A stretch of DNA of 64,000 bases, taken from Paracoccus zeaxanthinifaciens ATCC 21588 (GTDB taxonomy: Bacteria; Pseudomonadota; Alphaproteobacteria; Rhodobacterales; Rhodobacteraceae). The stretch covers positions 1-64,000 of the forward strand of contig NZ_ATUJ01000002.1 in NCBI RefSeq assembly GCF_000420145.1, read 5' to 3'. Position numbers and translations under genes: made by a program. Positions within the stretch are counted from its first letter, which is position 1; each line of letters starts with the position of its first letter. Shown in pieces: positions 1-64,000 of the stretch. The notes beneath the pieces were generated by a model, which worked only from the letters and a program-made list of their open reading frames with translations, was not told where the DNA came from and did not search any database.

Positions 1-500
1 CCAGAAAAGATTACTCATGATGCCCCCACCTGTTTGGGAGCGTGAATCACGCCGACAGGACGGCATCAAGAAAATTAATGGGTCCTGACCCTATGGTCAC
101 AGATGCCCAAATGCGGTGGGCAAGAGGCCATGGCATTTACCTTGCAGCGCATAGGGATCGAACACTCAGCCATGGGCTGACGCATGTAGGCAACGTCAAA
201 CATGCCTCGGCCGATCAGAAACGTGGTGCCGAAGGTCGTCCTGATTTTCGCGGTACTGCCGATAGCCCGTTTGGGCTTGAGAATTCGGGCCGCTTGCGTA
301 TTCCGCGCTGACGCTGCTGGGCCTATCCGTGTTGCAACCACCGGCGGCGGCTCAGCGCTGTGAAATCGATCGCAGGCGAATGGCTCGCCTGAACACGGCA
401 GTCTTTTCCGAGAAGGGCCATCACGACACCTTAAACTTCTGTGCGGGCGAGTCCGAACCGGTAGACCGCGCCACCGAGGACGCCTCTGGACCTATCGCTA
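1..500. other. Left-edge stretch without a recognisable gene
   Basis: Short open frames of under 100 codons exist on both strands, but none shows a recognisable motif, a convincing ribosome-binding site or the strong third-position GC bias of the intact genes further right. It directly precedes an aldehyde dehydrogenase remnant and may be decayed sequence of the same origin; that is inference. I see no RNA gene or insertion-sequence end in it. Confidence 0.4.
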
Positions 501-519
501 TTCCAGACACGATGAACGC

Positions 520-930
520 GCGGGCCCTTGGAAACGCATCGAGGACAAGATCGACGCACGCAGCGCACGGATCAACTGGATCGGCACCGGGAAGCCAGCT
601 TGCCCAAAGCGCGGCTGGACCACGGGGCCGCTGCGCATGTTCGACACCTATATCCGCGACGCCACGCTATCCGGCCGTCAGCCGCTACCTCACCCCGTCC
701 TGCGGATGATCCAACGCCCCATCGGCCCTGTCGCGGTCTTCGGTGCGACGAGTTTTCCGCTGGCACTCTCGATCGCGGGCGGGGACGCCGTCGCAGGCTG
801 CCCGCGGTGCTCAGGGGTCACGGCGCCCATCCCAGCACCGCCGCGGGGTGATCGCCGCCGCAATCGCAGCCTGCGGCATGCATCCCGGCACTTCTCGATG
901 ATCCAAAAGATTACCGGCAAGTCGGACATC
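520..930 (+). pseudogene. Decayed aldehyde dehydrogenase (alpha-ketoglutaric semialdehyde dehydrogenase type), N-terminal remnant
   Basis: Read in shifting frames, this stretch gives peptides that line up in order with the N-terminal third of ketoglutarate semialdehyde dehydrogenases: RIEDKIDARSARI near 530, FDTYIRDATLSGRQPLP from about 640, then RPIGPVAVFGATSFPLALS and AGGDAV near 710-790. After a frame change come AHPSTAAG and, after another, VIAAAIAACGMHPGTS near 850-895. The intact family would carry on for about 350 more residues with the catalytic Glu and Cys; here the similarity stops before the min operon. Several frameshifts and in-frame stops mean no functional protein can be made. 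The family oxidises 2-oxoglutarate semialdehyde in oxidative uronate and pentose catabolism, so it may be a relic of a sugar-acid pathway. The family match comes from recalled conserved motifs. Confidence 0.6.
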
Positions 931-970
931 CCCGAGGCCATTCTGCCCGCGGACCTGTAGGCCGTGGCGA

Positions 971-996
971 TCCGCGCGGGGTCGTGCCCGCGCGGA
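971..996 (-). terminator. Hairpin terminator of the min operon
   Basis: Perfect inverted repeat: 10-base arms (971-980 and 987-996) around a 6-base loop, GC-rich, ten bases past the minE stop codon on the minus strand. It has no clear run of T, so termination may be only partly Rho-independent. Confidence 0.5.
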
Positions 997-1005
997 CCTG
1001 CCATC

Positions 1006-1287
1006 TCAGTCCTTCTTGTCGCCCGCAGCGGCGGTCGGCAGCTCGATATTGATCTCGAGGCTGGACATGTTGTCGCCGCGATCCATCCGGACCTCGACAT
1101 CCTTGTCGTTGATCGGGACATGCTTGCGGATCGCCGCGACGATGTCGCGCTGCAGCATCGGCAGGTAATCGGCCTCGGCCACGCCGCTGCTGCTGCGTTC
1201 ATGGGCCAGCAGGATCTGCAGGCGGTCCTTGGCTGTCTGCGCGCTCTTGGGCGGGTGCTTCCTGCGTGCAAAACCGAAGAAGCTCAT
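1006..1287 (-). CDS. minE: Cell division topological specificity factor MinE
   Basis: MinE binds MinD at the membrane, triggers its ATPase and drives the pole-to-pole oscillation that keeps MinC away from midcell. The 93-residue length is normal for the family. The N-terminus (MSFFGFARRK) is the amphipathic membrane-targeting segment, followed by KDRLQILLAHERS near residues 21-33, the contact helix that displaces MinC from MinD. The rest is the beta-rich dimerisation and topological-specificity domain. The start codon overlaps the minD stop by four bases, showing translational coupling in a minC-minD-minE operon. Identification is firm. Confidence 0.96.
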   Translation of the reverse strand: MSFFGFARRKHPPKSAQTAKDRLQILLAHERSSSGVAEADYLPMLQRDIVAAIRKHVPINDKDVEVRMDRGDNMSSLEINIELPTAAAGDKKD

Positions 1288-2132
1288 GAGGCACGTCCGA
1301 ACAGCCGCTGCAGCAGGCCGGGCCGACGTTCACCTTCCATGCGCATCTCGACATCCTTGCCGGTCAGGCGGGCCACCGCGTCCTCGTAGGCCTGCGACGC
1401 GGCCGAGGGTCCGTCCAGCGTCACCGGGGTGCCGACATTCGAAGCCTTCAGGATCGCCTTGCTTTCGGGCACGACGCCCAGAAGCGGCACGGCCAGGATC
1501 TCCAGCACGTCCTCGACGGTCATCATCTCGCCGGTATTGACGCGATCGGGATCGTAGCGGGTGATCAGCACCTGCGCCTTGATCGCGTCGGCGCCGTCGG
1601 TCTCGGCGCGCTTGGTCTGGCTGCTGAGAAGGCCCAGCACCCGGTCGCTGTCGCGGACCGAGGACACCTCGGGGTTGGTCACGACCACGGCCTCGTCGGC
1701 GAAATGCATCGCCATCTGGGCGCCGTGCTCGATCCCTGCGGGGCTGTCGCAGATGATATAGTCGAATTCCTGCTTCAGCTCGTTCAGGACCTTCTCGACG
1801 CCGTCCTTGGTCAGCGCGTCCTTGTCCCGCGTCTGCGAGGTGGGCAGGATCGACAGCGTCTCGACCCGCTTGTCCTTGATCAGCGCCTGCTTCAGCTTGG
1901 CATCGCCCTGGATGACGTTGATGAAGTCGAAGACGACGCGACGCTCGCAGCCCATGGTCATGTCCAGGTTGCGCAGCCCGACGTCGAAGTCGATCACGAC
2001 CGTGCGGAAGCCCTGCTTGGCCAGCCCCGCCGAAATGGCCGCGGAAGATGTCGTCTTGCCGACGCCCCCCTTGCCGGAAGTCACGACGATCACCCGCCCG
2101 AGCGGCGCGGTGTCCTTGGATTCAGTCGTCAC
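1284..2132 (-). CDS. minD: Septum site-determining ATPase MinD
   Basis: Membrane-associated ParA/MinD ATPase that recruits the division inhibitor MinC and is regulated by MinE. At 282 residues it is slightly longer than E. coli MinD (270). The deviant Walker A motif KGGVGKTT lies at residues 21-28, the DSPAGIE switch II motif near residue 130, and the C-terminus ends in an amphipathic helix (GLLQRLFGRAS) that acts as the ATP-dependent membrane anchor. It overlaps both neighbours by four bases at ATGA junctions, so all three Min proteins should be made in coupled amounts. Confidence 0.97.
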   Translation of the reverse strand: MTTESKDTAPLGRVIVVTSGKGGVGKTTSSAAISAGLAKQGFRTVVIDFDVGLRNLDMTMGCERRVVFDFINVIQGDAKLKQALIKDKRVETLSILPTSQTRDKDALTKDGVEKVLNELKQEFDYIICDSPAGIEHGAQMAMHFADEAVVVTNPEVSSVRDSDRVLGLLSSQTKRAETDGADAIKAQVLITRYDPDRVNTGEMMTVEDVLEILAVPLLGVVPESKAILKASNVGTPVTLDGPSAASQAYEDAVARLTGKDVEMRMEGERRPGLLQRLFGRAS

Positions 2133-2851
2133 GCGATCACCTCCATCCGTAGTTTCTCATTCTCAAGGAATATGTGCGTGCAGCGCTGGCGGGCGGCCTC
2201 TTCCAGGTTCTCGTTGGTCTGGTAGAGGCCGGCGATCGCGACCAGTTCGGCATTGAGGCTCTGGCAGAAGATATGCGCACCCTCGTCGCCGTGGCATCCC
2301 GCCATCGCGCGGCCGCGCAGGTTGCCATAGACATGGATGTTGCCCGCCGCGACCAGTTCCGCCCCCGAGGCGACCGATCCGATCACCGTCAGGTCGCCCT
2401 GTTCGGCGACGATCATCTGGCCCGAACGTACGGGCGTGCGCACGACCTTGTTCAGCGGGGCCTGGGGCGCGGGGGTCGCCTGCGGTTGCGTGGGGGCCTG
2501 CGGGGTCGCGCGTGCGGGCCGGGGTTCGCGCGGCAGGGGCGCGTCGCGGCCTCCCTCGACCGGGATCAGGCCCATGCCCTGCAGCGCTGCGCGGTCCAGC
2601 GCGCCCGCATTCTCGACGCCGAAGACGCGGAACTCTCGGTTGCGCAGGTTCGCGACCAGATCGCCAAGCGCCGCGGGGTCCGCGAAGCCGGGTGCCTGCG
2701 CAAGGTCCAGCACCATCGGCGCGCCCGCGAAGAATTGCGGCGTGCGCAGCAACTGATCGTCCAGCTGCGCATAGAAGGCGTCATCCGCGACATCGGACAC
2801 GATGCGCAGCGACAGCGCGGTCAGAAAGCGCCCGCGCACCTGAAATGGCAT
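2129..2851 (-). CDS. minC: Septum formation inhibitor MinC
   Basis: MinC blocks FtsZ ring assembly away from midcell and is delivered by MinD. The N-terminal FtsZ-binding domain begins at MPFQVRGRFLTALSLRI. After a Pro/Ala-rich linker (about residues 117-145) comes the C-terminal beta-helix that dimerises and binds MinD, with the typical NIHVYGNLRGRAMAG stretch. I chose the ATG at 2851 (240 residues). The frame stays open to a TTG at 2902, but those 17 extra codons lack the strong GC3 bias of the gene and the family usually starts close to this beta strand. The TTG start cannot be excluded. First gene of minCDE. Confidence 0.92.
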   Translation of the reverse strand: MPFQVRGRFLTALSLRIVSDVADDAFYAQLDDQLLRTPQFFAGAPMVLDLAQAPGFADPAALGDLVANLRNREFRVFGVENAGALDRAALQGMGLIPVEGGRDAPLPREPRPARATPQAPTQPQATPAPQAPLNKVVRTPVRSGQMIVAEQGDLTVIGSVASGAELVAAGNIHVYGNLRGRAMAGCHGDEGAHIFCQSLNAELVAIAGLYQTNENLEEAARQRCTHIFLENEKLRMEVIA

Positions 2852-3055
2852 GACGGTTGCCGGCCCTTGGTCGCGCCGGGCCCGGACTGATCGATCGGAC
2901 AATTCGACACTCTGCTCCTGCTTTGCGGCAGATCACGGCAGGGGCTGCCGCGCTGCTCTTCTTGCATTCCCCCTTTTCACGAACTGACGGCGGACGGAAG
3001 GCGTCCCGCGCAAAATTGCGCAGGAACCTGCCTGCAGGGCGGCTTTCGGCGGGGG

Positions 3056-4102
3056 TCAGCCGGCGCGCTGGAACATCCCGAACAGATCGCGCGGGTCGTC
3101 GGGGTCCGCGATCATGTCCAAGGCCGTGAAGAAGGGCGTGCCTTCGATCGCCTGCGCGACATATCGCAGGGCGCTGAAATCCTCGATGGCGAAGCCCACG
3201 CTGTCGAACAGGGTGATCTGGCGGTCATCCGCGCGCCCCGGAACATCGCCCGCGATCACCTGCCACAGCTCGGTCACGGCATGGTCGGGGTCGAGCTGCT
3301 GGATCTCGCCCTCGATGCGGGTCTGGGGCGGGTATTCCACGAAGATCCGCGAGCGCAGCAGGATGTCGCGATGCAGTTCGGTCTTGCCCGGGCAGTCGCC
3401 GCCGATGGCGTTGATATGGACGCCGCTGCCGACCATGTTGTCGGTCAGGATGGTCGCATATTGCTTGTCGGCGGTGCAGGTGGTGATGATCTGGGCCCCT
3501 TCGATCGCCTCTTGCGAGGAACGGCATTCGACCACCGTCAGCCCGCTGCCGGCAAGGTTCTTGGCGCAGCGTTCCGTGGCCGCCGGGTCGATGTCGTACA
3601 GGCGCACGCTGTCGATCCCGCAGACCGCCTTGAAGGCCAGGCACTGGAATTCGGACTGCGCACCATTGCCGATCATCGCCATGGTGCGCGCGCCCTTGGG
3701 TGCCAGATGCCGGGCGGCCATCGCACTGGTGGCGGCGGTGCGCAGCGCGGTCAGCAGGGTCATCTCGCTCAGCAGCTTGGGATAGCCGCTGTTCACGTCG
3801 GCCAGCAGGCCGAAGGCGGTCACGGTCTGCAACCCCTCGGCCATGTTCTTGGGGTGGCCGTTCACGTATTTGAAGCCGTAGGTCTCGCCGTCCGAGGTCG
3901 GCATCAGCTCGATCACTCCGACATCGGAATGGCTGGCGACGCGGGGGGTCTTGTCGAACAGCGGCCAGCGGCGGAAATCGGCCTCGATCTGGTCGGCTAG
4001 ATCGGTCAGCACCTTCTCGATCCCGATATGGTGGACAAGGCGCATCATGTTCTCGACCGAGACGAAGGGAACATAGGCGAGTTTCGAGGGAAGCGGAGCC
4101 AT
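3056..4102 (-). CDS. Ornithine cyclodeaminase
   Basis: NAD-dependent enzyme of the ornithine cyclodeaminase/mu-crystallin family; it deaminates and cyclises L-ornithine to L-proline and ammonia in the cytoplasm. The 348 residues match the long form of the family. The Rossmann dinucleotide motif GNGAQSEFQ sits at about residues 145-153, and the substrate-pocket region with the conserved Lys/Arg comes before it. The start at 4102 has AGAGG upstream. It lies nine bases after the stop of the CtlX-type hydrolase, whose product should be ornithine, so the two genes form a short operon that turns citrulline or arginine into proline. Alternative family members reduce other amino acids, but the neighbour favours ornithine. 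Confidence 0.88.
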   Translation of the reverse strand: MAPLPSKLAYVPFVSVENMMRLVHHIGIEKVLTDLADQIEADFRRWPLFDKTPRVASHSDVGVIELMPTSDGETYGFKYVNGHPKNMAEGLQTVTAFGLLADVNSGYPKLLSEMTLLTALRTAATSAMAARHLAPKGARTMAMIGNGAQSEFQCLAFKAVCGIDSVRLYDIDPAATERCAKNLAGSGLTVVECRSSQEAIEGAQIITTCTADKQYATILTDNMVGSGVHINAIGGDCPGKTELHRDILLRSRIFVEYPPQTRIEGEIQQLDPDHAVTELWQVIAGDVPGRADDRQITLFDSVGFAIEDFSALRYVAQAIEGTPFFTALDMIADPDDPRDLFGMFQRAG

Positions 4103-4111
4103 GGGAACCTC

Positions 4112-5050
4112 TTATGCGGGAATGGGGGAACGGGCCGACAGATGCAGCCCGGCGATCATGCAGCGGACCGAGCCGCCCGCATGTTCGATGGTGGGAATGT
4201 CCAGCGGCAGCAGCGCGACATGGCGTTCCAGAACCGCGCGCTGCGTGGCATCCAGCGACCGCAACGCGCGCGAGGACAGCGCAAGGACCAGCCCGTCGCG
4301 GCCCTGCAATTCGATCGCGTTGCCCGCGAAATCGGCGATCTGGGCGTGGGTCAGTTCGACGATGTCGCGTTCGCCGCGGCGCAGGCGCTCGGCCACCTCG
4401 CGGCGGCGCGGGGCGTCGGGGATCGCGTCCAGCCCGATCATCGCGAAATCGGTGCCGATGCACATCAGGACATTGGTGTGATAGATCGACTTGCCCTGCG
4501 CATCGACCGCGTCGAAGACGATGGGCTCATAGTTGAAATGCGTGCAGAACCGTTCCAGCAGGATCTCGCTGGTGCGTTTCGACCGGGCGGCATAGGCCAC
4601 GCGTTCCAGATGGTCGATGACCATCGCGCCGGTGCCTTCCAGGAACAGATCGTCCTGTTCCAGACCGGAATAGTCGATGATGTCCTGCACCCGGTAGCCG
4701 TGCTTCAGCATGTCCAGCACGTCCTGCCGCCGTTCGGCGCGGCGGTTCTGCGAATACATCGGATAGACCGCGACATGCCCGCCCGAATGGGTCGAGAACC
4801 AGTTGTTGGGAAAGACCGAATCCGGGGTGTCGCTGCCTTCGTCCTCGAACAGGTGGACGCGGATGCCTGCACCCGTCAGCGCGGCCGCCGCGCGTGTCAC
4901 CTCGGCATGGGCCATGCGGGCGATGGTCGCGGGGTCGCTGCCGGCGCTGGTCTGGAAATGGTTGTCCTGCGCGGTGGCAGCATTGGGGGTGAAGTGATGC
5001 GGCCGGATCATGACGACCGAGGCCGGGGCCTGAAGCGAGGAACGGGGCAT
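4112..5050 (-). CDS. ctlX: Arginine deiminase-related amidinohydrolase (citrulline hydrolase CtlX type)
   Basis: Member of the guanidino-group-modifying (amidinotransferase/DDAH) superfamily, about 312 residues. The C-terminal catalytic cysteine lies in GGSVRCMIAGLHL near residue 298, and the acidic/His residues of the fold are seen in LEGTGAMVIDH and in YHTNVLMCIG. CtlX proteins hydrolyse citrulline to ornithine, carbon dioxide and ammonia; related enzymes act on arginine or methylarginines. The ATG at 5050 is preceded by AAAGGAGG, an almost perfect Shine-Dalgarno, which decides the start although the frame is open further upstream. It is followed directly by ornithine cyclodeaminase and divergent from an Lrp-type regulator, the usual setting of amino-acid catabolic genes. 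Confidence 0.82.
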   Translation of the reverse strand: MPRSSLQAPASVVMIRPHHFTPNAATAQDNHFQTSAGSDPATIARMAHAEVTRAAAALTGAGIRVHLFEDEGSDTPDSVFPNNWFSTHSGGHVAVYPMYSQNRRAERRQDVLDMLKHGYRVQDIIDYSGLEQDDLFLEGTGAMVIDHLERVAYAARSKRTSEILLERFCTHFNYEPIVFDAVDAQGKSIYHTNVLMCIGTDFAMIGLDAIPDAPRRREVAERLRRGERDIVELTHAQIADFAGNAIELQGRDGLVLALSSRALRSLDATQRAVLERHVALLPLDIPTIEHAGGSVRCMIAGLHLSARSPIPA

Positions 5051-5172
5051 GGATGCCTCCTTTGGGACGTTCCTGTCAGAATAGCTGCAGTGCTTGACGG
5101 ATTGCATGGCCATGGTGATAGATCTGGCAACCCAGATTGCGCATATTGCCAGCACCGGATGTAAGTTTTGCC

Positions 5173-5599
5173 ATGCATGTCTATGATGAACTGGACCGGA
5201 ACCTGATCGCGCATCCTGCGCGAGGATGGGCGCGCCCCGGTCTCCAAGCTGGCGCAGCTTCTGGGGGTGTCGCGGGCCACGGTGCAGGCGCGGATGGATC
5301 GGCTGCTGGACAGCGGCGCGGTGCTTGGCTTCACCATCCGCGCGCGCGAGGACAGCGGCCCGCAGGGCGTGCGCGCAATCATGATGATCGAGGTGTCGGG
5401 CCAGTCCACCACGCAGGTCATCCGCAGCCTGCGCGGCATCGCGGCGCTGCATCAGCTGCATTCGACCAATGGCAACTGGGACCTGGTGGCCCATCTCAGC
5501 GCCGAGAGCCTTGCCGATTTCGACCGCGTCCTGCGCGAGGTCCGCAACATCCCCGGCATCACGAACAGCGAAACCTCGATCCTGCTCAGTTCCGTCTGA
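5173..5599 (+). pseudogene. Lrp/AsnC-family regulator split by a one-base frameshift
   Basis: The frame from ATG 5173 gives the normal Lrp N-terminus (MHVYDELDRNLIA) and then runs out of register near 5210. Dropping one base there restores a continuous reading frame through the helix-turn-helix (APVSKLAQLLGVSRATVQARMDRL) into the RAM ligand-binding domain ending at 5599. A shorter protein could start at 5267, but it would lack the first part of the HTH. Reading through the break gives about 141 residues, close to the usual 150. It is divergent from the citrulline/ornithine genes and would be their natural regulator. Either a recent loss-of-function mutation or a sequencing error. Confidence 0.75.
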
Positions 5600-5601
5600 G
5601 G

Positions 5602-5628
5602 GGGTCGGGGACGGAATGCCCCCGACCC
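5602..5628. terminator. Hairpin between the Lrp remnant and the convergent dioxygenase gene
   Basis: Inverted repeat with 9-base GC-rich arms (5602-5610 and 5620-5628) and a 9-base loop, in the 36-base gap between two convergent genes. It can serve both directions. There is no strong T run. Confidence 0.6.
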
Positions 5629-5635
5629 GCGCGGA

Positions 5636-6742
5636 TCAGCGCGCCAGAACGCGGATGCGGCTGTCCCATTCCCCGCGATCGACATAGCAGCCGTGCAGGT
5701 GCCGGAACCCGGTCGAGGGGTCGAACGCCTCGCGGCCATGCATCACGCGGCGGTTGTCGAAGACGACCATCTCGCCCGCCGACAGGCGCAGGGCGATGCC
5801 ATAGGCCGGATCGCGAGTCATCCGCATGAACAGCTGATAGGCGCGATAGAAGCCCCCCATCACCGCCGGATCCAGATCGAGGATATCCGCGATATGCGCG
5901 TTGAAGCAGACCTCGGAGATCTCGCCCACATCGTCCAGCGTGATCACCGCCTTGCGCGACTGGATATCGGTATCGCGGTCGTGGAAACGGAAGGGCACCG
6001 TGACGGTCGACAGGATGCGGAACGCCTCGGGGTCGCGGTCGCGCAGGTCGCGTGCGACGGCCAGCCCGTCGCAGAAGGTGGACCCGCCGCCCTGCGCCTC
6101 GTTCGCAAGGCAGTGCAGGAACTGGTATCCGGGCGGCAGCTCCTGGTTGGTCAGGTCGGTATGCAGCGGCAGCGCGTCCGAGGTATAGGCCAGGTTGTTC
6201 GGATCGGGCTTCGACATCACCTCGAAGGTCAGGCCGAAATTCGTCTCTCGCAGGTGGCCGACGCGGCGGGCGATCACGACGCCTGCCTCGGTCGTGTCGG
6301 CCAGCCCGGTGACGATGGAGAGGCCGAAGCGCTTGGTGTCGGCCAGCCAGTCCGCCAGCCCGCGATCGGTCCCGGCGATCGCCGCCGCATCATGGCGCGG
6401 CACGCCGCCCGCGCCCAGTTCGGCCCGCCACGGATTCAGCGGAATGTCGGCGGGATCGTAGCGCGCGATGCCCGGACGGTTCGCCTTGATCCAGTCCAGA
6501 TCGAAGCGGCTGGGCGCGTCGGCATCCTGCCATGTCAGCAGCAGCTCGTTGCCCGCGATCTCGGCATGGGCGGGCGCGATGTCCAGCGGCACGGCGGTCA
6601 GGTCGAATGTCCGCTCGCCCGTCTGGGGGTGAAAGCCCGACGGATCGGTGTCGCGCAGCCAGATGAAGGGAAAGCTTCCGGTGGTGCCGTCGGCCCAACG
6701 GATGTCGAGGCCCTCGGCCCCGGTGGCAAGGGTGGCGGTCAT
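5636..6742 (-). CDS. TauD/TfdA-family dioxygenase, gamma-butyrobetaine hydroxylase-like
   Basis: Fe(II)/2-oxoglutarate oxygenase of 368 residues with the two-domain layout of gamma-butyrobetaine and trimethyllysine hydroxylases: an N-terminal DUF971-like domain (about residues 8-85, with FIWLRDTDP) and a double-stranded beta-helix catalytic domain. Iron ligands are the HxD pair in LPLHTDLTNQE (near residue 200) and the distal His in RRVMHGREAF (near 340). A later Arg would bind 2-oxoglutarate. The N-terminal domain lacks the Cys cluster that binds zinc in the human enzyme. The start is supported by GGAGA upstream. It lies 230 bases downstream of gntP on the same strand but behind a strong terminator, so it is probably a separate unit. 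Carnitine synthesis or another trimethylammonium substrate is possible; substrate unknown. Confidence 0.75.
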   Translation of the reverse strand: MTATLATGAEGLDIRWADGTTGSFPFIWLRDTDPSGFHPQTGERTFDLTAVPLDIAPAHAEIAGNELLLTWQDADAPSRFDLDWIKANRPGIARYDPADIPLNPWRAELGAGGVPRHDAAAIAGTDRGLADWLADTKRFGLSIVTGLADTTEAGVVIARRVGHLRETNFGLTFEVMSKPDPNNLAYTSDALPLHTDLTNQELPPGYQFLHCLANEAQGGGSTFCDGLAVARDLRDRDPEAFRILSTVTVPFRFHDRDTDIQSRKAVITLDDVGEISEVCFNAHIADILDLDPAVMGGFYRAYQLFMRMTRDPAYGIALRLSAGEMVVFDNRRVMHGREAFDPSTGFRHLHGCYVDRGEWDSRIRVLAR

Positions 6743-6920
6743 GTGTCTCTCCGGCGATGGAATGTCAGAATGGCGGTCAGGGCCGCGCGCCGGGGGGCGG
6801 CCACCATTCGTGGGCCTTTGCATGGGGATGGCCCGGACTTCTTCCAAGGACGATGCACATTGGCGGCAGGAAACCACGGGGGGCCCGCGCCTTGCAAGCG
6901 GATCGTGGCCGCCGGATGCG

Positions 6921-6949
6921 AAAAGGGCCGCCCCCGAAGGGACGGCCCT
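6921..6949 (-). terminator. UUCG-loop terminator of gntP
   Basis: On the minus strand an 11-base GC stem (one G-T pair) closes a TTCG tetraloop and is followed by TTTTC. It starts 24 bases past the gntP stop codon and separates gntP from the dioxygenase gene downstream. Confidence 0.85.
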
Positions 6950-6972
6950 GCAATCGCGGCGATCGCGGTGGA

Positions 6973-8370
6973 TCAGCCGAACAGCGCGTTGCAGATCAGC
7001 AGCATGACCAGCGCCGACATCCATGCCAGCGTGGTGGGCACCGACCACAGCAGCATCTGGTGCTTCGCGTTCTTCACGCCCAGCATGCGGTTGATCACCC
7101 AGAAATAGCTGTCGTTGAAATACCCGAACACCATCGAGCCGATGGCCGCGGCCTGCGCCGCGAACACCATGTTCACGTCCGGCATCGCCATCAGGATCGG
7201 GGCCGAGATCGACGCCCCCGTGATCATTGCGACGGTCCCCGACCCCTGGATCATCCGCACCAAAGACGAGATCAGGAACGGGATCAGGATCGCGGGGATC
7301 GGCAGGCCGGCCACGGCCTCGCCGATGACATCGCCCGCACCCGAGGCCCGCAGCACCGCGCCAAGCGCGCCGCCCGCACCGGTGACCAGCAGGATGATGC
7401 CCGCGCTTTCGACGCCCTGCTCCATATAGGCGATGGCGTCGGTCCGCGGCACGGTCGGGATCAGCGTGTAGACCGCGACCAGAAGGCCCAGGCCCACGGC
7501 GATGACCGGGTTCCCGATGAACGAGAACAGCTGCACCAGGAACGAGTTCGCAAGCTCGGCATCGCCCGAGGTCTTGACCACGAAGGTCGCCAGCGTGTTC
7601 AGGAAGATCAGCGCGATCGGCAGGATCAGCGGCAGGATCGACAGGAACAGCGACGGCAGCTCCTTCTGGCGCTCGGTCGCGGCTTCCTCGAACTGGCGAT
7701 AGGCCGCGCCGATATCCTCGCCCGTGTCGTCCAGGATCATCTTCTCCAGCCGCGGGCCCATGAAGCGGCCATAGAAGACCAGGACCGCCATGCCCGGCAG
7801 CGTGAAGATCACGCCCCAGAAGATCATCAGGCCGATATCGATGCCATAGATCCCCGCCACGCCAAGCGGGCCCGGGGTGGGCGGCACGGCATGGTGGGTC
7901 AGCATCAGGCCGCCCGCAAGGCTGATGCCAAGCGTCAGGATCGACTTGCCGGTCGAACGGGCCAGCGCCTTGATCAGCGGCGTCAGGATGACGAAGGCGC
8001 TGTCGCAGAAGATCGGGATCGACACGACATAGCCCGTCAGGACCATGGCCCAGTCCTCGCGCTTCTTGCCGACCCAACGGATCAGCGAATAGGCCATCTG
8101 TTCTGCCGCGCCCGAGATTTCCAGCACGCGGCCCATCATCACGCCGAAGCCGATGACAAGGCCGATGGTCGACAGCGTGCTGCCGAAGCCCGTGGTGATC
8201 GCCGAGATCACGTCGGCGGGCAGCATGCCCCCGATCAGACCTGCAAGCGACGCTGCGATGACCAGGGCCACGACCGCGTGGACCTTCGTCTTGACGACCA
8301 GGAAGATCAGCAGGGCGATGGCAACGACCAGGCCCGCGATCAACTGGAACTCCATTCCGGGTTCCGCCAT
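6973..8370 (-). CDS. GntP-family permease, probable tetronate/sugar-acid:H+ symporter
   Basis: Polytopic inner-membrane protein of 465 residues, the size of the gluconate:H+ symporter family, with about 12-14 hydrophobic segments. Conserved family stretches are visible: HHAVPPTPGPLG near the middle, SIPIFCDSAFVIL before it, and the C-terminal GSMVFGYFNDSYFWVI. The ATG at 8370 has GGAGGAATAAC upstream, which decides it over an upstream ATG. It is the last gene downstream of the denD-otn operon, after a 127-base gap. Related GntP carriers sit in tetronate clusters, so import of threonate or erythronate is the likely role. Confidence 0.88.
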   Translation of the reverse strand: MAEPGMEFQLIAGLVVAIALLIFLVVKTKVHAVVALVIAASLAGLIGGMLPADVISAITTGFGSTLSTIGLVIGFGVMMGRVLEISGAAEQMAYSLIRWVGKKREDWAMVLTGYVVSIPIFCDSAFVILTPLIKALARSTGKSILTLGISLAGGLMLTHHAVPPTPGPLGVAGIYGIDIGLMIFWGVIFTLPGMAVLVFYGRFMGPRLEKMILDDTGEDIGAAYRQFEEAATERQKELPSLFLSILPLILPIALIFLNTLATFVVKTSGDAELANSFLVQLFSFIGNPVIAVGLGLLVAVYTLIPTVPRTDAIAYMEQGVESAGIILLVTGAGGALGAVLRASGAGDVIGEAVAGLPIPAILIPFLISSLVRMIQGSGTVAMITGASISAPILMAMPDVNMVFAAQAAAIGSMVFGYFNDSYFWVINRMLGVKNAKHQMLLWSVPTTLAWMSALVMLLICNALFG

Positions 8371-8497
8371 GTTATTCCTCCATTTCATGCCCCGTTTCGG
8401 GGGCATCCCTCGATTTGTTTGCCGTTGTTTCTGCCGAAGGGCCGGCCTGCCCGTGGCGGGGGCGGCCGGTCATGCATCTTCGGGAATTCGGATGGGG

Positions 8498-9466
8498 TCA
8501 GGCGTTTGCCGCCTGCGGCGACGTCTCGGCCATGTATTGCGACAGCACGCCGTCGAAATCGTCGTCCGCCACGAAGCCGAGCGACAGCGGACGCGCCACG
8601 TCGAAGGCGCCGGGCCAGCTGCACACGATGTCGATCACGCGGCTGTCGGATGTCAGCGACACCCGCGCGCGCGCCTCCGCGCCGCCAAGGCGTTCCAGGC
8701 TGTCCAGCATCTGCGCGGGCGTCACGGTGATCCCCGGCAGGTTCAGCACGCGGTTCAGGCCCAGCCGGTCGCCCGCGATGCCCCCCGCCAGCACCAGGTT
8801 CGCGATCGCCGCGTCCGGCGACGAGATCCACAGCCGCGTGTCCAGCGGCACGGGGCATTCGGACGGCTCGCCGGCCAGCGGTTCGCGCAGGATGCCGGAT
8901 ACGAAGGACGATGCCGCCGAATTGGGCTTGCCCGGACGCACCGAGATGGTCGGCAGGCGGCAGGTAATCCCGTCGACAAAGCCCTTGCGGCTGTATTCGC
9001 CGACCAGCAGTTCCCCGATGGCCTTGCCGCAGCCATAGGAGGATTGCGGCATGGTCGCCATCGTCTCGGGGACGGTGTCGGGCATCTCTCCGCCGAAGAC
9101 GGCCAGCGACGAGGTGAAGACGAAGCGCGGCGCGACGGCCAGCTTGCGGCATTCCTCCAGCAGCAGGCGCGTGGCATCGACGTTGATGTTCAGGCCGGTG
9201 TCGAACTCGGCCTCGGATTGGCCCGACAGGACGGCGGCCAGGTGATAGACGACATCCGGCCCCTGCGACAGCGCGCGGGCCACGTCGGCGGCATCGTCGA
9301 TGGACCCCACCACGCTGGTCACGCGCGCATCGCGGACCGGGCATTCCACGCGGTCCAGCGACACGACCGACACGACCTGGCGGTCGGGGCCGAAGCCCTG
9401 ATCCAGCAGGCGCGCGATGAGGCGGCTTCCCAGGAACCCTGCGCCGCCCGTCACGACAATCTTCAT
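8498..9466 (-). CDS. denD: D-erythronate dehydrogenase DenD
   Basis: Extended short-chain (NAD-dependent epimerase/dehydratase) protein of 322 residues. DenD enzymes oxidise D-erythronate to 2-oxo-tetronate. The Rossmann motif GGAGFLGSRL is at residues 7-16, the catalytic Tyr/Lys pair in SYGCGKAIGEL near 150, and the FTSSLAVFGG strand with the catalytic Ser near 122. A nucleotide-sugar epimerase is the main alternative, but the otnI, otnC and otnK genes in the same operon make the erythronate role most likely. The start overlaps the stop of the deoR-type regulator by four bases. Confidence 0.85.
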   Translation of the reverse strand: MKIVVTGGAGFLGSRLIARLLDQGFGPDRQVVSVVSLDRVECPVRDARVTSVVGSIDDAADVARALSQGPDVVYHLAAVLSGQSEAEFDTGLNINVDATRLLLEECRKLAVAPRFVFTSSLAVFGGEMPDTVPETMATMPQSSYGCGKAIGELLVGEYSRKGFVDGITCRLPTISVRPGKPNSAASSFVSGILREPLAGEPSECPVPLDTRLWISSPDAAIANLVLAGGIAGDRLGLNRVLNLPGITVTPAQMLDSLERLGGAEARARVSLTSDSRVIDIVCSWPGAFDVARPLSLGFVADDDFDGVLSQYMAETSPQAANA

Positions 9467-10269
9467 TCTTCCTCTCCCTTGCAGTCGGGATCGCCATCCG
9501 TCCGCGGCCCTTCGGCCAGGATGACCTCCAATCCCATATCCCTGATTTCCCCGGCCACGCCGGGGTCGATCTGCCCGTCGGTCACGACCGCGTCGAAGAC
9601 CTCCATGGGCAGGATGTTGATCGCCGCCACCACGCCGTATTTCGCGGAATCCGACACCAGCACCGAACGGCGGGCGCGCTGGATCACGGCATGCTTGACC
9701 GGGCGCTTGGCCTCGGTCGGGGAACTCAGCCCCGAGATCGTCCAGGACGAGGTCGAGATGAACGCGATGTCGTAGTTGAACTGCCCGAGCGTGCCCGACG
9801 CCATCTCGCCCACGCAGGACCGGTTGTCCCCGTCGACCAGCCCCCCCGAGTGATAGAGCGTGCAGCGCCCATTCTGCGATAGATAGGCGCAGATGACGAA
9901 ATCGTTCGTCACCACGGTCAGCCCCTCGCGGTCGGCGATGGCATGCGCGATCTCCAGCGTGGTCGTGCCCGCGTCCAGATAGACGACCATCCCGTCGCGG
10001 ACCATCCGCGCGGCGGCGCGACCGATGGCGCCCTTCTGGTCGGTATTGATCCCGCTTTTCGCCAGATGCGGCAGTTCGGCCTCCAGCCGCCTGCTCAGCC
10101 GCACCCCGCCCGAGACCGAGGTGACGCGGCCCAGCCGTTCGAGCGACTGGATGTCGCGGCGAACGGTCATGTGGGACACGCCCAGCCTCTCGGTCAGCTC
10201 GGCGATGCTGATCACGTCCCGCTCGACCAGGCAGGACAGGATGAAATGCTGGCGTTCGGCGGGGATCAT
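9463..10269 (-). CDS. DeoR-family transcriptional regulator of the tetronate operon
   Basis: 268 residues with the classic DeoR layout: an N-terminal winged helix (residues 1-57, including ISIAELTERLGVSHMTVRRD) and a C-terminal phosphosugar-sensing domain with YLDAGTTTLEIA near residue 97. DeoR regulators usually repress and are released by a phosphorylated pathway intermediate; here 3-oxo-tetronate 4-phosphate would be a reasonable effector (inference). It lies inside the operon between otnI and denD, three bases from otnI, so it is probably autoregulated. Confidence 0.88.
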   Translation of the reverse strand: MIPAERQHFILSCLVERDVISIAELTERLGVSHMTVRRDIQSLERLGRVTSVSGGVRLSRRLEAELPHLAKSGINTDQKGAIGRAAARMVRDGMVVYLDAGTTTLEIAHAIADREGLTVVTNDFVICAYLSQNGRCTLYHSGGLVDGDNRSCVGEMASGTLGQFNYDIAFISTSSWTISGLSSPTEAKRPVKHAVIQRARRSVLVSDSAKYGVVAAINILPMEVFDAVVTDGQIDPGVAGEIRDMGLEVILAEGPRTDGDPDCKGEEE

Positions 10270-10272
10270 GGG

Positions 10273-11064
10273 TCAGGCGGCCTTGCGCGGCAGGAAGGGC
10301 GCGGCCCAGCCAAGCCCCTCTTCGGTCCGGCCGCGGGGGTTGTATTCGCACCCCAGGAACCCGTCGAAGCCCGTGCGGTCGAACGCCTCGAAGATCGCGG
10401 CATAGTTCAGCTCGCCCGTGTCGGGTTCGTGGCGGTCCGGCACGCCCGCGATCTGGACATGACCGTATGCGCCCTTCAGCCGCTCGATCCGGCGGATGAT
10501 GTCGCCGTCCATGATCTGCGTGTGATAGACGTCGAACTGCAGCAGCACGTTGCGGCGGTCCAGCCGCGCGATCAGCTCCAGCGTCGGGTCCTGATGGGCC
10601 AGGAAATAGCCCGGCACATCGCGCGAGTTCAGCGGCTCGATCAAGACCTGCAGCCCCGCAGTCGCGGCGCGGTCGGCGGCAAGGCGCATGTTGCGAATCC
10701 AGGCTGTCTCGCAGGCGCTGGCGTCGGGTTCGCCCGCCGTGATGCCCGACATCACGTGGATGCGCGGACAGCCGAGGCCGGTGGCGTATTCGATGGCCTG
10801 ATCGAGCGATGCCTCGAACTGGGCCTCCTTGCCGGGACGGGCCGCGAAGCCGCGCTCTCCGCCCGCCCAATCGCCGGCGAAGGCGTTGATCAGCGTCAGC
10901 GACAGACCGTTGCGGTCCAGCCGCGACTTCACCTCGGCAATCGAATGGTCATAGGGGAACAGGAACTCGACCGCCTCGAAGCCCGCGGCACCCGCCCGGT
11001 CGAACCGGTCGAGAAAGGATGCGTCGGCGAACAGCATCGACAGGTTGGCTGCAAGTCTGGTCAT
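10273..11064 (-). CDS. otnI: 2-oxo-tetronate isomerase OtnI (hydroxypyruvate isomerase family)
   Basis: TIM-barrel sugar isomerase of 263 residues, the normal size of the Hyi/OtnI family. It interconverts 2-oxo-tetronate and 3-oxo-tetronate. Acidic and His metal/catalytic residues are in VLIEPLNSRDVPGYFL (near 140), LQFDVYHTQIMDGD (near 175) and GCEYNPRG (near 240). The start is supported by GGAGGATACTGAG. It is one base from otnC and three from the regulator. Hydroxypyruvate isomerase activity is the alternative, but the adjacent OtnK and OtnC homologues define the pathway. Confidence 0.88.
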   Translation of the reverse strand: MTRLAANLSMLFADASFLDRFDRAGAAGFEAVEFLFPYDHSIAEVKSRLDRNGLSLTLINAFAGDWAGGERGFAARPGKEAQFEASLDQAIEYATGLGCPRIHVMSGITAGEPDASACETAWIRNMRLAADRAATAGLQVLIEPLNSRDVPGYFLAHQDPTLELIARLDRRNVLLQFDVYHTQIMDGDIIRRIERLKGAYGHVQIAGVPDRHEPDTGELNYAAIFEAFDRTGFDGFLGCEYNPRGRTEEGLGWAAPFLPRKAA

Positions 11065-11065
11065 C

Positions 11066-11701
11066 TCAGTATCCTCCGCCCAGTTCGGCGATCTCGTCCT
11101 CGGTCAGGTAGTGCAGCTTCTCGCCCTTGAGCAGGAACAGCAGCTTGGCCGTCTCCTCCAGCTCCTCGGCGTTGTTCACCGCGTCGTCGATATCCTTGCC
11201 CAGCACGACCACGCCATGAGAGGCCAGCAGGAAGGCCTGCACCTTGTGGCGGCGCGCGGCCTCGGCCAGATCCTCGCCGATCCGGGGCGAACCGGGGCGG
11301 TAATAGGGGATCACCGGCATGTAGCCGATGCGCATGACGTAATAGGGCGTGAAGGGCCGCATCGCGTTCTCGCGCGGCAGATCCTCGAGGCAGCTCAGCG
11401 CCGTCAGATAGGTCGAGTGCAGGTGCACGATCGCCCCCGCATCCGGCCGCACCTCATAGAGCTTGCGGTGGAACTCGAATTCCTTCGAGGGCTTGGGACC
11501 GGGCTTGGGCGCCCCGTCCGGTCCGATCACCGTCAGCCGGTCCGCGTCCAGCCGCCCGAGGCAGCTGCCCGTGGGCGTCACCAGGAACCCGCCCTCGTCC
11601 GAGCGGACGGACACGTTGCCCGCGCCGCCGACCGAATATCCCCGGTCGAACAGGCTGCGGCACAGCAGGACCATGCGTTCCGCCTTGGCTGCATCGTTCA
11701 T
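11066..11701 (-). CDS. otnC: 3-oxo-tetronate 4-phosphate decarboxylase OtnC (class II aldolase/adducin family)
   Basis: Zinc-dependent class II aldolase fold of 211 residues. OtnC decarboxylates 3-oxo-tetronate 4-phosphate to dihydroxyacetone phosphate and carbon dioxide. The phosphate-binding GGAGNVSVR lies at residues 25-33 and VTPTGS near 43. The metal ligands are the HLHSTY pair near residue 93 and the later His in LLASHGVVV near 160. The start overlaps the otnK stop by four bases. Fuculose- or ribulose-phosphate aldolases share the fold, but this operon has all the partners of the tetronate route. Confidence 0.9.
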   Translation of the reverse strand: MNDAAKAERMVLLCRSLFDRGYSVGGAGNVSVRSDEGGFLVTPTGSCLGRLDADRLTVIGPDGAPKPGPKPSKEFEFHRKLYEVRPDAGAIVHLHSTYLTALSCLEDLPRENAMRPFTPYYVMRIGYMPVIPYYRPGSPRIGEDLAEAARRHKVQAFLLASHGVVVLGKDIDDAVNNAEELEETAKLLFLLKGEKLHYLTEDEIAELGGGY

Positions 11702-12999
11702 GCCGACCCCCCGATCGCGGCGCGGACATTGGCGGGCTGGCAGTCGAGGAAGAAGCTCTCGGCCCCGAAATTGCCCGATTTCAGTGCCAGCGACAGCGGC
11801 CGGTCCACGGCGCGGACCCAGGGCACGCCCGGCGCGATCTGCGGACCGATGGCGAAACCGGATACGGCCAGCGCCTGCGTCACCGAACCCGAGGTCTCGC
11901 CCCCGGCGACGACGAAGCGGACGATGCCGCCCTCGGCCAGCTTGCGGGTGGCGGCGGCGAAGGCATGCTCGACCGCCTCGGACGCGGCGGCGCCGTGGCG
12001 GGCCTGCACGTCGCGCAGGATGTCGGGCGAAGCGGTGGCGGTGATCATGGGCGACGGGCGGTCGCCGTCCTGCGGTTGCGCCAGCGCCCATGCGGCCATC
12101 TCGGCGCCATATGCGTCGGGATCGGCAAGGCAGCGCTCCACGTCCACGTCGAAGACCGGCGCAAGATCGCGATAGGCCGCGACCTGCGCGTTGGTCATCA
12201 CGCTGCACGACCCCGAGATGACGATCCCCGGCCCTTCCAGGGCCGCGCCCGCAGTCGCGGCCTGACGGCCCAGTTCCTCGGTCCGGCTTGCGTCGCCGGT
12301 GGCGACGGCCCGCGCGATCCCCGCGCCCAGGCCCGAACCGCCGGTGACCAGCTTCATGTCGGCCACGGCCTGCCCCAGCACGTCCAGATGCGCGTCGTTG
12401 ACGGCATCCAGCACGACATAGGACATGCCCGATGCACGCAGGCGCTCGATCTCGGCGCGGACGGCATCGGCGCCCTTTTCCACGGTGGTGGTGGTCACGA
12501 CGCCCGTGCGGCCTTTGGACTGCATGTCCATCAGGCGCATCAGGTTCGAATCCGTCATCGGCGTGATCGGGTGGTCCTTCATCCCCGATTCCTGCAGCAG
12601 CTGGTCACCCACGAACAGATAGCCCTTGTAGATCGAGCGTCCGTTGACCGGCAGCGCGGGGCAGATGACGGTGATGTCGGTGCCGATGGCCTCCATCAGC
12701 GCATCGGTGACCGGACCGATATTGCCCCTGGCCGTCGAATCGAAGGTCGAGCAGTATTTCTGGAAGATCTGGCGACACCCGAGCGATTGCAGCCAGGCCA
12801 GCGCGGCAAGGCTGTCGGCCACGGCCTCGTCCGCCGGGTTCGACCGCGACTTGAGCGAGACGACGACCGCGTCGCCCTCGACCGTGGTGCCCGCCGGGGG
12901 CACGCCGATCATCTGCGTGGTGGCAAGGCCGTTCGCGACCAGAAAGCCCGCGATGTCGGTCGCGCCGGTGAAATCATCCGCGATGACGCCGATCATCAT
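11698..12999 (-). CDS. otnK: 3-oxo-tetronate kinase OtnK (four-carbon acid sugar kinase, DUF1537)
   Basis: Two-domain kinase of 433 residues. The N-terminal substrate domain opens with IGVIADDFTGATD (the DDFTG motif at residues 8-12), and the C-terminal domain has the nucleotide loop VVAGGETSGSV near residue 385. It phosphorylates 3-oxo-tetronate at C4 using ATP, making the substrate for OtnC. The related DtnK prefers D-threonate, but the otnC/otnI context favours OtnK. The start has GGAGGGCTGAGCC upstream; the gene sits three bases after ltnD. Confidence 0.9.
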   Translation of the reverse strand: MMIGVIADDFTGATDIAGFLVANGLATTQMIGVPPAGTTVEGDAVVVSLKSRSNPADEAVADSLAALAWLQSLGCRQIFQKYCSTFDSTARGNIGPVTDALMEAIGTDITVICPALPVNGRSIYKGYLFVGDQLLQESGMKDHPITPMTDSNLMRLMDMQSKGRTGVVTTTTVEKGADAVRAEIERLRASGMSYVVLDAVNDAHLDVLGQAVADMKLVTGGSGLGAGIARAVATGDASRTEELGRQAATAGAALEGPGIVISGSCSVMTNAQVAAYRDLAPVFDVDVERCLADPDAYGAEMAAWALAQPQDGDRPSPMITATASPDILRDVQARHGAAASEAVEHAFAAATRKLAEGGIVRFVVAGGETSGSVTQALAVSGFAIGPQIAPGVPWVRAVDRPLSLALKSGNFGAESFFLDCQPANVRAAIGGSA

Positions 13000-13002
13000 G
13001 GC

Positions 13003-13911
13003 TCAGCCCTCCTTTTCCGGCAGCTCGATCCCCGAGAAGGTCTTGATGACGGCGCTGTCGTCCTGCCCGCCAAAGCCCATGTTCGACGCGTTCTGGAACA
13101 TGGCGAATGCGGTCGAGGCCAGCGGCAGCGGGAATTTCAGGCTGCGGCCCGTCTCGGTCACGAGGCCCAGGTCCTTGACGAAGATGTCCACCGCCGAAAG
13201 CGGGGTATAGTCGCCGTCGACCACGTGCTTCATGCGGTTCTCGAACATCCAGGAATTGCCGGCGGCGTTGGTGACGACGTCGTACATGGTGTCCAGCGGA
13301 ATGCCCGCACGCGCGGCCATGGCCATCGCCTCGGCCCCGGCGGCGATATGCACGCCCGCCAGCAGCTGGTGGATGACCTTGACCATCGCGCCCTGCCCGA
13401 TCTCGGTCCCGATATTGTAGACCTTGCCCGCGACGGCATCGAGGACGGGACCGGCCGCGGCAAAGGCCGCCTCGCTGCCCGAGGCCATGACCGTCATCTG
13501 ACCGGCCTCGGCCTTGGCGGCACCGCCGGAGACCGGCGCGTCCAGCATCAGGACGCCCATCGCGTCCAGATCGGCAGCCAGCGATTTCGCGTCGTCCGAG
13601 GATTGCGTGCAGCTGACGATGGCGACACCGCCCTTGCGGATGCGCGTCGCCGCGCCCGCGTCGCCCAGCAGGACCGCGCGTGCCTGCGCGGCGTTCACCA
13701 CCAGCACCAGGATCGCGTCGAATTCGCCCGTCAGCTCCGCGACCGAGGCACCGACACCTTCGGCCCCCGCAGCCGCGAACTGGTCGCGCCGCGCATCGGA
13801 CAGGTCGATCCCCGAGGTCGGAATTCCGGCGCGGACGCAGGACAGCGCGGCCCCCATCCCCATCGATCCGAGGCCGACGACACAGGCGCGATATCCCGAA
13901 GCCACATCCAT
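13003..13911 (-). CDS. ltnD: L-threonate dehydrogenase LtnD (beta-hydroxyacid dehydrogenase family)
   Basis: 302-residue NAD-dependent 3-hydroxyisobutyrate dehydrogenase-type enzyme. It has the Rossmann motif VGLGSMGMG (residues 12-20), the substrate loop DAPVSGGAAKAEAG (near 121), and the catalytic Lys in GAMVKVIHQLL (near 175). LtnD oxidises L-threonate to 2-oxo-tetronate. As the first gene of a co-directional run with otnK, otnC, otnI and denD, that role is much more likely than tartronate semialdehyde or hydroxyisobutyrate reduction. The promoter should lie in the AT-rich sequence just upstream (13930-14010). Confidence 0.86.
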   Translation of the reverse strand: MDVASGYRACVVGLGSMGMGAALSCVRAGIPTSGIDLSDARRDQFAAAGAEGVGASVAELTGEFDAILVLVVNAAQARAVLLGDAGAATRIRKGGVAIVSCTQSSDDAKSLAADLDAMGVLMLDAPVSGGAAKAEAGQMTVMASGSEAAFAAAGPVLDAVAGKVYNIGTEIGQGAMVKVIHQLLAGVHIAAGAEAMAMAARAGIPLDTMYDVVTNAAGNSWMFENRMKHVVDGDYTPLSAVDIFVKDLGLVTETGRSLKFPLPLASTAFAMFQNASNMGFGGQDDSAVIKTFSGIELPEKEG

Positions 13912-14651
13912 GATTCATTCCCCCAGTGACTGAATTCGCAGCACCAAGATCATGAAATCGTCACATTTGCAAAACTTATTTCACAAATTATCACGCATAC
14001 GATCAATCTGGATGTGAAGATCGGAGCATGAATGGCGTTGCCAAACGCCGGTCCTAGCCCGCACCGCAGACATGTCGCCATATGCATGCCTGTACAGGTC
14101 GATCTGGGCGCATGATGCGCCCGTCGCCCGCAGGCTCCGACAATGCGGCGCAGGGCATGTCCTTAGCCAAAAGGATGTTGGCGGTTACCGCGCGTACCGT
14201 CGCTGTCCACGCCGATCCCACGGTGTGGATGATCCGCTATGTCGTCGAGGATGCGGCGGTCAGGGCAGGTGCCAAATGACTTTAGGCAGATGATCGGGCC
14301 ATGACGGCAAGCACGGCATCGTAGTCATGCCCGCGCGCGGCTCTAGGACAGGATACCGGCAAGGGGTACGGGCCCTGCCCCTCGCCACCCGGCAGCGAGG
14401 ATAGATTGCAACAGTGCAGCCAGCCTCGGCGGCAGGAACGACCTGTGGATCGGCTACTGGCAGCTCCGAAATCGCGGCATCCGCGCGGGCCAGCAGGTGT
14501 TCTCTCGACGGGCCGGCACGCAACTTGTGCTTCGGCTCCGCCTCGCGGCCATCTCGCGAAGGCCCGACCACGCGACCAAGCGCCTGATGGGCGCCGGGTC
14601 GCGTGGCATATTCATTGTCCCTCGCAGGGATCTGCGCGAGATACCTCGATG
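13912..14651. other. 740-base intergenic region with an AT-rich operon promoter and no clear gene
   Basis: About 13930-14010 is much more AT-rich than its surroundings and has two close TCACA elements on the plus strand; it is the likely control region of the ltnD-denD operon. From 14040 to 14650 base composition is normal, but no frame shows a recognisable motif. A 65-codon plus-strand frame (14082-14279) has no ribosome-binding site or known family. The stretch may be the remains of a lost gene; I see no insertion-sequence ends. Confidence 0.5.
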
Positions 14652-15395
14652 CTAGCTGAAGAACATCCCTCCGTTGATGTCGACATTCGCGCCGGTGATG
14701 AAGCCGGAATCCCCGCAGGCCAGGAACAGGACCAGGTTCGCGACATCGTCGGGCGTGCCCTGACGGCGCACGGGCGCAGTCTGCTCCAGGTTTCGGCGGG
14801 CCTCGTCCTTGGTGAAGACGTTGTGGAAATCGGTGTCGATCATGCCGGGGCACAGGGCATTCACGCGAATATCCGGCCCGACCTCCTTGGCCAGACCGCG
14901 CGTCAGGGTCATGACCGCACCCTTGGCCGCGGCATAGGCGATGGCACCGCCGCCGCCGCCATCGCGGCCCGCCTGGCTGGCCATGTTCACGATCGCGCCC
15001 TGACCCATATGCGGCAGGCAGGCCTTGATCATCATGACGGTGCTGGTCAGGTTCAGGTCCATCACCGCGCGCCAGTGGTCCATCGACATGTCGGCCAGGC
15101 TCTTGCGGGCGATCAGGCCGCCGGAATTGTTGACCAGCACGTCGATGCCGCCGAACTCTGCCACGGTCGCGGCGACCAGCGCATCCACATCGGCCTGATC
15201 GTTCAGATCGCCCTGCCTGGCGAAGGCGCGCCCGCCCGAGGCGTGGATCGCGGCCACCGTCTCGTCCGCGCCGGCGCTGCTGCTGAAATAGTTGATCGCG
15301 ACATTCGCGCCCTCGGCCGCAAGGCGCATGGCGCAGGCCCGCCCGATATCGCGTCCGCCGCCCGTGATGATCGCGGTCTTGCCCTCAAGCTTCAT
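14652..15395 (-). CDS. Short-chain dehydrogenase/reductase (FabG-like) in the uronate cluster
   Basis: Classical SDR of 247 residues. The cofactor motif TGGGRDIG is at 11-18, NNSGG near 90, the catalytic Ser in NMASQAG near 138, and YAAAKG (Tyr/Lys) near 155. The substrate is not evident from sequence. It is last in a co-directional run with kduI, kduD and kdgF, 57 bases after kdgF, and has AGGAGAAAGAC before its start. A second uronate or deoxyketo-sugar reductase acting beside KduD is possible (inference). FabG of fatty-acid synthesis is unlikely from position. Confidence 0.85.
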   Translation of the reverse strand: MKLEGKTAIITGGGRDIGRACAMRLAAEGANVAINYFSSSAGADETVAAIHASGGRAFARQGDLNDQADVDALVAATVAEFGGIDVLVNNSGGLIARKSLADMSMDHWRAVMDLNLTSTVMMIKACLPHMGQGAIVNMASQAGRDGGGGGAIAYAAAKGAVMTLTRGLAKEVGPDIRVNALCPGMIDTDFHNVFTKDEARRNLEQTAPVRRQGTPDDVANLVLFLACGDSGFITGANVDINGGMFFS

Positions 15396-15452
15396 GTCTT
15401 TCTCCTGGATTGTCGGCGGGACGCCGATGCGCCCCGTGTGTGCAGACCGCGA

Positions 15453-15782
15453 TCAGACGAAGTCCTCGCGGTGGGGGGTGAACATGTCGATCAGCGTGCC
15501 CGCCTGAAGACAGGTCGCGCCATGCACGATGCCCGGCTGCTTGTAGAGAGAGTCGCCCGGCCCCACGACATGGGTCCGGTCTCCGACCGTGAATTCGAAC
15601 CGGCCCGACACGACATAGGTGATCTGCTCGTGCGGGTGGTGGTGCAGCGGTGCCACCGTGCCGGTGTCGAAATGCACCTCGACGCACATGAGGTTGTCGT
15701 TGAACGCGCCCACCCGTCTGCGCAGCCCCGGTGCCACCTGGACGGTTTGCCCCTCGGCTGCCGGGAAATGGTTCTTCGTCAT
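15453..15782 (-). CDS. kdgF: Cupin protein KdgF, unsaturated uronate-processing enzyme
   Basis: Single-domain cupin of 109 residues, exactly the size of KdgF. KdgF speeds linearisation of 4,5-unsaturated galacturonate, released from pectin or alginate oligomers, to 5-keto-4-deoxyuronate. The metal-binding cluster PLHHHPHEQITYVVSGRFE lies at residues 45-63, and the second cupin motif GPGDSLYKQPGIVHG near 75-88 supplies the last His. The neighbours kduD and kduI perform the next two steps. Unspecific cupin is the fallback call. Confidence 0.82.
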   Translation of the reverse strand: MTKNHFPAAEGQTVQVAPGLRRRVGAFNDNLMCVEVHFDTGTVAPLHHHPHEQITYVVSGRFEFTVGDRTHVVGPGDSLYKQPGIVHGATCLQAGTLIDMFTPHREDFV

Positions 15783-15809
15783 TGCTGTCCCCCTGTCAGG
15801 TCCTGCGCC

Positions 15810-16553
15810 CTAGCGCGCCAGCCAGCCACCATCCACGTTGATGACGGCCCCGTTCACATAGGCAGCGGCGGGCGAACACAGGAACGCCGCCGTGCCGCCG
15901 ATATCCTCGGGGTTGCCCCACCGTCCGGCGGGGATCCGGTCCAGGATCGCGCGGCTGCGGTCGGGATCGTCGCGCAGGGCCTCGGTGTTGTTCGTCGCGA
16001 TATAGCCGGGGGCGATCGCGTTCACGTTGATGCCGTGAGCCGCCCATTCGTTGCACAGGATGCGCGTGATCCCCGCCACCCCGTGCTTGGACGCGGTATA
16101 GGACGGCACCCGGATGCCCCCCTGGAACGACAGCAGAGAGGCGATGTTGACCACGCTGCCGCCCTGCCCCCGCGCGATGGCTTCGCGCCCGAAGGCCTGA
16201 CAGGTGAAGAACAGCGCCTTCATGTTGACGTCCATCACCTCGTCCCAGTCGGCCTCGGTGAAGTCGACGCTGTCGGCGCGGCGGATGATGCCCGCGTTGT
16301 TCACCAGAATCGTGTATCCCGCATCCGCGAAGACATCGCGCGCGGCCATCGGGTCCGACAGGTCCAGCAGCAGCTCCTGCGCCTCGCCCCCGGCGTCGCG
16401 GATGGCGTCCACCGTCTGCGCGGTGCTGCGCCGGCCCGCACAGGTCACGCGCGCGCCTTGGGCCGCCAGCGACACCGCGATTGCCCGCCCGATGCCGGTA
16501 TTCGCGCCGGTCACCAGTGCGCGGCGACCGTCCAGCCGGAACGGCCCGCTCAT
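15810..16553 (-). CDS. kduD: 2-dehydro-3-deoxy-D-gluconate 5-dehydrogenase KduD
   Basis: SDR of 247 residues, close to E. coli KduD (253). It reduces 2,5-diketo-3-deoxygluconate to 2-keto-3-deoxygluconate with NADH. The cofactor motif TGANTGIG is at 15-22, NNAGIIRR near 85, the catalytic Ser in NIASLLSFQGG near 135, and YTASK near 150. NNAGIIRR and the FQGGIRVPSYTASKHGVAG stretch are typical of KduD. The start at 16553 overlaps the kduI stop by four bases, so the pair is coupled. Confidence 0.9.
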   Translation of the reverse strand: MSGPFRLDGRRALVTGANTGIGRAIAVSLAAQGARVTCAGRRSTAQTVDAIRDAGGEAQELLLDLSDPMAARDVFADAGYTILVNNAGIIRRADSVDFTEADWDEVMDVNMKALFFTCQAFGREAIARGQGGSVVNIASLLSFQGGIRVPSYTASKHGVAGITRILCNEWAAHGINVNAIAPGYIATNNTEALRDDPDRSRAILDRIPAGRWGNPEDIGGTAAFLCSPAAAYVNGAVINVDGGWLAR

Positions 16554-17374
16554 TTCAGGTCCGCCGGTTCGACGAAGTCCATGTCGGTGAAGTCGACATT
16601 GTCGCCCGCCATGGCCCAGATGAAGGTGTATTCCCCGATCCCCGCCCCCGAATGGATCGACCAGGGCGGCGAGATCACGGCCTCTTCGTTGGCCATGAAC
16701 AGGTGGCGCGTCTGCTGCGGTTCGCCCATCAGGTGCAGGACGCGGGCCTCGGGCGACATCCCCCAATAGAGATACGCCTCCATCCGGCGGTCATGCACAT
16801 GGGCGGGCATGGTGTTCCAGACCGACCCTTCCTGCAGCGAGGTATAGCCGAGGATCAGCTGGCAGCTTTCCATCACCTGCGGATGGATGAACTGGTAGAT
16901 CACCCGCTTGTTCGAGGTCGCGGTCTCGCCCAGCTCGACCCGCTTGCATTCGGCCAGCGTGACCAGCCGCGACGGGAAGCGCGCATGCGCCGGGGCCGAG
17001 GTGATGTAGAACCGCCCCTGCCCGCCGAAACTCACCGCCCCGCTGCCCATCCCCAGATAGAGCACGTCGCCCCGTTCCAGCGTATGGGTCGCGCCCTCGG
17101 CCTCGACCGTTCCGGTGTCGCCGATATTGACGATGCCCATCTCTCGGCGGTCGAGGAAGGACGGCGTGCGCGTCTCCTCGACCCGGTCGAGGGTCAGGGT
17201 CCCGCCATCCGGCACGGCGCCCCCCAGGACGAAGCGGTCGTAATGGGTATAGATCAGGTTGATCTGTCCCGGCGCGAACAGGCCCTGCCCCATGAAGGCC
17301 GCGCGCAGCGCGTCGGTGTCCATGCCCCTAGCGTGTTCGGGATGCACGGCGTGGCGTGTCTCGACATTCAGCAT
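16550..17374 (-). CDS. kduI: 5-dehydro-4-deoxy-D-glucuronate isomerase KduI
   Basis: Cupin-fold isomerase of 274 residues (E. coli 278). It converts 5-keto-4-deoxyuronate to 2,5-diketo-3-deoxygluconate. The zinc site is visible as AHVHDRRMEAYLYW near residues 191-204 (two His and a Glu) with the last His in PPWSIHSGAG near 240. The ATG at 17374 is preceded by GGAGAGAAG, which decides the start over a longer open frame upstream. It is the first gene of the kduI-kduD-kdgF-SDR run, divergent from kdgR across a palindrome-rich gap. Confidence 0.95.
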   Translation of the reverse strand: MLNVETRHAVHPEHARGMDTDALRAAFMGQGLFAPGQINLIYTHYDRFVLGGAVPDGGTLTLDRVEETRTPSFLDRREMGIVNIGDTGTVEAEGATHTLERGDVLYLGMGSGAVSFGGQGRFYITSAPAHARFPSRLVTLAECKRVELGETATSNKRVIYQFIHPQVMESCQLILGYTSLQEGSVWNTMPAHVHDRRMEAYLYWGMSPEARVLHLMGEPQQTRHLFMANEEAVISPPWSIHSGAGIGEYTFIWAMAGDNVDFTDMDFVEPADLK

Positions 17375-17434
17375 CTTCTCTCCTCGGATCCCCGCGGGCT
17401 CCTCCGCGATCCTTCTAGGGCACGCGCCGTCCGT

Positions 17435-17450
17435 GGCATCACGATGCCAT
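17435..17450. promoter_or_regulatory. Palindrome in the kduI-kdgR intergenic region
   Basis: TGGCAT and ATGCCA arms around a four-base spacer, 61 bases upstream of the kduI start. Its position suits a regulator site or part of the kduI promoter. It does not share the GGAAC half-site of the two palindromes closer to kdgR. Confidence 0.35.
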
Positions 17451-17491
17451 TTCAGGGCTGCGCACCTTCGATATTCCCCCTTGGGCGCCCG

Positions 17492-17568
17492 TTTCCGGAA
17501 CGCCGTTCCGAAATCATCGAAGCACGGATGCCCGCCCGTCGCAAGCGAAATGGAACACTGGTCCATTT
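17492..17568. promoter_or_regulatory. Two putative IclR/KdgR operators
   Basis: Two inverted repeats share a GGAAC-three bases-G(T/G)TCC core: 17492-17513 (core GGAACGCCGTTCC at 17498-17510) and 17548-17568 (core TGGAACACTGGTCCA at 17551-17565, with AAA/TTT flanks making a near-perfect 21-base palindrome). Their centres are about 54 bases apart, between the divergent kduI and kdgR genes. A spacer of this kind fits IclR-family binding. Assignment to KdgR is inferred from position. Confidence 0.6.
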
Positions 17569-17639
17569 TTTCCGGGCATGCCATGATGGGGGCCGCCCCA
17601 AAGGGCGCGCAGGACCGCACAAGGATTGGACAGGCACGC

Positions 17640-18452
17640 ATGGCCCCGACTTCGCAGAAACCCGACGCAGCCAAAACCGACAGCGTGGCATCCGTCCTCA
17701 AGGTCTTTTCCGTCCTCGAGACGCTGGCCGAGGATCGGCAGGCGGGGCTTGCGACCATCGCACAGCATGCCATGACATCCAAAAGCACGACCCACCGCCT
17801 GCTGCAGACGATGGTCGATCTGGGCTATGTCACCCAGGACCCCGAGACCGAGAAATACGGCCTGACGATGAAACTGTTCACCGTCGCCGCGCGGGCGCTG
17901 AAGCGGGACACCGACCTGCTGCATGTCGCGGATCGCGGCATGGGCAAGCTGTCGCGCGCCTTCGGGGAATCGGTGAACCTAGGCGTGATCGACGATCAGG
18001 ACCAGCGCGTCGTCTATGTCCACGGCTATCCCTCGACCTTCAACCTGTCGATGAAATGCACGACGGGAATGCGGAACCCGCTGCATTCGACATCTCTTGG
18101 CAAGGCGCTGCTGGCCTTTCGCGACCCCGACGAGATCGAGGAGAGGATCGCGGCGATGCGTTTCGAGGCCTCGGCCCCGAACACGATCACCGATGCCGCG
18201 ACCCTGCGCGAACAGATCGAGCTGACGCGCAGCCGCGGCTATGCCGAGGAGATCGAGGAGAGCGAGGCAGGCGTCCGCTGCATGGCCGTGCCGCTGCGCG
18301 ATCACCTGGGCAAGTCGATCGGCGCGATCTCGATCGCCTTCCCGCTGTTCCGCTTCGACGAGAATCGCCACCGGGAATACCTGGCCCAACTGCTAGCGGT
18401 GGGTGCCGAAGTGTCGGCGGCCCTGGGCCACGAGGCGGGGCCGCGCGCCTAG
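17640..18452 (+). CDS. kdgR: IclR-family regulator, KdgR-like
   Basis: 270 residues. The N-terminal winged helix (about 15-75, including GLATIAQHAMTSKSTTHRLLQTMVDLGYV) is followed by an IclR effector domain with LGVIDDQDQRVVYVH near 118 and NPLHSTSLGKALLA near 145. KdgR represses uronate/KDG catabolic genes and is released by 2-keto-3-deoxygluconate. Divergence from kduI and the palindromes between them support that role. The start is the ATG after AAGGATTGGACAGGCACGC; an upstream open frame is discounted because it runs through the operator region. Confidence 0.85.
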   Translation: MAPTSQKPDAAKTDSVASVLKVFSVLETLAEDRQAGLATIAQHAMTSKSTTHRLLQTMVDLGYVTQDPETEKYGLTMKLFTVAARALKRDTDLLHVADRGMGKLSRAFGESVNLGVIDDQDQRVVYVHGYPSTFNLSMKCTTGMRNPLHSTSLGKALLAFRDPDEIEERIAAMRFEASAPNTITDAATLREQIELTRSRGYAEEIEESEAGVRCMAVPLRDHLGKSIGAISIAFPLFRFDENRHREYLAQLLAVGAEVSAALGHEAGPRA

Positions 18453-18703
18453 CAGGCCGGCGCCCCGCGCCATCCGAATTCACATAGATTATGTCACCGG
18501 ATCGGATTATTGGGGGCAGACCGGCGCATGCATCGGCCAAAGGGGAATGCCCGGGCTCGACACGGCCCGGCGGGGGAAGGAAGGACAGCGACGGGCGATG
18601 CCCCGATCGCAAGGACGTCAGCCATCCGTGGCAGCAACCCCGACATCGGGCAGCGCGATCCCGATGCAGGCACCGGAAAAATACCAACAGAAGAGAGTGA
18701 GAC

Positions 18704-20011
18704 ATGAACGACAGATCTGATGCACCGCGCGGCCTCTGGGGGCGCTGGCGGTCCATGCTCTTGTGGAAGCAGATCTTCCTGGCGCTGGCGGCGGGCGTCG
18801 TCATCGGCGTCGTGCTGAACCAGACCGGCAACGAAGCCGCCGCCGAGGCGATCAAGCCCATCGGCACGATCTTCGTCAACGCGATCAAGATGCTGATCGT
18901 GCCGCTGATCTTCGTGTCGCTGGTCGTCGGCATGACCTCGATGCACGACATGTCCAAGATGGGGCGGATCGGGCTGAAGACGGTCGCGCTGTACCTGATG
19001 ACGACCGCCGTCGCGATCACCATCGGGCTGGTGCTGGGCGCGGTGATCCAGCCGGGCGCGGGCATCGACATGTCGGCCGCCGCCGCGATGGAGGCCAAGG
19101 ACGCCCCCAGCCTGATCGACACGATCGTGGGGCTGGTGCCGACGAACCCGGTCTCGGCCTCGGCCGAGGGGAACGTGCTGCAGATCATCGTCTTCGCCAT
19201 CCTGTTCGGCATCGCGATCAACATGGCGGGCGAGAAGGGGCGGATCGTCCGCGACTTCTTCGACAGCCTGTCCGAGGTGATCTACAAGCTGACCAGCATC
19301 ATCATCGGCTTCGCCCCCTATGGCGTCTTCGCGCTGATGGTCTGGGTCGCGGGCACCTATGGGCTGGAGCTGCTGCTACCCCTGGGCGCGGTGATCTTCG
19401 CCGTCTATCTGGGCTGCGTCATCCACGCGCTGGTCGTCTATGGCGGGATGATCCGCCTTGGCGGCGGGCTGAACCCGGTGCGCTTCTTCCAGGGCGTGCT
19501 GGAGCCGCAGATGGTGGCCTTCACTAGCACCTCCAGCTCGGGGACGTTGCCGGTCTCGATGACGGCGGTGCAGCGCAACCTCGGGGCGTCGAAGGGCGTG
19601 TCCAGCTTCGTGCTGCCGCTTGGCGCGACGATCAACATGGACGGGACCGCGCTGTACCAGGGCGTCTGCGCGCTGTTCGTGGCGCAGGCGTTCAACGTCG
19701 ATCTGGCGATGGGCGATTACGTCACCATCGTCCTGACGGCGACGCTGGCCTCGATCGGCACCGCGGGCGTTCCGGGCGCGGGCCTGATCATGCTGTCGCT
19801 TGTGCTGACCTCGGTCGGGCTGCCGCTGGAGGGCGTTGCGATCATCGCGGGGATCGACCGGATCCTGGACATGGCGCGCACCGCGCTGAACGTCACGGGC
19901 GATGCCGCCGTGACCGTCCTCGTCGCCAAAAGCGAGGGCGAGCTGGACCAGGCCGCATACGACACGCCGCACGTTCTGGACAGCGCGTCGCTGAAGGAAA
20001 TGCGCGGCTGA
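18704..20011 (+). CDS. DAACS-family dicarboxylate/amino acid:cation symporter
   Basis: Inner-membrane carrier of 435 residues (GltP/DctA family) with eight transmembrane helices and two hairpins. Signature stretches are seen: the serine-rich FTSTSSSGTLPVSM (HP1) near 272, PLGATINMDGTALYQG (TM7, with the NMDGT cation motif) near 303, and the HP2 loop GTAGVPGAG near 350. GAGAGTGAGAC precedes the start. It follows kdgR by 251 bases on the same strand. Substrate is not readable; glutamate, aspartate or C4-dicarboxylates are usual for the family. Its place beside kdgR may mean an unusual carboxylate such as a keto-deoxyuronate (inference). Confidence 0.9.
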   Translation: MNDRSDAPRGLWGRWRSMLLWKQIFLALAAGVVIGVVLNQTGNEAAAEAIKPIGTIFVNAIKMLIVPLIFVSLVVGMTSMHDMSKMGRIGLKTVALYLMTTAVAITIGLVLGAVIQPGAGIDMSAAAAMEAKDAPSLIDTIVGLVPTNPVSASAEGNVLQIIVFAILFGIAINMAGEKGRIVRDFFDSLSEVIYKLTSIIIGFAPYGVFALMVWVAGTYGLELLLPLGAVIFAVYLGCVIHALVVYGGMIRLGGGLNPVRFFQGVLEPQMVAFTSTSSSGTLPVSMTAVQRNLGASKGVSSFVLPLGATINMDGTALYQGVCALFVAQAFNVDLAMGDYVTIVLTATLASIGTAGVPGAGLIMLSLVLTSVGLPLEGVAIIAGIDRILDMARTALNVTGDAAVTVLVAKSEGELDQAAYDTPHVLDSASLKEMRG

Positions 20012-20023
20012 TCGCGCAGACCC

Positions 20024-20053
20024 GCGCGGGGCGGCATCCGTCGCGCCCCGCGC
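20024..20053 (+). terminator. Terminator hairpin after the DAACS symporter
   Basis: GCGCGGGGC (20024-20032) pairs exactly with GCCCCGCGC (20045-20053), starting 13 bases past the stop codon. There is no clear T run. Confidence 0.6.
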
Positions 20054-20167
20054 AGCCCGCGACCGGTGAGGAACCGCCGAGGATCCGTCGCATTCTTCCG
20101 AACCGCTGGCATGGGCGCGGGAGCCGTGGCAGTGTCGCGCAACGAACACCAGCGAATGGATGACAGG

Positions 20168-20656
20168 ATGCGCTTCGCCCACGCCGCGACACTGGCCCTC
20201 GTGGCTGCCCTTGCCGGTTGCGGCATGCCCTCGAAACGCTCCGCGCAGGAATGCATGGAGCGGGCGATGTATTTCGAATCCATCCGCTCCAGCCGCGACG
20301 GGATGATCGCCGTGGGCAGCGTGGTGATGAACCGCGTCAGGTCGCCCGAATATCCCAACAGCGTCTGCGCCGTCGTCGGGCAGAAGAACCAGTTCGCAAG
20401 CGGGGTGATGACGCGCAGGATGGACCTGCGCACCGCCCCCCAGATCCGGGGTGCCGCGGCCTCGGTCCTGCGCGGGGAACGCCATCCGCTGGTCGGGCGG
20501 GCCGAATTCTTCCATGCCGCAAGCTATCGCGCGGGCTATGACAACATGCATTATGTCGTGACGGCGGGGGGCAACGCCTTCTATGAACGCCGCAAGCCGC
20601 ATCTGGTCACCCAACCGCGCCCCCTGCCCCCGCTCGAGGGCATCACCGGGCGATAG
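20168..20656 (+). CDS. Cell wall hydrolase (SleB-like), probable lipoprotein
   Basis: 162 residues. The N-terminus MRFAHAATLALVAALAGC is a lipoprotein signal with a lipobox ending at Cys18. The mature part is a short hydrolase_2/SleB-type domain: MYFESIRSSRDGMIAVGSVVMNRVRSPEYPNS carries the catalytic Glu in the position seen in SleB-like glycosidases, followed by CAVVGQKNQFA. These enzymes cleave peptidoglycan glycan strands. An ATG at 20156 in frame would add four residues; the one at 20168 has GGA at suitable spacing. It appears monocistronic, after a terminator, and convergent with the sulfotransferase-like gene. Confidence 0.8.
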   Translation: MRFAHAATLALVAALAGCGMPSKRSAQECMERAMYFESIRSSRDGMIAVGSVVMNRVRSPEYPNSVCAVVGQKNQFASGVMTRRMDLRTAPQIRGAAASVLRGERHPLVGRAEFFHAASYRAGYDNMHYVVTAGGNAFYERRKPHLVTQPRPLPPLEGITGR

Positions 20657-20665
20657 GGCCACAGA

Positions 20666-21694
20666 TCAGGCCAGCGTCCGCAGCAGCTCCAGCATGCCGA
20701 CCGCCGGGGCTTGATCCGAGAACTCGGTTTCCCGAAGCCGCTCGGCCAGGATGCGTTGGACGTGCTTCAGGTTGTCGGCGGCAAGGTCCAGCAGATCGCC
20801 CTCGCTGTCGATGACGACGCGGTCCTTGCTGGCCGGATCGACAAGCTTCGAGCCGATCCGCCCTTCGATCCAGTCCAGATCCGCCCGATGACGCTCGAAC
20901 GCGGGCGCAAGAAGGTTGTCGGACAGACCCAGCTTCCGCCTGCCGATCCCGTTCAGGGCCTGAACCCACCGTTCGTTCCGCGCCGGTCGGCCGGGGCCTT
21001 CGGTCTCCAGCCCCCCGCCGAATTTTCGCTGGAAGTAGATGAGGGCGACAGCCTCGGCGCTCAGCCCCTCGTTGACCCGCCGGATCTCGTGGTCCTGCAG
21101 CGTGACACCCACCAGTTCCGCGAAATCGCGCACGACATCGCCCTGCGGGAAACGGGACGGGTCGAACATCCGAAGCTCGACCCGGTCTTGCCCGAATGCC
21201 TGATCGAGACGCTCGACCCGCTTGCGATATTGCGGCCACAGACCCAACGGCTCTATCCGACCGAGGCCGCCCGCCTTCACCCGCTGCTGGAAGGCGCTTT
21301 CCATGAAGGAATGCGGTGATCGCAGATACATGACCACCCGCAGTGGCAGATCGAACTGCGCAAGGATATCCCGGAACGCGATGATCCGACCGTCGTCCTG
21401 GGGCAGGCTGATCGCCTCGGCAGAAAAAATGCCGATCCCGCTCAGCTCCCGCAGGAAGGCATCGAATTTCTCATATGTCTCGCGCTTCATATCCGTCAGC
21501 CTGTCGCCGGATATCCCGAGCTGACGAAACGCGAAGTTATTCTCGGCGTCGGGATTGGTCAGCGCCTCGAAGGCCACGCCGTGGTTCTTGCGCCCCGGAT
21601 TGAAGTAGCTGACGCCATTCCGACGCAGCCCGAAGAAGGTTTCCTGGATCGAGCTGCTGCCGGTCTTGTGCATGCCTGCGTGAACGATGAGCAT
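20666..21694 (-). CDS. Sulfotransferase-family-like protein
   Basis: 342 residues. The N-terminus VHAGMHKTGSSSIQETFF matches the PAPS 5-prime-phosphosulfate loop of sulfotransferases (GxxKTGSSSIQ), and VVMYLRSPHSFMESAFQQ near residue 110 matches the 3-prime-phosphate-binding segment with Arg and Ser. The middle and C-terminus show no further known motif. Bacterial members sulfate surface glycans or small molecules; no glycosyltransferase or sulfate-activation gene is nearby, so the acceptor is unknown. I chose the ATG at 21694, which places the P-loop at residues 6-15; the longer open frame upstream has no family motif. Confidence 0.72.
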   Translation of the reverse strand: MLIVHAGMHKTGSSSIQETFFGLRRNGVSYFNPGRKNHGVAFEALTNPDAENNFAFRQLGISGDRLTDMKRETYEKFDAFLRELSGIGIFSAEAISLPQDDGRIIAFRDILAQFDLPLRVVMYLRSPHSFMESAFQQRVKAGGLGRIEPLGLWPQYRKRVERLDQAFGQDRVELRMFDPSRFPQGDVVRDFAELVGVTLQDHEIRRVNEGLSAEAVALIYFQRKFGGGLETEGPGRPARNERWVQALNGIGRRKLGLSDNLLAPAFERHRADLDWIEGRIGSKLVDPASKDRVVIDSEGDLLDLAADNLKHVQRILAERLRETEFSDQAPAVGMLELLRTLA

Positions 21695-21923
21695 CGCGTC
21701 GGCCCCTTGAACCCCTGATCGCGCCTTGCCTAGCGGTTGGATGCATGACTGTCGAGACAGCGCCAGTGCACGCACCCCCGAATTTCAACCCCGCGATTGT
21801 TTCCCGAGGGCGAACTCTGAAGATCGAATCCGGCGGGTAATCACGGGCGGGGTCGGAACCTATCTCCTGTTCATGAAGACGGACCGGACACGGCCCGCCA
21901 CCAGAAAGCCAGGAGTTTATAAA

Positions 21924-22175
21924 ATGAAAACCGTCACCTACGCCATCGCCGCCCTCGCCCTTGCCACCGGTGTCGCCCAGGCCAGCAGCTCGGGGCCGAT
22001 CGGTGGATCGAACCGCGAAGCCCAAACCGCCACGACCGTCGAGGTCGCCGCAGGCAGCGTCATGACCACCCGCGAACTGGTCGATGCGGGCCTGTCCGCC
22101 GACGATACGGTCACCGTGACCAAGATCCAGGCCCCCGAAGGCCCGGTCGACAATTCGAGCCACGGCTACTTCTGA
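21924..22175 (+). CDS. Small secreted protein of unknown function
   Basis: 83 residues. A Sec signal peptide (MKTVTYAIAALALATGVAQA, cleavage about residue 20) precedes a polar, Ser/Thr/Val-rich mature peptide of about 63 residues without cysteines. I do not recognise a domain; it resembles short periplasmic hypotheticals of Rhodobacterales. AGGAGTTTATAAA precedes the ATG, a strong ribosome-binding site, and a T-tailed hairpin follows the stop, so it is a well-formed single-gene transcription unit. Confidence 0.75.
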   Translation: MKTVTYAIAALALATGVAQASSSGPIGGSNREAQTATTVEVAAGSVMTTRELVDAGLSADDTVTVTKIQAPEGPVDNSSHGYF

Positions 22176-22206
22176 TCGCCGCGCCGCGATCCGGCCCCGA
22201 ACCGAT

Positions 22207-22243
22207 GGACCGCCCGCCCCAGACCGGGGCCGGCGGTCCTTTT
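22207..22243 (+). terminator. Rho-independent terminator after the small secreted gene
   Basis: GGACCGCC (22207-22214) pairs with GGCGGTCC (22232-22239); an inner GCCCC/GGGGC pairing extends the stem, and a TTTT tract follows at once. It lies 31 bases past the stop. Confidence 0.85.
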
Positions 22244-22289
22244 CATTCCTGCGGTGGTCTTGCGGCCATTCGTCTCCGGCGGTATGTGC

Positions 22290-22307
22290 GTTACAGTATC
22301 ACGTAAC
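22290..22307. promoter_or_regulatory. Possible Zur operator upstream of the COG0523 gene
   Basis: GTTAC and GTAAC arms form an imperfect 18-base inverted repeat ending ten bases before the ATG of the CobW/COG0523 gene. Alphaproteobacterial Zur sites are AT-rich palindromes often placed before zinc-related COG0523 genes. The arms fit only loosely, so this is a candidate. Confidence 0.45.
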
Positions 22308-22316
22308 GGAGACCCC

Positions 22317-23522
22317 ATGCCCCTCGACGACCGCCTGCCCGTCACGATCCTCTCGGGCTTTCTGGGAGCGGGCAAGACGACGCTTCTGAACCGGGTCCTG
22401 CACAACCGCGAAGGCCGCCGCGTCGCCGTGATCGTCAACGACATGTCGGATGTGAACATCGACGCGGATCTGATCCGGAACGGCGGCGCGGAACTGAGCC
22501 ATGCCGAGGAAACGCTGGTCGAGATGTCGAATGGCTGCATCTGCTGCACGCTGCGCGACGACCTGCTGACCGAGGTGCGCCGCCTTGCGAATCAACAGCG
22601 CTTCGACCACCTGCTGATCGAAAGCACGGGCATCTCGGAGCCGCTGCCCGTCGCCGCGACATTCGAGTTCCGCGACCAGAAAGGCGACAGCCTGACCGAC
22701 GTGGCGCGGCTGGACACGATGGTGACGGTCGTCGATGCCATCACGCTGGCCCGCGATTTCGACAGCCAGGACCTTGCGCGCGACCGGGGCGAGGCCGCCG
22801 ACGAACAGGACCGGCGCAGCATCGTCGATCTGCTGGTCGACCAGATCGAGTTCGCGGACGTGATCGTGCTGAACAAGGCGACCGATGCCGGCCCGGATCG
22901 GCTGGCCCTTGCGCAGCGCATCGTTCGCGCGCTGAACCCCGATGCGCAGGTTCTGGCCGCGGATCACGGGCAGGTGGCGGCGGACCGCATCCTGGATACC
23001 GGCCTTTTCGATTTCGACCGCGCGCATCTGCATTCGACCTGGGCCAAGGAGCTGCACGGCTTTGCCGATCACACCCCAGAGACCCTCGAATACGGCATCG
23101 ACAGCTTCACCTATCGCGCGCGCGGGCCCTTCGATCCGAACCGCATCCACGAGGTTCTTGCGGGCGATCTGCCCGGAGTGATCCGCGCCAAGGGTCATCT
23201 CTGGATCGCGACGCGGCCCGATTGGCTGGCCGAGTTCTCGTTGGCAGGGACGATGGCCAGCATACGCCCGTCGGGGACGTGGTGGGCGGCGGTGCCACGC
23301 GACCGCTGGCCGGACCATGCGCAGGCGCGGGATTACCTGGACCGCCATTGGTCCGAACCTTTCGGCGACCGGCGGCAAGAGCTGGTCTTCATCGGCATCG
23401 CGATGGACCGGGCCGCGATCACGGCGGCGCTGGACGGCGCATTGCTGCAAGGCGTCGACCGCCTGCGCCCGAAGGAATGGGCCGCCCTGCCCGACCCCTT
23501 CCCGGAATGGAGGATCGCGTGA
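22317..23522 (+). CDS. CobW/COG0523 family GTP-dependent metallochaperone
   Basis: 401 residues. G3E GTPase motifs: Walker [13 protein letters not shown] (residues 14-25), the metal-binding CxCC in [13 protein letters not shown] (near 72), SNGISEPLP-like switch region and NKATD (G4) near 185. A CobW C-terminal domain starts near residue 250. Full-length members insert or deliver metals; zinc homeostasis (ZigA/YeiR-like) is more likely than cobalamin synthesis because no cob genes are near and the promoter has a palindrome of possible Zur type. Its stop overlaps the next ATG, so a small DUF6525-like protein is co-translated. Confidence 0.88.
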
Positions 23523-23803
23523 TGCAGGCGACCGACCGGAACACGCGTAGCCAGCTGCGCCAACGCCGCAGGACCGTCGATCCGATGGCGGAATACGACC
23601 GCCTGCCCGGGCAGTTGCGCGACTGGCTGGCCCATGCGGCGCTGCCCTGGTCGCCGCGCTCGGCGTTGCGGTTGTGGCAGAAGGCGCTGCGCGAGGGGCG
23701 CGGCGATGTCGATCTTGCGCGCAGCTATCTTGCGCAGGTCGAGAACCGGCAGCTGCGCCGCGATACCGCGGGCCTCTATGGCAGCGATCACCCCGCGGCT
23801 TGA
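23522..23803 (+). CDS. DUF6525-like small protein
   Basis: 93 residues, rich in Arg and Trp. The core DPMAEYDRLPGQLRDWLAHAALPWSPRSALRLWQKALREG (written here in part; residues 21-58) is typical of the DUF6525 small proteins of Rhodobacteraceae, as I recall them. No catalytic motif or membrane segment. It starts on the last base of the COG0523 stop codon (TGATG), so the two are translationally coupled, and its 3-prime end overlaps the convergent LysR gene by 16 bases. A role in metal delivery is only guilt by association. Confidence 0.68.
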   Translation: MQATDRNTRSQLRQRRRTVDPMAEYDRLPGQLRDWLAHAALPWSPRSALRLWQKALREGRGDVDLARSYLAQVENRQLRRDTAGLYGSDHPAA

Positions 23804-24693
23804 TCGCGGTCCTGCAGGATCTCGGCCAGCCAGTCCAGAAAGACCGCCAGCCGCCGCAGCCCCGAGCTGCGCGTCAGGAACAGCGCCGTGATGTCCAGCG
23901 GCGCGGCCTCCAGCCGGTCGGGGAACAGCTCGACCAGGCGCCCCTCGGCGATGTCGCGGGCCACCATGAAATCAGAGAAGCGGGCGATCCCCATGCCCCC
24001 GATCACGAGGCTGCGCACCGCCTCTCCGTTCGCGGCGCTGACGGCGGCGGGCACGGCGACGGGGGCGTCCAACCCGCGAAAACGCAGCGTGTTGATGTGA
24101 TCGGGCGCGGTGAAACGCACCTGCGACAGGCGCGCCAGATCGGCAGGTTCGCGCGGCCAGCCGTGCCGGTCCAGATAATCCGGCGCGGCGCACAGCTTCC
24201 ACGGCGCGCGGCCAAGCGGGCGATGCAGCAGGTCGCTGTCGGCAAGGGGGCCGAAGCGGATCGCGATGTCGGCCCTGCTCTCGATCAGGTCGACGGTTCG
24301 GTCGGTCATGTCCAGCGTCACCTCGACCAGCGGGTGGCGGGCGTGGAATTCGGCCAGGCGCGGCGCGATCACGTGCAGGACGAAGGGCACCGGCGCGTTG
24401 ACGCGCAGCGGACCGCGCGGCGTCCGGCTGCCCTGCGCCAGATCGGCCAGCGCCTCGGTCTGGCGCACGATCTCCTGCGCCAATTGCAGCAGCTGGCGGC
24501 CTTCGGGCGTCAGCTCGATCGCGCGGGTCGAGCGGCGCAGCAGGCTGACATGCAGCAACTCCTCGAGCCGCGTGACCGTCCGGCTGAGGGTCGAGGGCGC
24601 GACGCCCAGCCTGCGCCCGGCCTCGGCGAAGCCGCCGCCTTCGACCACGGCGACGAAGACCGCAAGGTCGCGCGTCTGTGGCAATTCGTGCAT
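23788..24693 (-). CDS. LysR-family transcriptional regulator
   Basis: 301 residues. The N-terminal HTH (residues 5-62) includes GGGFAEAGRRLGVAPSTLSRTVTRLEE, followed by the linker helix and a LysR substrate-binding domain from about residue 90 (RGPLRVNAPVPFVLHVIAP). The effector is unknown. It is divergent from an aldo/keto reductase across 94 bases, the standard layout of a LysR regulator and its target. The start at 24693 is chosen because it places the HTH at the usual distance from the N-terminus. Confidence 0.9.
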   Translation of the reverse strand: MHELPQTRDLAVFVAVVEGGGFAEAGRRLGVAPSTLSRTVTRLEELLHVSLLRRSTRAIELTPEGRQLLQLAQEIVRQTEALADLAQGSRTPRGPLRVNAPVPFVLHVIAPRLAEFHARHPLVEVTLDMTDRTVDLIESRADIAIRFGPLADSDLLHRPLGRAPWKLCAAPDYLDRHGWPREPADLARLSQVRFTAPDHINTLRFRGLDAPVAVPAAVSAANGEAVRSLVIGGMGIARFSDFMVARDIAEGRLVELFPDRLEAAPLDITALFLTRSSGLRRLAVFLDWLAEILQDRDQAAG

Positions 24694-24787
24694 CCGGCGC
24701 AAAGCCCCTTTGCCAAACCTTCCGTTCACGCAAAGACCTAGCGCATCCATCTTGGCCGCGAAAGACGCTTTGGAAGGAGCAGACGAC

Positions 24788-25615
24788 ATGACGATCCGAA
24801 ATATCGGCCCCGCCGCGATCCCCAGCCTGGGGCTGGGAACCTTCAGGATGGATGCGGGCGAGGCGCGCGAGATCACCAAGGCCGCGCTGGCCGAAGGGTA
24901 CCGCCATATCGACACCGCGCAGGCCTACGAGAACGAGGCCGAGGTCGGCGAGGGCATCCGCGCCGCCGACACCCCGCGCGACCGGATCTTCCTGACGACC
25001 AAGATCCTGCCGCGCGACTTCGCCGCCGCCGATTTCCGCAAGGCGACCGAGGCAAGCCTGCGCGCACTTGGGACCGATCACATCGACCTGCTGCTGCTGC
25101 ACTGGCCGTCCAGGGACATTCCCCTGTCCGAGACGCTGCCCGTGCTGGACGCGCTGATCGACGAGGGCAAGGTCCGGTTCGGCGGCGTGTCGAACTTCAC
25201 CACCGCCATGCTGGCCGAGGCACAGGGGATCATGCGCGCGCCCATCGCCACGAACCAGGTCGAGATGCATCCCTTCATCGACCAGACCCGCCTGCGGTCC
25301 TTCATGCAGGATGCGGGCATCCCGCTGACCGCCTATGCCCCGCTGGCGCAGGGGCGCGTCATGCAGGACGACACGATGGCCGCCATCGCCGAGGCCCACG
25401 ACACCACCGCCGCCGCGATCGCGGTCGCGTGGCTGCTGTCCAAGCCGGGCATGATCGCCCTGCCGAAGACCGCCAAGGCGTCGCGGCTGGCCGGCAACCT
25501 GCGTGCCGCCGAAATCGTGCTGACCGCCGACGAAATCGCGCGCATCGACGCGCTTGCAGGCCCCGATGGCCGGATCGTCGCGCCCGAGACGCTGGCCCCC
25601 GACTGGGACGACTGA
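24788..25615 (+). CDS. Aldo/keto reductase
   Basis: NADPH-dependent oxidoreductase with a TIM-barrel fold, 275 residues, of the DkgA/DkgB type. The catalytic tetrad is complete: Asp42 and Tyr47 in HIDTAQAYENE, Lys72 in TTKILP, and His105 in LLLHWPS. The C-terminal IALPKTAKASRLAGN stretch near 223 binds the cofactor 2-prime phosphate. The family reduces aldehydes and keto-sugar acids such as 2,5-diketogluconate; the substrate here is unknown. It is probably under the divergent LysR. Its stop abuts that of the convergent aldolase gene with no spacer. Confidence 0.88.
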   Translation: MTIRNIGPAAIPSLGLGTFRMDAGEAREITKAALAEGYRHIDTAQAYENEAEVGEGIRAADTPRDRIFLTTKILPRDFAAADFRKATEASLRALGTDHIDLLLLHWPSRDIPLSETLPVLDALIDEGKVRFGGVSNFTTAMLAEAQGIMRAPIATNQVEMHPFIDQTRLRSFMQDAGIPLTAYAPLAQGRVMQDDTMAAIAEAHDTTAAAIAVAWLLSKPGMIALPKTAKASRLAGNLRAAEIVLTADEIARIDALAGPDGRIVAPETLAPDWDD

Positions 25616-26446
25616 TCAGGCGGGCTTCATCGCCCTCAGGACGGCACGCGCCGCCGTCACGACCGGGTCGTGCGTCTCGCGCAGGATCTCGACCCGGTCG
25701 AAGCGGTCGGGATCGCGGGTGACGGCCTCGCGCAGCGATTGACCGAAGGCCATGCGCAGTTCGGTCCCGATATTGAACTTGCAGATGGCCGAACCCCGCG
25801 CCAGGGCGGTGCGCTGCGCCACCGGCACGCCCGATCCGCCGTGGATCACCAGGGGCACATCGGTCACGGCCTCGATCGCGCGGATGCGGCCCTCGTCCAG
25901 GCCGCCCTCCTTCTGCCGCTGCAGATGGACATTGCCGACCGAGATGGCCATCGCGTCCACGCCGGTTTCCCGGGCAAAGCGCGCGGCCTCGTCCGGGTCG
26001 GTCCCGGCGGAATCGTCGCCGCCGGAATAGCCGACAAAGCCGATCTCGCCCTCGCAGGACACGCCCGCCGCATGGGCCATCTGCACGATCTCTCGGGTCT
26101 GGGCGATGTTCTCGTCCAGGGGTTTGCGCGATCCGTCGAACATGACCGAGGTGAAGCCGCACGCGATCGCCTCGCGACATTCCTCGACGGTATAGCCGTG
26201 ATCCAGATGCGCCACGACGGGGACCGAGGCGTGCTGCGCAAGGTGCCGGAACATCGCGCCCAGCACCGGCAGCGGCGTATGCGCGCGACAGCCGGGGCCG
26301 GCCTGAAGGATCACGGGGCAATCCTCGGCCTCGGCGGCGGCGACGAAGGCGCGCATGTCCTCCCACCCAAGGGTCACGAGGCCCGCGACCGCATATCCGC
26401 CCCGCAGCGCCGGTTGCAGCACGTCGGCAAGGGTCACGAGGCTCAT
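25616..26446 (-). CDS. iolJ: Class II aldolase of the inositol pathway (IolJ-like)
   Basis: Zinc-dependent fructose-bisphosphate aldolase-type protein, 276 residues. Zinc ligands: HLDHGYT near residue 81-87 and VIHGGSGVP near 202, with the NIGTELR phosphate/Asn segment near 227. In inositol catabolism IolJ splits 2-deoxy-5-keto-gluconate 6-phosphate to dihydroxyacetone phosphate and malonate semialdehyde. It is last in iolD-iolC-iolB-this and overlaps iolB by four bases, so that role is more likely than glycolytic or tagatose-bisphosphate aldolase. Confidence 0.83.
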   Translation of the reverse strand: MSLVTLADVLQPALRGGYAVAGLVTLGWEDMRAFVAAAEAEDCPVILQAGPGCRAHTPLPVLGAMFRHLAQHASVPVVAHLDHGYTVEECREAIACGFTSVMFDGSRKPLDENIAQTREIVQMAHAAGVSCEGEIGFVGYSGGDDSAGTDPDEAARFARETGVDAMAISVGNVHLQRQKEGGLDEGRIRAIEAVTDVPLVIHGGSGVPVAQRTALARGSAICKFNIGTELRMAFGQSLREAVTRDPDRFDRVEILRETHDPVVTAARAVLRAMKPA

Positions 26447-27300
26447 TTGAACTTGCTCACCATGTCCATGATGCCGGGGATCGTGTGCAACTGATGCGCA
26501 TGGGTCGGCTGAAAATATTGCTTCAGGCTGCGCTGGCTGAGGCCGCCGAGGATGGTGAAGTAATACATCTGGTAACCCGGCAGCACCGCGCAGGGGTGAT
26601 AGCCCTTGTCGAGGCAGATCGTCGATCCGTCCACGATGTGATAGGCATCGCCCGGCTTGCCGTCCTCGCGCTGGAGCATCTGGACCCCCGAGCCGTAATT
26701 CGGCTTGAAGCGGAAATTGTAAGTCTCGTCATGGCGCGTTTCGGCCATGCTGCCATCGTCGGCCTTGCGGTCGGTGTCGTGCTTGTGGCTGGGAAAGCCG
26801 GACCAGCCCCCCTCGCCCACAGTGAACAGTTCCGAGACCAGCAGGCGGCCCACACGGTCATGATGGTTCGACCCCAGGATGTGCTTGATCTTGCGGTGGG
26901 TCTTGGTGTCGTCGGACCCGTATTGCACCACGTCCAGATCGGCGGCGCGGACGTCGAAGGGCTCCAGCACGCGGTCGTATTTCGCGCCCGCGACGAAGAT
27001 CTCGGCCTGCGGCGACTTGCAGCTCAGCCGGACCTTCGCCCCGACCGGGACATAGACGCCCTCGGGCTCTCCGTCCCAGACATCCTCGGTCCGGTTGCCC
27101 AGATCGGGGTAATGCGCGCCATCGACCGCGACATCGACGGTGCCCGTCGCGGGCACGACGCAGGTCTCGTAACCCGGCACGGCATAGTCGAAATGCTGGC
27201 CCTGCGTCAGCTTCACAATGTTGAAATAGTTCAGCGGAACCAGCGCGTCATCGACATCGACGATGGGTTCGTTCCGGTTATCATAGGGGGCGATATGCAT
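26443..27300 (-). CDS. iolB: 5-deoxy-glucuronate isomerase IolB
   Basis: Cupin isomerase of 285 residues, converting 5-deoxy-glucuronate to 2-deoxy-5-keto-gluconate. The conserved SGFPSHKHDTD (metal His pair) lies near residue 170, and the second-cupin GYHPCAVLPGYQMYYF near 235. The ATG at 27300 has GGAAAGACCC upstream and gives the usual length; a second in-frame ATG 18 bases further upstream is less well placed. It is downstream of iolC in the minus-strand iol run. Confidence 0.95.
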   Translation of the reverse strand: MHIAPYDNRNEPIVDVDDALVPLNYFNIVKLTQGQHFDYAVPGYETCVVPATGTVDVAVDGAHYPDLGNRTEDVWDGEPEGVYVPVGAKVRLSCKSPQAEIFVAGAKYDRVLEPFDVRAADLDVVQYGSDDTKTHRKIKHILGSNHHDRVGRLLVSELFTVGEGGWSGFPSHKHDTDRKADDGSMAETRHDETYNFRFKPNYGSGVQMLQREDGKPGDAYHIVDGSTICLDKGYHPCAVLPGYQMYYFTILGGLSQRSLKQYFQPTHAHQLHTIPGIMDMVSKFK

Positions 27301-27311
27301 GGGTCTTTCCT

Positions 27312-28292
27312 TCAGCAATCCGTCGCGCCCGGATGGGCGGCCAGGAATTCGTTCAATCCTTGGGTGTCGGGCATGGCGGGCGCGCAGCCGGGGCGCGACA
27401 CCACGATCGAGGCGCAGGCCGAACCGCGCAGCACGGCCTCGCGCAGGGGGCGGCCATCGGCGATGCCCGCCAGCAGCCCTGCCATGAAGCTGTCGCCCGC
27501 GCCGTTGGGCTTGATCGCGGTCACCGGGAAGATGCCGGTGCGGATCTCCTGCCCGTCTGCAAAGGTGATCGCGCCTTGGTGGCCCATCTTGTAGACGACC
27601 AGCTTGCCTTGGGCCGCCAGTTCGCGCGCCTTGGCCAGCCCCTTGTCGATCCCGCCCGCCATGAAGCCGAATTCCTCGTCATTGCCGACGATCATGTCGC
27701 TTTCGGCGCCGGCCCGCGACAGGACCTGCGCCGCGACCTCGGGCGAGGGCCAGGAATAGGGGCGATAGTCGATGTCGAAGATGATCGGCAGCCCGGCCCG
27801 ACGGGCCAGGTCGAAGGCGTGGAACGTCGCCTCGCGCGCGGGGTCGGCGGCAAAAACGGTGCCCGCGGTGATCAGCGCCCCGAAATCGGCGTAGTCGACG
27901 CGCTCGACATCCTGCGGCGTCACCTGGAAATCGACGGCGCCGTTGCGATAGATAACGTTCTGGAAACCCTCGATCCGGCTTTCATAGACCGCCAGCGACA
28001 GGCGGTATTCGCCCCCCACCACCTGCAGATAGGTCGTGTCGACCCCGTAATGCCGCAGCCGGTTGACGGCAAAGCGCCCGACCGCGTCGTCCGATACGCT
28101 GGTCACCAGCGCCGCGCGGCAGCCCAGCTTGACCAGACCCGCGCAGATATTGGCCGAGGAGCCGCCCAGATCGGCCTGGAACATCCCGGCATCTTCCGAT
28201 TTCACGCCCGGCGTTGCGGCGAACAGGTCCATCCCCGCCCGCCCGAAGACCACGAAGCTGCGCTTCGCGATGGCGTCCAGAAGCGCCTGCAT
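27312..28292 (-). CDS. iolC: 5-dehydro-2-deoxygluconokinase IolC
   Basis: PfkB-family kinase of 326 residues, phosphorylating 2-deoxy-5-keto-gluconate at C6. The PfkB entry motif GGSSANICAGLVKLG lies near residues 43-57 and the catalytic/anion-hole motif KPNGAGDSFMAGLLAG near 267. It is the short form, without the C-terminal DUF2090 aldolase extension found fused in some proteobacteria, which fits the presence of a separate iolJ-like gene. The start codon shares one base with the iolD stop. Confidence 0.93.
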   Translation of the reverse strand: MQALLDAIAKRSFVVFGRAGMDLFAATPGVKSEDAGMFQADLGGSSANICAGLVKLGCRAALVTSVSDDAVGRFAVNRLRHYGVDTTYLQVVGGEYRLSLAVYESRIEGFQNVIYRNGAVDFQVTPQDVERVDYADFGALITAGTVFAADPAREATFHAFDLARRAGLPIIFDIDYRPYSWPSPEVAAQVLSRAGAESDMIVGNDEEFGFMAGGIDKGLAKARELAAQGKLVVYKMGHQGAITFADGQEIRTGIFPVTAIKPNGAGDSFMAGLLAGIADGRPLREAVLRGSACASIVVSRPGCAPAMPDTQGLNEFLAAHPGATDC

Positions 28293-30157
28293 CAGACGCC
28301 CCTCCGCTGGTTCGCGCGGCCCGATTCCCAGTCCAGATGCGCCTGGTGCACCTTGTCGCTGTCGGTGACATGAGGGGTGCCGACCTCCCACCAGGCATGG
28401 CCCTGCTTGGTCCAACCCTCGTAGGCATCGACGTTCATCACGATGACATAGGTCCGGTCGCTGGCCTTGGCGCGCTTGAAGGCTTCGGCCAGTTCGGCGG
28501 GGTTTTCCACCCGCTCGGCGGTGGCGCCCATCGCCGCGGCATGGGCCGCGAAATCGACGCCGAAGGGGCGGGTCACGGTCGGGCAATCCGCAATCAGGTT
28601 GTTGAAGCTGTCATTACCGGTGTTGTTCTGCAGCTTGTTGATGACCGCGAAGCCGCCATTGTCCAACAGCATCACGATCAGCTTCTTGTCGCTAAGGACC
28701 GAGCTGTAGATGTCAGAGTTCAGCATCAGATAGGAGCCGTCGCCGCAGAAGGTGATGGTGTCCTGATCCGGTTCCTGCTGCGCCTGCGCGATGCGCGCGC
28801 CCCATGCGCCCGCGATTTCATAACCCATGCAGCTGAAACCGAATTCGACATCGACCGTGCCGATGTCCAGCGTCCGCCAGTTGGCCGTGACCTCGGCGGG
28901 CAGACCGCCTGCCGCCGCCACGATCCGGTCGCGGCTGTCGCACAGCGCGTTCACCACGCCGATGGCCTGGGCATAGCTGTTCGGCCCGTTCCCCGCGCGG
29001 GTGTTCTCGGCCACGTAATCGTTCCAGCTTGCGCGTTCGGCCTTGGCAAATTCCACCCATTCGGTCGGGGCGCGGTATCCGCCCAGGGCCGCCCGCAGCG
29101 CGATCAGCGACAGCTTCGCATCGCCCACCACGGGCAGCGACAGGTGCTTGCTGGCATCGTGCCGCGCCGCGTTCACCGACACGAAGCGCGCGTCCTGCGC
29201 GAAAGCCGTCCAGGACCCGGTGGTGAAGTCCTGAAGCCGCGTGCCGACCGCCAGGATCACGTCGGCCTTCGCCGCGATGGCGTTGGCGCTGTCGGATCCG
29301 GTGACCCCGATCGGCCCGATATTCAGCGGGTGTGCGTCCAGCATGTTGGCGCGGCCCGCGATGGTCTCGACCACCGGGATGTCGTGCGCCTCGGCCAGGG
29401 CGGTCAGTTCGGCCACCGCGCGGGAATACTGCACGCCCCCGCCCGCGATGATCATGGGACGCTTGGCGCCAGACAACAGCGCGATCGCATCCGCGATCTC
29501 TGCCTGGTCCGGGGTCTGGCGGCGGATGCGATGGACCTTCTTCTCGAAGAACACCGCCGGATAATCGTAGGTCCAGCCCTGCACATCCTGATGCAGCCCA
29601 ATGAAGGCGGGCCCGCAATCGGCCGGGTCCAGCATCGTCGCCAGCGCGTTCGGCAGCGATTGCAGGATCTGCGCGGGATGCGCGATCCGGTCCCAGTACC
29701 GCGTCACCGGCTTGAAGGCGTCGTTCACGCCGAAGGTGGGGTCGTTGAAATTCTCCATCTGCTGCAGGACGGGATCGGGCAGGCGCGTCACGAAGCTGTC
29801 GCCGCACAGCAGCAGCATCGGCAGCCGGTTGGCATGGGCCAGCGCCGCCGCGGTCAGCAGGTTCGAAGTGCCCGGTCCCGCCGATGCCGTGCAGAACATG
29901 AACCGCTGGCGCAGCCACTGCTTGGCATAGCCTGCGGCGGCAAAGCCCATGCTCTGTTCGTTCTGGCCGCGATACAGCGGCAGTTCCTCGCGCATGGTGT
30001 TCAGCGCCTCGCCCAGGCAGGTTACATTGCCGTGGCCGAAGATGCCGAAACCGCCGCCGCAGACGCGATGCTCGGCCCCGTCGATCTGGATATACTGGTT
30101 CGCCAGCCAGCGGATGATGGCCTGCGCCGTGGTCAGGCGGATGGTCGGTTGGGTCAT
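28292..30157 (-). CDS. iolD: 3D-trihydroxycyclohexane-1,2-dione hydrolase IolD
   Basis: Thiamine diphosphate enzyme of 621 residues that opens the ring of 3D-(3,5/4)-trihydroxycyclohexane-1,2-dione to 5-deoxy-glucuronate. The catalytic Glu is in YRGQNEQSMGFAA near 67, and the ThDP/Mg motif starts at FCGDGSYLML near 490 and ends at LLDNGGFAV. GGGFGIFGHGNVTCLGEAL near 35 is typical of IolD. I set the start at MTQPTIRLTTAQAI; the preceding bases are the divergent promoter with a LacI-type operator. First gene of iolDCB-iolJ. Confidence 0.95.
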   Translation of the reverse strand: MTQPTIRLTTAQAIIRWLANQYIQIDGAEHRVCGGGFGIFGHGNVTCLGEALNTMREELPLYRGQNEQSMGFAAAGYAKQWLRQRFMFCTASAGPGTSNLLTAAALAHANRLPMLLLCGDSFVTRLPDPVLQQMENFNDPTFGVNDAFKPVTRYWDRIAHPAQILQSLPNALATMLDPADCGPAFIGLHQDVQGWTYDYPAVFFEKKVHRIRRQTPDQAEIADAIALLSGAKRPMIIAGGGVQYSRAVAELTALAEAHDIPVVETIAGRANMLDAHPLNIGPIGVTGSDSANAIAAKADVILAVGTRLQDFTTGSWTAFAQDARFVSVNAARHDASKHLSLPVVGDAKLSLIALRAALGGYRAPTEWVEFAKAERASWNDYVAENTRAGNGPNSYAQAIGVVNALCDSRDRIVAAAGGLPAEVTANWRTLDIGTVDVEFGFSCMGYEIAGAWGARIAQAQQEPDQDTITFCGDGSYLMLNSDIYSSVLSDKKLIVMLLDNGGFAVINKLQNNTGNDSFNNLIADCPTVTRPFGVDFAAHAAAMGATAERVENPAELAEAFKRAKASDRTYVIVMNVDAYEGWTKQGHAWWEVGTPHVTDSDKVHQAHLDWESGRANQRRGV

Positions 30158-30231
30158 GGTGCTGGCCTCGTTAATCTTGCAGCCTTGGGGTGATTGCATC
30201 TTGCAGGTGGTCGAATCTGACGATACAACTT

Positions 30232-30247
30232 TTGCAACCGGTTGCAA
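30232..30247. promoter_or_regulatory. LacI-type operator, perfect 16-base palindrome (iolD/Gfo-Idh promoter)
   Basis: TTGCAACCGGTTGCAA, a perfect palindrome with the central CpG usual for LacI-family operators, lies 75 bases from the iolD start and 27 bases from the start of the divergent dehydrogenase. The same 16 bases occur at 34543-34558 beside the LacI gene. Confidence 0.88.
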
Positions 30248-30273
30248 TTTGATTTTCGGGGAGGGGACGAAAG

Positions 30274-31377
30274 TTGCGCGAAATCGGAATTGGAATTCTT
30301 GGCGGCGGCTACATGGGCAAGGCGCATTCTGTCGCGATGGCGGCGGTGGGCGCGGTCTTTGCCACGACGCTGCGGCCACGACTGGAGATGATCTGCGCCT
30401 CGCGCCCGGAGAGCGCGGAACGATACCGGCGCGAATACGGCTTTGCCCGCGCGACGGCGGATTGGCGCGAACTGGTGAACGACCCCCGGGTCGAGGCCAT
30501 CGTGATCGCCACGCCGCAGGACACGCACCGCCAGATCGCCGAGGCCGCCTTTGCCCTTGGCAAGCCGGTCTTCTGCGAAAAACCCCTGGGCGCCGGGCTG
30601 GAGGACAGCTGCGCGATGGTCGCCGCCGCCGAGGCCAGCGGCCAGGCCAACATGGTCGGCTTCAACTATATCCGCACGCCCGCCAGCCAATATGCGCGCA
30701 AGCTTATCGCGGATGGCGTCATCGGCCAGGTGACCATGTTCCGCGGCGAACATACCGAGGATTTCTATGCCGATCCGCAGGCCCCCGCGACATGGCGCAC
30801 GACGGGCATGGCGAACGGCACCATGGGCGATCTGGCCCCGCACATGATCAACGGCGCCCTTGCCCTGCTGGGCCCGATCAGCAGCGTCATGGCCGAGATC
30901 GAGACCGTCCACCCCACCCGCCCCGGCGGCGAGGTGACGAATGACGACCACGCCCAGATGATGGTGCGCTTCGACAATGGCGCGATGGGGCAGATGTATT
31001 TCTCGCGCATCGCGACGGGTCGCAAGATGGGCTATGCCTATGAAATCTCGGGAACCAAGGGCGCGATCCGCTTCGATCAGGAAGACCAGAACGCGATCTG
31101 GCTGTACCGGATGGAGGGGGACGAGGCGATGCGCGGCTTCACCAAGATCCTGACCGGCCCCGCGCATCCCGACTATCAGCCCTTCTGCCTGGGGCCGGGT
31201 CACGGCACCGGATACCAGGACCAGATCATCATCGAGGCCCGCGATTTCCTGAAGGCGATCGAGACGGGGCACCCCGTCTGGCCGACCTTCCGCGACGGGC
31301 TGGAGGTGACGCGCGTCGTCCAGGCCGCCCTGCGATCCGCCAGCGACCGCCGCTGGATCGACATTCAAGACATCTGA
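30274..31377 (+). CDS. Gfo/Idh/MocA-family dehydrogenase, probable inositol 2-dehydrogenase
   Basis: 367 residues. Rossmann motif GILGGGYMGKAHS (7-19), the family motif EKPLGAG (near 98, Lys catalytic), and the Asp/His catalytic pair in MGDLAPHMING near 184. The predicted reaction is NAD-dependent oxidation of myo- or scyllo-inositol to an inosose. The start codon is TTG: GGGGAGGGGACGAAAG lies just before it, and the next in-frame ATG is inside the Rossmann loop, so TTG is the only sensible start. First gene of the plus-strand iol run, expressed divergently from iolD with a LacI-type operator between. Confidence 0.87.
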   Translation: MREIGIGILGGGYMGKAHSVAMAAVGAVFATTLRPRLEMICASRPESAERYRREYGFARATADWRELVNDPRVEAIVIATPQDTHRQIAEAAFALGKPVFCEKPLGAGLEDSCAMVAAAEASGQANMVGFNYIRTPASQYARKLIADGVIGQVTMFRGEHTEDFYADPQAPATWRTTGMANGTMGDLAPHMINGALALLGPISSVMAEIETVHPTRPGGEVTNDDHAQMMVRFDNGAMGQMYFSRIATGRKMGYAYEISGTKGAIRFDQEDQNAIWLYRMEGDEAMRGFTKILTGPAHPDYQPFCLGPGHGTGYQDQIIIEARDFLKAIETGHPVWPTFRDGLEVTRVVQAALRSASDRRWIDIQDI

Positions 31378-31394
31378 TCACCGGAGAACACCAG

Positions 31395-32288
31395 ATGAGC
31401 ATTCGTATCGGAAACGCGCCCTGCAGCTGGGGTGTGGAATTTGCCGGCGACCCGCGCAATCCCGACTGGCGGCAGGTGCTGAAGGAATGCGCCCAGGCCG
31501 GCTACAAGGGGATCGAGCTTGGCCCCGTCGGCTTCATGCCCGAAGACCCCGCGGTGCTTGCCGATGCGCTGGCCGAACATGACCTGCAACTGATCGGCGG
31601 CGTGGTCTTCCGCCCCTATCACGACCCCGCTTCCTGGGACGAGGTGCTGGACGCCACCCACCGCACCGCCCGCGCGCTGAAGGCGCATGGCGCGCAGCAC
31701 ATGGTGCTGATCGATTCCATCTCGCCGCGCCGCGCGCCGACCGCCGGACGCGCCTCCGAGGCCGAGCAGATGGACCGCGCCGAATGGCAGTCCTTCCGCG
31801 ACCGCATCGCGGAATCCGCCCGCATCGGCACCGAGGAATACGGCCTGACCGTCGGCATCCACGCCCATGCCGCGGGCTTCATGGATTTCGAACCCGAACT
31901 GGAACGCCTGCTGGACGAGGTCGACGAAAAGATCCTGAAGATCTGCTTCGACACCGGCCACCATTCATATGCGGGCTTCGATCCCATCGCCTTCATGAAG
32001 CGCCACATGGATCGCATTTCCTACATGCATTTCAAGGATATCGATCCGAAAGTGAAGGCTTCGGTGATCCAGAACCGCACCGGCTTCTACGACGCCTGCG
32101 GTCAGGGCATCTTCTGCAGGCTGGGCCAGGGCGATGTCGATTTCCCGGCGGTCCGGCAGGTGCTGCTGGATGCGGGCTTCCAGGGCTGGTGCACGGTCGA
32201 ACAGGATTGCGATCCGACCATGGACGTGACCCCCATGGAGGACAGCCGCGCCAATCGCGAATACCTTGAATCAATCGGCTTCAAATAG
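31395..32288 (+). CDS. iolE: Myo-inosose-2 dehydratase IolE
   Basis: TIM-barrel enzyme of 297 residues that dehydrates 2-keto-myo-inositol to the cyclohexanedione used by IolD. Typical family stretches: IGNAPCSWGVEFAGDPRNP (5-23), TVGIHAHAAGFMD near 153, FDTGHHSYAGFDP near 186 and MHFKDIDP near 213; the Glu/Asp/His residues in them form the metal site. GGAGAACACC precedes the ATG. It is 17 bases from the upstream dehydrogenase and 10 from the next. Confidence 0.94.
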   Translation: MSIRIGNAPCSWGVEFAGDPRNPDWRQVLKECAQAGYKGIELGPVGFMPEDPAVLADALAEHDLQLIGGVVFRPYHDPASWDEVLDATHRTARALKAHGAQHMVLIDSISPRRAPTAGRASEAEQMDRAEWQSFRDRIAESARIGTEEYGLTVGIHAHAAGFMDFEPELERLLDEVDEKILKICFDTGHHSYAGFDPIAFMKRHMDRISYMHFKDIDPKVKASVIQNRTGFYDACGQGIFCRLGQGDVDFPAVRQVLLDAGFQGWCTVEQDCDPTMDVTPMEDSRANREYLESIGFK

Positions 32289-32298
32289 GGGGCAGGCC

Positions 32299-33432
32299 AT
32301 GACGAAACTGAAATGGGGCATGATCGGCGGCGGCGAAGGCAGCCAGATCGGCCCGGCGCACCGTCTGGGCGCCCTTGCCGACAGCCGCTTCGACTTTGTG
32401 GCGGGCGCGCTGGACCACCGCCCCGAGATCGGGCGCGAATATGCGACCCGACTGGGCATCGCCGCCGACCGCGCCTATGGCGGCTGGCAAGAGATGCTGG
32501 AGGGTGAGCGCAACCGCGACGACCGCATCGATCTGGTGACCGTCGCCACGCCCAACTCGACCCATTTCGAGATCACCAAGGCGTTCCTGCAGGCCGGCTT
32601 CAACGTGCTGTGCGAAAAGCCGATGACCATGACCGTCGAGGAGGGCGAAGAGATCGTCCGCATCGCCCGCGACACGGGCAAGATCTGTGCGGTGAACTAC
32701 TGCTACTCGGCCTATCCGATGGTCCGGCAGGCCCGCGCGATGGTCCGCAACGGAGAGATCGGCAAGGTCCGGCTGGTGGTCACGAACTTCAGCCACGGCC
32801 ATCACGGCGATGCGACCGATGCGGACAATCCGCGCGTCCGCTGGCGCTATGACCCGGCGATGGCGGGGGTGTCGGGGCAGTTCGCGGATTGCGGCATCCA
32901 CGCGCTGCACATGGCCAGCTTCATCGCCGACGATCAGGTCGAGCGGCTGTCGGCGGATTTCGCCTCGACCATTCCCAGCCGGGAACTGGAAGACGACGCC
33001 ATGGTCAACTTCCGGATGGAGGGCGGCACGGTCGGGCGTCTCTGGACATCCTCGGTCGCGATCGGGCGTCAGCACGGCTTCGACATCCAGGTCTTCGGCG
33101 AAACCGGCGGGCTGCGTTGGGCATCGGAACAGCCGAACCAGCTGATCCATACCCCCGTCGGCGGTCGCACGCAGATCATCGAGAAGGGCGAAGGCGGCCT
33201 GCACGCCGATGCGCAGCGTCTCAGCCGCGTGGCCATCGCCCATCCCGAAGGCTTCCCGCTGGCGGTGGCGAACATCTATTGCGATCTGGCCGACGCCATC
33301 GCGGGCCATGACCGCGACGGGTTGCCCCTTGCGGCGGATGGCGTGCGGTCGATGGCGGCGGTCCATGCAGCCGTGGCATCCGCCAAGCGGCAGGGCGAAT
33401 GGGTCGAGGCCCGCCCCTCGATCTTCCGATGA
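32299..33432 (+). CDS. Second Gfo/Idh/MocA-family dehydrogenase of the inositol cluster
   Basis: 377 residues. GMIGGGEGSQIGPAHR (7-22) is the dinucleotide loop, with GEGSQIGPAHR typical of the subgroup near inositol and rhizopine genes. EKPMTMTVEEG lies near 107 and the catalytic DCGIHALHMASF near 199. It may oxidise scyllo-inositol, D-chiro-inositol or an inositol derivative, complementing the first dehydrogenase. The start has GGGGGCAGGCC before it. Last gene of the plus-strand iol run, followed by a UUCG hairpin. Confidence 0.86.
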   Translation: MTKLKWGMIGGGEGSQIGPAHRLGALADSRFDFVAGALDHRPEIGREYATRLGIAADRAYGGWQEMLEGERNRDDRIDLVTVATPNSTHFEITKAFLQAGFNVLCEKPMTMTVEEGEEIVRIARDTGKICAVNYCYSAYPMVRQARAMVRNGEIGKVRLVVTNFSHGHHGDATDADNPRVRWRYDPAMAGVSGQFADCGIHALHMASFIADDQVERLSADFASTIPSRELEDDAMVNFRMEGGTVGRLWTSSVAIGRQHGFDIQVFGETGGLRWASEQPNQLIHTPVGGRTQIIEKGEGGLHADAQRLSRVAIAHPEGFPLAVANIYCDLADAIAGHDRDGLPLAADGVRSMAAVHAAVASAKRQGEWVEARPSIFR

Positions 33433-33439
33433 ACGATGC

Positions 33440-33461
33440 GGGCGGTCCTTCGGGGCCGCCC
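33440..33461. terminator. UUCG hairpin between the iol run and lacI
   Basis: Nine-base stem (33440-33448 with 33453-33461) around a TTCG loop, in the 37-base gap between two convergent genes. On the plus strand it lies seven bases past the stop of the second dehydrogenase. Confidence 0.75.
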
Positions 33462-33469
33462 CACCCCGG

Positions 33470-34468
33470 TTACGGCAGCGGGCGCAGGGTCTTGCGCTCG
33501 ACGATGCTGCAGGGGAACAGCCGCGCCTCGGGATAGCGGTCGGGATCGTCCATCGTCGCCACCATCAGCTCGATCGAGGAATTCACGATCTCGCGGATGG
33601 GCTGGCGGATGGTCGTCAGGGCGATGTTTTCCCAGCCCGCGACCTCCATGTCGTTCAGGCCCAGGATGCCGATATCGTCCGGCACCGACAGGCCCGCATC
33701 CGCGATGGCCGAGATCGCCCCGATGGACAGTACGTCGTCACCGCAGAAATAGGCCTGCGCGGGCCGATCCTTCAGCAGTTGCTGCATCCGTTCGCGCCCG
33801 GCCTCGAAGCTGTAGGCGCGGGCATGGCTGCAGGTGACGCGCACGTCCGGATGCGCCGCCAGTTCGGACAGGAACCCCGCCTGCCGGTCCTGGGTCGAGG
33901 TCGCGGCCTCGGGTCCGCCCAGAAAGGCCAGATCGACATAGCCCCGCGCAATCAGCGTCCGCGCCGCCATGCGCCCGCATTCCACGTTGTCGATCCCCAC
34001 GACATGCACGTCCGGGGCGCTGGAATATCGCCCGAAGGCGTTGACCACCGGGACGCCCGCATCGCGGAACGCCTGCGAGAATTCGGGCGGCAGGGTCGAT
34101 GACGCGACCATCACCGCATCCACCGAATACTGCCGCAGCATCCGGACCGAGTTCGCGGGCTCCACCTCGTCGGTCAGGTTGACCAGCAGGGGGCGCAGGC
34201 CCCGCGCCTGCAGGCCGCGCGTGAACTGGTCGAAGATCGACAGGAAGATCGGGTTGTGGAAGTTGTTCGACACCAGCCCGATCATCCGCGTCCGCCCCGT
34301 CGTCAGCGACGAGGCCAGCGCGTTCGGGCTGTAGCCCAGATCCCTTGCGGCCTTCTCGACCTTGCGGCGGGTCTTGTCGCTGACCGAGGCGCCGGGCGTG
34401 AAGGCGCGCGACACGGCCGAGCGGCTGACGCCCGCGCGTTCCGCGACCTCTTTCAATGTGACGACCAT
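33470..34468 (-). CDS. LacI-family repressor, probable inositol regulator
   Basis: 332 residues. The N-terminal HTH with hinge (VTLKEVAERAGVSRSAVSRAF, residues 3-23, cut short here) and the hinge helix SPNALASSLTTGRT near 48 are followed by a periplasmic-binding-protein-like effector domain. I chose the ATG at 34468 because GGAG lies just upstream and the HTH then starts at residue 3 as is usual; an ATG at 34492 would add eight residues. It is divergent from the sugar ABC genes. Identical palindromes in its own promoter and before iolD suggest autoregulation and control of the iol genes, with inositol or an inosose as effector (inference). Confidence 0.9.
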   Translation of the reverse strand: MVVTLKEVAERAGVSRSAVSRAFTPGASVSDKTRRKVEKAARDLGYSPNALASSLTTGRTRMIGLVSNNFHNPIFLSIFDQFTRGLQARGLRPLLVNLTDEVEPANSVRMLRQYSVDAVMVASSTLPPEFSQAFRDAGVPVVNAFGRYSSAPDVHVVGIDNVECGRMAARTLIARGYVDLAFLGGPEAATSTQDRQAGFLSELAAHPDVRVTCSHARAYSFEAGRERMQQLLKDRPAQAYFCGDDVLSIGAISAIADAGLSVPDDIGILGLNDMEVAGWENIALTTIRQPIREIVNSSIELMVATMDDPDRYPEARLFPCSIVERKTLRPLP

Positions 34469-34540
34469 GCCGGCTCCGCTGCGATTTGGCATTCCGATAC
34501 CCTGTCTGTGCAGCTTTGGACATTAGATTTCGCGCGTCCA

Positions 34541-34560
34541 TATTGCAACCGGTTGCAATA
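34541..34560. promoter_or_regulatory. LacI-type operator in the lacI/ABC-importer promoter
   Basis: A 20-base perfect palindrome with core TTGCAACCGGTTGCAA (34543-34558), identical to the core at 30232-30247. It lies 73 bases upstream of the lacI start and 75 upstream of the ABC binding-protein start, so it can control both divergent units. Confidence 0.9.
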
Positions 34561-34634
34561 TGACGTGACGTGTGGTTATCTTTTCTGCGGAGGATGGGCC
34601 GAACGGCCTGCCTGAACGAATCTGGGAGGGTTCA

Positions 34635-35573
34635 ATGAAGAGAACGGTTCGCACGCTTCTGATCGCCGCCGCGATCGCCCCTGCCCCCGTTGCCGCCATG
34701 GCCGAGGGCGAGAAATACATCCTTGTCAGCCACGCCCCCGACAGCGACAGCTGGTGGAACACCATCAAGAACGGCATCGCCCTGGCCGGCGAGCAGCTGG
34801 ATGTCGAGGTCGAATACCGCAACCCGCCCACCGGCGACATCGCGGACATGGCGCGCATCATCGAACAGGCCGCAGCCTCGGGGCCGAACGGCATCATCAC
34901 CACGCTGGCCGATTACGACGTGCTGAAGCAGCCGATCATGGATGCCGTGGCCTCGGGCGTGGACGTGATCATCATGAACACCGGCAGCGGCGATCAGGCC
35001 CGCGAGGTCGGCGCCCTGATGTATGTGGGCCAGCCCGAATACGACGCGGGCTTTGCCGCCGGGCAGCGCGCCAAGGGCGACGGGATCGAAAGCTTCCTCT
35101 GCGTGAACCACGCCATCCAGCAGCCGACCCTGGCCGAACGCTGCCAGGGCTTTGCCGACGGGCTGGGGATCGAGCTGGGCACCTCGATGCTGGACAGCGG
35201 CGCCGACCCCGCGGAAATCAAGAACCGCGTGCAGGCCTACCTGTCCGCAAATCCCGACACCGACGCGATCCTGACGCTCGGGCCCGTCTCGGCCGATCCG
35301 ACCCTGCTGGCGCTGGAGGAAAACGGCATGGCGGGCGACATCTATTTCGGCACCTTCGACCTGGGCGAGGAAATCGTGAAGGCGATCAAGTCCGGCGTCA
35401 TCGAATGGGGCATCGACCAGCAGCCCTTCCTGCAGGCCTATCTGCCGGTCGTGATCATGACCAACTATCACCGCTATGGCGTGCTTCCGGGCAACAACAT
35501 CAATGCGGGTCCGGGCTTCGTGACCGCAGAGGGCCTCGAGAAGATCGAGCAGTTCGCCGGCGAGTATCGCTGA
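34635..35573 (+). CDS. Sugar ABC transporter periplasmic binding protein
   Basis: 312 residues with a Sec signal peptide (MKRTVRTLLIAAAIAPAPVAAMA, cut about residue 23, shown only in part as MKRTVRTLLIAAAIAP). It is a periplasmic binding protein of the ribose/inositol cluster, with an N-lobe opening KYILVSHAPDSDSWW and hinge strands near GVDVIIMNTGSG. GGGAGGG precedes the ATG. First gene of a binding protein-permease-ATPase operon controlled by the divergent LacI. Myo-inositol is the likely ligand from context; the sequence alone allows other pentoses or hexoses. Confidence 0.87.
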   Translation: MKRTVRTLLIAAAIAPAPVAAMAEGEKYILVSHAPDSDSWWNTIKNGIALAGEQLDVEVEYRNPPTGDIADMARIIEQAAASGPNGIITTLADYDVLKQPIMDAVASGVDVIIMNTGSGDQAREVGALMYVGQPEYDAGFAAGQRAKGDGIESFLCVNHAIQQPTLAERCQGFADGLGIELGTSMLDSGADPAEIKNRVQAYLSANPDTDAILTLGPVSADPTLLALEENGMAGDIYFGTFDLGEEIVKAIKSGVIEWGIDQQPFLQAYLPVVIMTNYHRYGVLPGNNINAGPGFVTAEGLEKIEQFAGEYR

Positions 35574-35643
35574 GCCGCGACGATCCGGGCGCCCGGCCAT
35601 CGGGCGCCCCTTCCCCACAAGCAACATCGACAGGAGCGCGCTG

Positions 35644-36768
35644 ATGGGCGACGCAGCTTCAACTTCGCCGTCGCAGGACGAGCGGATCAAGGAAATATCG
35701 GCCCTGCGCCGCGCGCTGATCCGGCCCGAACTGGGCGGCATGGTCGGCACGGTCGCGGTCTTCACCTTCTTCCTGCTGTTCGCATTCGACAGCGGCATGT
35801 TCAGCAGCCAGGGCGTGATGAACTGGGCCGTCGTCTCGGCACAGTTCATGATCATCGCGGTCGGCGCCTGCCTGCTGATGATCGCGGGCGAATTCGACCT
35901 GTCGGTCGGCTCGATGATCGGCTTCGCGGGCATGATCATCGCGATCCTGGGCGTCACGCTTGGCTGGCCGATGTGGATGGCGATCCTTGCGACCTTCGCG
36001 CTCTGCATGGCGATCGGGGCGCTGAACGGCTGGATCGTGGTGCGCACGGGCCTGCCCAGCTTCATCGTGACGCTGGCCTTCCTGTTCATCCTGCGCGGCT
36101 TCACCATCTTCCTGCCCCAGATGATCGAGCGGAAGACCATCATCGGCGGCATCCGCGACGCGGCGCAGGGTGACTGGCTGGCCGCGGCGTTCGGCGGCAA
36201 GATCCTGGGCGGGCTGTTCGTCTGGCTGGGCGACATGGGGCTGATCTCGGTGTTCGATCGCGGCACCCGCGCGGGTCAGCCGGTGGTCGACGGCATCCCC
36301 ATGCTGATCGTCTGGGCGCTGGTCCTGATCGTCTTCGGCCATGTGCTGCTGACGCGCACGAAATTCGGCAACTGGATCTTCGCCGCAGGCGGCGATGCCG
36401 AGGCCGCGCGCAATTCCGGCGTGCCCGTCAACAAGGTCAAGATCCTGATGTTCATGTTCACCGCCTTCTGCGCGACGGTCTTTGCCGTCTGCCAGGTGAT
36501 GGAGTTCGGATCCGCAGGCGCCGATCGCGGGCTTCTGAAGGAGTTCGAGGCCATCATCGCGGTCGTCATCGGCGGCGCGTTGCTGACGGGCGGCTACGGC
36601 TCGGTCATCGGTGCTGCGCTTGGGGCGCTGATCTTCGGCGTCGTCCAGCAGGGCCTGTTCTTCGCGGATGTCGAAAGCTCGCTGTTCCGGGTGTTCCTGG
36701 GGGTGATCCTGCTGGGCGCCGTGATCCTGAACACCAATATCCGCCGCATCATCACCGGAGAGCGCTGA
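35644..36768 (+). CDS. Sugar ABC transporter permease (RbsC/IatP type)
   Basis: 374-residue inner-membrane permease with about ten hydrophobic segments. [16 protein letters not shown] near 82 is the conserved entry motif of the branched ribose/xylose/inositol permease family, and [17 protein letters not shown] near 248 is the cytoplasmic EAA-like coupling loop. Length is at the upper end for the family because of an insertion near residues 160-215. It lies 70 bases after the binding-protein gene and two bases before the ATPase gene. Confidence 0.9.
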
Positions 36769-36770
36769 TC

Positions 36771-37559
36771 ATGACCAACGGGAACGCTCCGATTATCCAG
36801 ATGACCGATATCGAGAAGCATTTCGGCAGCGTGATCGCGCTGGCCGGCGTCTCGGTCGACATCTTTCCCGGCGAATGCCATTGCCTTCTGGGCGATAACG
36901 GCGCGGGCAAATCGACCTTCATCAAGACCATGTCGGGGGTCCACAAGCCGACCCACGGCCAGATCCTGTTCGAAGGCCGCCCGATGCATTTCAACGATCC
37001 GCGCGACGCCATCGCCGCGGGGATCGCCACCGTCCACCAGCATCTGGCGATGATCCCGCTGATGTCGGTCAGCCGCAACTTCTTCATGGGCAACGAGCCC
37101 GAGAAGAAGGTCGGCCCGTTCAGGTTCTTCGACCACGATTACGCCAACCGCGTGACGATGGAGGAGATGCGCAAGATGGGCATCAACCTGCGCAGCCCCG
37201 ATCAGGCGGTGGGCACCCTGTCGGGCGGCGAGCGTCAGACCGTCGCCATCGCGCGCGCCGTCCATTTCGGCGCGAAGGTGCTGATCCTGGACGAGCCGAC
37301 AAGCGCGCTTGGCGTACGCCAGACGGCGAATGTGCTGGCGACCATCGACAAGGTGCGCAAGCAGGGCATCGCGGTCGTGTTCATCACCCACAACGTGCGC
37401 CACGCGATGGCGGTGGGCGACCGCTTCACGGTGCTGAACCGGGGCCAGACGCTTGGCACCGCGCAGCGCGGGCAAATCACCCCCGAGGAACTGCAGGACA
37501 TGATGGCGGGCGGCCAGGAACTCGCCGCGCTCGAGGGAAGCCTGGGCGGGACCGTCTGA
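36771..37559 (+). CDS. Sugar ABC transporter ATP-binding protein
   Basis: 262 residues, a single nucleotide-binding domain: Walker [10 protein letters not shown] (41-49), Q-loop near VHQHL (88), signature LSGGERQ (near 149), Walker B VLILDEPT (near 173) and the H-loop in VFITHN (near 206). In contrast to RbsA-type proteins it has one domain only, as in FrcA-type systems, so the complex presumably uses it as a homodimer. Third gene of the importer operon. Confidence 0.93.
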
Positions 37560-37580
37560 CGGCCCCCTGCCCCGAAACCA

Positions 37581-37612
37581 ACGCGGCCCCGGCAGCGATG
37601 CCGGGGCCGCGT
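37581..37612. terminator. Strong bidirectional hairpin between the ABC operon and cydX
   Basis: Perfect 13-base inverted repeat (37581-37593 and 37600-37612) around a six-base loop, placed between the convergent stops of the ATPase gene and cydX. It should end transcription from both sides. Confidence 0.85.
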
Positions 37613-37618
37613 CGCATC

Positions 37619-37756
37619 TCAGTCACGGACCGCGGGCGGGCGGTCGTCATGTTCGTCGGCCAGCACGCGGTCGCGCTGCATTTCCAGCCACATCGCGTTC
37701 ATCACCGCGAAGATCGCGGCCAGCGGCAGCCCCAGAAGCCAGGCGAAATACCACAT
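37619..37756 (-). CDS. cydX: Cytochrome bd oxidase small subunit CydX
   Basis: 45-residue protein with one transmembrane helix: MWYFAWLLGLPLAAIFAVMN at the N-terminus is the conserved CydX core (MWYFAWxLG), followed by a charged cytoplasmic tail. CydX stabilises the haem cofactors and the CydA-CydB interface. It lies 18 bases downstream of cydB on the same strand, with AAGGGAAAG before the start. It is short enough to be missed by gene finders. Confidence 0.95.
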   Translation of the reverse strand: MWYFAWLLGLPLAAIFAVMNAMWLEMQRDRVLADEHDDRPPAVRD

Positions 37757-37774
37757 CGTTGCTTTCCCTTTCCC

Positions 37775-38938
37775 TCAGTACAGGCTGTCGGAATTGGCGG
37801 TCACGTCGGCCTCGCCGACCTTGCCCCACAGCACGCGATAGACCCAGGCCGTATAGGCCAGGATGATCGGCATGAAGATCACCGTCGCGACCAGCATGAT
37901 GAACAGCGTCAGATGCGAGGACGAGCTGTCCCAGACCGTCAGCGACGAACGCGGATGCAGCGACGACGGCAGGATGAACGGGAACATCGTCAGCCCCACG
38001 CTTGCAATGGCCCCGAAAATTCCCAGCTTGGACCAGACAAGGGTCGAGACCTCGCGGCCCGCGCGCAGGCCCGCCACGGCCAGCGACATGCCCGCCAGCG
38101 CCATCACCGGCGCCACCACGATCCAGGGCCGCGCGACATAGGCCGCAAGCCAGCTGTCCGTCCGCGCGACCTCGGAGTAGAGCGGGTTCGACGGCCCGTC
38201 GGTCACCACCTCGCCGATGATGCCGTAACCCTCGATCCCGAAGGCCAGCCACAGCCCCGCCAGGACATAGCCCGCTATGGTCACGACGCCCGTCACACCG
38301 CCGATGCGGCGGGCGCGATCGGCGACCACGCCCTCGGCCTTGAGCGACAGCCACGCCGCCCCATGCGTCACCAGCATCGCCAGCGACACCACGCCGGTCA
38401 GCAGCGCGAAGGGGTTCAGCAGCCCCAGGAACTTGCCGAAATAGCTGCCCTCGTAGCGCGAGAACAAATCGGGCGTCAGCTCGAACGGGACGCCCTGCAG
38501 CACGTTGCCGACCGCGACCCCGAAGACCAGCGCCGGCACGGCGCCCCCCGCGAACAGCGCCCAGTCCCAGCCGTTCCGCCAGGCGGGCGACGGCCGCTTG
38601 GAGCGGTACTTGAACGCGACGGGCCGCAGGATCAGCGCGCAGAGGACCGCGAACATCGCAAGGTAGAACCCCGAGAAGCTGACCGCATAGAGCGGCGGCC
38701 AGGCCGCGAAGATCGCGCCGCCGCCCAGGATGAACCAGACCTGGTTCCCCTCCGATACGGGGCCGACGGTATTGATGGCGATGCGCCGTTCGGTGTCGGT
38801 GCGCCCGACGAAGGGCAGCAGCGCGCCGACCCCCATGTCGAAGCCGTCCGTCAGCGCGAAGCCGATCAGCAGGACCCCCAGCAGAAGCCACCAGGTCACG
38901 CGCAGCACGTCATAGGATATCAGTTCGTGAAGGATCAT
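37775..38938 (-). CDS. cydB: Cytochrome bd ubiquinol oxidase subunit II (CydB)
   Basis: 387-residue membrane protein with about nine helices, the structural partner of Cyd[16 protein letters not shown] near residue 29 and [27 protein letters not shown] near 54 (shown in part by its GNQVWF core) are typical of the family. The start at 38938, [13 protein letters not shown], gives the normal length and leaves five bases after the cydA stop. It is followed by cydX. Confidence 0.95.
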
Positions 38939-38943
38939 CTTGC

Positions 38944-40548
38944 TCACTCCGCAGGGGTCGGAACGGGGGCGGCACCGCCGCGCAGGCGCGTCTCGTGGCG
39001 GGCCTCCCAGGCTTCGGTCTCGTCGATGTCCTGGAAGGGGCCCTTGCGGATGTATTTCAGCATCAGGCCCATCTCGACGACGAAGAGGATGGTGTAGAAG
39101 GTGACGAAGCCCGCCAGCGTCAGCAGAAGGTCCTGCACGCTCAGGTGGCTGACGGACAGCGCGGTCGGCAGCACGCCGTCCACCGTCCAGGGTTGGCGAC
39201 CGTATTCGGCCACGAACCAGCCCAGCTCGGCCGCGATCCAGGGCGCGGGGATGATCGCCACCGCGACCCGCAGCGCCCACCGCGGATAGCTTTGCTGACG
39301 GAAGGACGACCGCCAGAAGAAATAGGCCATCACCCCGATGAACAGGAACCCGAGCGCGACCATGAAGCGGAAGGACCAGAACAGCGGCAGCACGCCCGGA
39401 ATGGTGTCGTTGGCGGTCATCGCGATCTGTTCGGGCGTCGCGTCGCGCGGGTCGTCCATGTAACGCAGCAGCAGGAAGGCGAAGCCCAGGTTGCCCGAGT
39501 GCCGTTCGAACGTGTCGCGGATCGCGGGCGGGGTCGCATCGCGCATCTCGCGGATCGACATCAGCGCGTCATAGGCGAGGATCCCGCTCTCGATCCGGTC
39601 CTCGGCCTCGGCCACCAGGTCGTTGATGCCCGGGATCTCGGTCCCCAGGGACCGGGTGCCGATCAGCCCCATGACGAAGGGGATCTCGACCGCGTAATGG
39701 GTCTCGCGCGCCTCGATGTCGGGGATGCCGAAGGCGGTGAAGGGCGCGGGGGCCTCGTGGGTCTCCCACATGCCCTCCATCGCGGCCAGCTTCATGCGCT
39801 GCGTGTGGCTGGCGGCATAGCCGCTCTCGTCGCCCAGCACGACCACGGACAGCGACGCCGCAAGCCCGAAGGACGCCGCGACCGTGATCGAGCGCCGCGC
39901 CAGCGCGGTGTGGCGGCCCTTCAGCAGGTACCACGCGGACACGCCCAGCACGAAGACGGATGCCGTGACGTAGCCCGCCGACACGGTATGCACGAACTTG
40001 GCCTGTGCCACCTCGTTGAAGAGGACGGCGAAGAAATCGTCCATCTCCATCCGCATGGTGTCGGGGTTGAAGGACGCGCCCACCGGGTTCTGCATCCAGC
40101 CGTTCGCGATCAGGATCCACAGCGCCGAGAAGTTCGACCCGATGGCCACCAGCCACGCGACCGCCAGATGGGCCACGCGGCTCAGCTTGTCCCAGCCGAA
40201 GAAGAACAGCCCCACGAAGGTCGCCTCGAGGAAGAAGGCCATCAGCCCCTCGATCGCCAGCGGCGCCCCGAAGATGTCCCCGACATAGTGGCTGTAATAG
40301 CTCCAGTTCATGCCGAACTGGAATTCCATGGTGATGCCCGTGGCCACGCCCAGGGCAAAGTTGATCCCGAACAGCGTTCCCCAGAATTTCGTCATCTGCC
40401 GCCAGATCGGGCGGCCCGTCATGACATAGACGGTCTCCATGATCGCGACCAGGATCGACAGACCCAGTGTCAGCGGCACGAAGAGGAAATGATACATCGC
40501 CGTCATCGCGAATTGCAGGCGTGACAGCTCGACCACGTCGAGTTCCAT
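38944..40548 (-). CDS. cydA: Cytochrome bd ubiquinol oxidase subunit I (CydA)
   Basis: 534 residues, the haem-bearing quinol oxidase subunit. His20 in [13 protein letters not shown] is the haem b595/d-side ligand, and a second His in [10 protein letters not shown] near 187 is a haem b558 ligand; FRFMVALGF near 390 supplies the Met. The quinol-binding Q-loop region lies about 250-370. The enzyme reduces oxygen with high affinity without pumping protons and is used under microaerobic, nitrosative or sulfide stress. cydDC precede it by 99 bases. Confidence 0.95.
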
Positions 40549-40611
40549 TGCGGCAGGCTCCTTCGATGCTGTGCCGCCGGGGCGGCGCGCATCTTCTAGC
40601 AGCCCTGCCGA

Positions 40612-40643
40612 CCGCGCGATTTGATCTGGCGCAAATCGCGCGG
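40612..40643. promoter_or_regulatory. FNR-like site inside a 32-base palindrome upstream of cydA
   Basis: TTGATCTGGCGCAA (40621-40634) has one perfect and one degenerate FNR/FnrL half-site. It sits at the centre of a larger perfect repeat with 12-base arms (40612-40623 and 40632-40643) and an 8-base spacer. It is 73-86 bases upstream of the cydA start and just past the cydC stop, so it could be an oxygen-responsive operator, a terminator/attenuator between cydC and cydA, or both. Confidence 0.5.
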
Positions 40644-40647
40644 CGTT

Positions 40648-42249
40648 TCAGCGGCTTCCGGGTTGCGACAGCGCGACGCAGGCATCGAAGACGGGATGGT
40701 CCTGCCCCCGGTGCATGGCCGTCAGGATCGCGGCATCGGGCAGGAAGGCGCGGATGTTCGACAGCACGGCATCCGCGGTGTCGGGGTCCAGCCCCTCGGT
40801 CGGTTCGTCCAGCAGCAGGATCTGCGGGCGGGGCAGCAGGCTGCGCGCAAGGGCCAGCCGCTTGGCCTGCCCGCCCGAGAGGCCCGCGCCCCCCTCGGCC
40901 AGCCGCGCATCCAGCCCCCCGCGTTCGCGGATGGCGGGCGTCAGGGCCACGACATCCAGCACGGCCCACAGGGCATCGTCGTCGAAATCCCCCGCAAGGG
41001 TCAGGTTCTCGCGGATGGTGCCGCCGATCAGGGCGCTGCGCTGAGGCAGCATCACGACGCGCGCGCGCAGCGATGCCTCGTTCCACTCGCAGGGCGGCCG
41101 CCCCGCAATGCGGATGCCGTCACCCGGCAGCATGGCCGCGACGGCCAGCAGAAGCGTGCTCTTGCCCGCGCCGCTCGGGCCGGTCAGCGCAAGGGCCTGC
41201 CCGGGCCCAAGCGTGAAGGCGATATCGGGGCGGGACACCGCCAGATCGGGCCGGTCGGGCAGTTCGGGGCGCGCGTCGGGGGCAGGTCGCCCCCGGTCGG
41301 GACCGATGCGGCGGGCAGCGCCCGCAAGGCGACCGATCTCGGCAAGGCCGCGCCGCAGGGGCAGCAGCGTTTCGGCCAGGGCCAGCGCCACGAACAGACC
41401 GATCGCCGCACGGGCGGGCCCCACGTTCTCGACCAGCGCCCCGCCCGCGACCAGCGCCCCCGCGACGGCCAGCGCCACAAGGGCCGACATGACCAGCCCT
41501 GCCCGACGCTCGACCCGGTCGAGGGTCGCGGCATCGCGGCGGGCCGCATCGTCGATCTCGGTCAGCGCAGTTTCGCGGGCCGGAAGGCGACCGGCAAGGA
41601 TCAGGGCCTCGCGGTCGCGGATCATGTCGATCATGCCGCGCCGCAACGCCTGCGCGCCACGCTCGGCCATGTCGGCGGGCCGCAGCGTGCGCCGCGCCAG
41701 CCAGGTCAGCACGATGACCGCACCCGGCAGCAGGACCGCCGCGACCGTCAGCGCCACCGACGGCCCGACCAGCCACCACAGCGCGGCCAGGGCCGCAAGC
41801 TGCGTGACCAGCCCCGCCGCGACGGGCAGGACCAGCCGCAGGATCAGCCCGTCCAGCGCATCCACATCCGCGATCATCCGCGTCAGGATCGTCTCTCCGC
41901 GCAGTCGGGCAAGGGCGCGGGCGTCAAGGCCCGCATGCCGCCGCAGGATCGCCACGCGCAGCGCCGCAAGCGCGTGCAGGATCGCGTCATGTGTCAGCAG
42001 CCGTTCGCCGTAACGCGCCGCCGTTCGGCCAAGCGCAAGGAACCGCACCCCCGCCGAGGGTCGGAAGACGTCGAAGGCGATGCCGATGCCCGCCAGCCCC
42101 GCCACGCCGGTCGCGGTGATGAACCACCCCGACAGCCCCAGCAGCGCGGCGCCCATCAGCAGGACGATCACCGACAGCGCAGCCCCGCGCATCATCGCGC
42201 CGGGGGCGGCGCCGATCAGCAGGCGGACAAGACGAAGCATCCGGGTCAT
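40648..42249 (-). CDS. cydC: Thiol reductant ABC exporter subunit CydC
   Basis: 533-residue half-transporter: six-helix ABC membrane domain (about 1-310) and a nucleotide-binding domain with Walker A GPSGAGKST (near 367), signature LSGGQAKRLALARSLL (near 460) and Walker B ILLLDEPTEGLD. With CydD it exports glutathione and cysteine or binds haem, a need for cytochrome bd assembly. The start at 42249 overlaps the cydD stop by four bases. Confidence 0.92.
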   Translation of the reverse strand: MTRMLRLVRLLIGAAPGAMMRGAALSVIVLLMGAALLGLSGWFITATGVAGLAGIGIAFDVFRPSAGVRFLALGRTAARYGERLLTHDAILHALAALRVAILRRHAGLDARALARLRGETILTRMIADVDALDGLILRLVLPVAAGLVTQLAALAALWWLVGPSVALTVAAVLLPGAVIVLTWLARRTLRPADMAERGAQALRRGMIDMIRDREALILAGRLPARETALTEIDDAARRDAATLDRVERRAGLVMSALVALAVAGALVAGGALVENVGPARAAIGLFVALALAETLLPLRRGLAEIGRLAGAARRIGPDRGRPAPDARPELPDRPDLAVSRPDIAFTLGPGQALALTGPSGAGKSTLLLAVAAMLPGDGIRIAGRPPCEWNEASLRARVVMLPQRSALIGGTIRENLTLAGDFDDDALWAVLDVVALTPAIRERGGLDARLAEGGAGLSGGQAKRLALARSLLPRPQILLLDEPTEGLDPDTADAVLSNIRAFLPDAAILTAMHRGQDHPVFDACVALSQPGSR

Positions 42250-43922
42250 CCCGACACCCTCGCGCGGGCGTCGGCTGCCGCGATCAGCGCGGGATCGTGG
42301 GTCGCGACCACCACCGCGCGGCCCGCCTGCGCGATGCGCCGCAGCGATGCGATGATGCGCGCGGCGGTCGCCCCGTCCAGGTCGGCGGTCGGCTCGTCGG
42401 CAAGGATCAGGTCGCCGCCCGCCATGACCGCCCGCGCCAGCATCAGCCGCCGCGCCTCGCCCCCTGATACGCCGCCGCCGCTTTCGCCCAGTCGGGTGTC
42501 CAGCCCCGCGGGCAGGCGTTCGACGATGCGGCAGGCATCGGCCATGCGCAAAGCGGGCCAAGGATCGGCCCCCGTGCCGCGCGGGTCCAGCCAGGCACGC
42601 AGCGGCAGGTCCGGGAAATGCGGGCGCTGCGGGACGAAGGCCAGCCGCGCGCGCCAGGCATCCGCCGTATCGGGCGTCAGATCGGTGCCGCAGACCGCGA
42701 TCCGCCCCGCATCCAGCGGCACGAGCCCCGCGATGGCCGCAAGCGTCGTGCTCTTGCCCGCGCCGCTTGGGCCGGTGACCGCGACGATCCCGCCGACCGC
42801 GACCTCCAGATCGGGCAGGCGGACGCGACGTCCGGGCAGCGCGGCCACGGCACCGGACAGCCGCAGCGCAAAGGCCCCCGGCAGCGGCACGGCATCCCGG
42901 CCATCGCCGATCATCGAGACACGCTCGGCCGCGTCCAGCGCCTCCAGCTCCTCGACGACGGCAAAGCCCGCGGCGCGGTCGTGCCAGGCCGCCGAAAGAT
43001 CGCGCAGGGGCTGGAAGAACTCGGGGGCGATCAGCAGCAGGAACAGCCCCTCGGCCAGGGTCAGGGGCGTGCCCCAGCTGCCGAAGCCGATCTCTCCCAG
43101 CAGGGTGAAGCCCACGAAGACCGCGACCATCGCCACCCCCAGGGCCGAGAACAGCTCGAGCACGGTAGAGGAGAGGAATGCGATCCGAAGCACCGCCATG
43201 GTCCGCTGGCGCAAACCCTCGGCGCGGTCGGCAAAGCCCGTCGCCGCGCGTTCGGTCGCGCCCAGAAGGCGGATGTCGGACAGCGCGGCCAGCTGGTCCA
43301 TCAGCATCTCGTTCATGGTGCCGATCTCGGACATCTGGCGGCGAGATGCCTGCTCGGCGGCCATTCCGACCAGCGCCATGAACAGCGGGATCAGCGGCCC
43401 CGCGACCAGCAGCGTCAGGCCCACGACCCATGACAGGCAGAAGGCAAGCACCAGAAGCACGGGCGGCAACACCGAGACCCGCGTCATCGCGACGTGATAG
43501 CGCGTGATCCAGGGCTGCAGCAGCGGCAGCTTCTGGACCGCCAGCGAGGCGATGGCGGCCGAGCCTGCGCCGGTGACTGCGCGGGCCTCGCGCCCGATCA
43601 GCGCGCGGCGTTCGCGGGCGACGGTCGCATCGGCGGCACGGAACAGAAGCGCACCGGCACGGTGATCCAGGGCCGCGCGCAGGATGCCCCCCGCCGCGAT
43701 GATCCCGGCGGCGGTCAGCGTCCGTGCCGCGTCGGCATCACCCCCGACCCAACCGGCAACGGCCCATGCGATCGCCGCCGCCTGCACCGGCCAGACCAGC
43801 CCCGCCGCGACCGACAGCATGCCCGCGCGCCGCAGCAGGCCATCGACCGGCGCGATGATCCGGTCCCGCGCCATCGCGCGCGGTGACCGCATTCCTGCCG
43901 CTTTGCGCATATCGTTCACCAT
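42246..43922 (-). CDS. cydD: Thiol reductant ABC exporter subunit CydD
   Basis: 558-residue half-transporter partner of CydC. Membrane domain about 25-310; nucleotide-binding domain with Walker A GPSGAGKST (near 375), signature GVSGGEARRLMLARAV (near 483) and Walker B ILADEPTADLD. The annotated start has AAGGGCGGCGA upstream; an internal ATG four codons on is also possible. First gene of cydDCABX, all in one direction. Confidence 0.92.
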   Translation of the reverse strand: MVNDMRKAAGMRSPRAMARDRIIAPVDGLLRRAGMLSVAAGLVWPVQAAAIAWAVAGWVGGDADAARTLTAAGIIAAGGILRAALDHRAGALLFRAADATVARERRALIGREARAVTGAGSAAIASLAVQKLPLLQPWITRYHVAMTRVSVLPPVLLVLAFCLSWVVGLTLLVAGPLIPLFMALVGMAAEQASRRQMSEIGTMNEMLMDQLAALSDIRLLGATERAATGFADRAEGLRQRTMAVLRIAFLSSTVLELFSALGVAMVAVFVGFTLLGEIGFGSWGTPLTLAEGLFLLLIAPEFFQPLRDLSAAWHDRAAGFAVVEELEALDAAERVSMIGDGRDAVPLPGAFALRLSGAVAALPGRRVRLPDLEVAVGGIVAVTGPSGAGKSTTLAAIAGLVPLDAGRIAVCGTDLTPDTADAWRARLAFVPQRPHFPDLPLRAWLDPRGTGADPWPALRMADACRIVERLPAGLDTRLGESGGGVSGGEARRLMLARAVMAGGDLILADEPTADLDGATAARIIASLRRIAQAGRAVVVATHDPALIAAADARARVSG

Positions 43923-44042
43923 TCGCCGCCCTTACGATGCCGATCGCTACTCTACCGTAGGCGAGCTGTCGACAATGCGGCAAATGGCCATGGGAAGTGT
44001 CAGGGGCACCAATTGCGCCACCTACCGGTCAAGTCACTCGAC

Positions 44043-45704
44043 TCAGGCGTCTTCGCGGATGAAGCGGGCGGCCTTCTCGGCGATCATCAGGGTGGGGGCG
44101 TTCGTGTTGCCGCTGGTGATGCGGGGCATGATGCTGGCATCGACCACGCGCAGGCCCTTGATGCCGCGGACGCGCAGCCGGGAATCCACGACGGCGTCCG
44201 GATCGTCGGCGCGGCCCATCTTCGCGGTGCCGACGGGGTGGAAGATCGTCGTCGCGATGTCGCCCGCCACCCGTGCCAGATCCTCGTCGGTGGAAAACTG
44301 CGGGCCGGGCTTCCATTCCTCGGGCCGGTATTTTGCGAAGGCGGGCTGGGACACGACCTTGCGGACCTGGCGCAGGCTCTGGGCCGCGACCAGCCGATCC
44401 TCGTCGGTCGACAGATAGCCGGGCGCGATCAGCGGCGCATCGCCCGCGCGGCCCGACCGCAGACGGACATGGCCGCGACTGGTCGGGTTCAGGTTGCACA
44501 CGCTGGCCGTGATCGCGGGGAAAGGATGCAGCCCCTCGCCAAAGGCTTCGAGGCTGAGCGGCTGGACATGGTACTGGATGTTCGCATGCGCGCGGGCCGG
44601 GTCCGAGCGGGTGAACGCGCCCAGCTGGCTGGGGGCCATGCTCATGGGACCGGACCGCCGCAGCATGTATTCCAGCCCGATCCGCATCTTGCCCAACCCG
44701 TTTCCGGCAAGCGTGTTCAGCGTCTTCGCGCCCGTGACCTTGTAGACGGCGCGGATCTGCAGATGATCCTGCAGGTTGGCCCCGACGCCCGGCAGGTCCG
44801 CCGCGACCTCGATCCCGTGATCGCGCAGATGCTCCGCCGGACCGATCCCCGAGAGCTGCAGGATCTGGGGCGAATTGATCGCGCCCGCCGACAGGATCAC
44901 CTCGGACCGGGCATGGACGGTCAGCGTCTCGGGACCCCGCCGCACTGTCGCGCCGGTGCAGCGCCTGGCACCGTCGGGGCCGGTCTCGATCCGCAGATGC
45001 TGGACCGTGGCCTCGGTCCAGACGGTCAGGTTCGGGCGGCGGCGCGCGGGTTTAAGGAACGCCTTGGCGGTGTTCCAGCGCCAGCCGGACCGCTGGTTCA
45101 CCTCGAAATAGCCGACGCCCGCATTGTCGCCGGTGTTGAAATCCTCGTTTCGCTCGAAGCCCGCCTGGACCATGGCTTGGGTGAAATCCTCCAGCACGTC
45201 CCACCGCAGGCGCTGCTTCTCGATCCGCCATTCGCCGCCATGCCCGTGCATGTCCGAAAACCGGCTGTTGCTGCCCGTCGCGGGATCCGCCCCGCCATCC
45301 AGCCGGTAATGGTCTTCGTGCGCCTTGAAATCGGGCAGGCTGTTTTCCCACGACCAGTCGTCATCGCCCGTCAGCGCGGCCCAGCCGTCATAGTCGCGCG
45401 CCTGCCCGCGCATGTAGATCATGCCGTTGATCGACGAACAGCCGCCAAGCGTCTTGCCCCGGGGATAGCGCAGCGTGCGCCCGTTCAGCCCCTTGTCCGG
45501 TTCGGTATGATACAGCCAGTCGGTGCGCGGATTGCCGATGCAATACAGGTATCCGACCGGAATGTGGATCCAGGCATAGTTGTCGCGCTTGCCCGCCTCC
45601 AGCAGCAGGACGCGTTTCTCGGGGTCCGCGCTGAGCCGGTTCGCCAGCAGGCACCCCGCCGATCCGGCCCCGATCACGATATAGTCGAACCGGTCTTCCG
45701 GCAT
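44043..45704 (-). CDS. GMC-family FAD oxidoreductase (choline/alcohol dehydrogenase type)
   Basis: 553 residues. FAD-binding IGAGSAGCLLANRL (11-24), GMC signature 1 YPRGKTLGGCSSING (near 78), signature 2 VILSAGAINSPQILQLSG near 270 (shown in part), and the catalytic His in HPVGTAKMG near 490 with a later NTNAPT Asn. Closest by motif to choline dehydrogenase/alkan-1-ol dehydrogenase. No bet or carnitine genes are nearby, so the alcohol is unknown. GGGAGGAG precedes the start. It is divergent from a LysR regulator across 116 bases. Confidence 0.9.
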   Translation of the reverse strand: MPEDRFDYIVIGAGSAGCLLANRLSADPEKRVLLLEAGKRDNYAWIHIPVGYLYCIGNPRTDWLYHTEPDKGLNGRTLRYPRGKTLGGCSSINGMIYMRGQARDYDGWAALTGDDDWSWENSLPDFKAHEDHYRLDGGADPATGSNSRFSDMHGHGGEWRIEKQRLRWDVLEDFTQAMVQAGFERNEDFNTGDNAGVGYFEVNQRSGWRWNTAKAFLKPARRRPNLTVWTEATVQHLRIETGPDGARRCTGATVRRGPETLTVHARSEVILSAGAINSPQILQLSGIGPAEHLRDHGIEVAADLPGVGANLQDHLQIRAVYKVTGAKTLNTLAGNGLGKMRIGLEYMLRRSGPMSMAPSQLGAFTRSDPARAHANIQYHVQPLSLEAFGEGLHPFPAITASVCNLNPTSRGHVRLRSGRAGDAPLIAPGYLSTDEDRLVAAQSLRQVRKVVSQPAFAKYRPEEWKPGPQFSTDEDLARVAGDIATTIFHPVGTAKMGRADDPDAVVDSRLRVRGIKGLRVVDASIMPRITSGNTNAPTLMIAEKAARFIREDA

Positions 45705-45820
45705 GGCAGCTCCTCCCTCGGTCCCCTTGCGCGGGGGCGATCCCTCGGGACCAGATCTAGCGGGGTGCGGGGGCAGAAGGCTAATGACTAATCGCGCGGG
45801 GCGATATAAATCCTGCTGAT

Positions 45821-46741
45821 ATGAGACCGAGGGTGGACCTGAAGATCCTGACGGCCTTCGTCACCGTCGCGCGCGAGGGCAGCGTCTCGCGTGCGGCCGA
45901 GGCGCTGTGCCTGACGCAGCCGGCCGTCAGCCTGCAATTGCGGCGGCTGGCCAGGGAAACCGGGCTGGAGCTGTTCACCCGCAGCCCGCACGGGCTGGAC
46001 CTGACGCCCGATGGGGAGGCCCTTCTGCTGAAGGCGCAGCGCGTCTGCGCCCAGATGGACGAATTCGAGCTGCATGCGCGGCAGCTTACCCGGTCCGTTC
46101 GGGGCACGCTGCGCATCGGCACCATCATCGATCCGGAATTCATCCGGCTTGGCGATTTCCTGCAAGGGCTGGTCGGACAGGCCCCCGAGCTGCGCCCCGA
46201 GCTGACCCATGGCACAAGCGGGGACATCCTGCGCCGGATCGCCCGCGACCAGCTGGACGTGGGCTATTTCCTGGGCGAGGCTGCGGATCTTGCCGCGCTG
46301 ATCGACGATCCCGCGCAGGACCTGGCCTTTCGCAGGCTGACCGACCTCAGCTATCGCGTGGTGGCCCCGCGCGGGTGGGAGGGGCGGCTGCGCGGGCTGG
46401 ACTGGGCGGGGCTTGCCGCGCTGCCCTGGATCGGGACGCCCGTGGAATCGGTGCATTCGCGGCTGCTGTCCGGTGTCCTCGGGCCGCTGGACCTGCAGCA
46501 GAACATCGTGACGCTGGCGGATCAGGAAAACTCGATGCTGGAACTGGTGCGCGCGGGGATCGGGCTGTGCCTGTGCCGCGAGGCCGTGGCGCTGCACGAA
46601 AGCCACGCGCATGGCCTGGCGATCGTGCCCGACCTGCATCTTCGTACGGCGCTGCATTTCGTGACCCCCGGCGCCCGCGCGACCGACCCGCGCATCGCGC
46701 TGGCGGGCGACACCATCGCCCGCATCTGGCAGGACCGCTGA
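45821..46741 (+). CDS. LysR-family transcriptional regulator
   Basis: 306 residues. HTH at about residues 5-63 with GSVSRAAEALCLTQPAVSLQLRRL; substrate-binding domain from about residue 93. A GTG at 45833 (VDLKILTAF) has a better-placed AGACCGAGG and matches the family N-terminus, so the true start may be four codons later. Divergent from the GMC oxidoreductase, its likely target. Confidence 0.9.
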   Translation: MRPRVDLKILTAFVTVAREGSVSRAAEALCLTQPAVSLQLRRLARETGLELFTRSPHGLDLTPDGEALLLKAQRVCAQMDEFELHARQLTRSVRGTLRIGTIIDPEFIRLGDFLQGLVGQAPELRPELTHGTSGDILRRIARDQLDVGYFLGEAADLAALIDDPAQDLAFRRLTDLSYRVVAPRGWEGRLRGLDWAGLAALPWIGTPVESVHSRLLSGVLGPLDLQQNIVTLADQENSMLELVRAGIGLCLCREAVALHESHAHGLAIVPDLHLRTALHFVTPGARATDPRIALAGDTIARIWQDR

Positions 46742-46808
46742 GCGCGGGCCGCATTGCAAAGCGCCGCCCGATGCGCGACGCTTGGCGAAACGCCAAGGGG
46801 GGATCGCG

Positions 46809-47198
46809 ATGAACGGCACAGGCCATGTCATGCCCGCGCGGGTGGGTTCGCTGCTGCTGGCGCTGACGCTGCTGACCGGTCCCGCGCTGGCCGACCCGGT
46901 CACGATCGAGGATGTCCGCGCCAGCGAGGGCGCGAATGGCTGGCGCTTCGACGTCACGCTGCGCCACCCCGATACCGGGTGGGACCATTATGCCGATGGC
47001 TGGCAGGTGCTTGCGCCGGACGGCTCGGTCCTCGGGACGCGGGAGCTGGCGCATCCGCATGTGGACGAACAACCCTTCACGCGCAGCCTGTCGGGGATCG
47101 CCGTCCCGCAGGACGCGGACCATGTGCTGATCCGCGCGCGCTGCCTTGTGGACGGCTGGAACGAGGGCACGGTCCGGTTCGACCTGCCGGGGCGCTGA
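46809..47198 (+). CDS. Small exported protein of unknown function
   Basis: 129 residues with a Sec signal (VGSLLLALTLLTGPALA, cut near residue 28) and a compact beta-rich mature part: GWRFDVTLRHPDTGWDHYADGWQ and, later, FTRSLSGIAVP. A single cysteine in the mature part. I do not recognise a named domain. The start at 46809 is preceded by GGGGGATCGCG. It follows the LysR gene by 67 bases and is convergent with the next membrane protein. Confidence 0.75.
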   Translation: MNGTGHVMPARVGSLLLALTLLTGPALADPVTIEDVRASEGANGWRFDVTLRHPDTGWDHYADGWQVLAPDGSVLGTRELAHPHVDEQPFTRSLSGIAVPQDADHVLIRARCLVDGWNEGTVRFDLPGR

Positions 47199-47207
47199 GG
47201 CACAGGC

Positions 47208-47696
47208 TCAGCGACGGCGGGCGAGGTAGTCGAAGGTGATCGCGGCGACGATGCCATAGAGCACATGCCCCACCAGCGCGACCCAGGTGATGCCCGTGAA
47301 GCCCAGGAAGAACTTCAGCCCCGCGACCGAGGTGATCCCGCCGATCGCGAAGATCCACAGCCCGAACCCGTAGATGGCCGAGGACAGCAGCATCGGCATG
47401 CCCGGCGCGAATTTCTGCTGCAGCGGGCGGAAGATGTACAGCCACCCCACCGGATAGGCGATCAGCCCCACGAGGAACAGGTGCATGAAATTGCCCGCCC
47501 ATGCGGCATTCGGCAGCCCGAACGTGCCCAGAAGCGACCGCGCCAGCCCCACCGGTGCAAGGTTCGCAAAGCCCAGCATCGGGCTGATCGCCTGCCCCCA
47601 CAGGTCGAAGGCGACGGTGGCGACAGATCCCGCGATGACCATCGCGGTCACGGTATCGGCATTCAGGGGCGGGGTGTTGGTGCGGGTCTGGGTCAT
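47208..47696 (-). CDS. Small integral membrane protein of unknown function
   Basis: 162 residues with four hydrophobic segments (about 14-34, 63-83, 95-118 and 128-155). A hydrophilic N-terminus of about 13 residues and a basic C-terminus (LARRR) suggest both ends in the cytoplasm. No known motif. GGAGAGAAAGA precedes the ATG at 47696, which decides it over an upstream alternative. Divergent from the ThDP enzyme gene, 178 bases away. Confidence 0.75.
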   Translation of the reverse strand: MTQTRTNTPPLNADTVTAMVIAGSVATVAFDLWGQAISPMLGFANLAPVGLARSLLGTFGLPNAAWAGNFMHLFLVGLIAYPVGWLYIFRPLQQKFAPGMPMLLSSAIYGFGLWIFAIGGITSVAGLKFFLGFTGITWVALVGHVLYGIVAAITFDYLARRR

Positions 47697-47874
47697 TCTT
47701 TCTCTCCGTTCTCTGTTGGTCGTTTGTTGTTGTTCCAATTCCGTCCGAACTGCTGGAAAGTTACCAAGGCAGGCGCGCGATCACGCGCTTGTTACCTCGT
47801 CCGTGAAAGAGAACCGGGTTCCGCGACGAATGGAAGAGGCGAGGACAAGCTTGGACAGGAAAGTGGACGATCTG

Positions 47875-49497
47875 ATGACGGATACGAGGCAGATGACGGC
47901 GGCGGACATCCTTGCGCAGCGGCTGTACCGGGCGGGGGTGCGCTTCGCCTTCGGCATGCCGGGCGGAGAGGTGCTGGCCCTGATCGACGCGCTGGCCCGC
48001 GCGGGGATCGAATTCGTGCTGTCGAAACACGAAAACGCCGCGGGCTTCATGGCCGAAGGGGTCTTTCACCGCACCGGCGCGCCCGCGCTTCTGGTCACGA
48101 CCGTCGGGCCGGGCGCCCTGAACGCCGTCAATGTGGTCGAGAACGCGCGACAGGACCGCGTGCCGATGATCGTGCTGTCGGGCGCGATCGACCCGTCCGA
48201 GGCCGCGACCTATACCCACCAGGTGCTGGACCAGCGCGAGGTGTTCCGCCCCGTCACCAAAGCCAGCTTCACTTTCGACGCAGGCGCGGCGGCGGCGATT
48301 GCCGACAAGGCTGTCGCCATCGCGACCGAAGGCCGCCCCGGTCCGGTCCATATCGACGTCCCGATCTCGGTCGCCTCGGCGCCCGTGGCCGCCCGTCCCG
48401 CCTTCGACCGCAGGGATGCGGCGCCCCTGCAACCCGCCGAGGGGGGCGATCTGGCGCAGGCGCGGCGATGGCTGGCGGCGGCGGAACGTCCCGTGATCGT
48501 CATGGGGCTGGACGCCATGAACCAAAATGCCGGTGCCGCGATCCGCGATTTCGCCGAAAGCTTCGGCGCACCCGTCATCTCGACCTACAAGGCCAAGGGT
48601 CTCATCCCCGAAGATCACCCCCTGTCGCTTGGCGCGGCAGGCCTGTCGCCCAAGGCCGACCGGCTGCTGCTGCCCCTGCTGGCCGAGGCCGACCTGATCA
48701 TCTGCGCGGGCTATGACCCGATCGAGATGCGCGTGGGCTGGCGCGACCCGTGGGACGCCGCGACCGTGCCCGTCATCGACATCACCGCCGCGCCGAACCA
48801 CCACTACATGCACCAGGCGGGCGTGAACTTCGTCGCCGATTGCGGGGCCACGCTGGCCACGCTGGCGCTTGGGGTGACGCCCCGCGCCGCATGGGGCGAC
48901 CGCATCGCCCGGCTGAAATCCGAACTGGCCGCGGCCTTTCCGCGCGACGAGGACTGGGGCCCCGCCGCCGTCATCGACACCTGCATGACCGCCCTGCCCG
49001 AAGGCACGCTGGCCACCGCCGACAGCGGCGCGCATCGCATCCTTCTGTCGCAGATGTGGCGCTGCACCGAGCCGCGCGGCCTGATGCAATCCTCGGGGCT
49101 GTGCACGATGGGCTGCGCGGTGCCGCTGGCCATCGGCGCGGCGCTGGCCGCGCCCGAACGCCACGTGGTGTCGTTTTCCGGGGATGCGGGGTTCCTGATG
49201 GTCGCGGGCGAACTTGCCACGGCGGCGGAACTGCGCACGCCCGCGATCTTCGTCGTTTTCGTCGATGCCAGCCTTGCGCTGATCGACCTGAAGCAGCGCC
49301 AGATGGGGCTGTCCTCGAACGGGGTCGATTTCGAGGGGCCGGATATCGCGGCCATCGGGCGTGCCTTCGGCGGCGCGGGGCATACCGTGCGCAATCGCGC
49401 CGAACTGCAGGACGCGTTGCAGGCCGCAATGGCCGAGACCCGCTTTACCGTCATCGCGGCGGTGATCGACCGCAAATCCTATGACGGGCGGCTGTGA
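47875..49497 (+). CDS. Thiamine diphosphate-dependent enzyme (acetolactate synthase large-subunit-like)
   Basis: 540 residues with the three-domain ThDP fold. The catalytic Glu is residue 53 in SKHENAAGFMAEG; the ThDP/Mg segment begins at SGDAGFLMVAGELA near 434, but the usual Asn at its end is replaced (FVDASLALIDLKQ), a variant of the NDAS-type motif. It is not oxalyl-CoA decarboxylase by motif. An FAD-binding central domain is plausible. The start is uncertain: in-frame ATG, GTG and TTG codons occur up to 45 bases upstream, and GAGGACAAGC would suit the TTG. Its stop lies directly before a CoA-transferase gene, so the two are co-expressed. A decarboxylase or lyase for a 2-oxo acid is the best general call. 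Confidence 0.83.
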   Translation: MTDTRQMTAADILAQRLYRAGVRFAFGMPGGEVLALIDALARAGIEFVLSKHENAAGFMAEGVFHRTGAPALLVTTVGPGALNAVNVVENARQDRVPMIVLSGAIDPSEAATYTHQVLDQREVFRPVTKASFTFDAGAAAAIADKAVAIATEGRPGPVHIDVPISVASAPVAARPAFDRRDAAPLQPAEGGDLAQARRWLAAAERPVIVMGLDAMNQNAGAAIRDFAESFGAPVISTYKAKGLIPEDHPLSLGAAGLSPKADRLLLPLLAEADLIICAGYDPIEMRVGWRDPWDAATVPVIDITAAPNHHYMHQAGVNFVADCGATLATLALGVTPRAAWGDRIARLKSELAAAFPRDEDWGPAAVIDTCMTALPEGTLATADSGAHRILLSQMWRCTEPRGLMQSSGLCTMGCAVPLAIGAALAAPERHVVSFSGDAGFLMVAGELATAAELRTPAIFVVFVDASLALIDLKQRQMGLSSNGVDFEGPDIAAIGRAFGGAGHTVRNRAELQDALQAAMAETRFTVIAAVIDRKSYDGRL

Positions 49498-49498
49498 C

Positions 49499-50698
49499 AT
49501 GACCAACGACAAGACGCCGATGGCGCTGGAGGGGCTGGTCGTCCTGGACCTGTCGCGCATCCTGGCCGGACCGACCGCGACGCAGCTCCTGGGCGATCTG
49601 GGCGCGACCGTCATCAAGATCGAGAACCCGCGCAGCGGCGGTGACGACACGCGCGGCTGGGGACCGCCCTATGCGACGCTAAAGGATGGCAGCACGGGCG
49701 ATCTCAGCGCGTATTTCATGGCCGCGAACCGCAACAAGCAATCGGTCGCTGCCGATCTGGGCTCCGAGGCGGGGCGCGATCTGGTTGCCGCGCTGGCCGC
49801 CCGTGCCGATGTGGTGATCGAGAATTACAAGCCCGGCGGGCTGGTCAAGTACGGGCTGGATCACGACACGCTGCTGAAGCGGCATCCGGGGCTTGTCTAC
49901 TGCTCGATCTCGGGGTTCGGGCAGACGGGGCCGAACCGTGACAAGCCCGGCTACGACCTGATGGCGCAGGGCTATGGCGGCATCATGAGCCTGACCGGCG
50001 CCCCCGAAGGCCCGCCGATGAAGGTGGGCGTCGGCATCGCGGACGTGATGTGCGGGATGTATGCCACCATCGGCATCCTTGCCGCGCTGCGCCACCGCGA
50101 CCGCACCGGCGAGGGGCAGCATATCGACCTTGCGCTGGTCGATGCGCAGATGGCCTGGCTGATCAACGAGGGCACGAATTTCCTGACCTCGGGGCAGCTG
50201 CCGCAGCGACGCGGCAATGCCCATCCGAACATCGTGCCCTATGACGTGTTCCAGGCAGCGGACGGGCATGTGATCGTCGCGGTCGGCAATGACGCGCAGT
50301 TCGCGCGGTTCTGCGACGTGTTCGGCGCCGCGCATCTGGCGGCCGACCCGGATTATGCGACGAACCCTGCGCGGCTGGCGAACCGAGACGCGCTGATACC
50401 GCAACTGCGCCCGCTGCTGACCGCCCATCCGGTCGCCTGGATCGTCCAGCGGCTGGAGGCCGTGAAGGTCCCCGTCGGGCCGATCAACGATCTGGATCAG
50501 GCGCTGAATTCGGAACAGGCGCAGGCCCGGCAGATGACCGTCGCGATGGACGCCCCCGAGACGGAAACGGGTCAGGTGCGGCTGCTGGGCAATCCGCTGA
50601 AATTGTCGCGCACGCCGGTCACCTATCGCAGCGCACCGCCGCGTTTCGGGGCCGATACCGACCGCATCAGGCGGGATCTGGGGCTGGACGGCGACTAG
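49499..50698 (+). CDS. CaiB/BaiF-family (class III) CoA-transferase
   Basis: 399 residues. LDLSRILAGPTATQLLGDLGA near 20 (shown as its LSRILAGP core), IENYKPGGLVKYGLD near 115 and GVGIADVMCGMYATIG near 178 are conserved; the Asp in ADVMCG is the acyl-carrying catalytic residue. It moves CoA between carboxylic acids. Formyl/oxalate, carnitine/crotonobetaine and succinyl donors are all possible. It starts two bases after the ThDP enzyme stop. Its 3-prime end overlaps the convergent opgD stop by four bases. Confidence 0.9.
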   Translation: MTNDKTPMALEGLVVLDLSRILAGPTATQLLGDLGATVIKIENPRSGGDDTRGWGPPYATLKDGSTGDLSAYFMAANRNKQSVAADLGSEAGRDLVAALAARADVVIENYKPGGLVKYGLDHDTLLKRHPGLVYCSISGFGQTGPNRDKPGYDLMAQGYGGIMSLTGAPEGPPMKVGVGIADVMCGMYATIGILAALRHRDRTGEGQHIDLALVDAQMAWLINEGTNFLTSGQLPQRRGNAHPNIVPYDVFQAADGHVIVAVGNDAQFARFCDVFGAAHLAADPDYATNPARLANRDALIPQLRPLLTAHPVAWIVQRLEAVKVPVGPINDLDQALNSEQAQARQMTVAMDAPETETGQVRLLGNPLKLSRTPVTYRSAPPRFGADTDRIRRDLGLDGD

Positions 50699-52215
50699 GC
50701 CGTCCAGCGATACAGCCAGACCTCGGACAGGGGGCGGTCGGGGGCGCGCAGCTGGACGCGCAGTTCGGCCAGGGTCGCGGCACCGGGGGTGAAGGTGACA
50801 GCAAGGCGCGCGCCCCCGGTATCGGGGTTGCGCTGCAGCACGCCGCCGCTGACCTGCCCCGCGCTGCTGCGGGTCATGAACTCGACCGTCGACAGATCGC
50901 CCTCCAGATCGGGATGCGGCGCGAAATCGACCGTGATGATCCAGTCCTGCGTCTGCATGTGGCGGCCCATCCGCGTATTCGTAACCTGCGCCAGCCCGCG
51001 CGGGGGCGCCGGATCATTGCCCCATGACAGGCGGTATCCGAAACGATGCTCAGCACCGGGCAGGACCGGTTCGGACGGGCGCCAATAAGCGACGATATTG
51101 TCGAAGATCTCCCGATCGGCGGGAATCTCGACCAGCGTGACGGCCCCGCGCCCCCAATCGGCATCGGGCGTGACCCACAGGCTGGGACGGCGATGGTACA
51201 GCGCCTCGAGATCGGCGAAATCGCTGAAGCCCCGCGCCCGCTGCATCAGGCCGAAGCCCTGCGGACCGTCATCGACGAAGGCCGAGATCTGCAGCTGTCG
51301 CGGATTGGACAGGGGCCGCCAGATCGTCTCGCCCGCGCCGTTATGGATCAGCAGCCCGTCGCTGTCATGGACGGCGGGCCGGAAATCCGAGAACCGGTCG
51401 CGGATGGTCTCGTCGAACAGGAACATCGAGGTCAGCGGCCCCAGACCGACATGCGACAGGGGCTGGCGCGCGAACAGATGCGCGGTAACGTCCATCTCCA
51501 GAACCGCGCCGGGGCGGATGCGGAAACTGTAGAGGCCGGTCGCGCGCGGGCTGTCCAGCAACGCGTGGATGACGGTTTCGCGCGCGCCGTTCGCCGGACG
51601 TTCGATCCAGAAATCGGTGAATTCGGGGAACTCTTCGCCGCCTGGTTCGGCGGTGTCGATGGCAAGGCCACGGGCCGACAGGCCATAGATCTGCCCCGTG
51701 CCGATCCCCCGGAAATAGCTGGCGCCCTGGAATACGGCGAATTCCTGGAAGATGCCGGGCTTCTCGATCTCGGCGCGCAGGCGCAGCCCGGAATAGCCGA
51801 GCGTGTCGTCCACAGGCAGATCGGGAAAGCGGTCGGTCGTGTCGAAGACGCCCAGATCGAACAGGACGGGACGGGTCTTCCCATCCTCGACCACCGAGAT
51901 GCCGACCGGACGGCGATAGAACAGCCCCGGCGGGAACAGGTCCACCTGCAGCGGGGCCTGCCCGCCGCGCCACAGCGCGTTGCGCCCGTCGAACCAGATC
52001 ATCCGGTACTGGTCATAGCTGATCTCGTGCCATGCCTGCGGGATCTGCGGGCGCGGGCGATGAGGGGCGCCGGCCATGCGGCGCGCGCGGTCGATCAGGC
52101 CCTCGACCGTGAAGGGCTGGGCATCGCCAAGGGTCAGGCCCGGTTCCTCGGCCCATGTCGCGCGGGGGGCAAGGGCTGCGGCCATCAGACCGGCAAGGAC
52201 GGAGCGACGCTGCAT
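50695..52215 (-). CDS. opgD: Periplasmic glucan biosynthesis protein, OpgD/MdoD-like
   Basis: 506-residue MdoG/OpgG-family protein. The N-terminus MQRRSVLAGLMAAALAP is a twin-arginine-type signal, the route used by OpgD rather than OpgG, so D is preferred. Two beta-sandwich domains of the family follow (about 35-390 and 400-506), with FFRG-type stretch SYFRGIGTGQIYGLSARGLA near 165 (shown in part by SYFRGIG). It is thought to shape or branch osmoregulated periplasmic glucans. It lies four bases downstream of opgC on the same strand. Confidence 0.87.
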   Translation of the reverse strand: MQRRSVLAGLMAAALAPRATWAEEPGLTLGDAQPFTVEGLIDRARRMAGAPHRPRPQIPQAWHEISYDQYRMIWFDGRNALWRGGQAPLQVDLFPPGLFYRRPVGISVVEDGKTRPVLFDLGVFDTTDRFPDLPVDDTLGYSGLRLRAEIEKPGIFQEFAVFQGASYFRGIGTGQIYGLSARGLAIDTAEPGGEEFPEFTDFWIERPANGARETVIHALLDSPRATGLYSFRIRPGAVLEMDVTAHLFARQPLSHVGLGPLTSMFLFDETIRDRFSDFRPAVHDSDGLLIHNGAGETIWRPLSNPRQLQISAFVDDGPQGFGLMQRARGFSDFADLEALYHRRPSLWVTPDADWGRGAVTLVEIPADREIFDNIVAYWRPSEPVLPGAEHRFGYRLSWGNDPAPPRGLAQVTNTRMGRHMQTQDWIITVDFAPHPDLEGDLSTVEFMTRSSAGQVSGGVLQRNPDTGGARLAVTFTPGAATLAELRVQLRAPDRPLSEVWLYRWTA

Positions 52216-52219
52216 CGGC

Positions 52220-53422
52220 TCAGGCCCTTTTGCGCCAGGGGTGGGATTTGAACCAGCCCGCGACATAGGCCACCGTGACCAGCAGCGCCGCGCCCGTCAG
52301 GTTGACCCAGAACATCGTCCAGTTGCTGCGACCGGCCTGATCCAGCGCCACGCCCATCAGCCGCGCCATGAACATCGAGGCGATGAACACCGCCAGCGAC
52401 TGTTGCCCGACCTTCATGATCATCGCAAGGCAGGCACGCCAGATGCGGGTGACGGCCCCCTGCCCACCCGGCGGAAGCAGGCGGTGCCCGGCCTCGCCCG
52501 CCGCGATCCAGGCCAGATAGGCGACGGCCAGGAAATGGACATAGCGCAGGATGCCGAAATCGCTCTTCTGGATCAGGAAACGCCAGTCGGACCGCCATGC
52601 GCCGATCTCGGGGATGGCGTTGATGATGCGGAAATAGGCGAAGGGCACGGTCAGCAGCACCACCGCCGCCGCGATCACCGCCAGTCGCCAATCGACCGGC
52701 GGCTTCGGGATCCAGCCCGCCGAGAAGGCGAAGCCGGTAAAGAAGATCAGCTGCCAGCCAAGCGGGTTGAAGAACCACTGGCGGTCCGACCACGGCTCGG
52801 CCGGGAAGTTCACGTCGCCGATATTCGCGGTCAGCCACAGCCCCGCGACCAGCGCCAGCGCCAGCAGCCGCGAAATGCCCGCCAGCCAGATCATCACCGG
52901 CATCAGCGCCAGCAGCACCAGGTACATCGGCAGGATGTCGAAATAGTTCGGGACATAGAACAGCCCCATCAGCGCGGGCAGATTCGTCAACGGATCATTG
53001 AAGAACGGATGCAGGTTCAGCGACCCGACATAGTCCTTCTCGAAGCTGCCCAGCCCGTTCAGCATCGCCATGGTCGCGGCGATCGCCATGAACAGCCCGA
53101 TATGCGCCCAGTAGACCTGCCAGATGCGGAAGCCCACCCGCGCCGTCCCAAGCGCCATGCCCCGCTGTTCGAACAGCTTGCCGAAGGCGATGGCCGAGGC
53201 CGCGCCCGAACAGAAGACGAAAGCCTCGGTCGCGTCGGAAAAGCCGAACCGCGCCGGGATCCACAGCGTCAGCCAGTTCGACGGCACATGCGCGATCAGG
53301 ATGATGAACATGTTGATCCCGCGAAAGAAATCCAGTCGTGGATCGCGCACGCGCGCAGCAGGGGCCGAGACGGTCGCGGCGGGGGCGCGACCGGCATCGG
53401 AAATGTTTTGGACCATGGTCAT
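52220..53422 (-). CDS. opgC: OpgC-type membrane acyltransferase
   Basis: 400 residues, about ten hydrophobic segments, OpgC/acyltransferase-3-like. DPRLDFFRGINMFIILIAH near 29 (core RLDFFRG) and the His at its end are typical of the family and are taken as catalytic. OpgC succinylates osmoregulated periplasmic glucans using succinyl-CoA. I chose the ATG at 53422, which places this motif close to the N-terminus; a longer frame upstream has no family match. It is followed by opgD after four bases; no opgH glucan synthase is in the window. Confidence 0.82.
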   Translation of the reverse strand: MTMVQNISDAGRAPAATVSAPAARVRDPRLDFFRGINMFIILIAHVPSNWLTLWIPARFGFSDATEAFVFCSGAASAIAFGKLFEQRGMALGTARVGFRIWQVYWAHIGLFMAIAATMAMLNGLGSFEKDYVGSLNLHPFFNDPLTNLPALMGLFYVPNYFDILPMYLVLLALMPVMIWLAGISRLLALALVAGLWLTANIGDVNFPAEPWSDRQWFFNPLGWQLIFFTGFAFSAGWIPKPPVDWRLAVIAAAVVLLTVPFAYFRIINAIPEIGAWRSDWRFLIQKSDFGILRYVHFLAVAYLAWIAAGEAGHRLLPPGGQGAVTRIWRACLAMIMKVGQQSLAVFIASMFMARLMGVALDQAGRSNWTMFWVNLTGAALLVTVAYVAGWFKSHPWRKRA

Positions 53423-53444
53423 GCGGGTCGGTGCTCTTTCAGTC

Positions 53445-54800
53445 TCAGGCAGAGGCGGCAAGCCGCATCGCGGCAGAGAGTTGCTGCATGCGGGCGGCGG
53501 CAAAGGCATCCTCGACCCCGCCACGCAGCGCGGTGCGCTTGCGGATCAGGGCCTCGGTTTCCGACAGATAGCCCGCCCGCATCCCTGCGTCGATGGTGAT
53601 GCGTTCGAACACGTCGCGCTGCGCGTGGCTGCCGCCGACGGTCTGCATGCGGGGCTGGGCCTGCGCAAGGTTGCGGAAGGCGGCGGCATAGCGCCCCTCG
53701 CCATAGGCGGCCAGCCCCTCGGCAGCGGTCAGGCCGGGATCGGCGATGATGCGCAGCGTCTCGGCCTCGGGGGCGGCGGCGTCGCGGTGGAACCGTTCCA
53801 GCATGGCCTGCGTGGCCTTCTGCCGCCCCTGCTGGCTGAGCGCCATCATGTAATGCAGATCCGCGAAGGCCACGCAGGCATCGTTGGCGCGGGTCTCGGC
53901 CAGGTCGGCAAGCTCGTTCCAGCGGTCGCCGACCGACACGCCCTCAAGCTCCAGCCGCATCAGCAGCGAGCTGGCATTCGAAAAATCGCGGTAATCGTCG
54001 GTGCGGTCGTGGCGGACCTCGGTGTCATACAGCTCGACCACCTTGTCCAACTCGCCCCGGTCCAGATGCAGCAGCGCCTTGTGCCACCACACGTGATAGC
54101 GGAAATTGTTGCAATGCAGCCAGCTTCCGCAGTTTTCCTCGATCAGGGAAATGCCGCGATCCGGCTGGTGGGTCATGTCATAGACATGCGCGACCGCGTG
54201 CAGCCCCCAGGCATCATCCGAGGCGTGACGCAGCCCTTCCAGCCCCGCCGCCTCGGCAGCGCGGTAATCGCCGGTCTCCTCCAGCGTGAAGGCGTGACAG
54301 CCCAGCACGAAGCCGCGCAGCGGGTGGTTGGGGCCATGCGCGGGCAGCACCCGCTCGATGGACCGCCGCATCCCGTGATGGTCACCCAGGATGAAGCGGA
54401 TCGCGTGCGAGACCTTGGCCGACAGCGTGTCACGCGGATTGTCCAGCAGCGCCTCTTCCATGGCGGCGATCGCGCCCGAGGGACGGCCCGCAAGCCATGC
54501 GGACAGCGCGCGGCACCACAGCCTTTCGCGCAGCGCGGGCTGACCCTGGCGCAGCGCGGATCGGGCCACGTCCAGCGCATCCTGCGCGGCGGCGATCAGT
54601 TCGCGCCGGCCCAGCATTAGGGTGAACAGCCCCTTGGCGGCGTGCCCCATCGCAAAGCCCGGTTCGCGTTCCAGCACCGCGCCCAGATGCACGGGCGTCT
54701 GGCTGCCATGGGCAAGGAAGGCGCGGATGGTCCTGTTCCATTCCTGCAGCGCGGTGGGATCGGTGATGCTGACGCTGCCGTCGCAGATGTCGGTCTTCAT
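53445..54800 (-). CDS. Tetratricopeptide-repeat protein (TTC38-like)
   Basis: 451 residues, mainly paired helices. Repeats are visible as GHAAKGLFTLMLGRRE (near 50), PSGAIAAMEEALLDNPRD (near 105), GDYRAAEAAGLEGLRHA (near 177) and GRYAAAFRNLAQAQPR (near 385). The central WGLHAVAHVYDMTHQPDRG and HVWWHKALLHLD stretches are typical of TTC38-like proteins. No signal peptide. It lies 22 bases upstream of opgC on the same strand, so it may be co-transcribed with the opg genes, but no link is known. The start at 54800 places a complete repeat-solenoid downstream. Confidence 0.8.
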   Translation of the reverse strand: MKTDICDGSVSITDPTALQEWNRTIRAFLAHGSQTPVHLGAVLEREPGFAMGHAAKGLFTLMLGRRELIAAAQDALDVARSALRQGQPALRERLWCRALSAWLAGRPSGAIAAMEEALLDNPRDTLSAKVSHAIRFILGDHHGMRRSIERVLPAHGPNHPLRGFVLGCHAFTLEETGDYRAAEAAGLEGLRHASDDAWGLHAVAHVYDMTHQPDRGISLIEENCGSWLHCNNFRYHVWWHKALLHLDRGELDKVVELYDTEVRHDRTDDYRDFSNASSLLMRLELEGVSVGDRWNELADLAETRANDACVAFADLHYMMALSQQGRQKATQAMLERFHRDAAAPEAETLRIIADPGLTAAEGLAAYGEGRYAAAFRNLAQAQPRMQTVGGSHAQRDVFERITIDAGMRAGYLSETEALIRKRTALRGGVEDAFAAARMQQLSAAMRLAASA

Positions 54801-54868
54801 TCGCTTGGCCTTCCTGTTGGTCTGTTCTTGGGGCACCCGCCGGTCGTTGCCGCGGATGCCCGTCAGGC

Positions 54869-55384
54869 TCAGTCGGGGACCGAGGCGCGGAAACCCGGAA
54901 TGCGGTCGCGGGATGCGGCGGCACCCTCGATCCCGCCCCACTTGCCCTCGGCCAGCGTGATGTTGCCGGGAATATCCTCTTCCCAGAAGCCTACTACCCT
55001 GTCGGTGATGTTCAGATACAGCTTGCCATCGACGATGCGCCACAGGTTCGGATTGCCCGGAACCTTGCCACCCTTGGCCACGCTATAGGCGCAATGCCCG
55101 TCATACTGGGGCGCGAATGCCGCCGGATCGGCCAGGAACCGGTCGCGGTTCGCCGCCGAGGCGAAGGCGAAGCTTGCGCCGTTATAGGTCGCGGTGAACT
55201 GCTTCAGCCCCTTGGCGGGCGTCGGTTGCGGCTGGCCAAGGGCCGCCTGCGGAAGGTCGAAATAGGATACGACGTCATATCCCGACACCGCATATCCGGT
55301 GCGGTCGACATATTGCTCGCCCGCGAATGCGCCCGTGGCCATCACGAGCGAAAGGGCAGCGGCCTTCAAGGGAAAACGGATCAT
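54869..55384 (-). CDS. Exported YHS-domain protein
   Basis: 171 residues. Sec signal MIRFPLKAAALSLVMATGAFA (cut near 21; written as its first part MIRFPLKAAALSLV). A YHS-like domain follows: VSGYDVVSYFDLPQA near 33, then ASAANRDRFLADPAAFAPQYDGHCAYSVAKG near 78-108 with the Cys of the metal-binding site. Such proteins are found near metal and cytochrome genes. It is upstream of the TPR gene in the same direction. Confidence 0.82.
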   Translation of the reverse strand: MIRFPLKAAALSLVMATGAFAGEQYVDRTGYAVSGYDVVSYFDLPQAALGQPQPTPAKGLKQFTATYNGASFAFASAANRDRFLADPAAFAPQYDGHCAYSVAKGGKVPGNPNLWRIVDGKLYLNITDRVVGFWEEDIPGNITLAEGKWGGIEGAAASRDRIPGFRASVPD

Positions 55385-55473
55385 CTTCAGCCTCCGACAT
55401 GAACCATGACGTGCGGTTCGTGCCGGAGGGCCGGAATGTTACACCGATCACGGCTTCGTGATCGTGGGGCCCG

Positions 55474-57453
55474 TCAGTGCACCGCCGCCAGCAACGGCTT
55501 GGCATTGCGCTGGTGGCGCATTGCAAGCTGCCGCGCCTGCCTGCCCGACAGCAGCATCCGCGCCGCGATCGAGGAATAGTCCACGTCCAGCAGATCCGGG
55601 AAGATCGACAGGATCTCCTGGCGCGATTTCTGCGGCAGGGACTTCATCGCTTCGGGGCCGGTATGCAGGCTCTCGGTGGCCGCGCCGTTCGCGATGACCA
55701 GCTCGTGACGGTCGCACATGAAGTGAAAATACTCGATCTCGGTGCATTCGTGCATCACCTCGACCCCGTCCAGCGCCAGCAGCTGCTTGGCCGCCGCAAG
55801 CACCTCGGGCTGGCCGAACATGCGCTGCGCGATGCGCGAGCGGACCAGCATGCGGTGCTGGGGCGACACGATCAGATCGCGTTCCGGCAGCCCGCAGCCA
55901 AGCGCGCCCGCCGCGATGCGGATCGGCTTCAGCTTGGGGTTCGCGCCCAGATCGGCCGCGCCCAGCTTCTGGCTGCCGATCCACTTGATCTGCTGCAGGC
56001 CGTTGTCGACCGTCTGGACGTAATCGCCTTCGGTCAGATCCTCGATGCGGACCTCGCCATTGTCGGTCATGATCATCGCATCGCGGGTGAAGCAGGTGAC
56101 CGAGATGTTGATCGTCTCGAAGTTCGAGAAGGTGATCCCCCCGACCTGGCCCGCCTCGTCACCGCCGGTGATGCTGATCGTGCCGCGGCCATAGGTGCCG
56201 GACTGGATCGCCACGACCAGCTCGCCATAGGTGGGCTGGCCCGCGCCGCCGAAGGGCACGATGGTCCCACCGTCGCTGGTGAAGACGCCGCTGGCACCCG
56301 GCGCGATGCCCGTGATGCTGTCGAAGCCGGTCGCAGTGCTGAAGGTGATGGTGTCGTTCTCGCCCGCAACCTCGGCCGCGACGAAATTCTCGAACGAGGT
56401 GAACGTACCCCCGTTGACGCCGTTGATGGTGGCCGAGCCGTTGCCGTTCTCGTCGACGGTCACGTTCATGTTGTTGGCAAGGGTTTCTACGCCGATATAC
56501 GCCTGAAGAGTATCAGTCCCGTCGCCGCCATCGACCGTGTCGGCCCCCGAGGTCGCGATGACCAAGTCGTCGCCGATCCCGCCCTCGATCAGATCGGCAA
56601 AGCCGATGCCGCCCGCCAGGGTGTCGTTGCCCTCCTCGCCAAACAGCGTGTTGTTCCCGCCCTGCCCGAACAGGATGTCGTTGCCGATGCCGCCATAGAT
56701 CGTGTCGTCGTCGGCGTTTCCGTACAGGCTATCGTTGCCGGCCCCGCCATAGATCAGGTCGGCGCCCGCGTCGCCCCCAATAACGTCGTCGCCGACACCG
56801 CCATCGATCAGGTCGGCCCCCGCGCCGCCCACGATGGAATCGGCCCCGTCCTCGCCATAGACGGTGTCGTTGCCATCGCCCGCGTTGACGGTATCGTTCC
56901 CGGTCCCGCCATAGACGAGGTCGTCGCCCCCGCCCGAACCGATCCCGTCAGCGCCGCCATTGCCCAGGATCGTGTCGGCATTGTCCGTGATCTGGTCGCC
57001 ATCGAGGTCGGTGAATCCGACCCCCATGGTCTGGCCAAGGGCGGTTCCGTCAACGACGCCCGGGGCGTTTGCGAACAGGTTGAAGGGCGCGGTCTCGGAG
57101 ACGTTGAACGACGAGATCAACCCCGACGCGACCGGGAACCCCAGGGGGGCATAGATATAGAGCTGCTCGGACGCGCCGCTGCCGGTCGAGAAGACCATGA
57201 TCGGGGTTGAACCCAGCAGCCCGAGCGTGCTGGAAACCGAGCCGGACCCGAGATAGTTCAGCGACTGTTCAGGCCCGCCGCCCAGGCTGATCGTGCTGTC
57301 GCCGCCGGGCGCAAGAATGCCATCATCATCCGTGATGACTGCCGAGGTTGGGCTGGAAAAGGCGGGAAGGACAGACAGCCCCAGCAGATTGGCGAGGCTG
57401 CCTTCATAAGCGTAGAGGGTGTTGCCCGTGTTGAGCGAAACGACCATGACCAT
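55474..57453 (-). CDS. RTX calcium-binding protein with C-terminal Hint domain
   Basis: 659 residues. Residues 1-150: unknown, no signal peptide. Residues about 164-312: run of roughly thirteen glycine/aspartate nonapeptide repeats of RTX type (GGxGxDxxx), which bind calcium. Residues about 454-600: Hint_2 (Hedgehog/intein) domain beginning at Cys454 in CFTRDAMIMTDNGEVRIEDL and with VSPQHRMLV later, the intein-like self-splicing or cleavage core. The last 60 residues are basic and Met-rich. This architecture is common in Rhodobacteraceae and is usually secreted by a type I system; none is in the window. The start is set by AAGGGGAAG before MVMVV. Confidence 0.85.
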   Translation of the reverse strand: MVMVVSLNTGNTLYAYEGSLANLLGLSVLPAFSSPTSAVITDDDGILAPGGDSTISLGGGPEQSLNYLGSGSVSSTLGLLGSTPIMVFSTGSGASEQLYIYAPLGFPVASGLISSFNVSETAPFNLFANAPGVVDGTALGQTMGVGFTDLDGDQITDNADTILGNGGADGIGSGGGDDLVYGGTGNDTVNAGDGNDTVYGEDGADSIVGGAGADLIDGGVGDDVIGGDAGADLIYGGAGNDSLYGNADDDTIYGGIGNDILFGQGGNNTLFGEEGNDTLAGGIGFADLIEGGIGDDLVIATSGADTVDGGDGTDTLQAYIGVETLANNMNVTVDENGNGSATINGVNGGTFTSFENFVAAEVAGENDTITFSTATGFDSITGIAPGASGVFTSDGGTIVPFGGAGQPTYGELVVAIQSGTYGRGTISITGGDEAGQVGGITFSNFETINISVTCFTRDAMIMTDNGEVRIEDLTEGDYVQTVDNGLQQIKWIGSQKLGAADLGANPKLKPIRIAAGALGCGLPERDLIVSPQHRMLVRSRIAQRMFGQPEVLAAAKQLLALDGVEVMHECTEIEYFHFMCDRHELVIANGAATESLHTGPEAMKSLPQKSRQEILSIFPDLLDVDYSSIAARMLLSGRQARQLAMRHQRNAKPLLAAVH

Positions 57454-57742
57454 CTTCCCCTTGGCGCGGACAGTGTCCGCAAGTTGACATGCACCATCAC
57501 CCGACCGCCGCCGATGCATGCAACGATACCTTCCGGTGCCTCGGGGTTTTCCGAAGGGCCCGGTGGGCTTAGGCTTGGGGCGCGACCCCTTGAACGGGCG
57601 GGTTTCTGCCTGCGGTTGTCGAAATCGCGCTTTCAACTATCCTTACGGTTAGTCCGATATAAAACCAATACGTCATTTTATAGAATTGCGTCGCACGCCA
57701 ACCATTGCTAGGGGAACGATCATCCGGACCGGAGCCAGATCC

Positions 57743-58399
57743 ATGAGTTCGCAGACAGATACGGTTGAAGCCGACATCATCGCCCGCATCCTGTCGCGGC
57801 GGCTGCTGCCCGGCGACCGGATCGACGATGGCGATCTGCGCGAACGCCTGGGCGTCTCCGCGACCCCCGTCCGAGAGGCCTTCATGCGGCTGGACGCCAA
57901 GCGCATCATCACGCGCAGATCCAGCGGCGGCGTCTTTCTGACCCGACTGGACCTCGCGGACCTGCTGCGCCTGAACGAGGCCCTGTCCGAGATCGAGGGC
58001 GCGATCGCCTTTCACGCCGCCCAACGCATCAGCCGCGCGCAGCTTGGCGCGCTGGAAACCGCCATCGCCCGATGCGAGGCCGCGGGCCAGGATGCCAATC
58101 TCTACTATGACGCCAATATCGACTTCCATCACGGGCTGATCGCCGCATGCGCCAACCCGGCCCTGGACGAGGCCGCCTATGGCTTCGCCCTGCGCATCAT
58201 CGGCTATATCGTCGCGAAGCTGGACCTGCCCGGCCAGATCGAGAAGTCGAACCTCGAACACCGGCGGATCCACGAGGCCGTCGCCTCGGGGCAGCACGAC
58301 CTGGCGCGCGACCTGATGATCCGGCACATCAAGATCAGCGACTCGGTCGCGATCGGCATCATGGGCCGGATGGCAGAAGGCGCGCCGCGCATCGCGTGA
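57743..58399 (+). CDS. GntR-family (FadR subfamily) transcriptional regulator
   Basis: 218 residues. N-terminal winged helix (about 8-72) with DGDLRERLGVSATPVREAFMRL and an FCD effector domain from about 80. The effector is unknown. GGAGCCAGATCC precedes the ATG. Divergent from the RTX-Hint gene across a 289-base gap that is AT-rich near 57610-57680 and probably holds both promoters; convergent with ndh. Confidence 0.88.
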   Translation: MSSQTDTVEADIIARILSRRLLPGDRIDDGDLRERLGVSATPVREAFMRLDAKRIITRRSSGGVFLTRLDLADLLRLNEALSEIEGAIAFHAAQRISRAQLGALETAIARCEAAGQDANLYYDANIDFHHGLIAACANPALDEAAYGFALRIIGYIVAKLDLPGQIEKSNLEHRRIHEAVASGQHDLARDLMIRHIKISDSVAIGIMGRMAEGAPRIA

Positions 58400-58411
58400 C
58401 GCGCCGGGGCC

Positions 58412-59707
58412 TCAGCGGCGGCGGGGGACATGCGCGCGGACGGCGCGCAGGGCCTCCATCCCGGTGATCAGGCGCGCGCCCTTGGACCGGAAGACATAGC
58501 TGGAAAACCAGTTCATCGCGACGAATAGCGGGCGCTTCATCCCGATCAGGAAATAGATGTGGATCAGCCCCCAGCAGAGCCACGCGAAGAACCCGCTGAG
58601 ATTGATCCGCCCGAACGAGATGATGGCCGAGTTCCGCCCGATGGTCGCAAGGCTGCCCATGTGGCGATACCGGAAGGGCGCGGGCGCGGCGCGTCCCGTC
58701 GCAAGCGCGGCGATGCGGCGGCCTGCATATTTCCCCTCCTGCTTGGCGGCGGGGGCGATGCCCGGAACGTCCATCCCGTCGCGCCAAGGCAGCTTGGCCG
58801 CATCCCCGATCACGGAAACCGCGGGCAGGTCCGGCACCGTCAGGTCCGGCATGACGGCGACCCGCCCGATCCGGTCGGTCTGACATCCCAGCCATTGCGC
58901 AAGGCTGTCGATCTTGACGCCCGCGGCCCAGATCGCGGTCATCGCGGGGATGGTCTCGCCCCCGGCGATGACGTGATCGTCCGCGATATGTTCGACCATG
59001 ACGCCTGTGCGGACCTCGACGCCCAGCCGGTTCAGCGACGCCTCGGCCTTGGCCGACAGGCTTTCGGGAAAGGCAGAGAGGATGCGCGGCCCGGCCTCGA
59101 TCAGGATCACGCGGGCATCGTCGGGATCGACGCGGCGGAAATCGTCGGACAGCGTGACATGCGCCAGCTCGGCGATGGCGCCCGCCATCTCGACCCCGGT
59201 CGGGCCCGCGCCCACGATCACGAAGGTCATCTCGCGGGCCTGATCCTCGGGGTCCTCGCATAGTTCGGCGCGCTCGAACGCCATCAGGACGCGGCGGCGC
59301 ACCTCGGTCGCATCGACGATCCGCTTCAGGCCGGGGGCGTGTTCGGCCCAGTGATCCTTGCCGAAATAGGAATGCGACGACCCGTTCGCGACGATCAGGT
59401 GGTCATAGCGGGATTCCCCGTTCTCGTGCAGGACCACCTGACGGTCGGTATCGACATCCATGACCTTTGACAGCGTGACCGTGACGTTCTTCTGGGCCGA
59501 GAAGATGCTGCGGATCGGCCAGGCGATATCGGCGGGCGACAGGTCCGCCGTCGCCACCTGGTACAGCAGCGGCTGGAACAGGTGATAGTTGCGCTTGTCG
59601 ATGATCTCGACATCGACGGGGGCGTGGCGCAGCGCCTTGGCGGCGGCCAGTCCGCCGAAGCCCGCCCCGATGATGACGACCCGCGGCCGCGTTTCCGTCT
59701 GGGACAT
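58412..59707 (-). CDS. ndh: Type II NADH:quinone oxidoreductase
   Basis: 431 residues, single-subunit FAD enzyme feeding electrons from NADH to quinone without pumping. FAD motif VVIIGAGFGGLAAAKAL (near 10), NADH motif GAGPTGVEMAGAIAEL (near 168) and a second FAD motif VSVIGDAAKLP (near 300). The hydrophobic/amphipathic C-terminus (about 365-431, with GLIHIYFLIGMKRP) is the membrane anchor. The start at 59707 fits the position of the FAD loop. Convergent with gntR. Confidence 0.92.
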   Translation of the reverse strand: MSQTETRPRVVIIGAGFGGLAAAKALRHAPVDVEIIDKRNYHLFQPLLYQVATADLSPADIAWPIRSIFSAQKNVTVTLSKVMDVDTDRQVVLHENGESRYDHLIVANGSSHSYFGKDHWAEHAPGLKRIVDATEVRRRVLMAFERAELCEDPEDQAREMTFVIVGAGPTGVEMAGAIAELAHVTLSDDFRRVDPDDARVILIEAGPRILSAFPESLSAKAEASLNRLGVEVRTGVMVEHIADDHVIAGGETIPAMTAIWAAGVKIDSLAQWLGCQTDRIGRVAVMPDLTVPDLPAVSVIGDAAKLPWRDGMDVPGIAPAAKQEGKYAGRRIAALATGRAAPAPFRYRHMGSLATIGRNSAIISFGRINLSGFFAWLCWGLIHIYFLIGMKRPLFVAMNWFSSYVFRSKGARLITGMEALRAVRAHVPRRR

Positions 59708-59832
59708 GGGGATACCTTCCGTTTCCTTGCGAAGGGTCGCATGGAGGTCGGCCCTTTTCGCCGCCGCCATGCGCCCGTCGGATCGGAAGTTCAATGGGTT
59801 GCGCCATCACGACGGCGCGATCCCCCTTGTCT

Positions 59833-61986
59833 TCAGGGCAGGTCGAAGGACCACAGGAACGTCTCGCCCGAGGCATCGTCCACGCCGTCATTGTCGGTGA
59901 CGATCCAGACCTGCCCCCCGTCCGAGATGGCCATCCCCTCGACCTTGTCCTGCACGTATCCTTTCCAGCGGCGCAGGTCCGGGATCAGGTCGCGGACCAC
60001 CTCCTTGGCGACCAGCGGCAGATCGCCGCCCAGGGGCGCGGGCTGCAGATCGGCCATTGCCACGCGGGTCACGGTCTTGAGCACGGCCGCGTCCCCGATC
60101 AGGTTGTCGCGCTCGATCAGGTACAGGTGGTCGCCATGAACCGTCAGTTCGGACAGGCCGACCCAGCCCTCGCCGGACTCGAGCGGATAGCGCACGCCCG
60201 ACCATTCGCCGGTGGCGGGGTCCAGTTGCAGCAGCTTGGTCTGCCCCGCCGGATCGTCGCCCCATTCGCGCTGGACCGCGATCCACAGCTTGCCCTCGTG
60301 CAGGGCGATCCCCTCGAAGCCGAAGCGCTTGCGATGCGCGACCAGCGCCTCGGGCAGGTCGAACTCGCGGAGGATCGCGCCATCGGCACCCACCTGCAGG
60401 ACCAGGTGCGGGACATCCTTGTCGGCATTGCCCTCGGATGCCAGCCAGAAGCCGCCCTGGCCATCCGGCGCGATGCCTTCCAGGTCGATCGCCGCAGCGG
60501 GCGCACCGTCGCGCGTCAGCACCGTCTTCGCGGTGATGCGGGCCGGCGTCTGCGTGGCGTCGATGGTGAAGATCGCGGGCTGCGTGTGATAGGCGCTGTC
60601 GCTGACGGCAAATAGCGTGCCGGGCTGGGCTGGGTCCATCGCAAGGCCCGACAGCGCGCCCCAGCCGATCAGCGGGTCCGACCCCTCTGACGTGACCGTC
60701 GGATAGGCCGCCTGCCCCTCGGCGCGTTCGAAGATCATCACATGGGCGCGCGCGCCGCCATCCTCGCCCAGGTCGGTCTCGTTGGCGGTGGCGAACAGGT
60801 TGCGCGCGGGGATCGCGACCAGCCCCTCGGGGCCGATGCCCGAGGGCAGCATCTGCAGCAGGCGGGGCTGGGCCGGGTCGGTCGCATCATAGACGCCGAC
60901 GACACTGCCGCGTTCGGAGGCGACGAACAGCAGGCGCTGGCCGTCGAAGGTTGCGACCGTCACGGCCTCGGGCTCGGCGCCCTTGTTCTCCGAGCGGTGC
61001 TCGGGATAATGCCCGATGGCCGCGACCGCGCGATCGAAGCCGTTGCCGCTGTCGAAGACCACGCCGCCGTCGCGCGCGAAGACGGTGAACCCACGAGAGC
61101 CGCCATTCCAGTCGCCTTCGTTGGCGGTCACGAAATGATCCGCGTCCAGCCATTTGACCGCGTCGGGTTCACGCGGCACGTCGCGAAGCTGGCCGGTAAA
61201 GTCCAGCGCGCCTTCCTCGGCCACGTCGATGCCGTCCAGATCGACGCTGCCCGCGCTGAAATGGCTTGCGATGGCGCCATCCGCGCCAATCACGACGATA
61301 TGGTTGTTCTCCTGCAGGGTCACGACGATCTCGCCCGCGTCGTTGATGTCGAGGAATTCGGGTTCGGGATCCTCGGGCGCGATCTCGGCCAGGCCGGTCA
61401 GGTCCACGCGCGTCATCGCCGCGCAATCGACGCCGGCATCGGTCAGCGGCAGCAGCGCCACGAAGCCCGCGGGCATCTGCGGCAGGCCGCCATCGCCCAG
61501 ATCCTCGTCACGCTCGTTCTCGATGGCGACCGCGATCATGTCCGAGCCGATGGCCACGCTGTCGGGCTGCCCGCCCAGATCGCAGCTGTCGACGATGCGC
61601 CCTTCGGCCAGGTCGATGCTGCGCAGCGCACCCGACGGGTCGGTGAAGCTTTCCGAGGTGTTCACGCCGACGAAGGCCATCCCCTTGCGGATCACGGCGG
61701 TCGTCGGTTCTCCGTCCACGTCGATATTGCCAAGCGGCTTCGGCGCGCGGGGATCCGCGATGTCGATCATGCCGATCACCCCGAGCGGGCTGTCGGAATA
61801 GATCAGCCGCATGCCGTCCTCGGTCACCGCCATGATCTCGGCCGAGGTCTCGCGCATCCGGTCCTCGCCCTCGGCCATGTTGGCGGTCGTGGCGAAGCTG
61901 GCGATCCGGTTGAAGACCGGATCGGCCAGCGCGGGCGCGGCCGCGACCAGCGCGCAGACGGCCGTCAGCGTTGCGGGAAGATGCAT
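59833..61986 (-). CDS. Large exported protein: choice-of-anchor I-like domain plus phytase-like domain
   Basis: 717 residues with a Sec signal (MHLPATLTAVCALVAAAPALA, cut near residue 22; first part MHLPATLTAVCALV). Residues about 25-430: beta-propeller-like region (GMIDIADPRAPKPLG, DADHFVTANEGDWNGG, EPEAVTVA) similar to choice-of-anchor I proteins. Residues about 440-717: esterase-like/phytase-like domain (WGALSGLAMDP, DLEGIAPDGQGGFWLASEG, VEGMAISDGGQVWIVTDNDG). Phosphoesterase activity is possible but the substrate is unknown. It is 90 bases from the nitrate reductase gene on the same strand. Confidence 0.78.
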   Translation of the reverse strand: MHLPATLTAVCALVAAAPALADPVFNRIASFATTANMAEGEDRMRETSAEIMAVTEDGMRLIYSDSPLGVIGMIDIADPRAPKPLGNIDVDGEPTTAVIRKGMAFVGVNTSESFTDPSGALRSIDLAEGRIVDSCDLGGQPDSVAIGSDMIAVAIENERDEDLGDGGLPQMPAGFVALLPLTDAGVDCAAMTRVDLTGLAEIAPEDPEPEFLDINDAGEIVVTLQENNHIVVIGADGAIASHFSAGSVDLDGIDVAEEGALDFTGQLRDVPREPDAVKWLDADHFVTANEGDWNGGSRGFTVFARDGGVVFDSGNGFDRAVAAIGHYPEHRSENKGAEPEAVTVATFDGQRLLFVASERGSVVGVYDATDPAQPRLLQMLPSGIGPEGLVAIPARNLFATANETDLGEDGGARAHVMIFERAEGQAAYPTVTSEGSDPLIGWGALSGLAMDPAQPGTLFAVSDSAYHTQPAIFTIDATQTPARITAKTVLTRDGAPAAAIDLEGIAPDGQGGFWLASEGNADKDVPHLVLQVGADGAILREFDLPEALVAHRKRFGFEGIALHEGKLWIAVQREWGDDPAGQTKLLQLDPATGEWSGVRYPLESGEGWVGLSELTVHGDHLYLIERDNLIGDAAVLKTVTRVAMADLQPAPLGGDLPLVAKEVVRDLIPDLRRWKGYVQDKVEGMAISDGGQVWIVTDNDGVDDASGETFLWSFDLP

Positions 61987-62076
61987 GGAAACCTCCTGTC
62001 CGTGTTTCCGTGCTGTTTCGCGGCGCTTCGTGACGGTTTCGTGCAGGCCGGGTGAAATGATGGTGACAGCCAGCCG

Positions 62077-64000
62077 TCACTCGGCCGCGCAGCGGGTCGC
62101 CTGCCTGGCCAGAAGCTGCGCGATCTCGGGGCGGCAGGACCCGCAATTCGTGCCCGCCTGCAGAGATTCGCCCACCGCCTCGACCGAGGTCAGGCCGCCA
62201 TCCTCGATCGCCGTGACGATGCTGTTCACGCCGACCCCGAAGCAGGAACACAGCATCGGACCCGGATCGGGACGCCCGATCGGCGGGAGGCCCGTCAGCA
62301 CGTCCGTCCCGTCGCCCCCCGGCAGGCCCGCAAGATGGTCGCGCATGACCGCCACGGGCCGCCGCGCGACGAACAGCGCGCTGGCCAGCCGCCCATCGCG
62401 GAACAGCGCGAGCCGCGCCGTGCCGCGCGCAGGGTCGCAGAAGCTGACGGCATCGCCCGCGGGGCCGAAGATGCGGCGGGCCTCGGCTTCCCAGTCGTCG
62501 ACGGGCGCGCTGCCCGCGATCTCGGCCCGGTATCCGGCGGCGGTGCGGGCGATGGCCCAATAGGCGTGATCGGGCCGGAAGGCGCGGTCGGACACCGCGA
62601 ACCCGTACCACGCCGCGTCGAAGCGGCGCATGCCGACGACCGCGGCCTTGCTTTCGGGCTGCCCCGAGATGGGGTCCGTGACGGCGGGGATCAGCGTGTC
62701 GATCCGGGCGGATGGCGCGGTCTCGCCCGTCCAGTGGATGGGGGCGAACAGCTGGCCGGGGCGGACCGCGTCGGTGATCCGCGCGCGCAGGATCGCACGG
62801 CCCGTCGGGCTGTGAAGCCGCACCAGATCGGCATGCGCGATCCCCTGTGCGGCGGCATCGGCGGGGTGGATGTCCACGAAAGGCTCGGGCAGGTGCGAGG
62901 ACAGGCGCGGCGACAGCCCGCTGCGCGTCATCGTGTGCCACTGGTCACGGATGCGCCCCGTGTTCAGCCGGAAGGGCAGATCCCCCGAGGCAGGCGCCGC
63001 CGGTGCCCGCGCCGTCACCGGCAGCATCCGCGCCTTGCCACCCGGGTGGAAGAACCGCCCGTCCGCGAAGAAGCGCCCGCCGCTGCGGCCCGGGGCGACC
63101 GGCCAGCGCCGCGGCTGCAGCGTGTCGTAATCCGCCCGGGCGAGCCCCGAGATGTCGAAATCCCGCCCGAACCCTGCGGCCACGCCCGACAGCCGCGCGT
63201 ATTCGCGAAAGATCTGCGCCGGCCCGTCATGGTCGAAGCCTGCAAAGCCCATGCGGCGTGCGACCTGCGCCAGCATCCACCAGTCGGGGCGCGACTGTCC
63301 GGGCGCTGCCAGAACGGCGCGCTGACGGCTGATCGTGCGGTCGGAATTGGTGACGGTGCCGTCCTTCTCGGCCCAGGCGGCGGCGGGCAGCAGGACATGC
63401 GCAAGCCGCGCGGTATCGGTCGCGCCCGTCACGTCGCTGACGACCACGAAATCGCAGCCCGCGATGGCGCGGCGGACATTCTCGGCATCGGGCATGGTGG
63501 CGGCGGGGTTGGTGTGGATGATCCACAGCGCCTTGATCTGGCCCTCGGCTGCGGCGCGGAACATCTCGACCGCCTTCAGGCCGGGCCTGTCGGCCATGCG
63601 GGGGGCGTCCCAGAAATCCTGCACGGCCTGCCGGTGCGCTGGATCTTCGAGGTCCAGATGGCAGGCCAGCATGTTCGCAAGGCCGCCGACCTCGCGGCCA
63701 CCCATCGCGTTGGGCTGGCCCGTCACCGAAAACGGCCCCATGCCCGGCCTGCCGATCCGACCCGTCGCCAGGTGGCAGTTCAGGATCGCGTTCACCTTGT
63801 CCGCCCCCGACGAGGACTGGTTCACCCCCTGGCTGAAGATCGTCACCACGCGCGGCGTCGCGATCCACATGCGGCAGAACTCGCGCAGGGTTTCCTCGGG
63901 GATGCCGGTATCCATGCCCTCGGCGCGGGCGGCGGCGATGGCATGGTCCAGCCCCTCGACGTTCTGCGCGAAATCGGCATCCACCGCGCCCGCATCCGCG
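62077..64000 (-). CDS. nasA: Assimilatory nitrate reductase large subunit, 5-prime end beyond the window
   Basis: The C-terminal 641 or so codons of a molybdopterin oxidoreductase; the N-terminal [4Fe-4S] part lies past the right edge. VVTIFSQGVNQSSSGADKVNAILN (its core VNQSSSGADKVN) and TGRIGRPGMGPFSVTGQPNAMGGREVGGL (core PGMGPFSVTGQPNAMGG) are typical of NasA/NarB and place the Mo-bis-MGD domain. The C-terminus holds a BFD-like [2Fe-2S] domain with CSCFG and GTNCGSCRPEI (four Cys). The protein reduces nitrate to nitrite for nitrogen assimilation. Confidence 0.9.
   Translation of the reverse strand, partial: ADAGAVDADFAQNVEGLDHAIAAARAEGMDTGIPEETLREFCRMWIATPRVVTIFSQGVNQSSSGADKVNAILNCHLATGRIGRPGMGPFSVTGQPNAMGGREVGGLANMLACHLDLEDPAHRQAVQDFWDAPRMADRPGLKAVEMFRAAAEGQIKALWIIHTNPAATMPDAENVRRAIAGCDFVVVSDVTGATDTARLAHVLLPAAAWAEKDGTVTNSDRTISRQRAVLAAPGQSRPDWWMLAQVARRMGFAGFDHDGPAQIFREYARLSGVAAGFGRDFDISGLARADYDTLQPRRWPVAPGRSGGRFFADGRFFHPGGKARMLPVTARAPAAPASGDLPFRLNTGRIRDQWHTMTRSGLSPRLSSHLPEPFVDIHPADAAAQGIAHADLVRLHSPTGRAILRARITDAVRPGQLFAPIHWTGETAPSARIDTLIPAVTDPISGQPESKAAVVGMRRFDAAWYGFAVSDRAFRPDHAYWAIARTAAGYRAEIAGSAPVDDWEAEARRIFGPAGDAVSFCDPARGTARLALFRDGRLASALFVARRPVAVMRDHLAGLPGGDGTDVLTGLPPIGRPDPGPMLCSCFGVGVNSIVTAIEDGGLTSVEAVGESLQAGTNCGSCRPEIAQLLARQATRCAAE

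Follow-up and report, generated by a model that had tools for sequence, protein, structure and literature searches.

The window, a stretch of 64,000 nucleotides from Paracoccus zeaxanthinifaciens ATCC 21588, carries a cydDC-cydABX gene cluster on its minus strand. Subunit I of the cytochrome bd oxidase, a respiratory enzyme of low-oxygen conditions, is encoded by cydA (38944-40548; Pfam PF01654, E 1.6e-176) and subunit II by cydB (37775-38938; PF02322, E 4.6e-102), for which the ATG at 38938 was taken as the likely start. The small gene cydX (37619-37756, 45 aa) was recognized from its translation and from a match to TIGR02106 above the cut-off, and the charged tail of its product extends past the 30-residue family model. 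On the other side of cydA, the two best NCBIfam matches of cydC (40648-42330, start provisional, stop codon at 40648-40650) are both CydC models, each scoring below its cut-off, while cydD (42246-43922) has the CydD model TIGR02857 as its best match at 417.9 bits against a cut-off of 435. A likely ribosome-binding site for cydA, GAAGGAG, is located on the same strand at 40558-40564 and is kept in the sister genome, G152. Directly after cydX, a hairpin with 14-bp arms and a 4-nt loop (37581-37612; -37 kcal/mol, z -5.95) marks the probable 3' end of cydABX, and an open frame on the opposite strand ends close to this hairpin at 37559.

The spacer between the cydC stop and the cydA start measures 99 nt and contains a perfect inverted repeat (40612-40643), with 12-base arms (40612-40623 and 40632-40643, 100% complementary) around an 8-base centre. 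Nested within the repeat is an FNR/FnrL-type box on the minus strand, TTGCG-CCAG-ATCAA (40621-40634). This 14-mer and the larger repeat share a centre at 40627.5, which is 20 nt past the cydC stop codon and 79.5 nt upstream of the cydA ATG. Both the perfect palindrome between cydC and cydA and the common centre had been put forward in a sequence-only reading of this DNA, and both hold. The outer portions of the two arms (40612-40620 and 40635-40643) fall outside the core of the box and form nine contiguous co-centred pairs with one another.

Read on the coding (minus) strand, the sequence of the box is TTGCGCCAGATCAA. A class II operator of the FNR/FnrL type consists of the half-sites TTGAT and ATCAA separated by a 4-base spacer; here the half nearer the promoter, ATCAA, matches exactly, and the distal half, TTGCG, departs from TTGAT at two positions (2 of the 10 consensus positions). 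The same pair of half-sites with the same spacer length occurs at Rhodobacter sphaeroides hemN as TTGCGcaggATCAA, which falls in a region listed as bound in vivo in the FnrL ChIP-chip table, and the gene is activated by FnrL (PMC2908626). The hemN region differs in that it belongs to another gene and in that the sequence is labelled putative there, with a motif score of 262 compared to at least 1613.5 for close matches (PMC2908626). A sequence one base off the window's box, ATGCGCCAGATCAA, is given in Table 1 of the R. capsulatus FnrL study, where the site is in a coding region with an enrichment of 4 and slight repression (PMC4634722). As precedents for FnrL, these two printed examples of the TTGCG half are weak. 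Sites of the TTGCGC type are also on record for a rhizobial CRP/FNR regulator (PMC6710368). Within the genome, the pattern fitted by the window's box (TTGATN5GCAA) occurs 6 times compared to 3 for the reversed control, and exact TTGAY-N4-RTCAA boxes occur at four places, as many as the reversed control, such that motif counts alone show nothing.

The position of the box was compared across the cydA upstream regions of related genomes. From GTDB species, the cydA loci of the best 80 of 591 matches were taken and 79 of them were counted, with L167 dropped for having almost no upstream sequence, and a box within one mismatch of TTGAT-N4-ATCAA is present in 49 of these 79 compared to 0.55 expected. 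A larger set, which combines GTDB, genus, and family genomes and consists of the best CydA matches listed and not of a random sample, provided 126 distinct upstreams with a clear start; 13 of its 139 rows were set aside because they had no clear start, had less than the full 220 nt, or were duplicates. Loci L014-L018, some with unclear starts, were left out of the counts, and two of them (L014 and L015) carry FNR boxes with 0 and 1 mismatch, respectively. Among the matches listed, a TTG...CAA box with at most one mismatch is located 75-140 nt before cydA in 58 of the 126 upstreams (0.13 in shuffles), and allowing two mismatches increases this to 66, the window included (0.6 in shuffles). An equal-size stretch further upstream held a single box. 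The distance from box to cydA start in the 58 upstreams has a median of 92.5 nt and quartiles of 88.5-94.5. The placement of an FNR class II operator is thus conserved among these upstreams (66/126 vs 0.6), and 29 of the 35 rows in the window's own CydA clade are without a box. In other alphaproteobacteria with an FNR box before cydA (Gemmobacter, Marivita, Mameliella, and Rhizobium, among others), cydC precedes cydA in most cases, the distance to the start is similar, and the -10 signal is shared with the window. Their boxes differ from that of the window in having mostly 0-1 mismatch and in being without the long co-centred dyad.

FNR class II promoters have a -10 element approximately 29.5 bp from the centre of the box, with that centre approximately 41.5 bp upstream of the transcript start. 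A candidate -10 element in the window, TAGAAG (40593-40598, minus strand), agrees with TATAAT at 4 of 6 positions, and its first base is 29.5 bp from the box centre, as class II spacing predicts; the corresponding TAGGAC of G152 also begins at 29.5. When 67 upstreams are aligned on the box centre, A is over-represented at +30.5 (67%) and +32.5 (54%), and +30.5 would be the second base of a -10 element at the 29.5 spacing. Taken one by one, the best -10 hexamers scatter, with 38 of the 67 beginning at 27.5-31.5 (ties broken towards 29) and 17 at 37.5-39.5, and a consensus scan of the region for a sigma-70 promoter returned none. From the class II spacing, transcription would be expected to start near 40586.

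The regulator that would recognize such an operator is encoded in the genome, as contig C6 carries an FnrL gene identified by the NF045989 equivalog model (386 bits, cut-off 300). There are 22 CRP-type HTH matches in the genome; family names were assigned to the top three, among which is FnrL. One of the exact FNR boxes stands before hemA (5-aminolevulinate synthase), two form a tandem pair upstream of a universal-stress-like gene, on the same contig as fnrL (a tentative gene name, helped by a match far below cut-off), and one adjoins a gene tentatively labelled as flavin-dependent monooxygenase-like.

The computed evidence, comprising the sequence of the box, its conserved placement, the conserved -10 spacing, the presence of an FnrL gene, and the FNR boxes before hemA and the stress-protein-like gene, indicates that 40621-40634 is probably a class II FnrL operator for cydABX. 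FnrL binding, activation as the sign of the effect, and the position of the transcript start are predictions from this pattern. In the proposed mechanism, FnrL, the oxygen-labile regulator of the CRP/FNR family, would give cydABX a separate promoter within the cydDC-cydABX cluster. With falling oxygen, an FnrL dimer would form on TTGCG-N4-ATCAA, centred near -41.5, and activate transcription from the -10 element at 40593-40598, with the start near 40586, by which cydABX could be set apart from the cydDC transcript. The outer 9-bp dyad is a lineage-specific addition, likely with at most a secondary role in read-through cydDC RNA, whose 3' end it could form or which it could stabilise. Through such an operator, FnrL would make the bd-type quinol oxidase of the bacterium responsive to oxygen, and the proposal offers a promoter model that can be tested.

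Published observations on the control of cyd genes come from R. capsulatus and R. sphaeroides. The R. capsulatus cydAB genes are absent from Table 1 of direct FnrL targets (PMC4634722) and are reported to change little between aerobic and photosynthetic growth (PMC5643017), and their expression depends on RegA, described as a strong regulator, with RegA binding before cydA reported (PMC5359404). No word beginning with 'cyd' appears in the main text of the FnrL regulon paper on R. sphaeroides (PMC2908626), and FnrL effects on the quinol oxidases of this organism are described as indirect (PMC4263372). The literature search found no paper joining Dinoroseobacter shibae, FnrL, and cyd, and no paper joining cydA with at least three of FNR, inverted repeat, transcription terminator, and hairpin. 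Because of these published data and the 29 of 35 clade rows without a box, FnrL control of cydABX has to be shown in this lineage and not assumed.

The longer dyad around the box is real and, in its perfect form, lineage-specific. As a bare hairpin it is unremarkable and not very rare, since the 64 kb contain 2 hairpins with arms of at least 12 bases and loops of 3-12 nt compared to 0.3 expected (30 first-order Markov shuffles). It is the combination of a box with co-centred outer pairs that is rare. Three TTG-N8-CAA sites occur in the window, and only the site within 40612-40643 has outer co-centred pairs (9), with none at the other two. Shuffling its own flanks reaches at least 9 co-centred outer pairs with P = 2e-5, or P = 7.5e-5 when an arm offset of up to 3 bases is allowed. 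Each of the 66 other box-anchored promoters has 0-3 co-centred pairs outside the core, compared to 9 in the window, on which ground a generally conserved long dyad was rejected; with offsets allowed, the longest outer pairings among them are 6 in G152, 5 in L211 and L139, and 4 in L149 and L107. The four other exact FNR boxes of the genome have 0 outer pairs. That the dyad is a dispersed repeat was likewise rejected, as its inner 28 bases recur nowhere in the 3.05-Mb genome with up to 3 arm mismatches allowed. In a search for plasmid relatives, 423 records matched and none covered 80% of the query.

The closest comparison is provided by G152, which is the sister of the window (support 99) in a CydA tree of 138 rows that carries SH-aLRT support only and leaves out L185; the two are joined by an Antarctobacter-type pair (96). 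The cydC-cydA spacer of G152 (L064/L173) contains the arms GTGCGATT-N11-AATCGCAC around a canonical FNR box, TTGATCCAGGTCAA, at 81.5 nt before the start. The two spacers share an FNR box, paired outer arms, the sequence CTGCTAG, and the ribosome-binding site, and G152 differs in its canonical box, in outer arms shifted by one base, and in one compensated pair. Specifically, one C-G pair of the window is T-A in G152, and one of the two sides is shorter by a T, a shift that keeps an RNA stem with a bulge but alters the spacing of the DNA dyad. When its own flanks are shuffled, the outer arms of G152 have P 0.005. Among the 66 other promoters, 0.21 rows with at least 6 outer pairs are expected and G152 is the only one found, so that G152 alone is no strong signal, and a single compensatory pair between two genomes is no more than suggestive. 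As the outer arms of the window are unlikely to be random and the sister keeps its pairing through a compensatory change, a second role, in RNA or in DNA, is possible.

Three explanations of the outer arms can be weighed next to the FnrL operator. The one that fares best, plausible while falling a little short of probable, is that the outer dyad is a neutral by-product, such as a quasi-palindrome perfected by template switching, and that the FNR box is the only functional part; this is fully compatible with the operator. Fewer than 6 contiguous outer pairs are present in 65 of the 66 other box-anchored promoters even with offsets allowed, which together with the bare flanks of the genome's four other exact boxes and the 0.21 rows expected to reach at least 6 pairs is consistent with neutrality. 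What a neutral origin accommodates less easily is that the sole row reaching 6 pairs is the sister, and that it does so with a compensatory change.

The second explanation concerns the RNA. On the coding strand, the repeat and its flanks fold with -26.5 kcal/mol for 52 nt (z -2.76, but -1.33 with Markov shuffles) into a stem that begins 4 nt past the cydC stop, and the hairpin after cydX (37581-37612) is much stronger (-37 vs -26.5 kcal/mol). A GC-rich stem directly after a stop codon, as formed by 40612-40643, is also a feature of intrinsic (Rho-independent) terminators. These terminators have a U-run after the stem, which the repeat is without, and a scan of 40400-40800 found 0 terminator-like sites on either strand, for which reasons an intrinsic terminator by consensus was rejected. 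A known RNA family was rejected as well, with no Rfam match at E up to 1. Folds were compared for the 53 loci, the window included, whose cydC-cydA spacer could be measured and holds a box-like site (30 rows without a measurable spacer were left out). For 32 nt centred on the box, the window folds with -19.7 kcal/mol, followed by G152 (-12.0), L139 (-11.3), L112 (-10.8), and L114 (-10.6), and the median of the 53 loci is -4.2 kcal/mol. For 52 nt, z is below -2 in L107, L112, and L145, compared to -1.33 in the window. The G152 fold has z -1.78. Refolding with more flank produced bulged stems in L139 (-12.6 kcal/mol, z -1.84) and L114 (-10.6 kcal/mol, z -4.85). Stems over the box therefore also exist outside the window, in L139, L112, and L114, whereas the perfect co-centred dyad is confined to it. 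Covariation in the RNA amounts to the one compensatory pair in two genomes only, with weak folds in most other relatives.

A dual element, in which the FnrL operator would double as a hairpin that ends, pauses, or stabilises cydDC readthrough RNA, can draw on several of these results and is also compatible with the operator. The 12-bp stem with its -26.5 kcal/mol fold is positioned 4 nt after the cydC stop, the nine outer pairs are beyond chance, the C-G to T-A change and one-base shift of the G152 arms would be tolerated by a bulged RNA stem, and bulged stems form over the box in a few relatives, such as L114 and L139. The missing U-tract and terminator call, the missing Rfam match, the weak box-centred folds of most box-bearing relatives (the median of -4.2 kcal/mol), the modest z of the window beside those of L107, L112, and L145, the values for G152 (fold z -1.78, outer arms P 0.005), and the weakness of a single compensatory pair in two genomes speak against it, and such a dual function appears unlikely. 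The sequence-only reading had proposed that one element might act both as an oxygen-responsive operator for cydABX and as a hairpin limiting readthrough from cydDC. The operator half of that proposal is strengthened by the conserved position, the class II -10 spacing, the FnrL gene, and the TTGCG half in print; the hairpin half is possible but unsupported by a U-tract, and the stem is not generally conserved. Should the outer dyad prove functional, it would offer a compact example in which one and the same sequence is an operator in DNA and a boundary in RNA.

The last explanation draws on a different motif found in the spacers of close relatives. In the 35-row CydA clade around the window, which has moderate support (88), 20 rows carry a GGTGAY-N3-GTCACC dyad, 9 carry neither motif, and 6 carry an FNR box, where the FNR label on the tree is not limited by position and L010, with a box at 32.5 nt, is counted as FNR. 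The dyad follows the cydC stop at approximately 90-155 nt before cydA in L093, L094, L097, L099, L100, L104, L105, L122, L137, and others. Among the matches listed, it occurs in 21 of 139 rows under a lax rule and in 15 of 126 under a strict rule, and none of the 126 upstreams has both this dyad and an FNR box. Because Y, when it is T, pairs with G as G-U in RNA, the GGTGAY dyad could be an operator or a hairpin. The sequence TGGTGAYNNWGTCACC is absent from the window's genome and is present in 7 of 9 genomes searched (chosen mostly for the motif), in 6 of them beside cydA, with 0 for the reversed control.

That the outer arms serve a second protein, such as another CRP/FNR-family regulator or one of RegA type, as an operator that overlaps the FnrL site is improbable: the spacer does host other operator-like dyads, given GGTGAY-N3-GTCACC in many of the nearest cyd relatives, and in R. 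capsulatus RegA reportedly binds upstream of cydA (PMC5359404), but the arm spacing differs by one base between the window and G152 and the inner 28 bases have no second copy in the genome at up to 3 mismatches.

With the FnrL operator retained as the preferred reading of the box itself, the simplest reading of the clade is that an FNR box replaced the GGTGAY operator in the window's lineage. The wiring of cydABX seems to change between close relatives while the genes stay, which bears on the turnover of regulatory sites. A more elaborate version would have the lineage of the window and G152 swap the GGTGAY operator, common in this clade, for an FnrL box embedded in a hairpin of the RNA where cydC ends, with one 32-bp sequence serving as oxygen-sensing operator and transcript boundary and with its pairing kept by selection; this version is improbable.

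Several further observations were made on the motifs of these spacers. In G168 (L234, 4705 and 8292), the GGTGAY dyad precedes the cydD match by approximately 300 bp and has another copy upstream of cydA, and in G015 (L229, 1501) it also precedes a gene next to cydA that is tentatively labelled membrane-transporter-like; these copies may perhaps represent a small local regulon. In G546, the cydB region downstream of cydA also contains a looser form of the GGTGAY dyad (L233, 10868). Candidate regulators of the dyad are ideas only, either a CRP/FNR-type protein, with such a gene near one copy (L223), or a protein that binds a RegA-type site. In L175-L180, at approximately 80-105 nt before cydA, several genomes of the window's genus have in common a GTCGCAGCGACAG-like palindrome, which is perhaps a RegA-type site, and these loci have no cydC within the 1.5 kb fetched upstream of cydA. 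Finally, a second small GC stem, GCCGCCCCGGCGGC, is located in the window at 40573-40592, between the predicted transcript start and the cydA ribosome-binding site, and G152 has GCCGCCAATTGCGGC in the same place.
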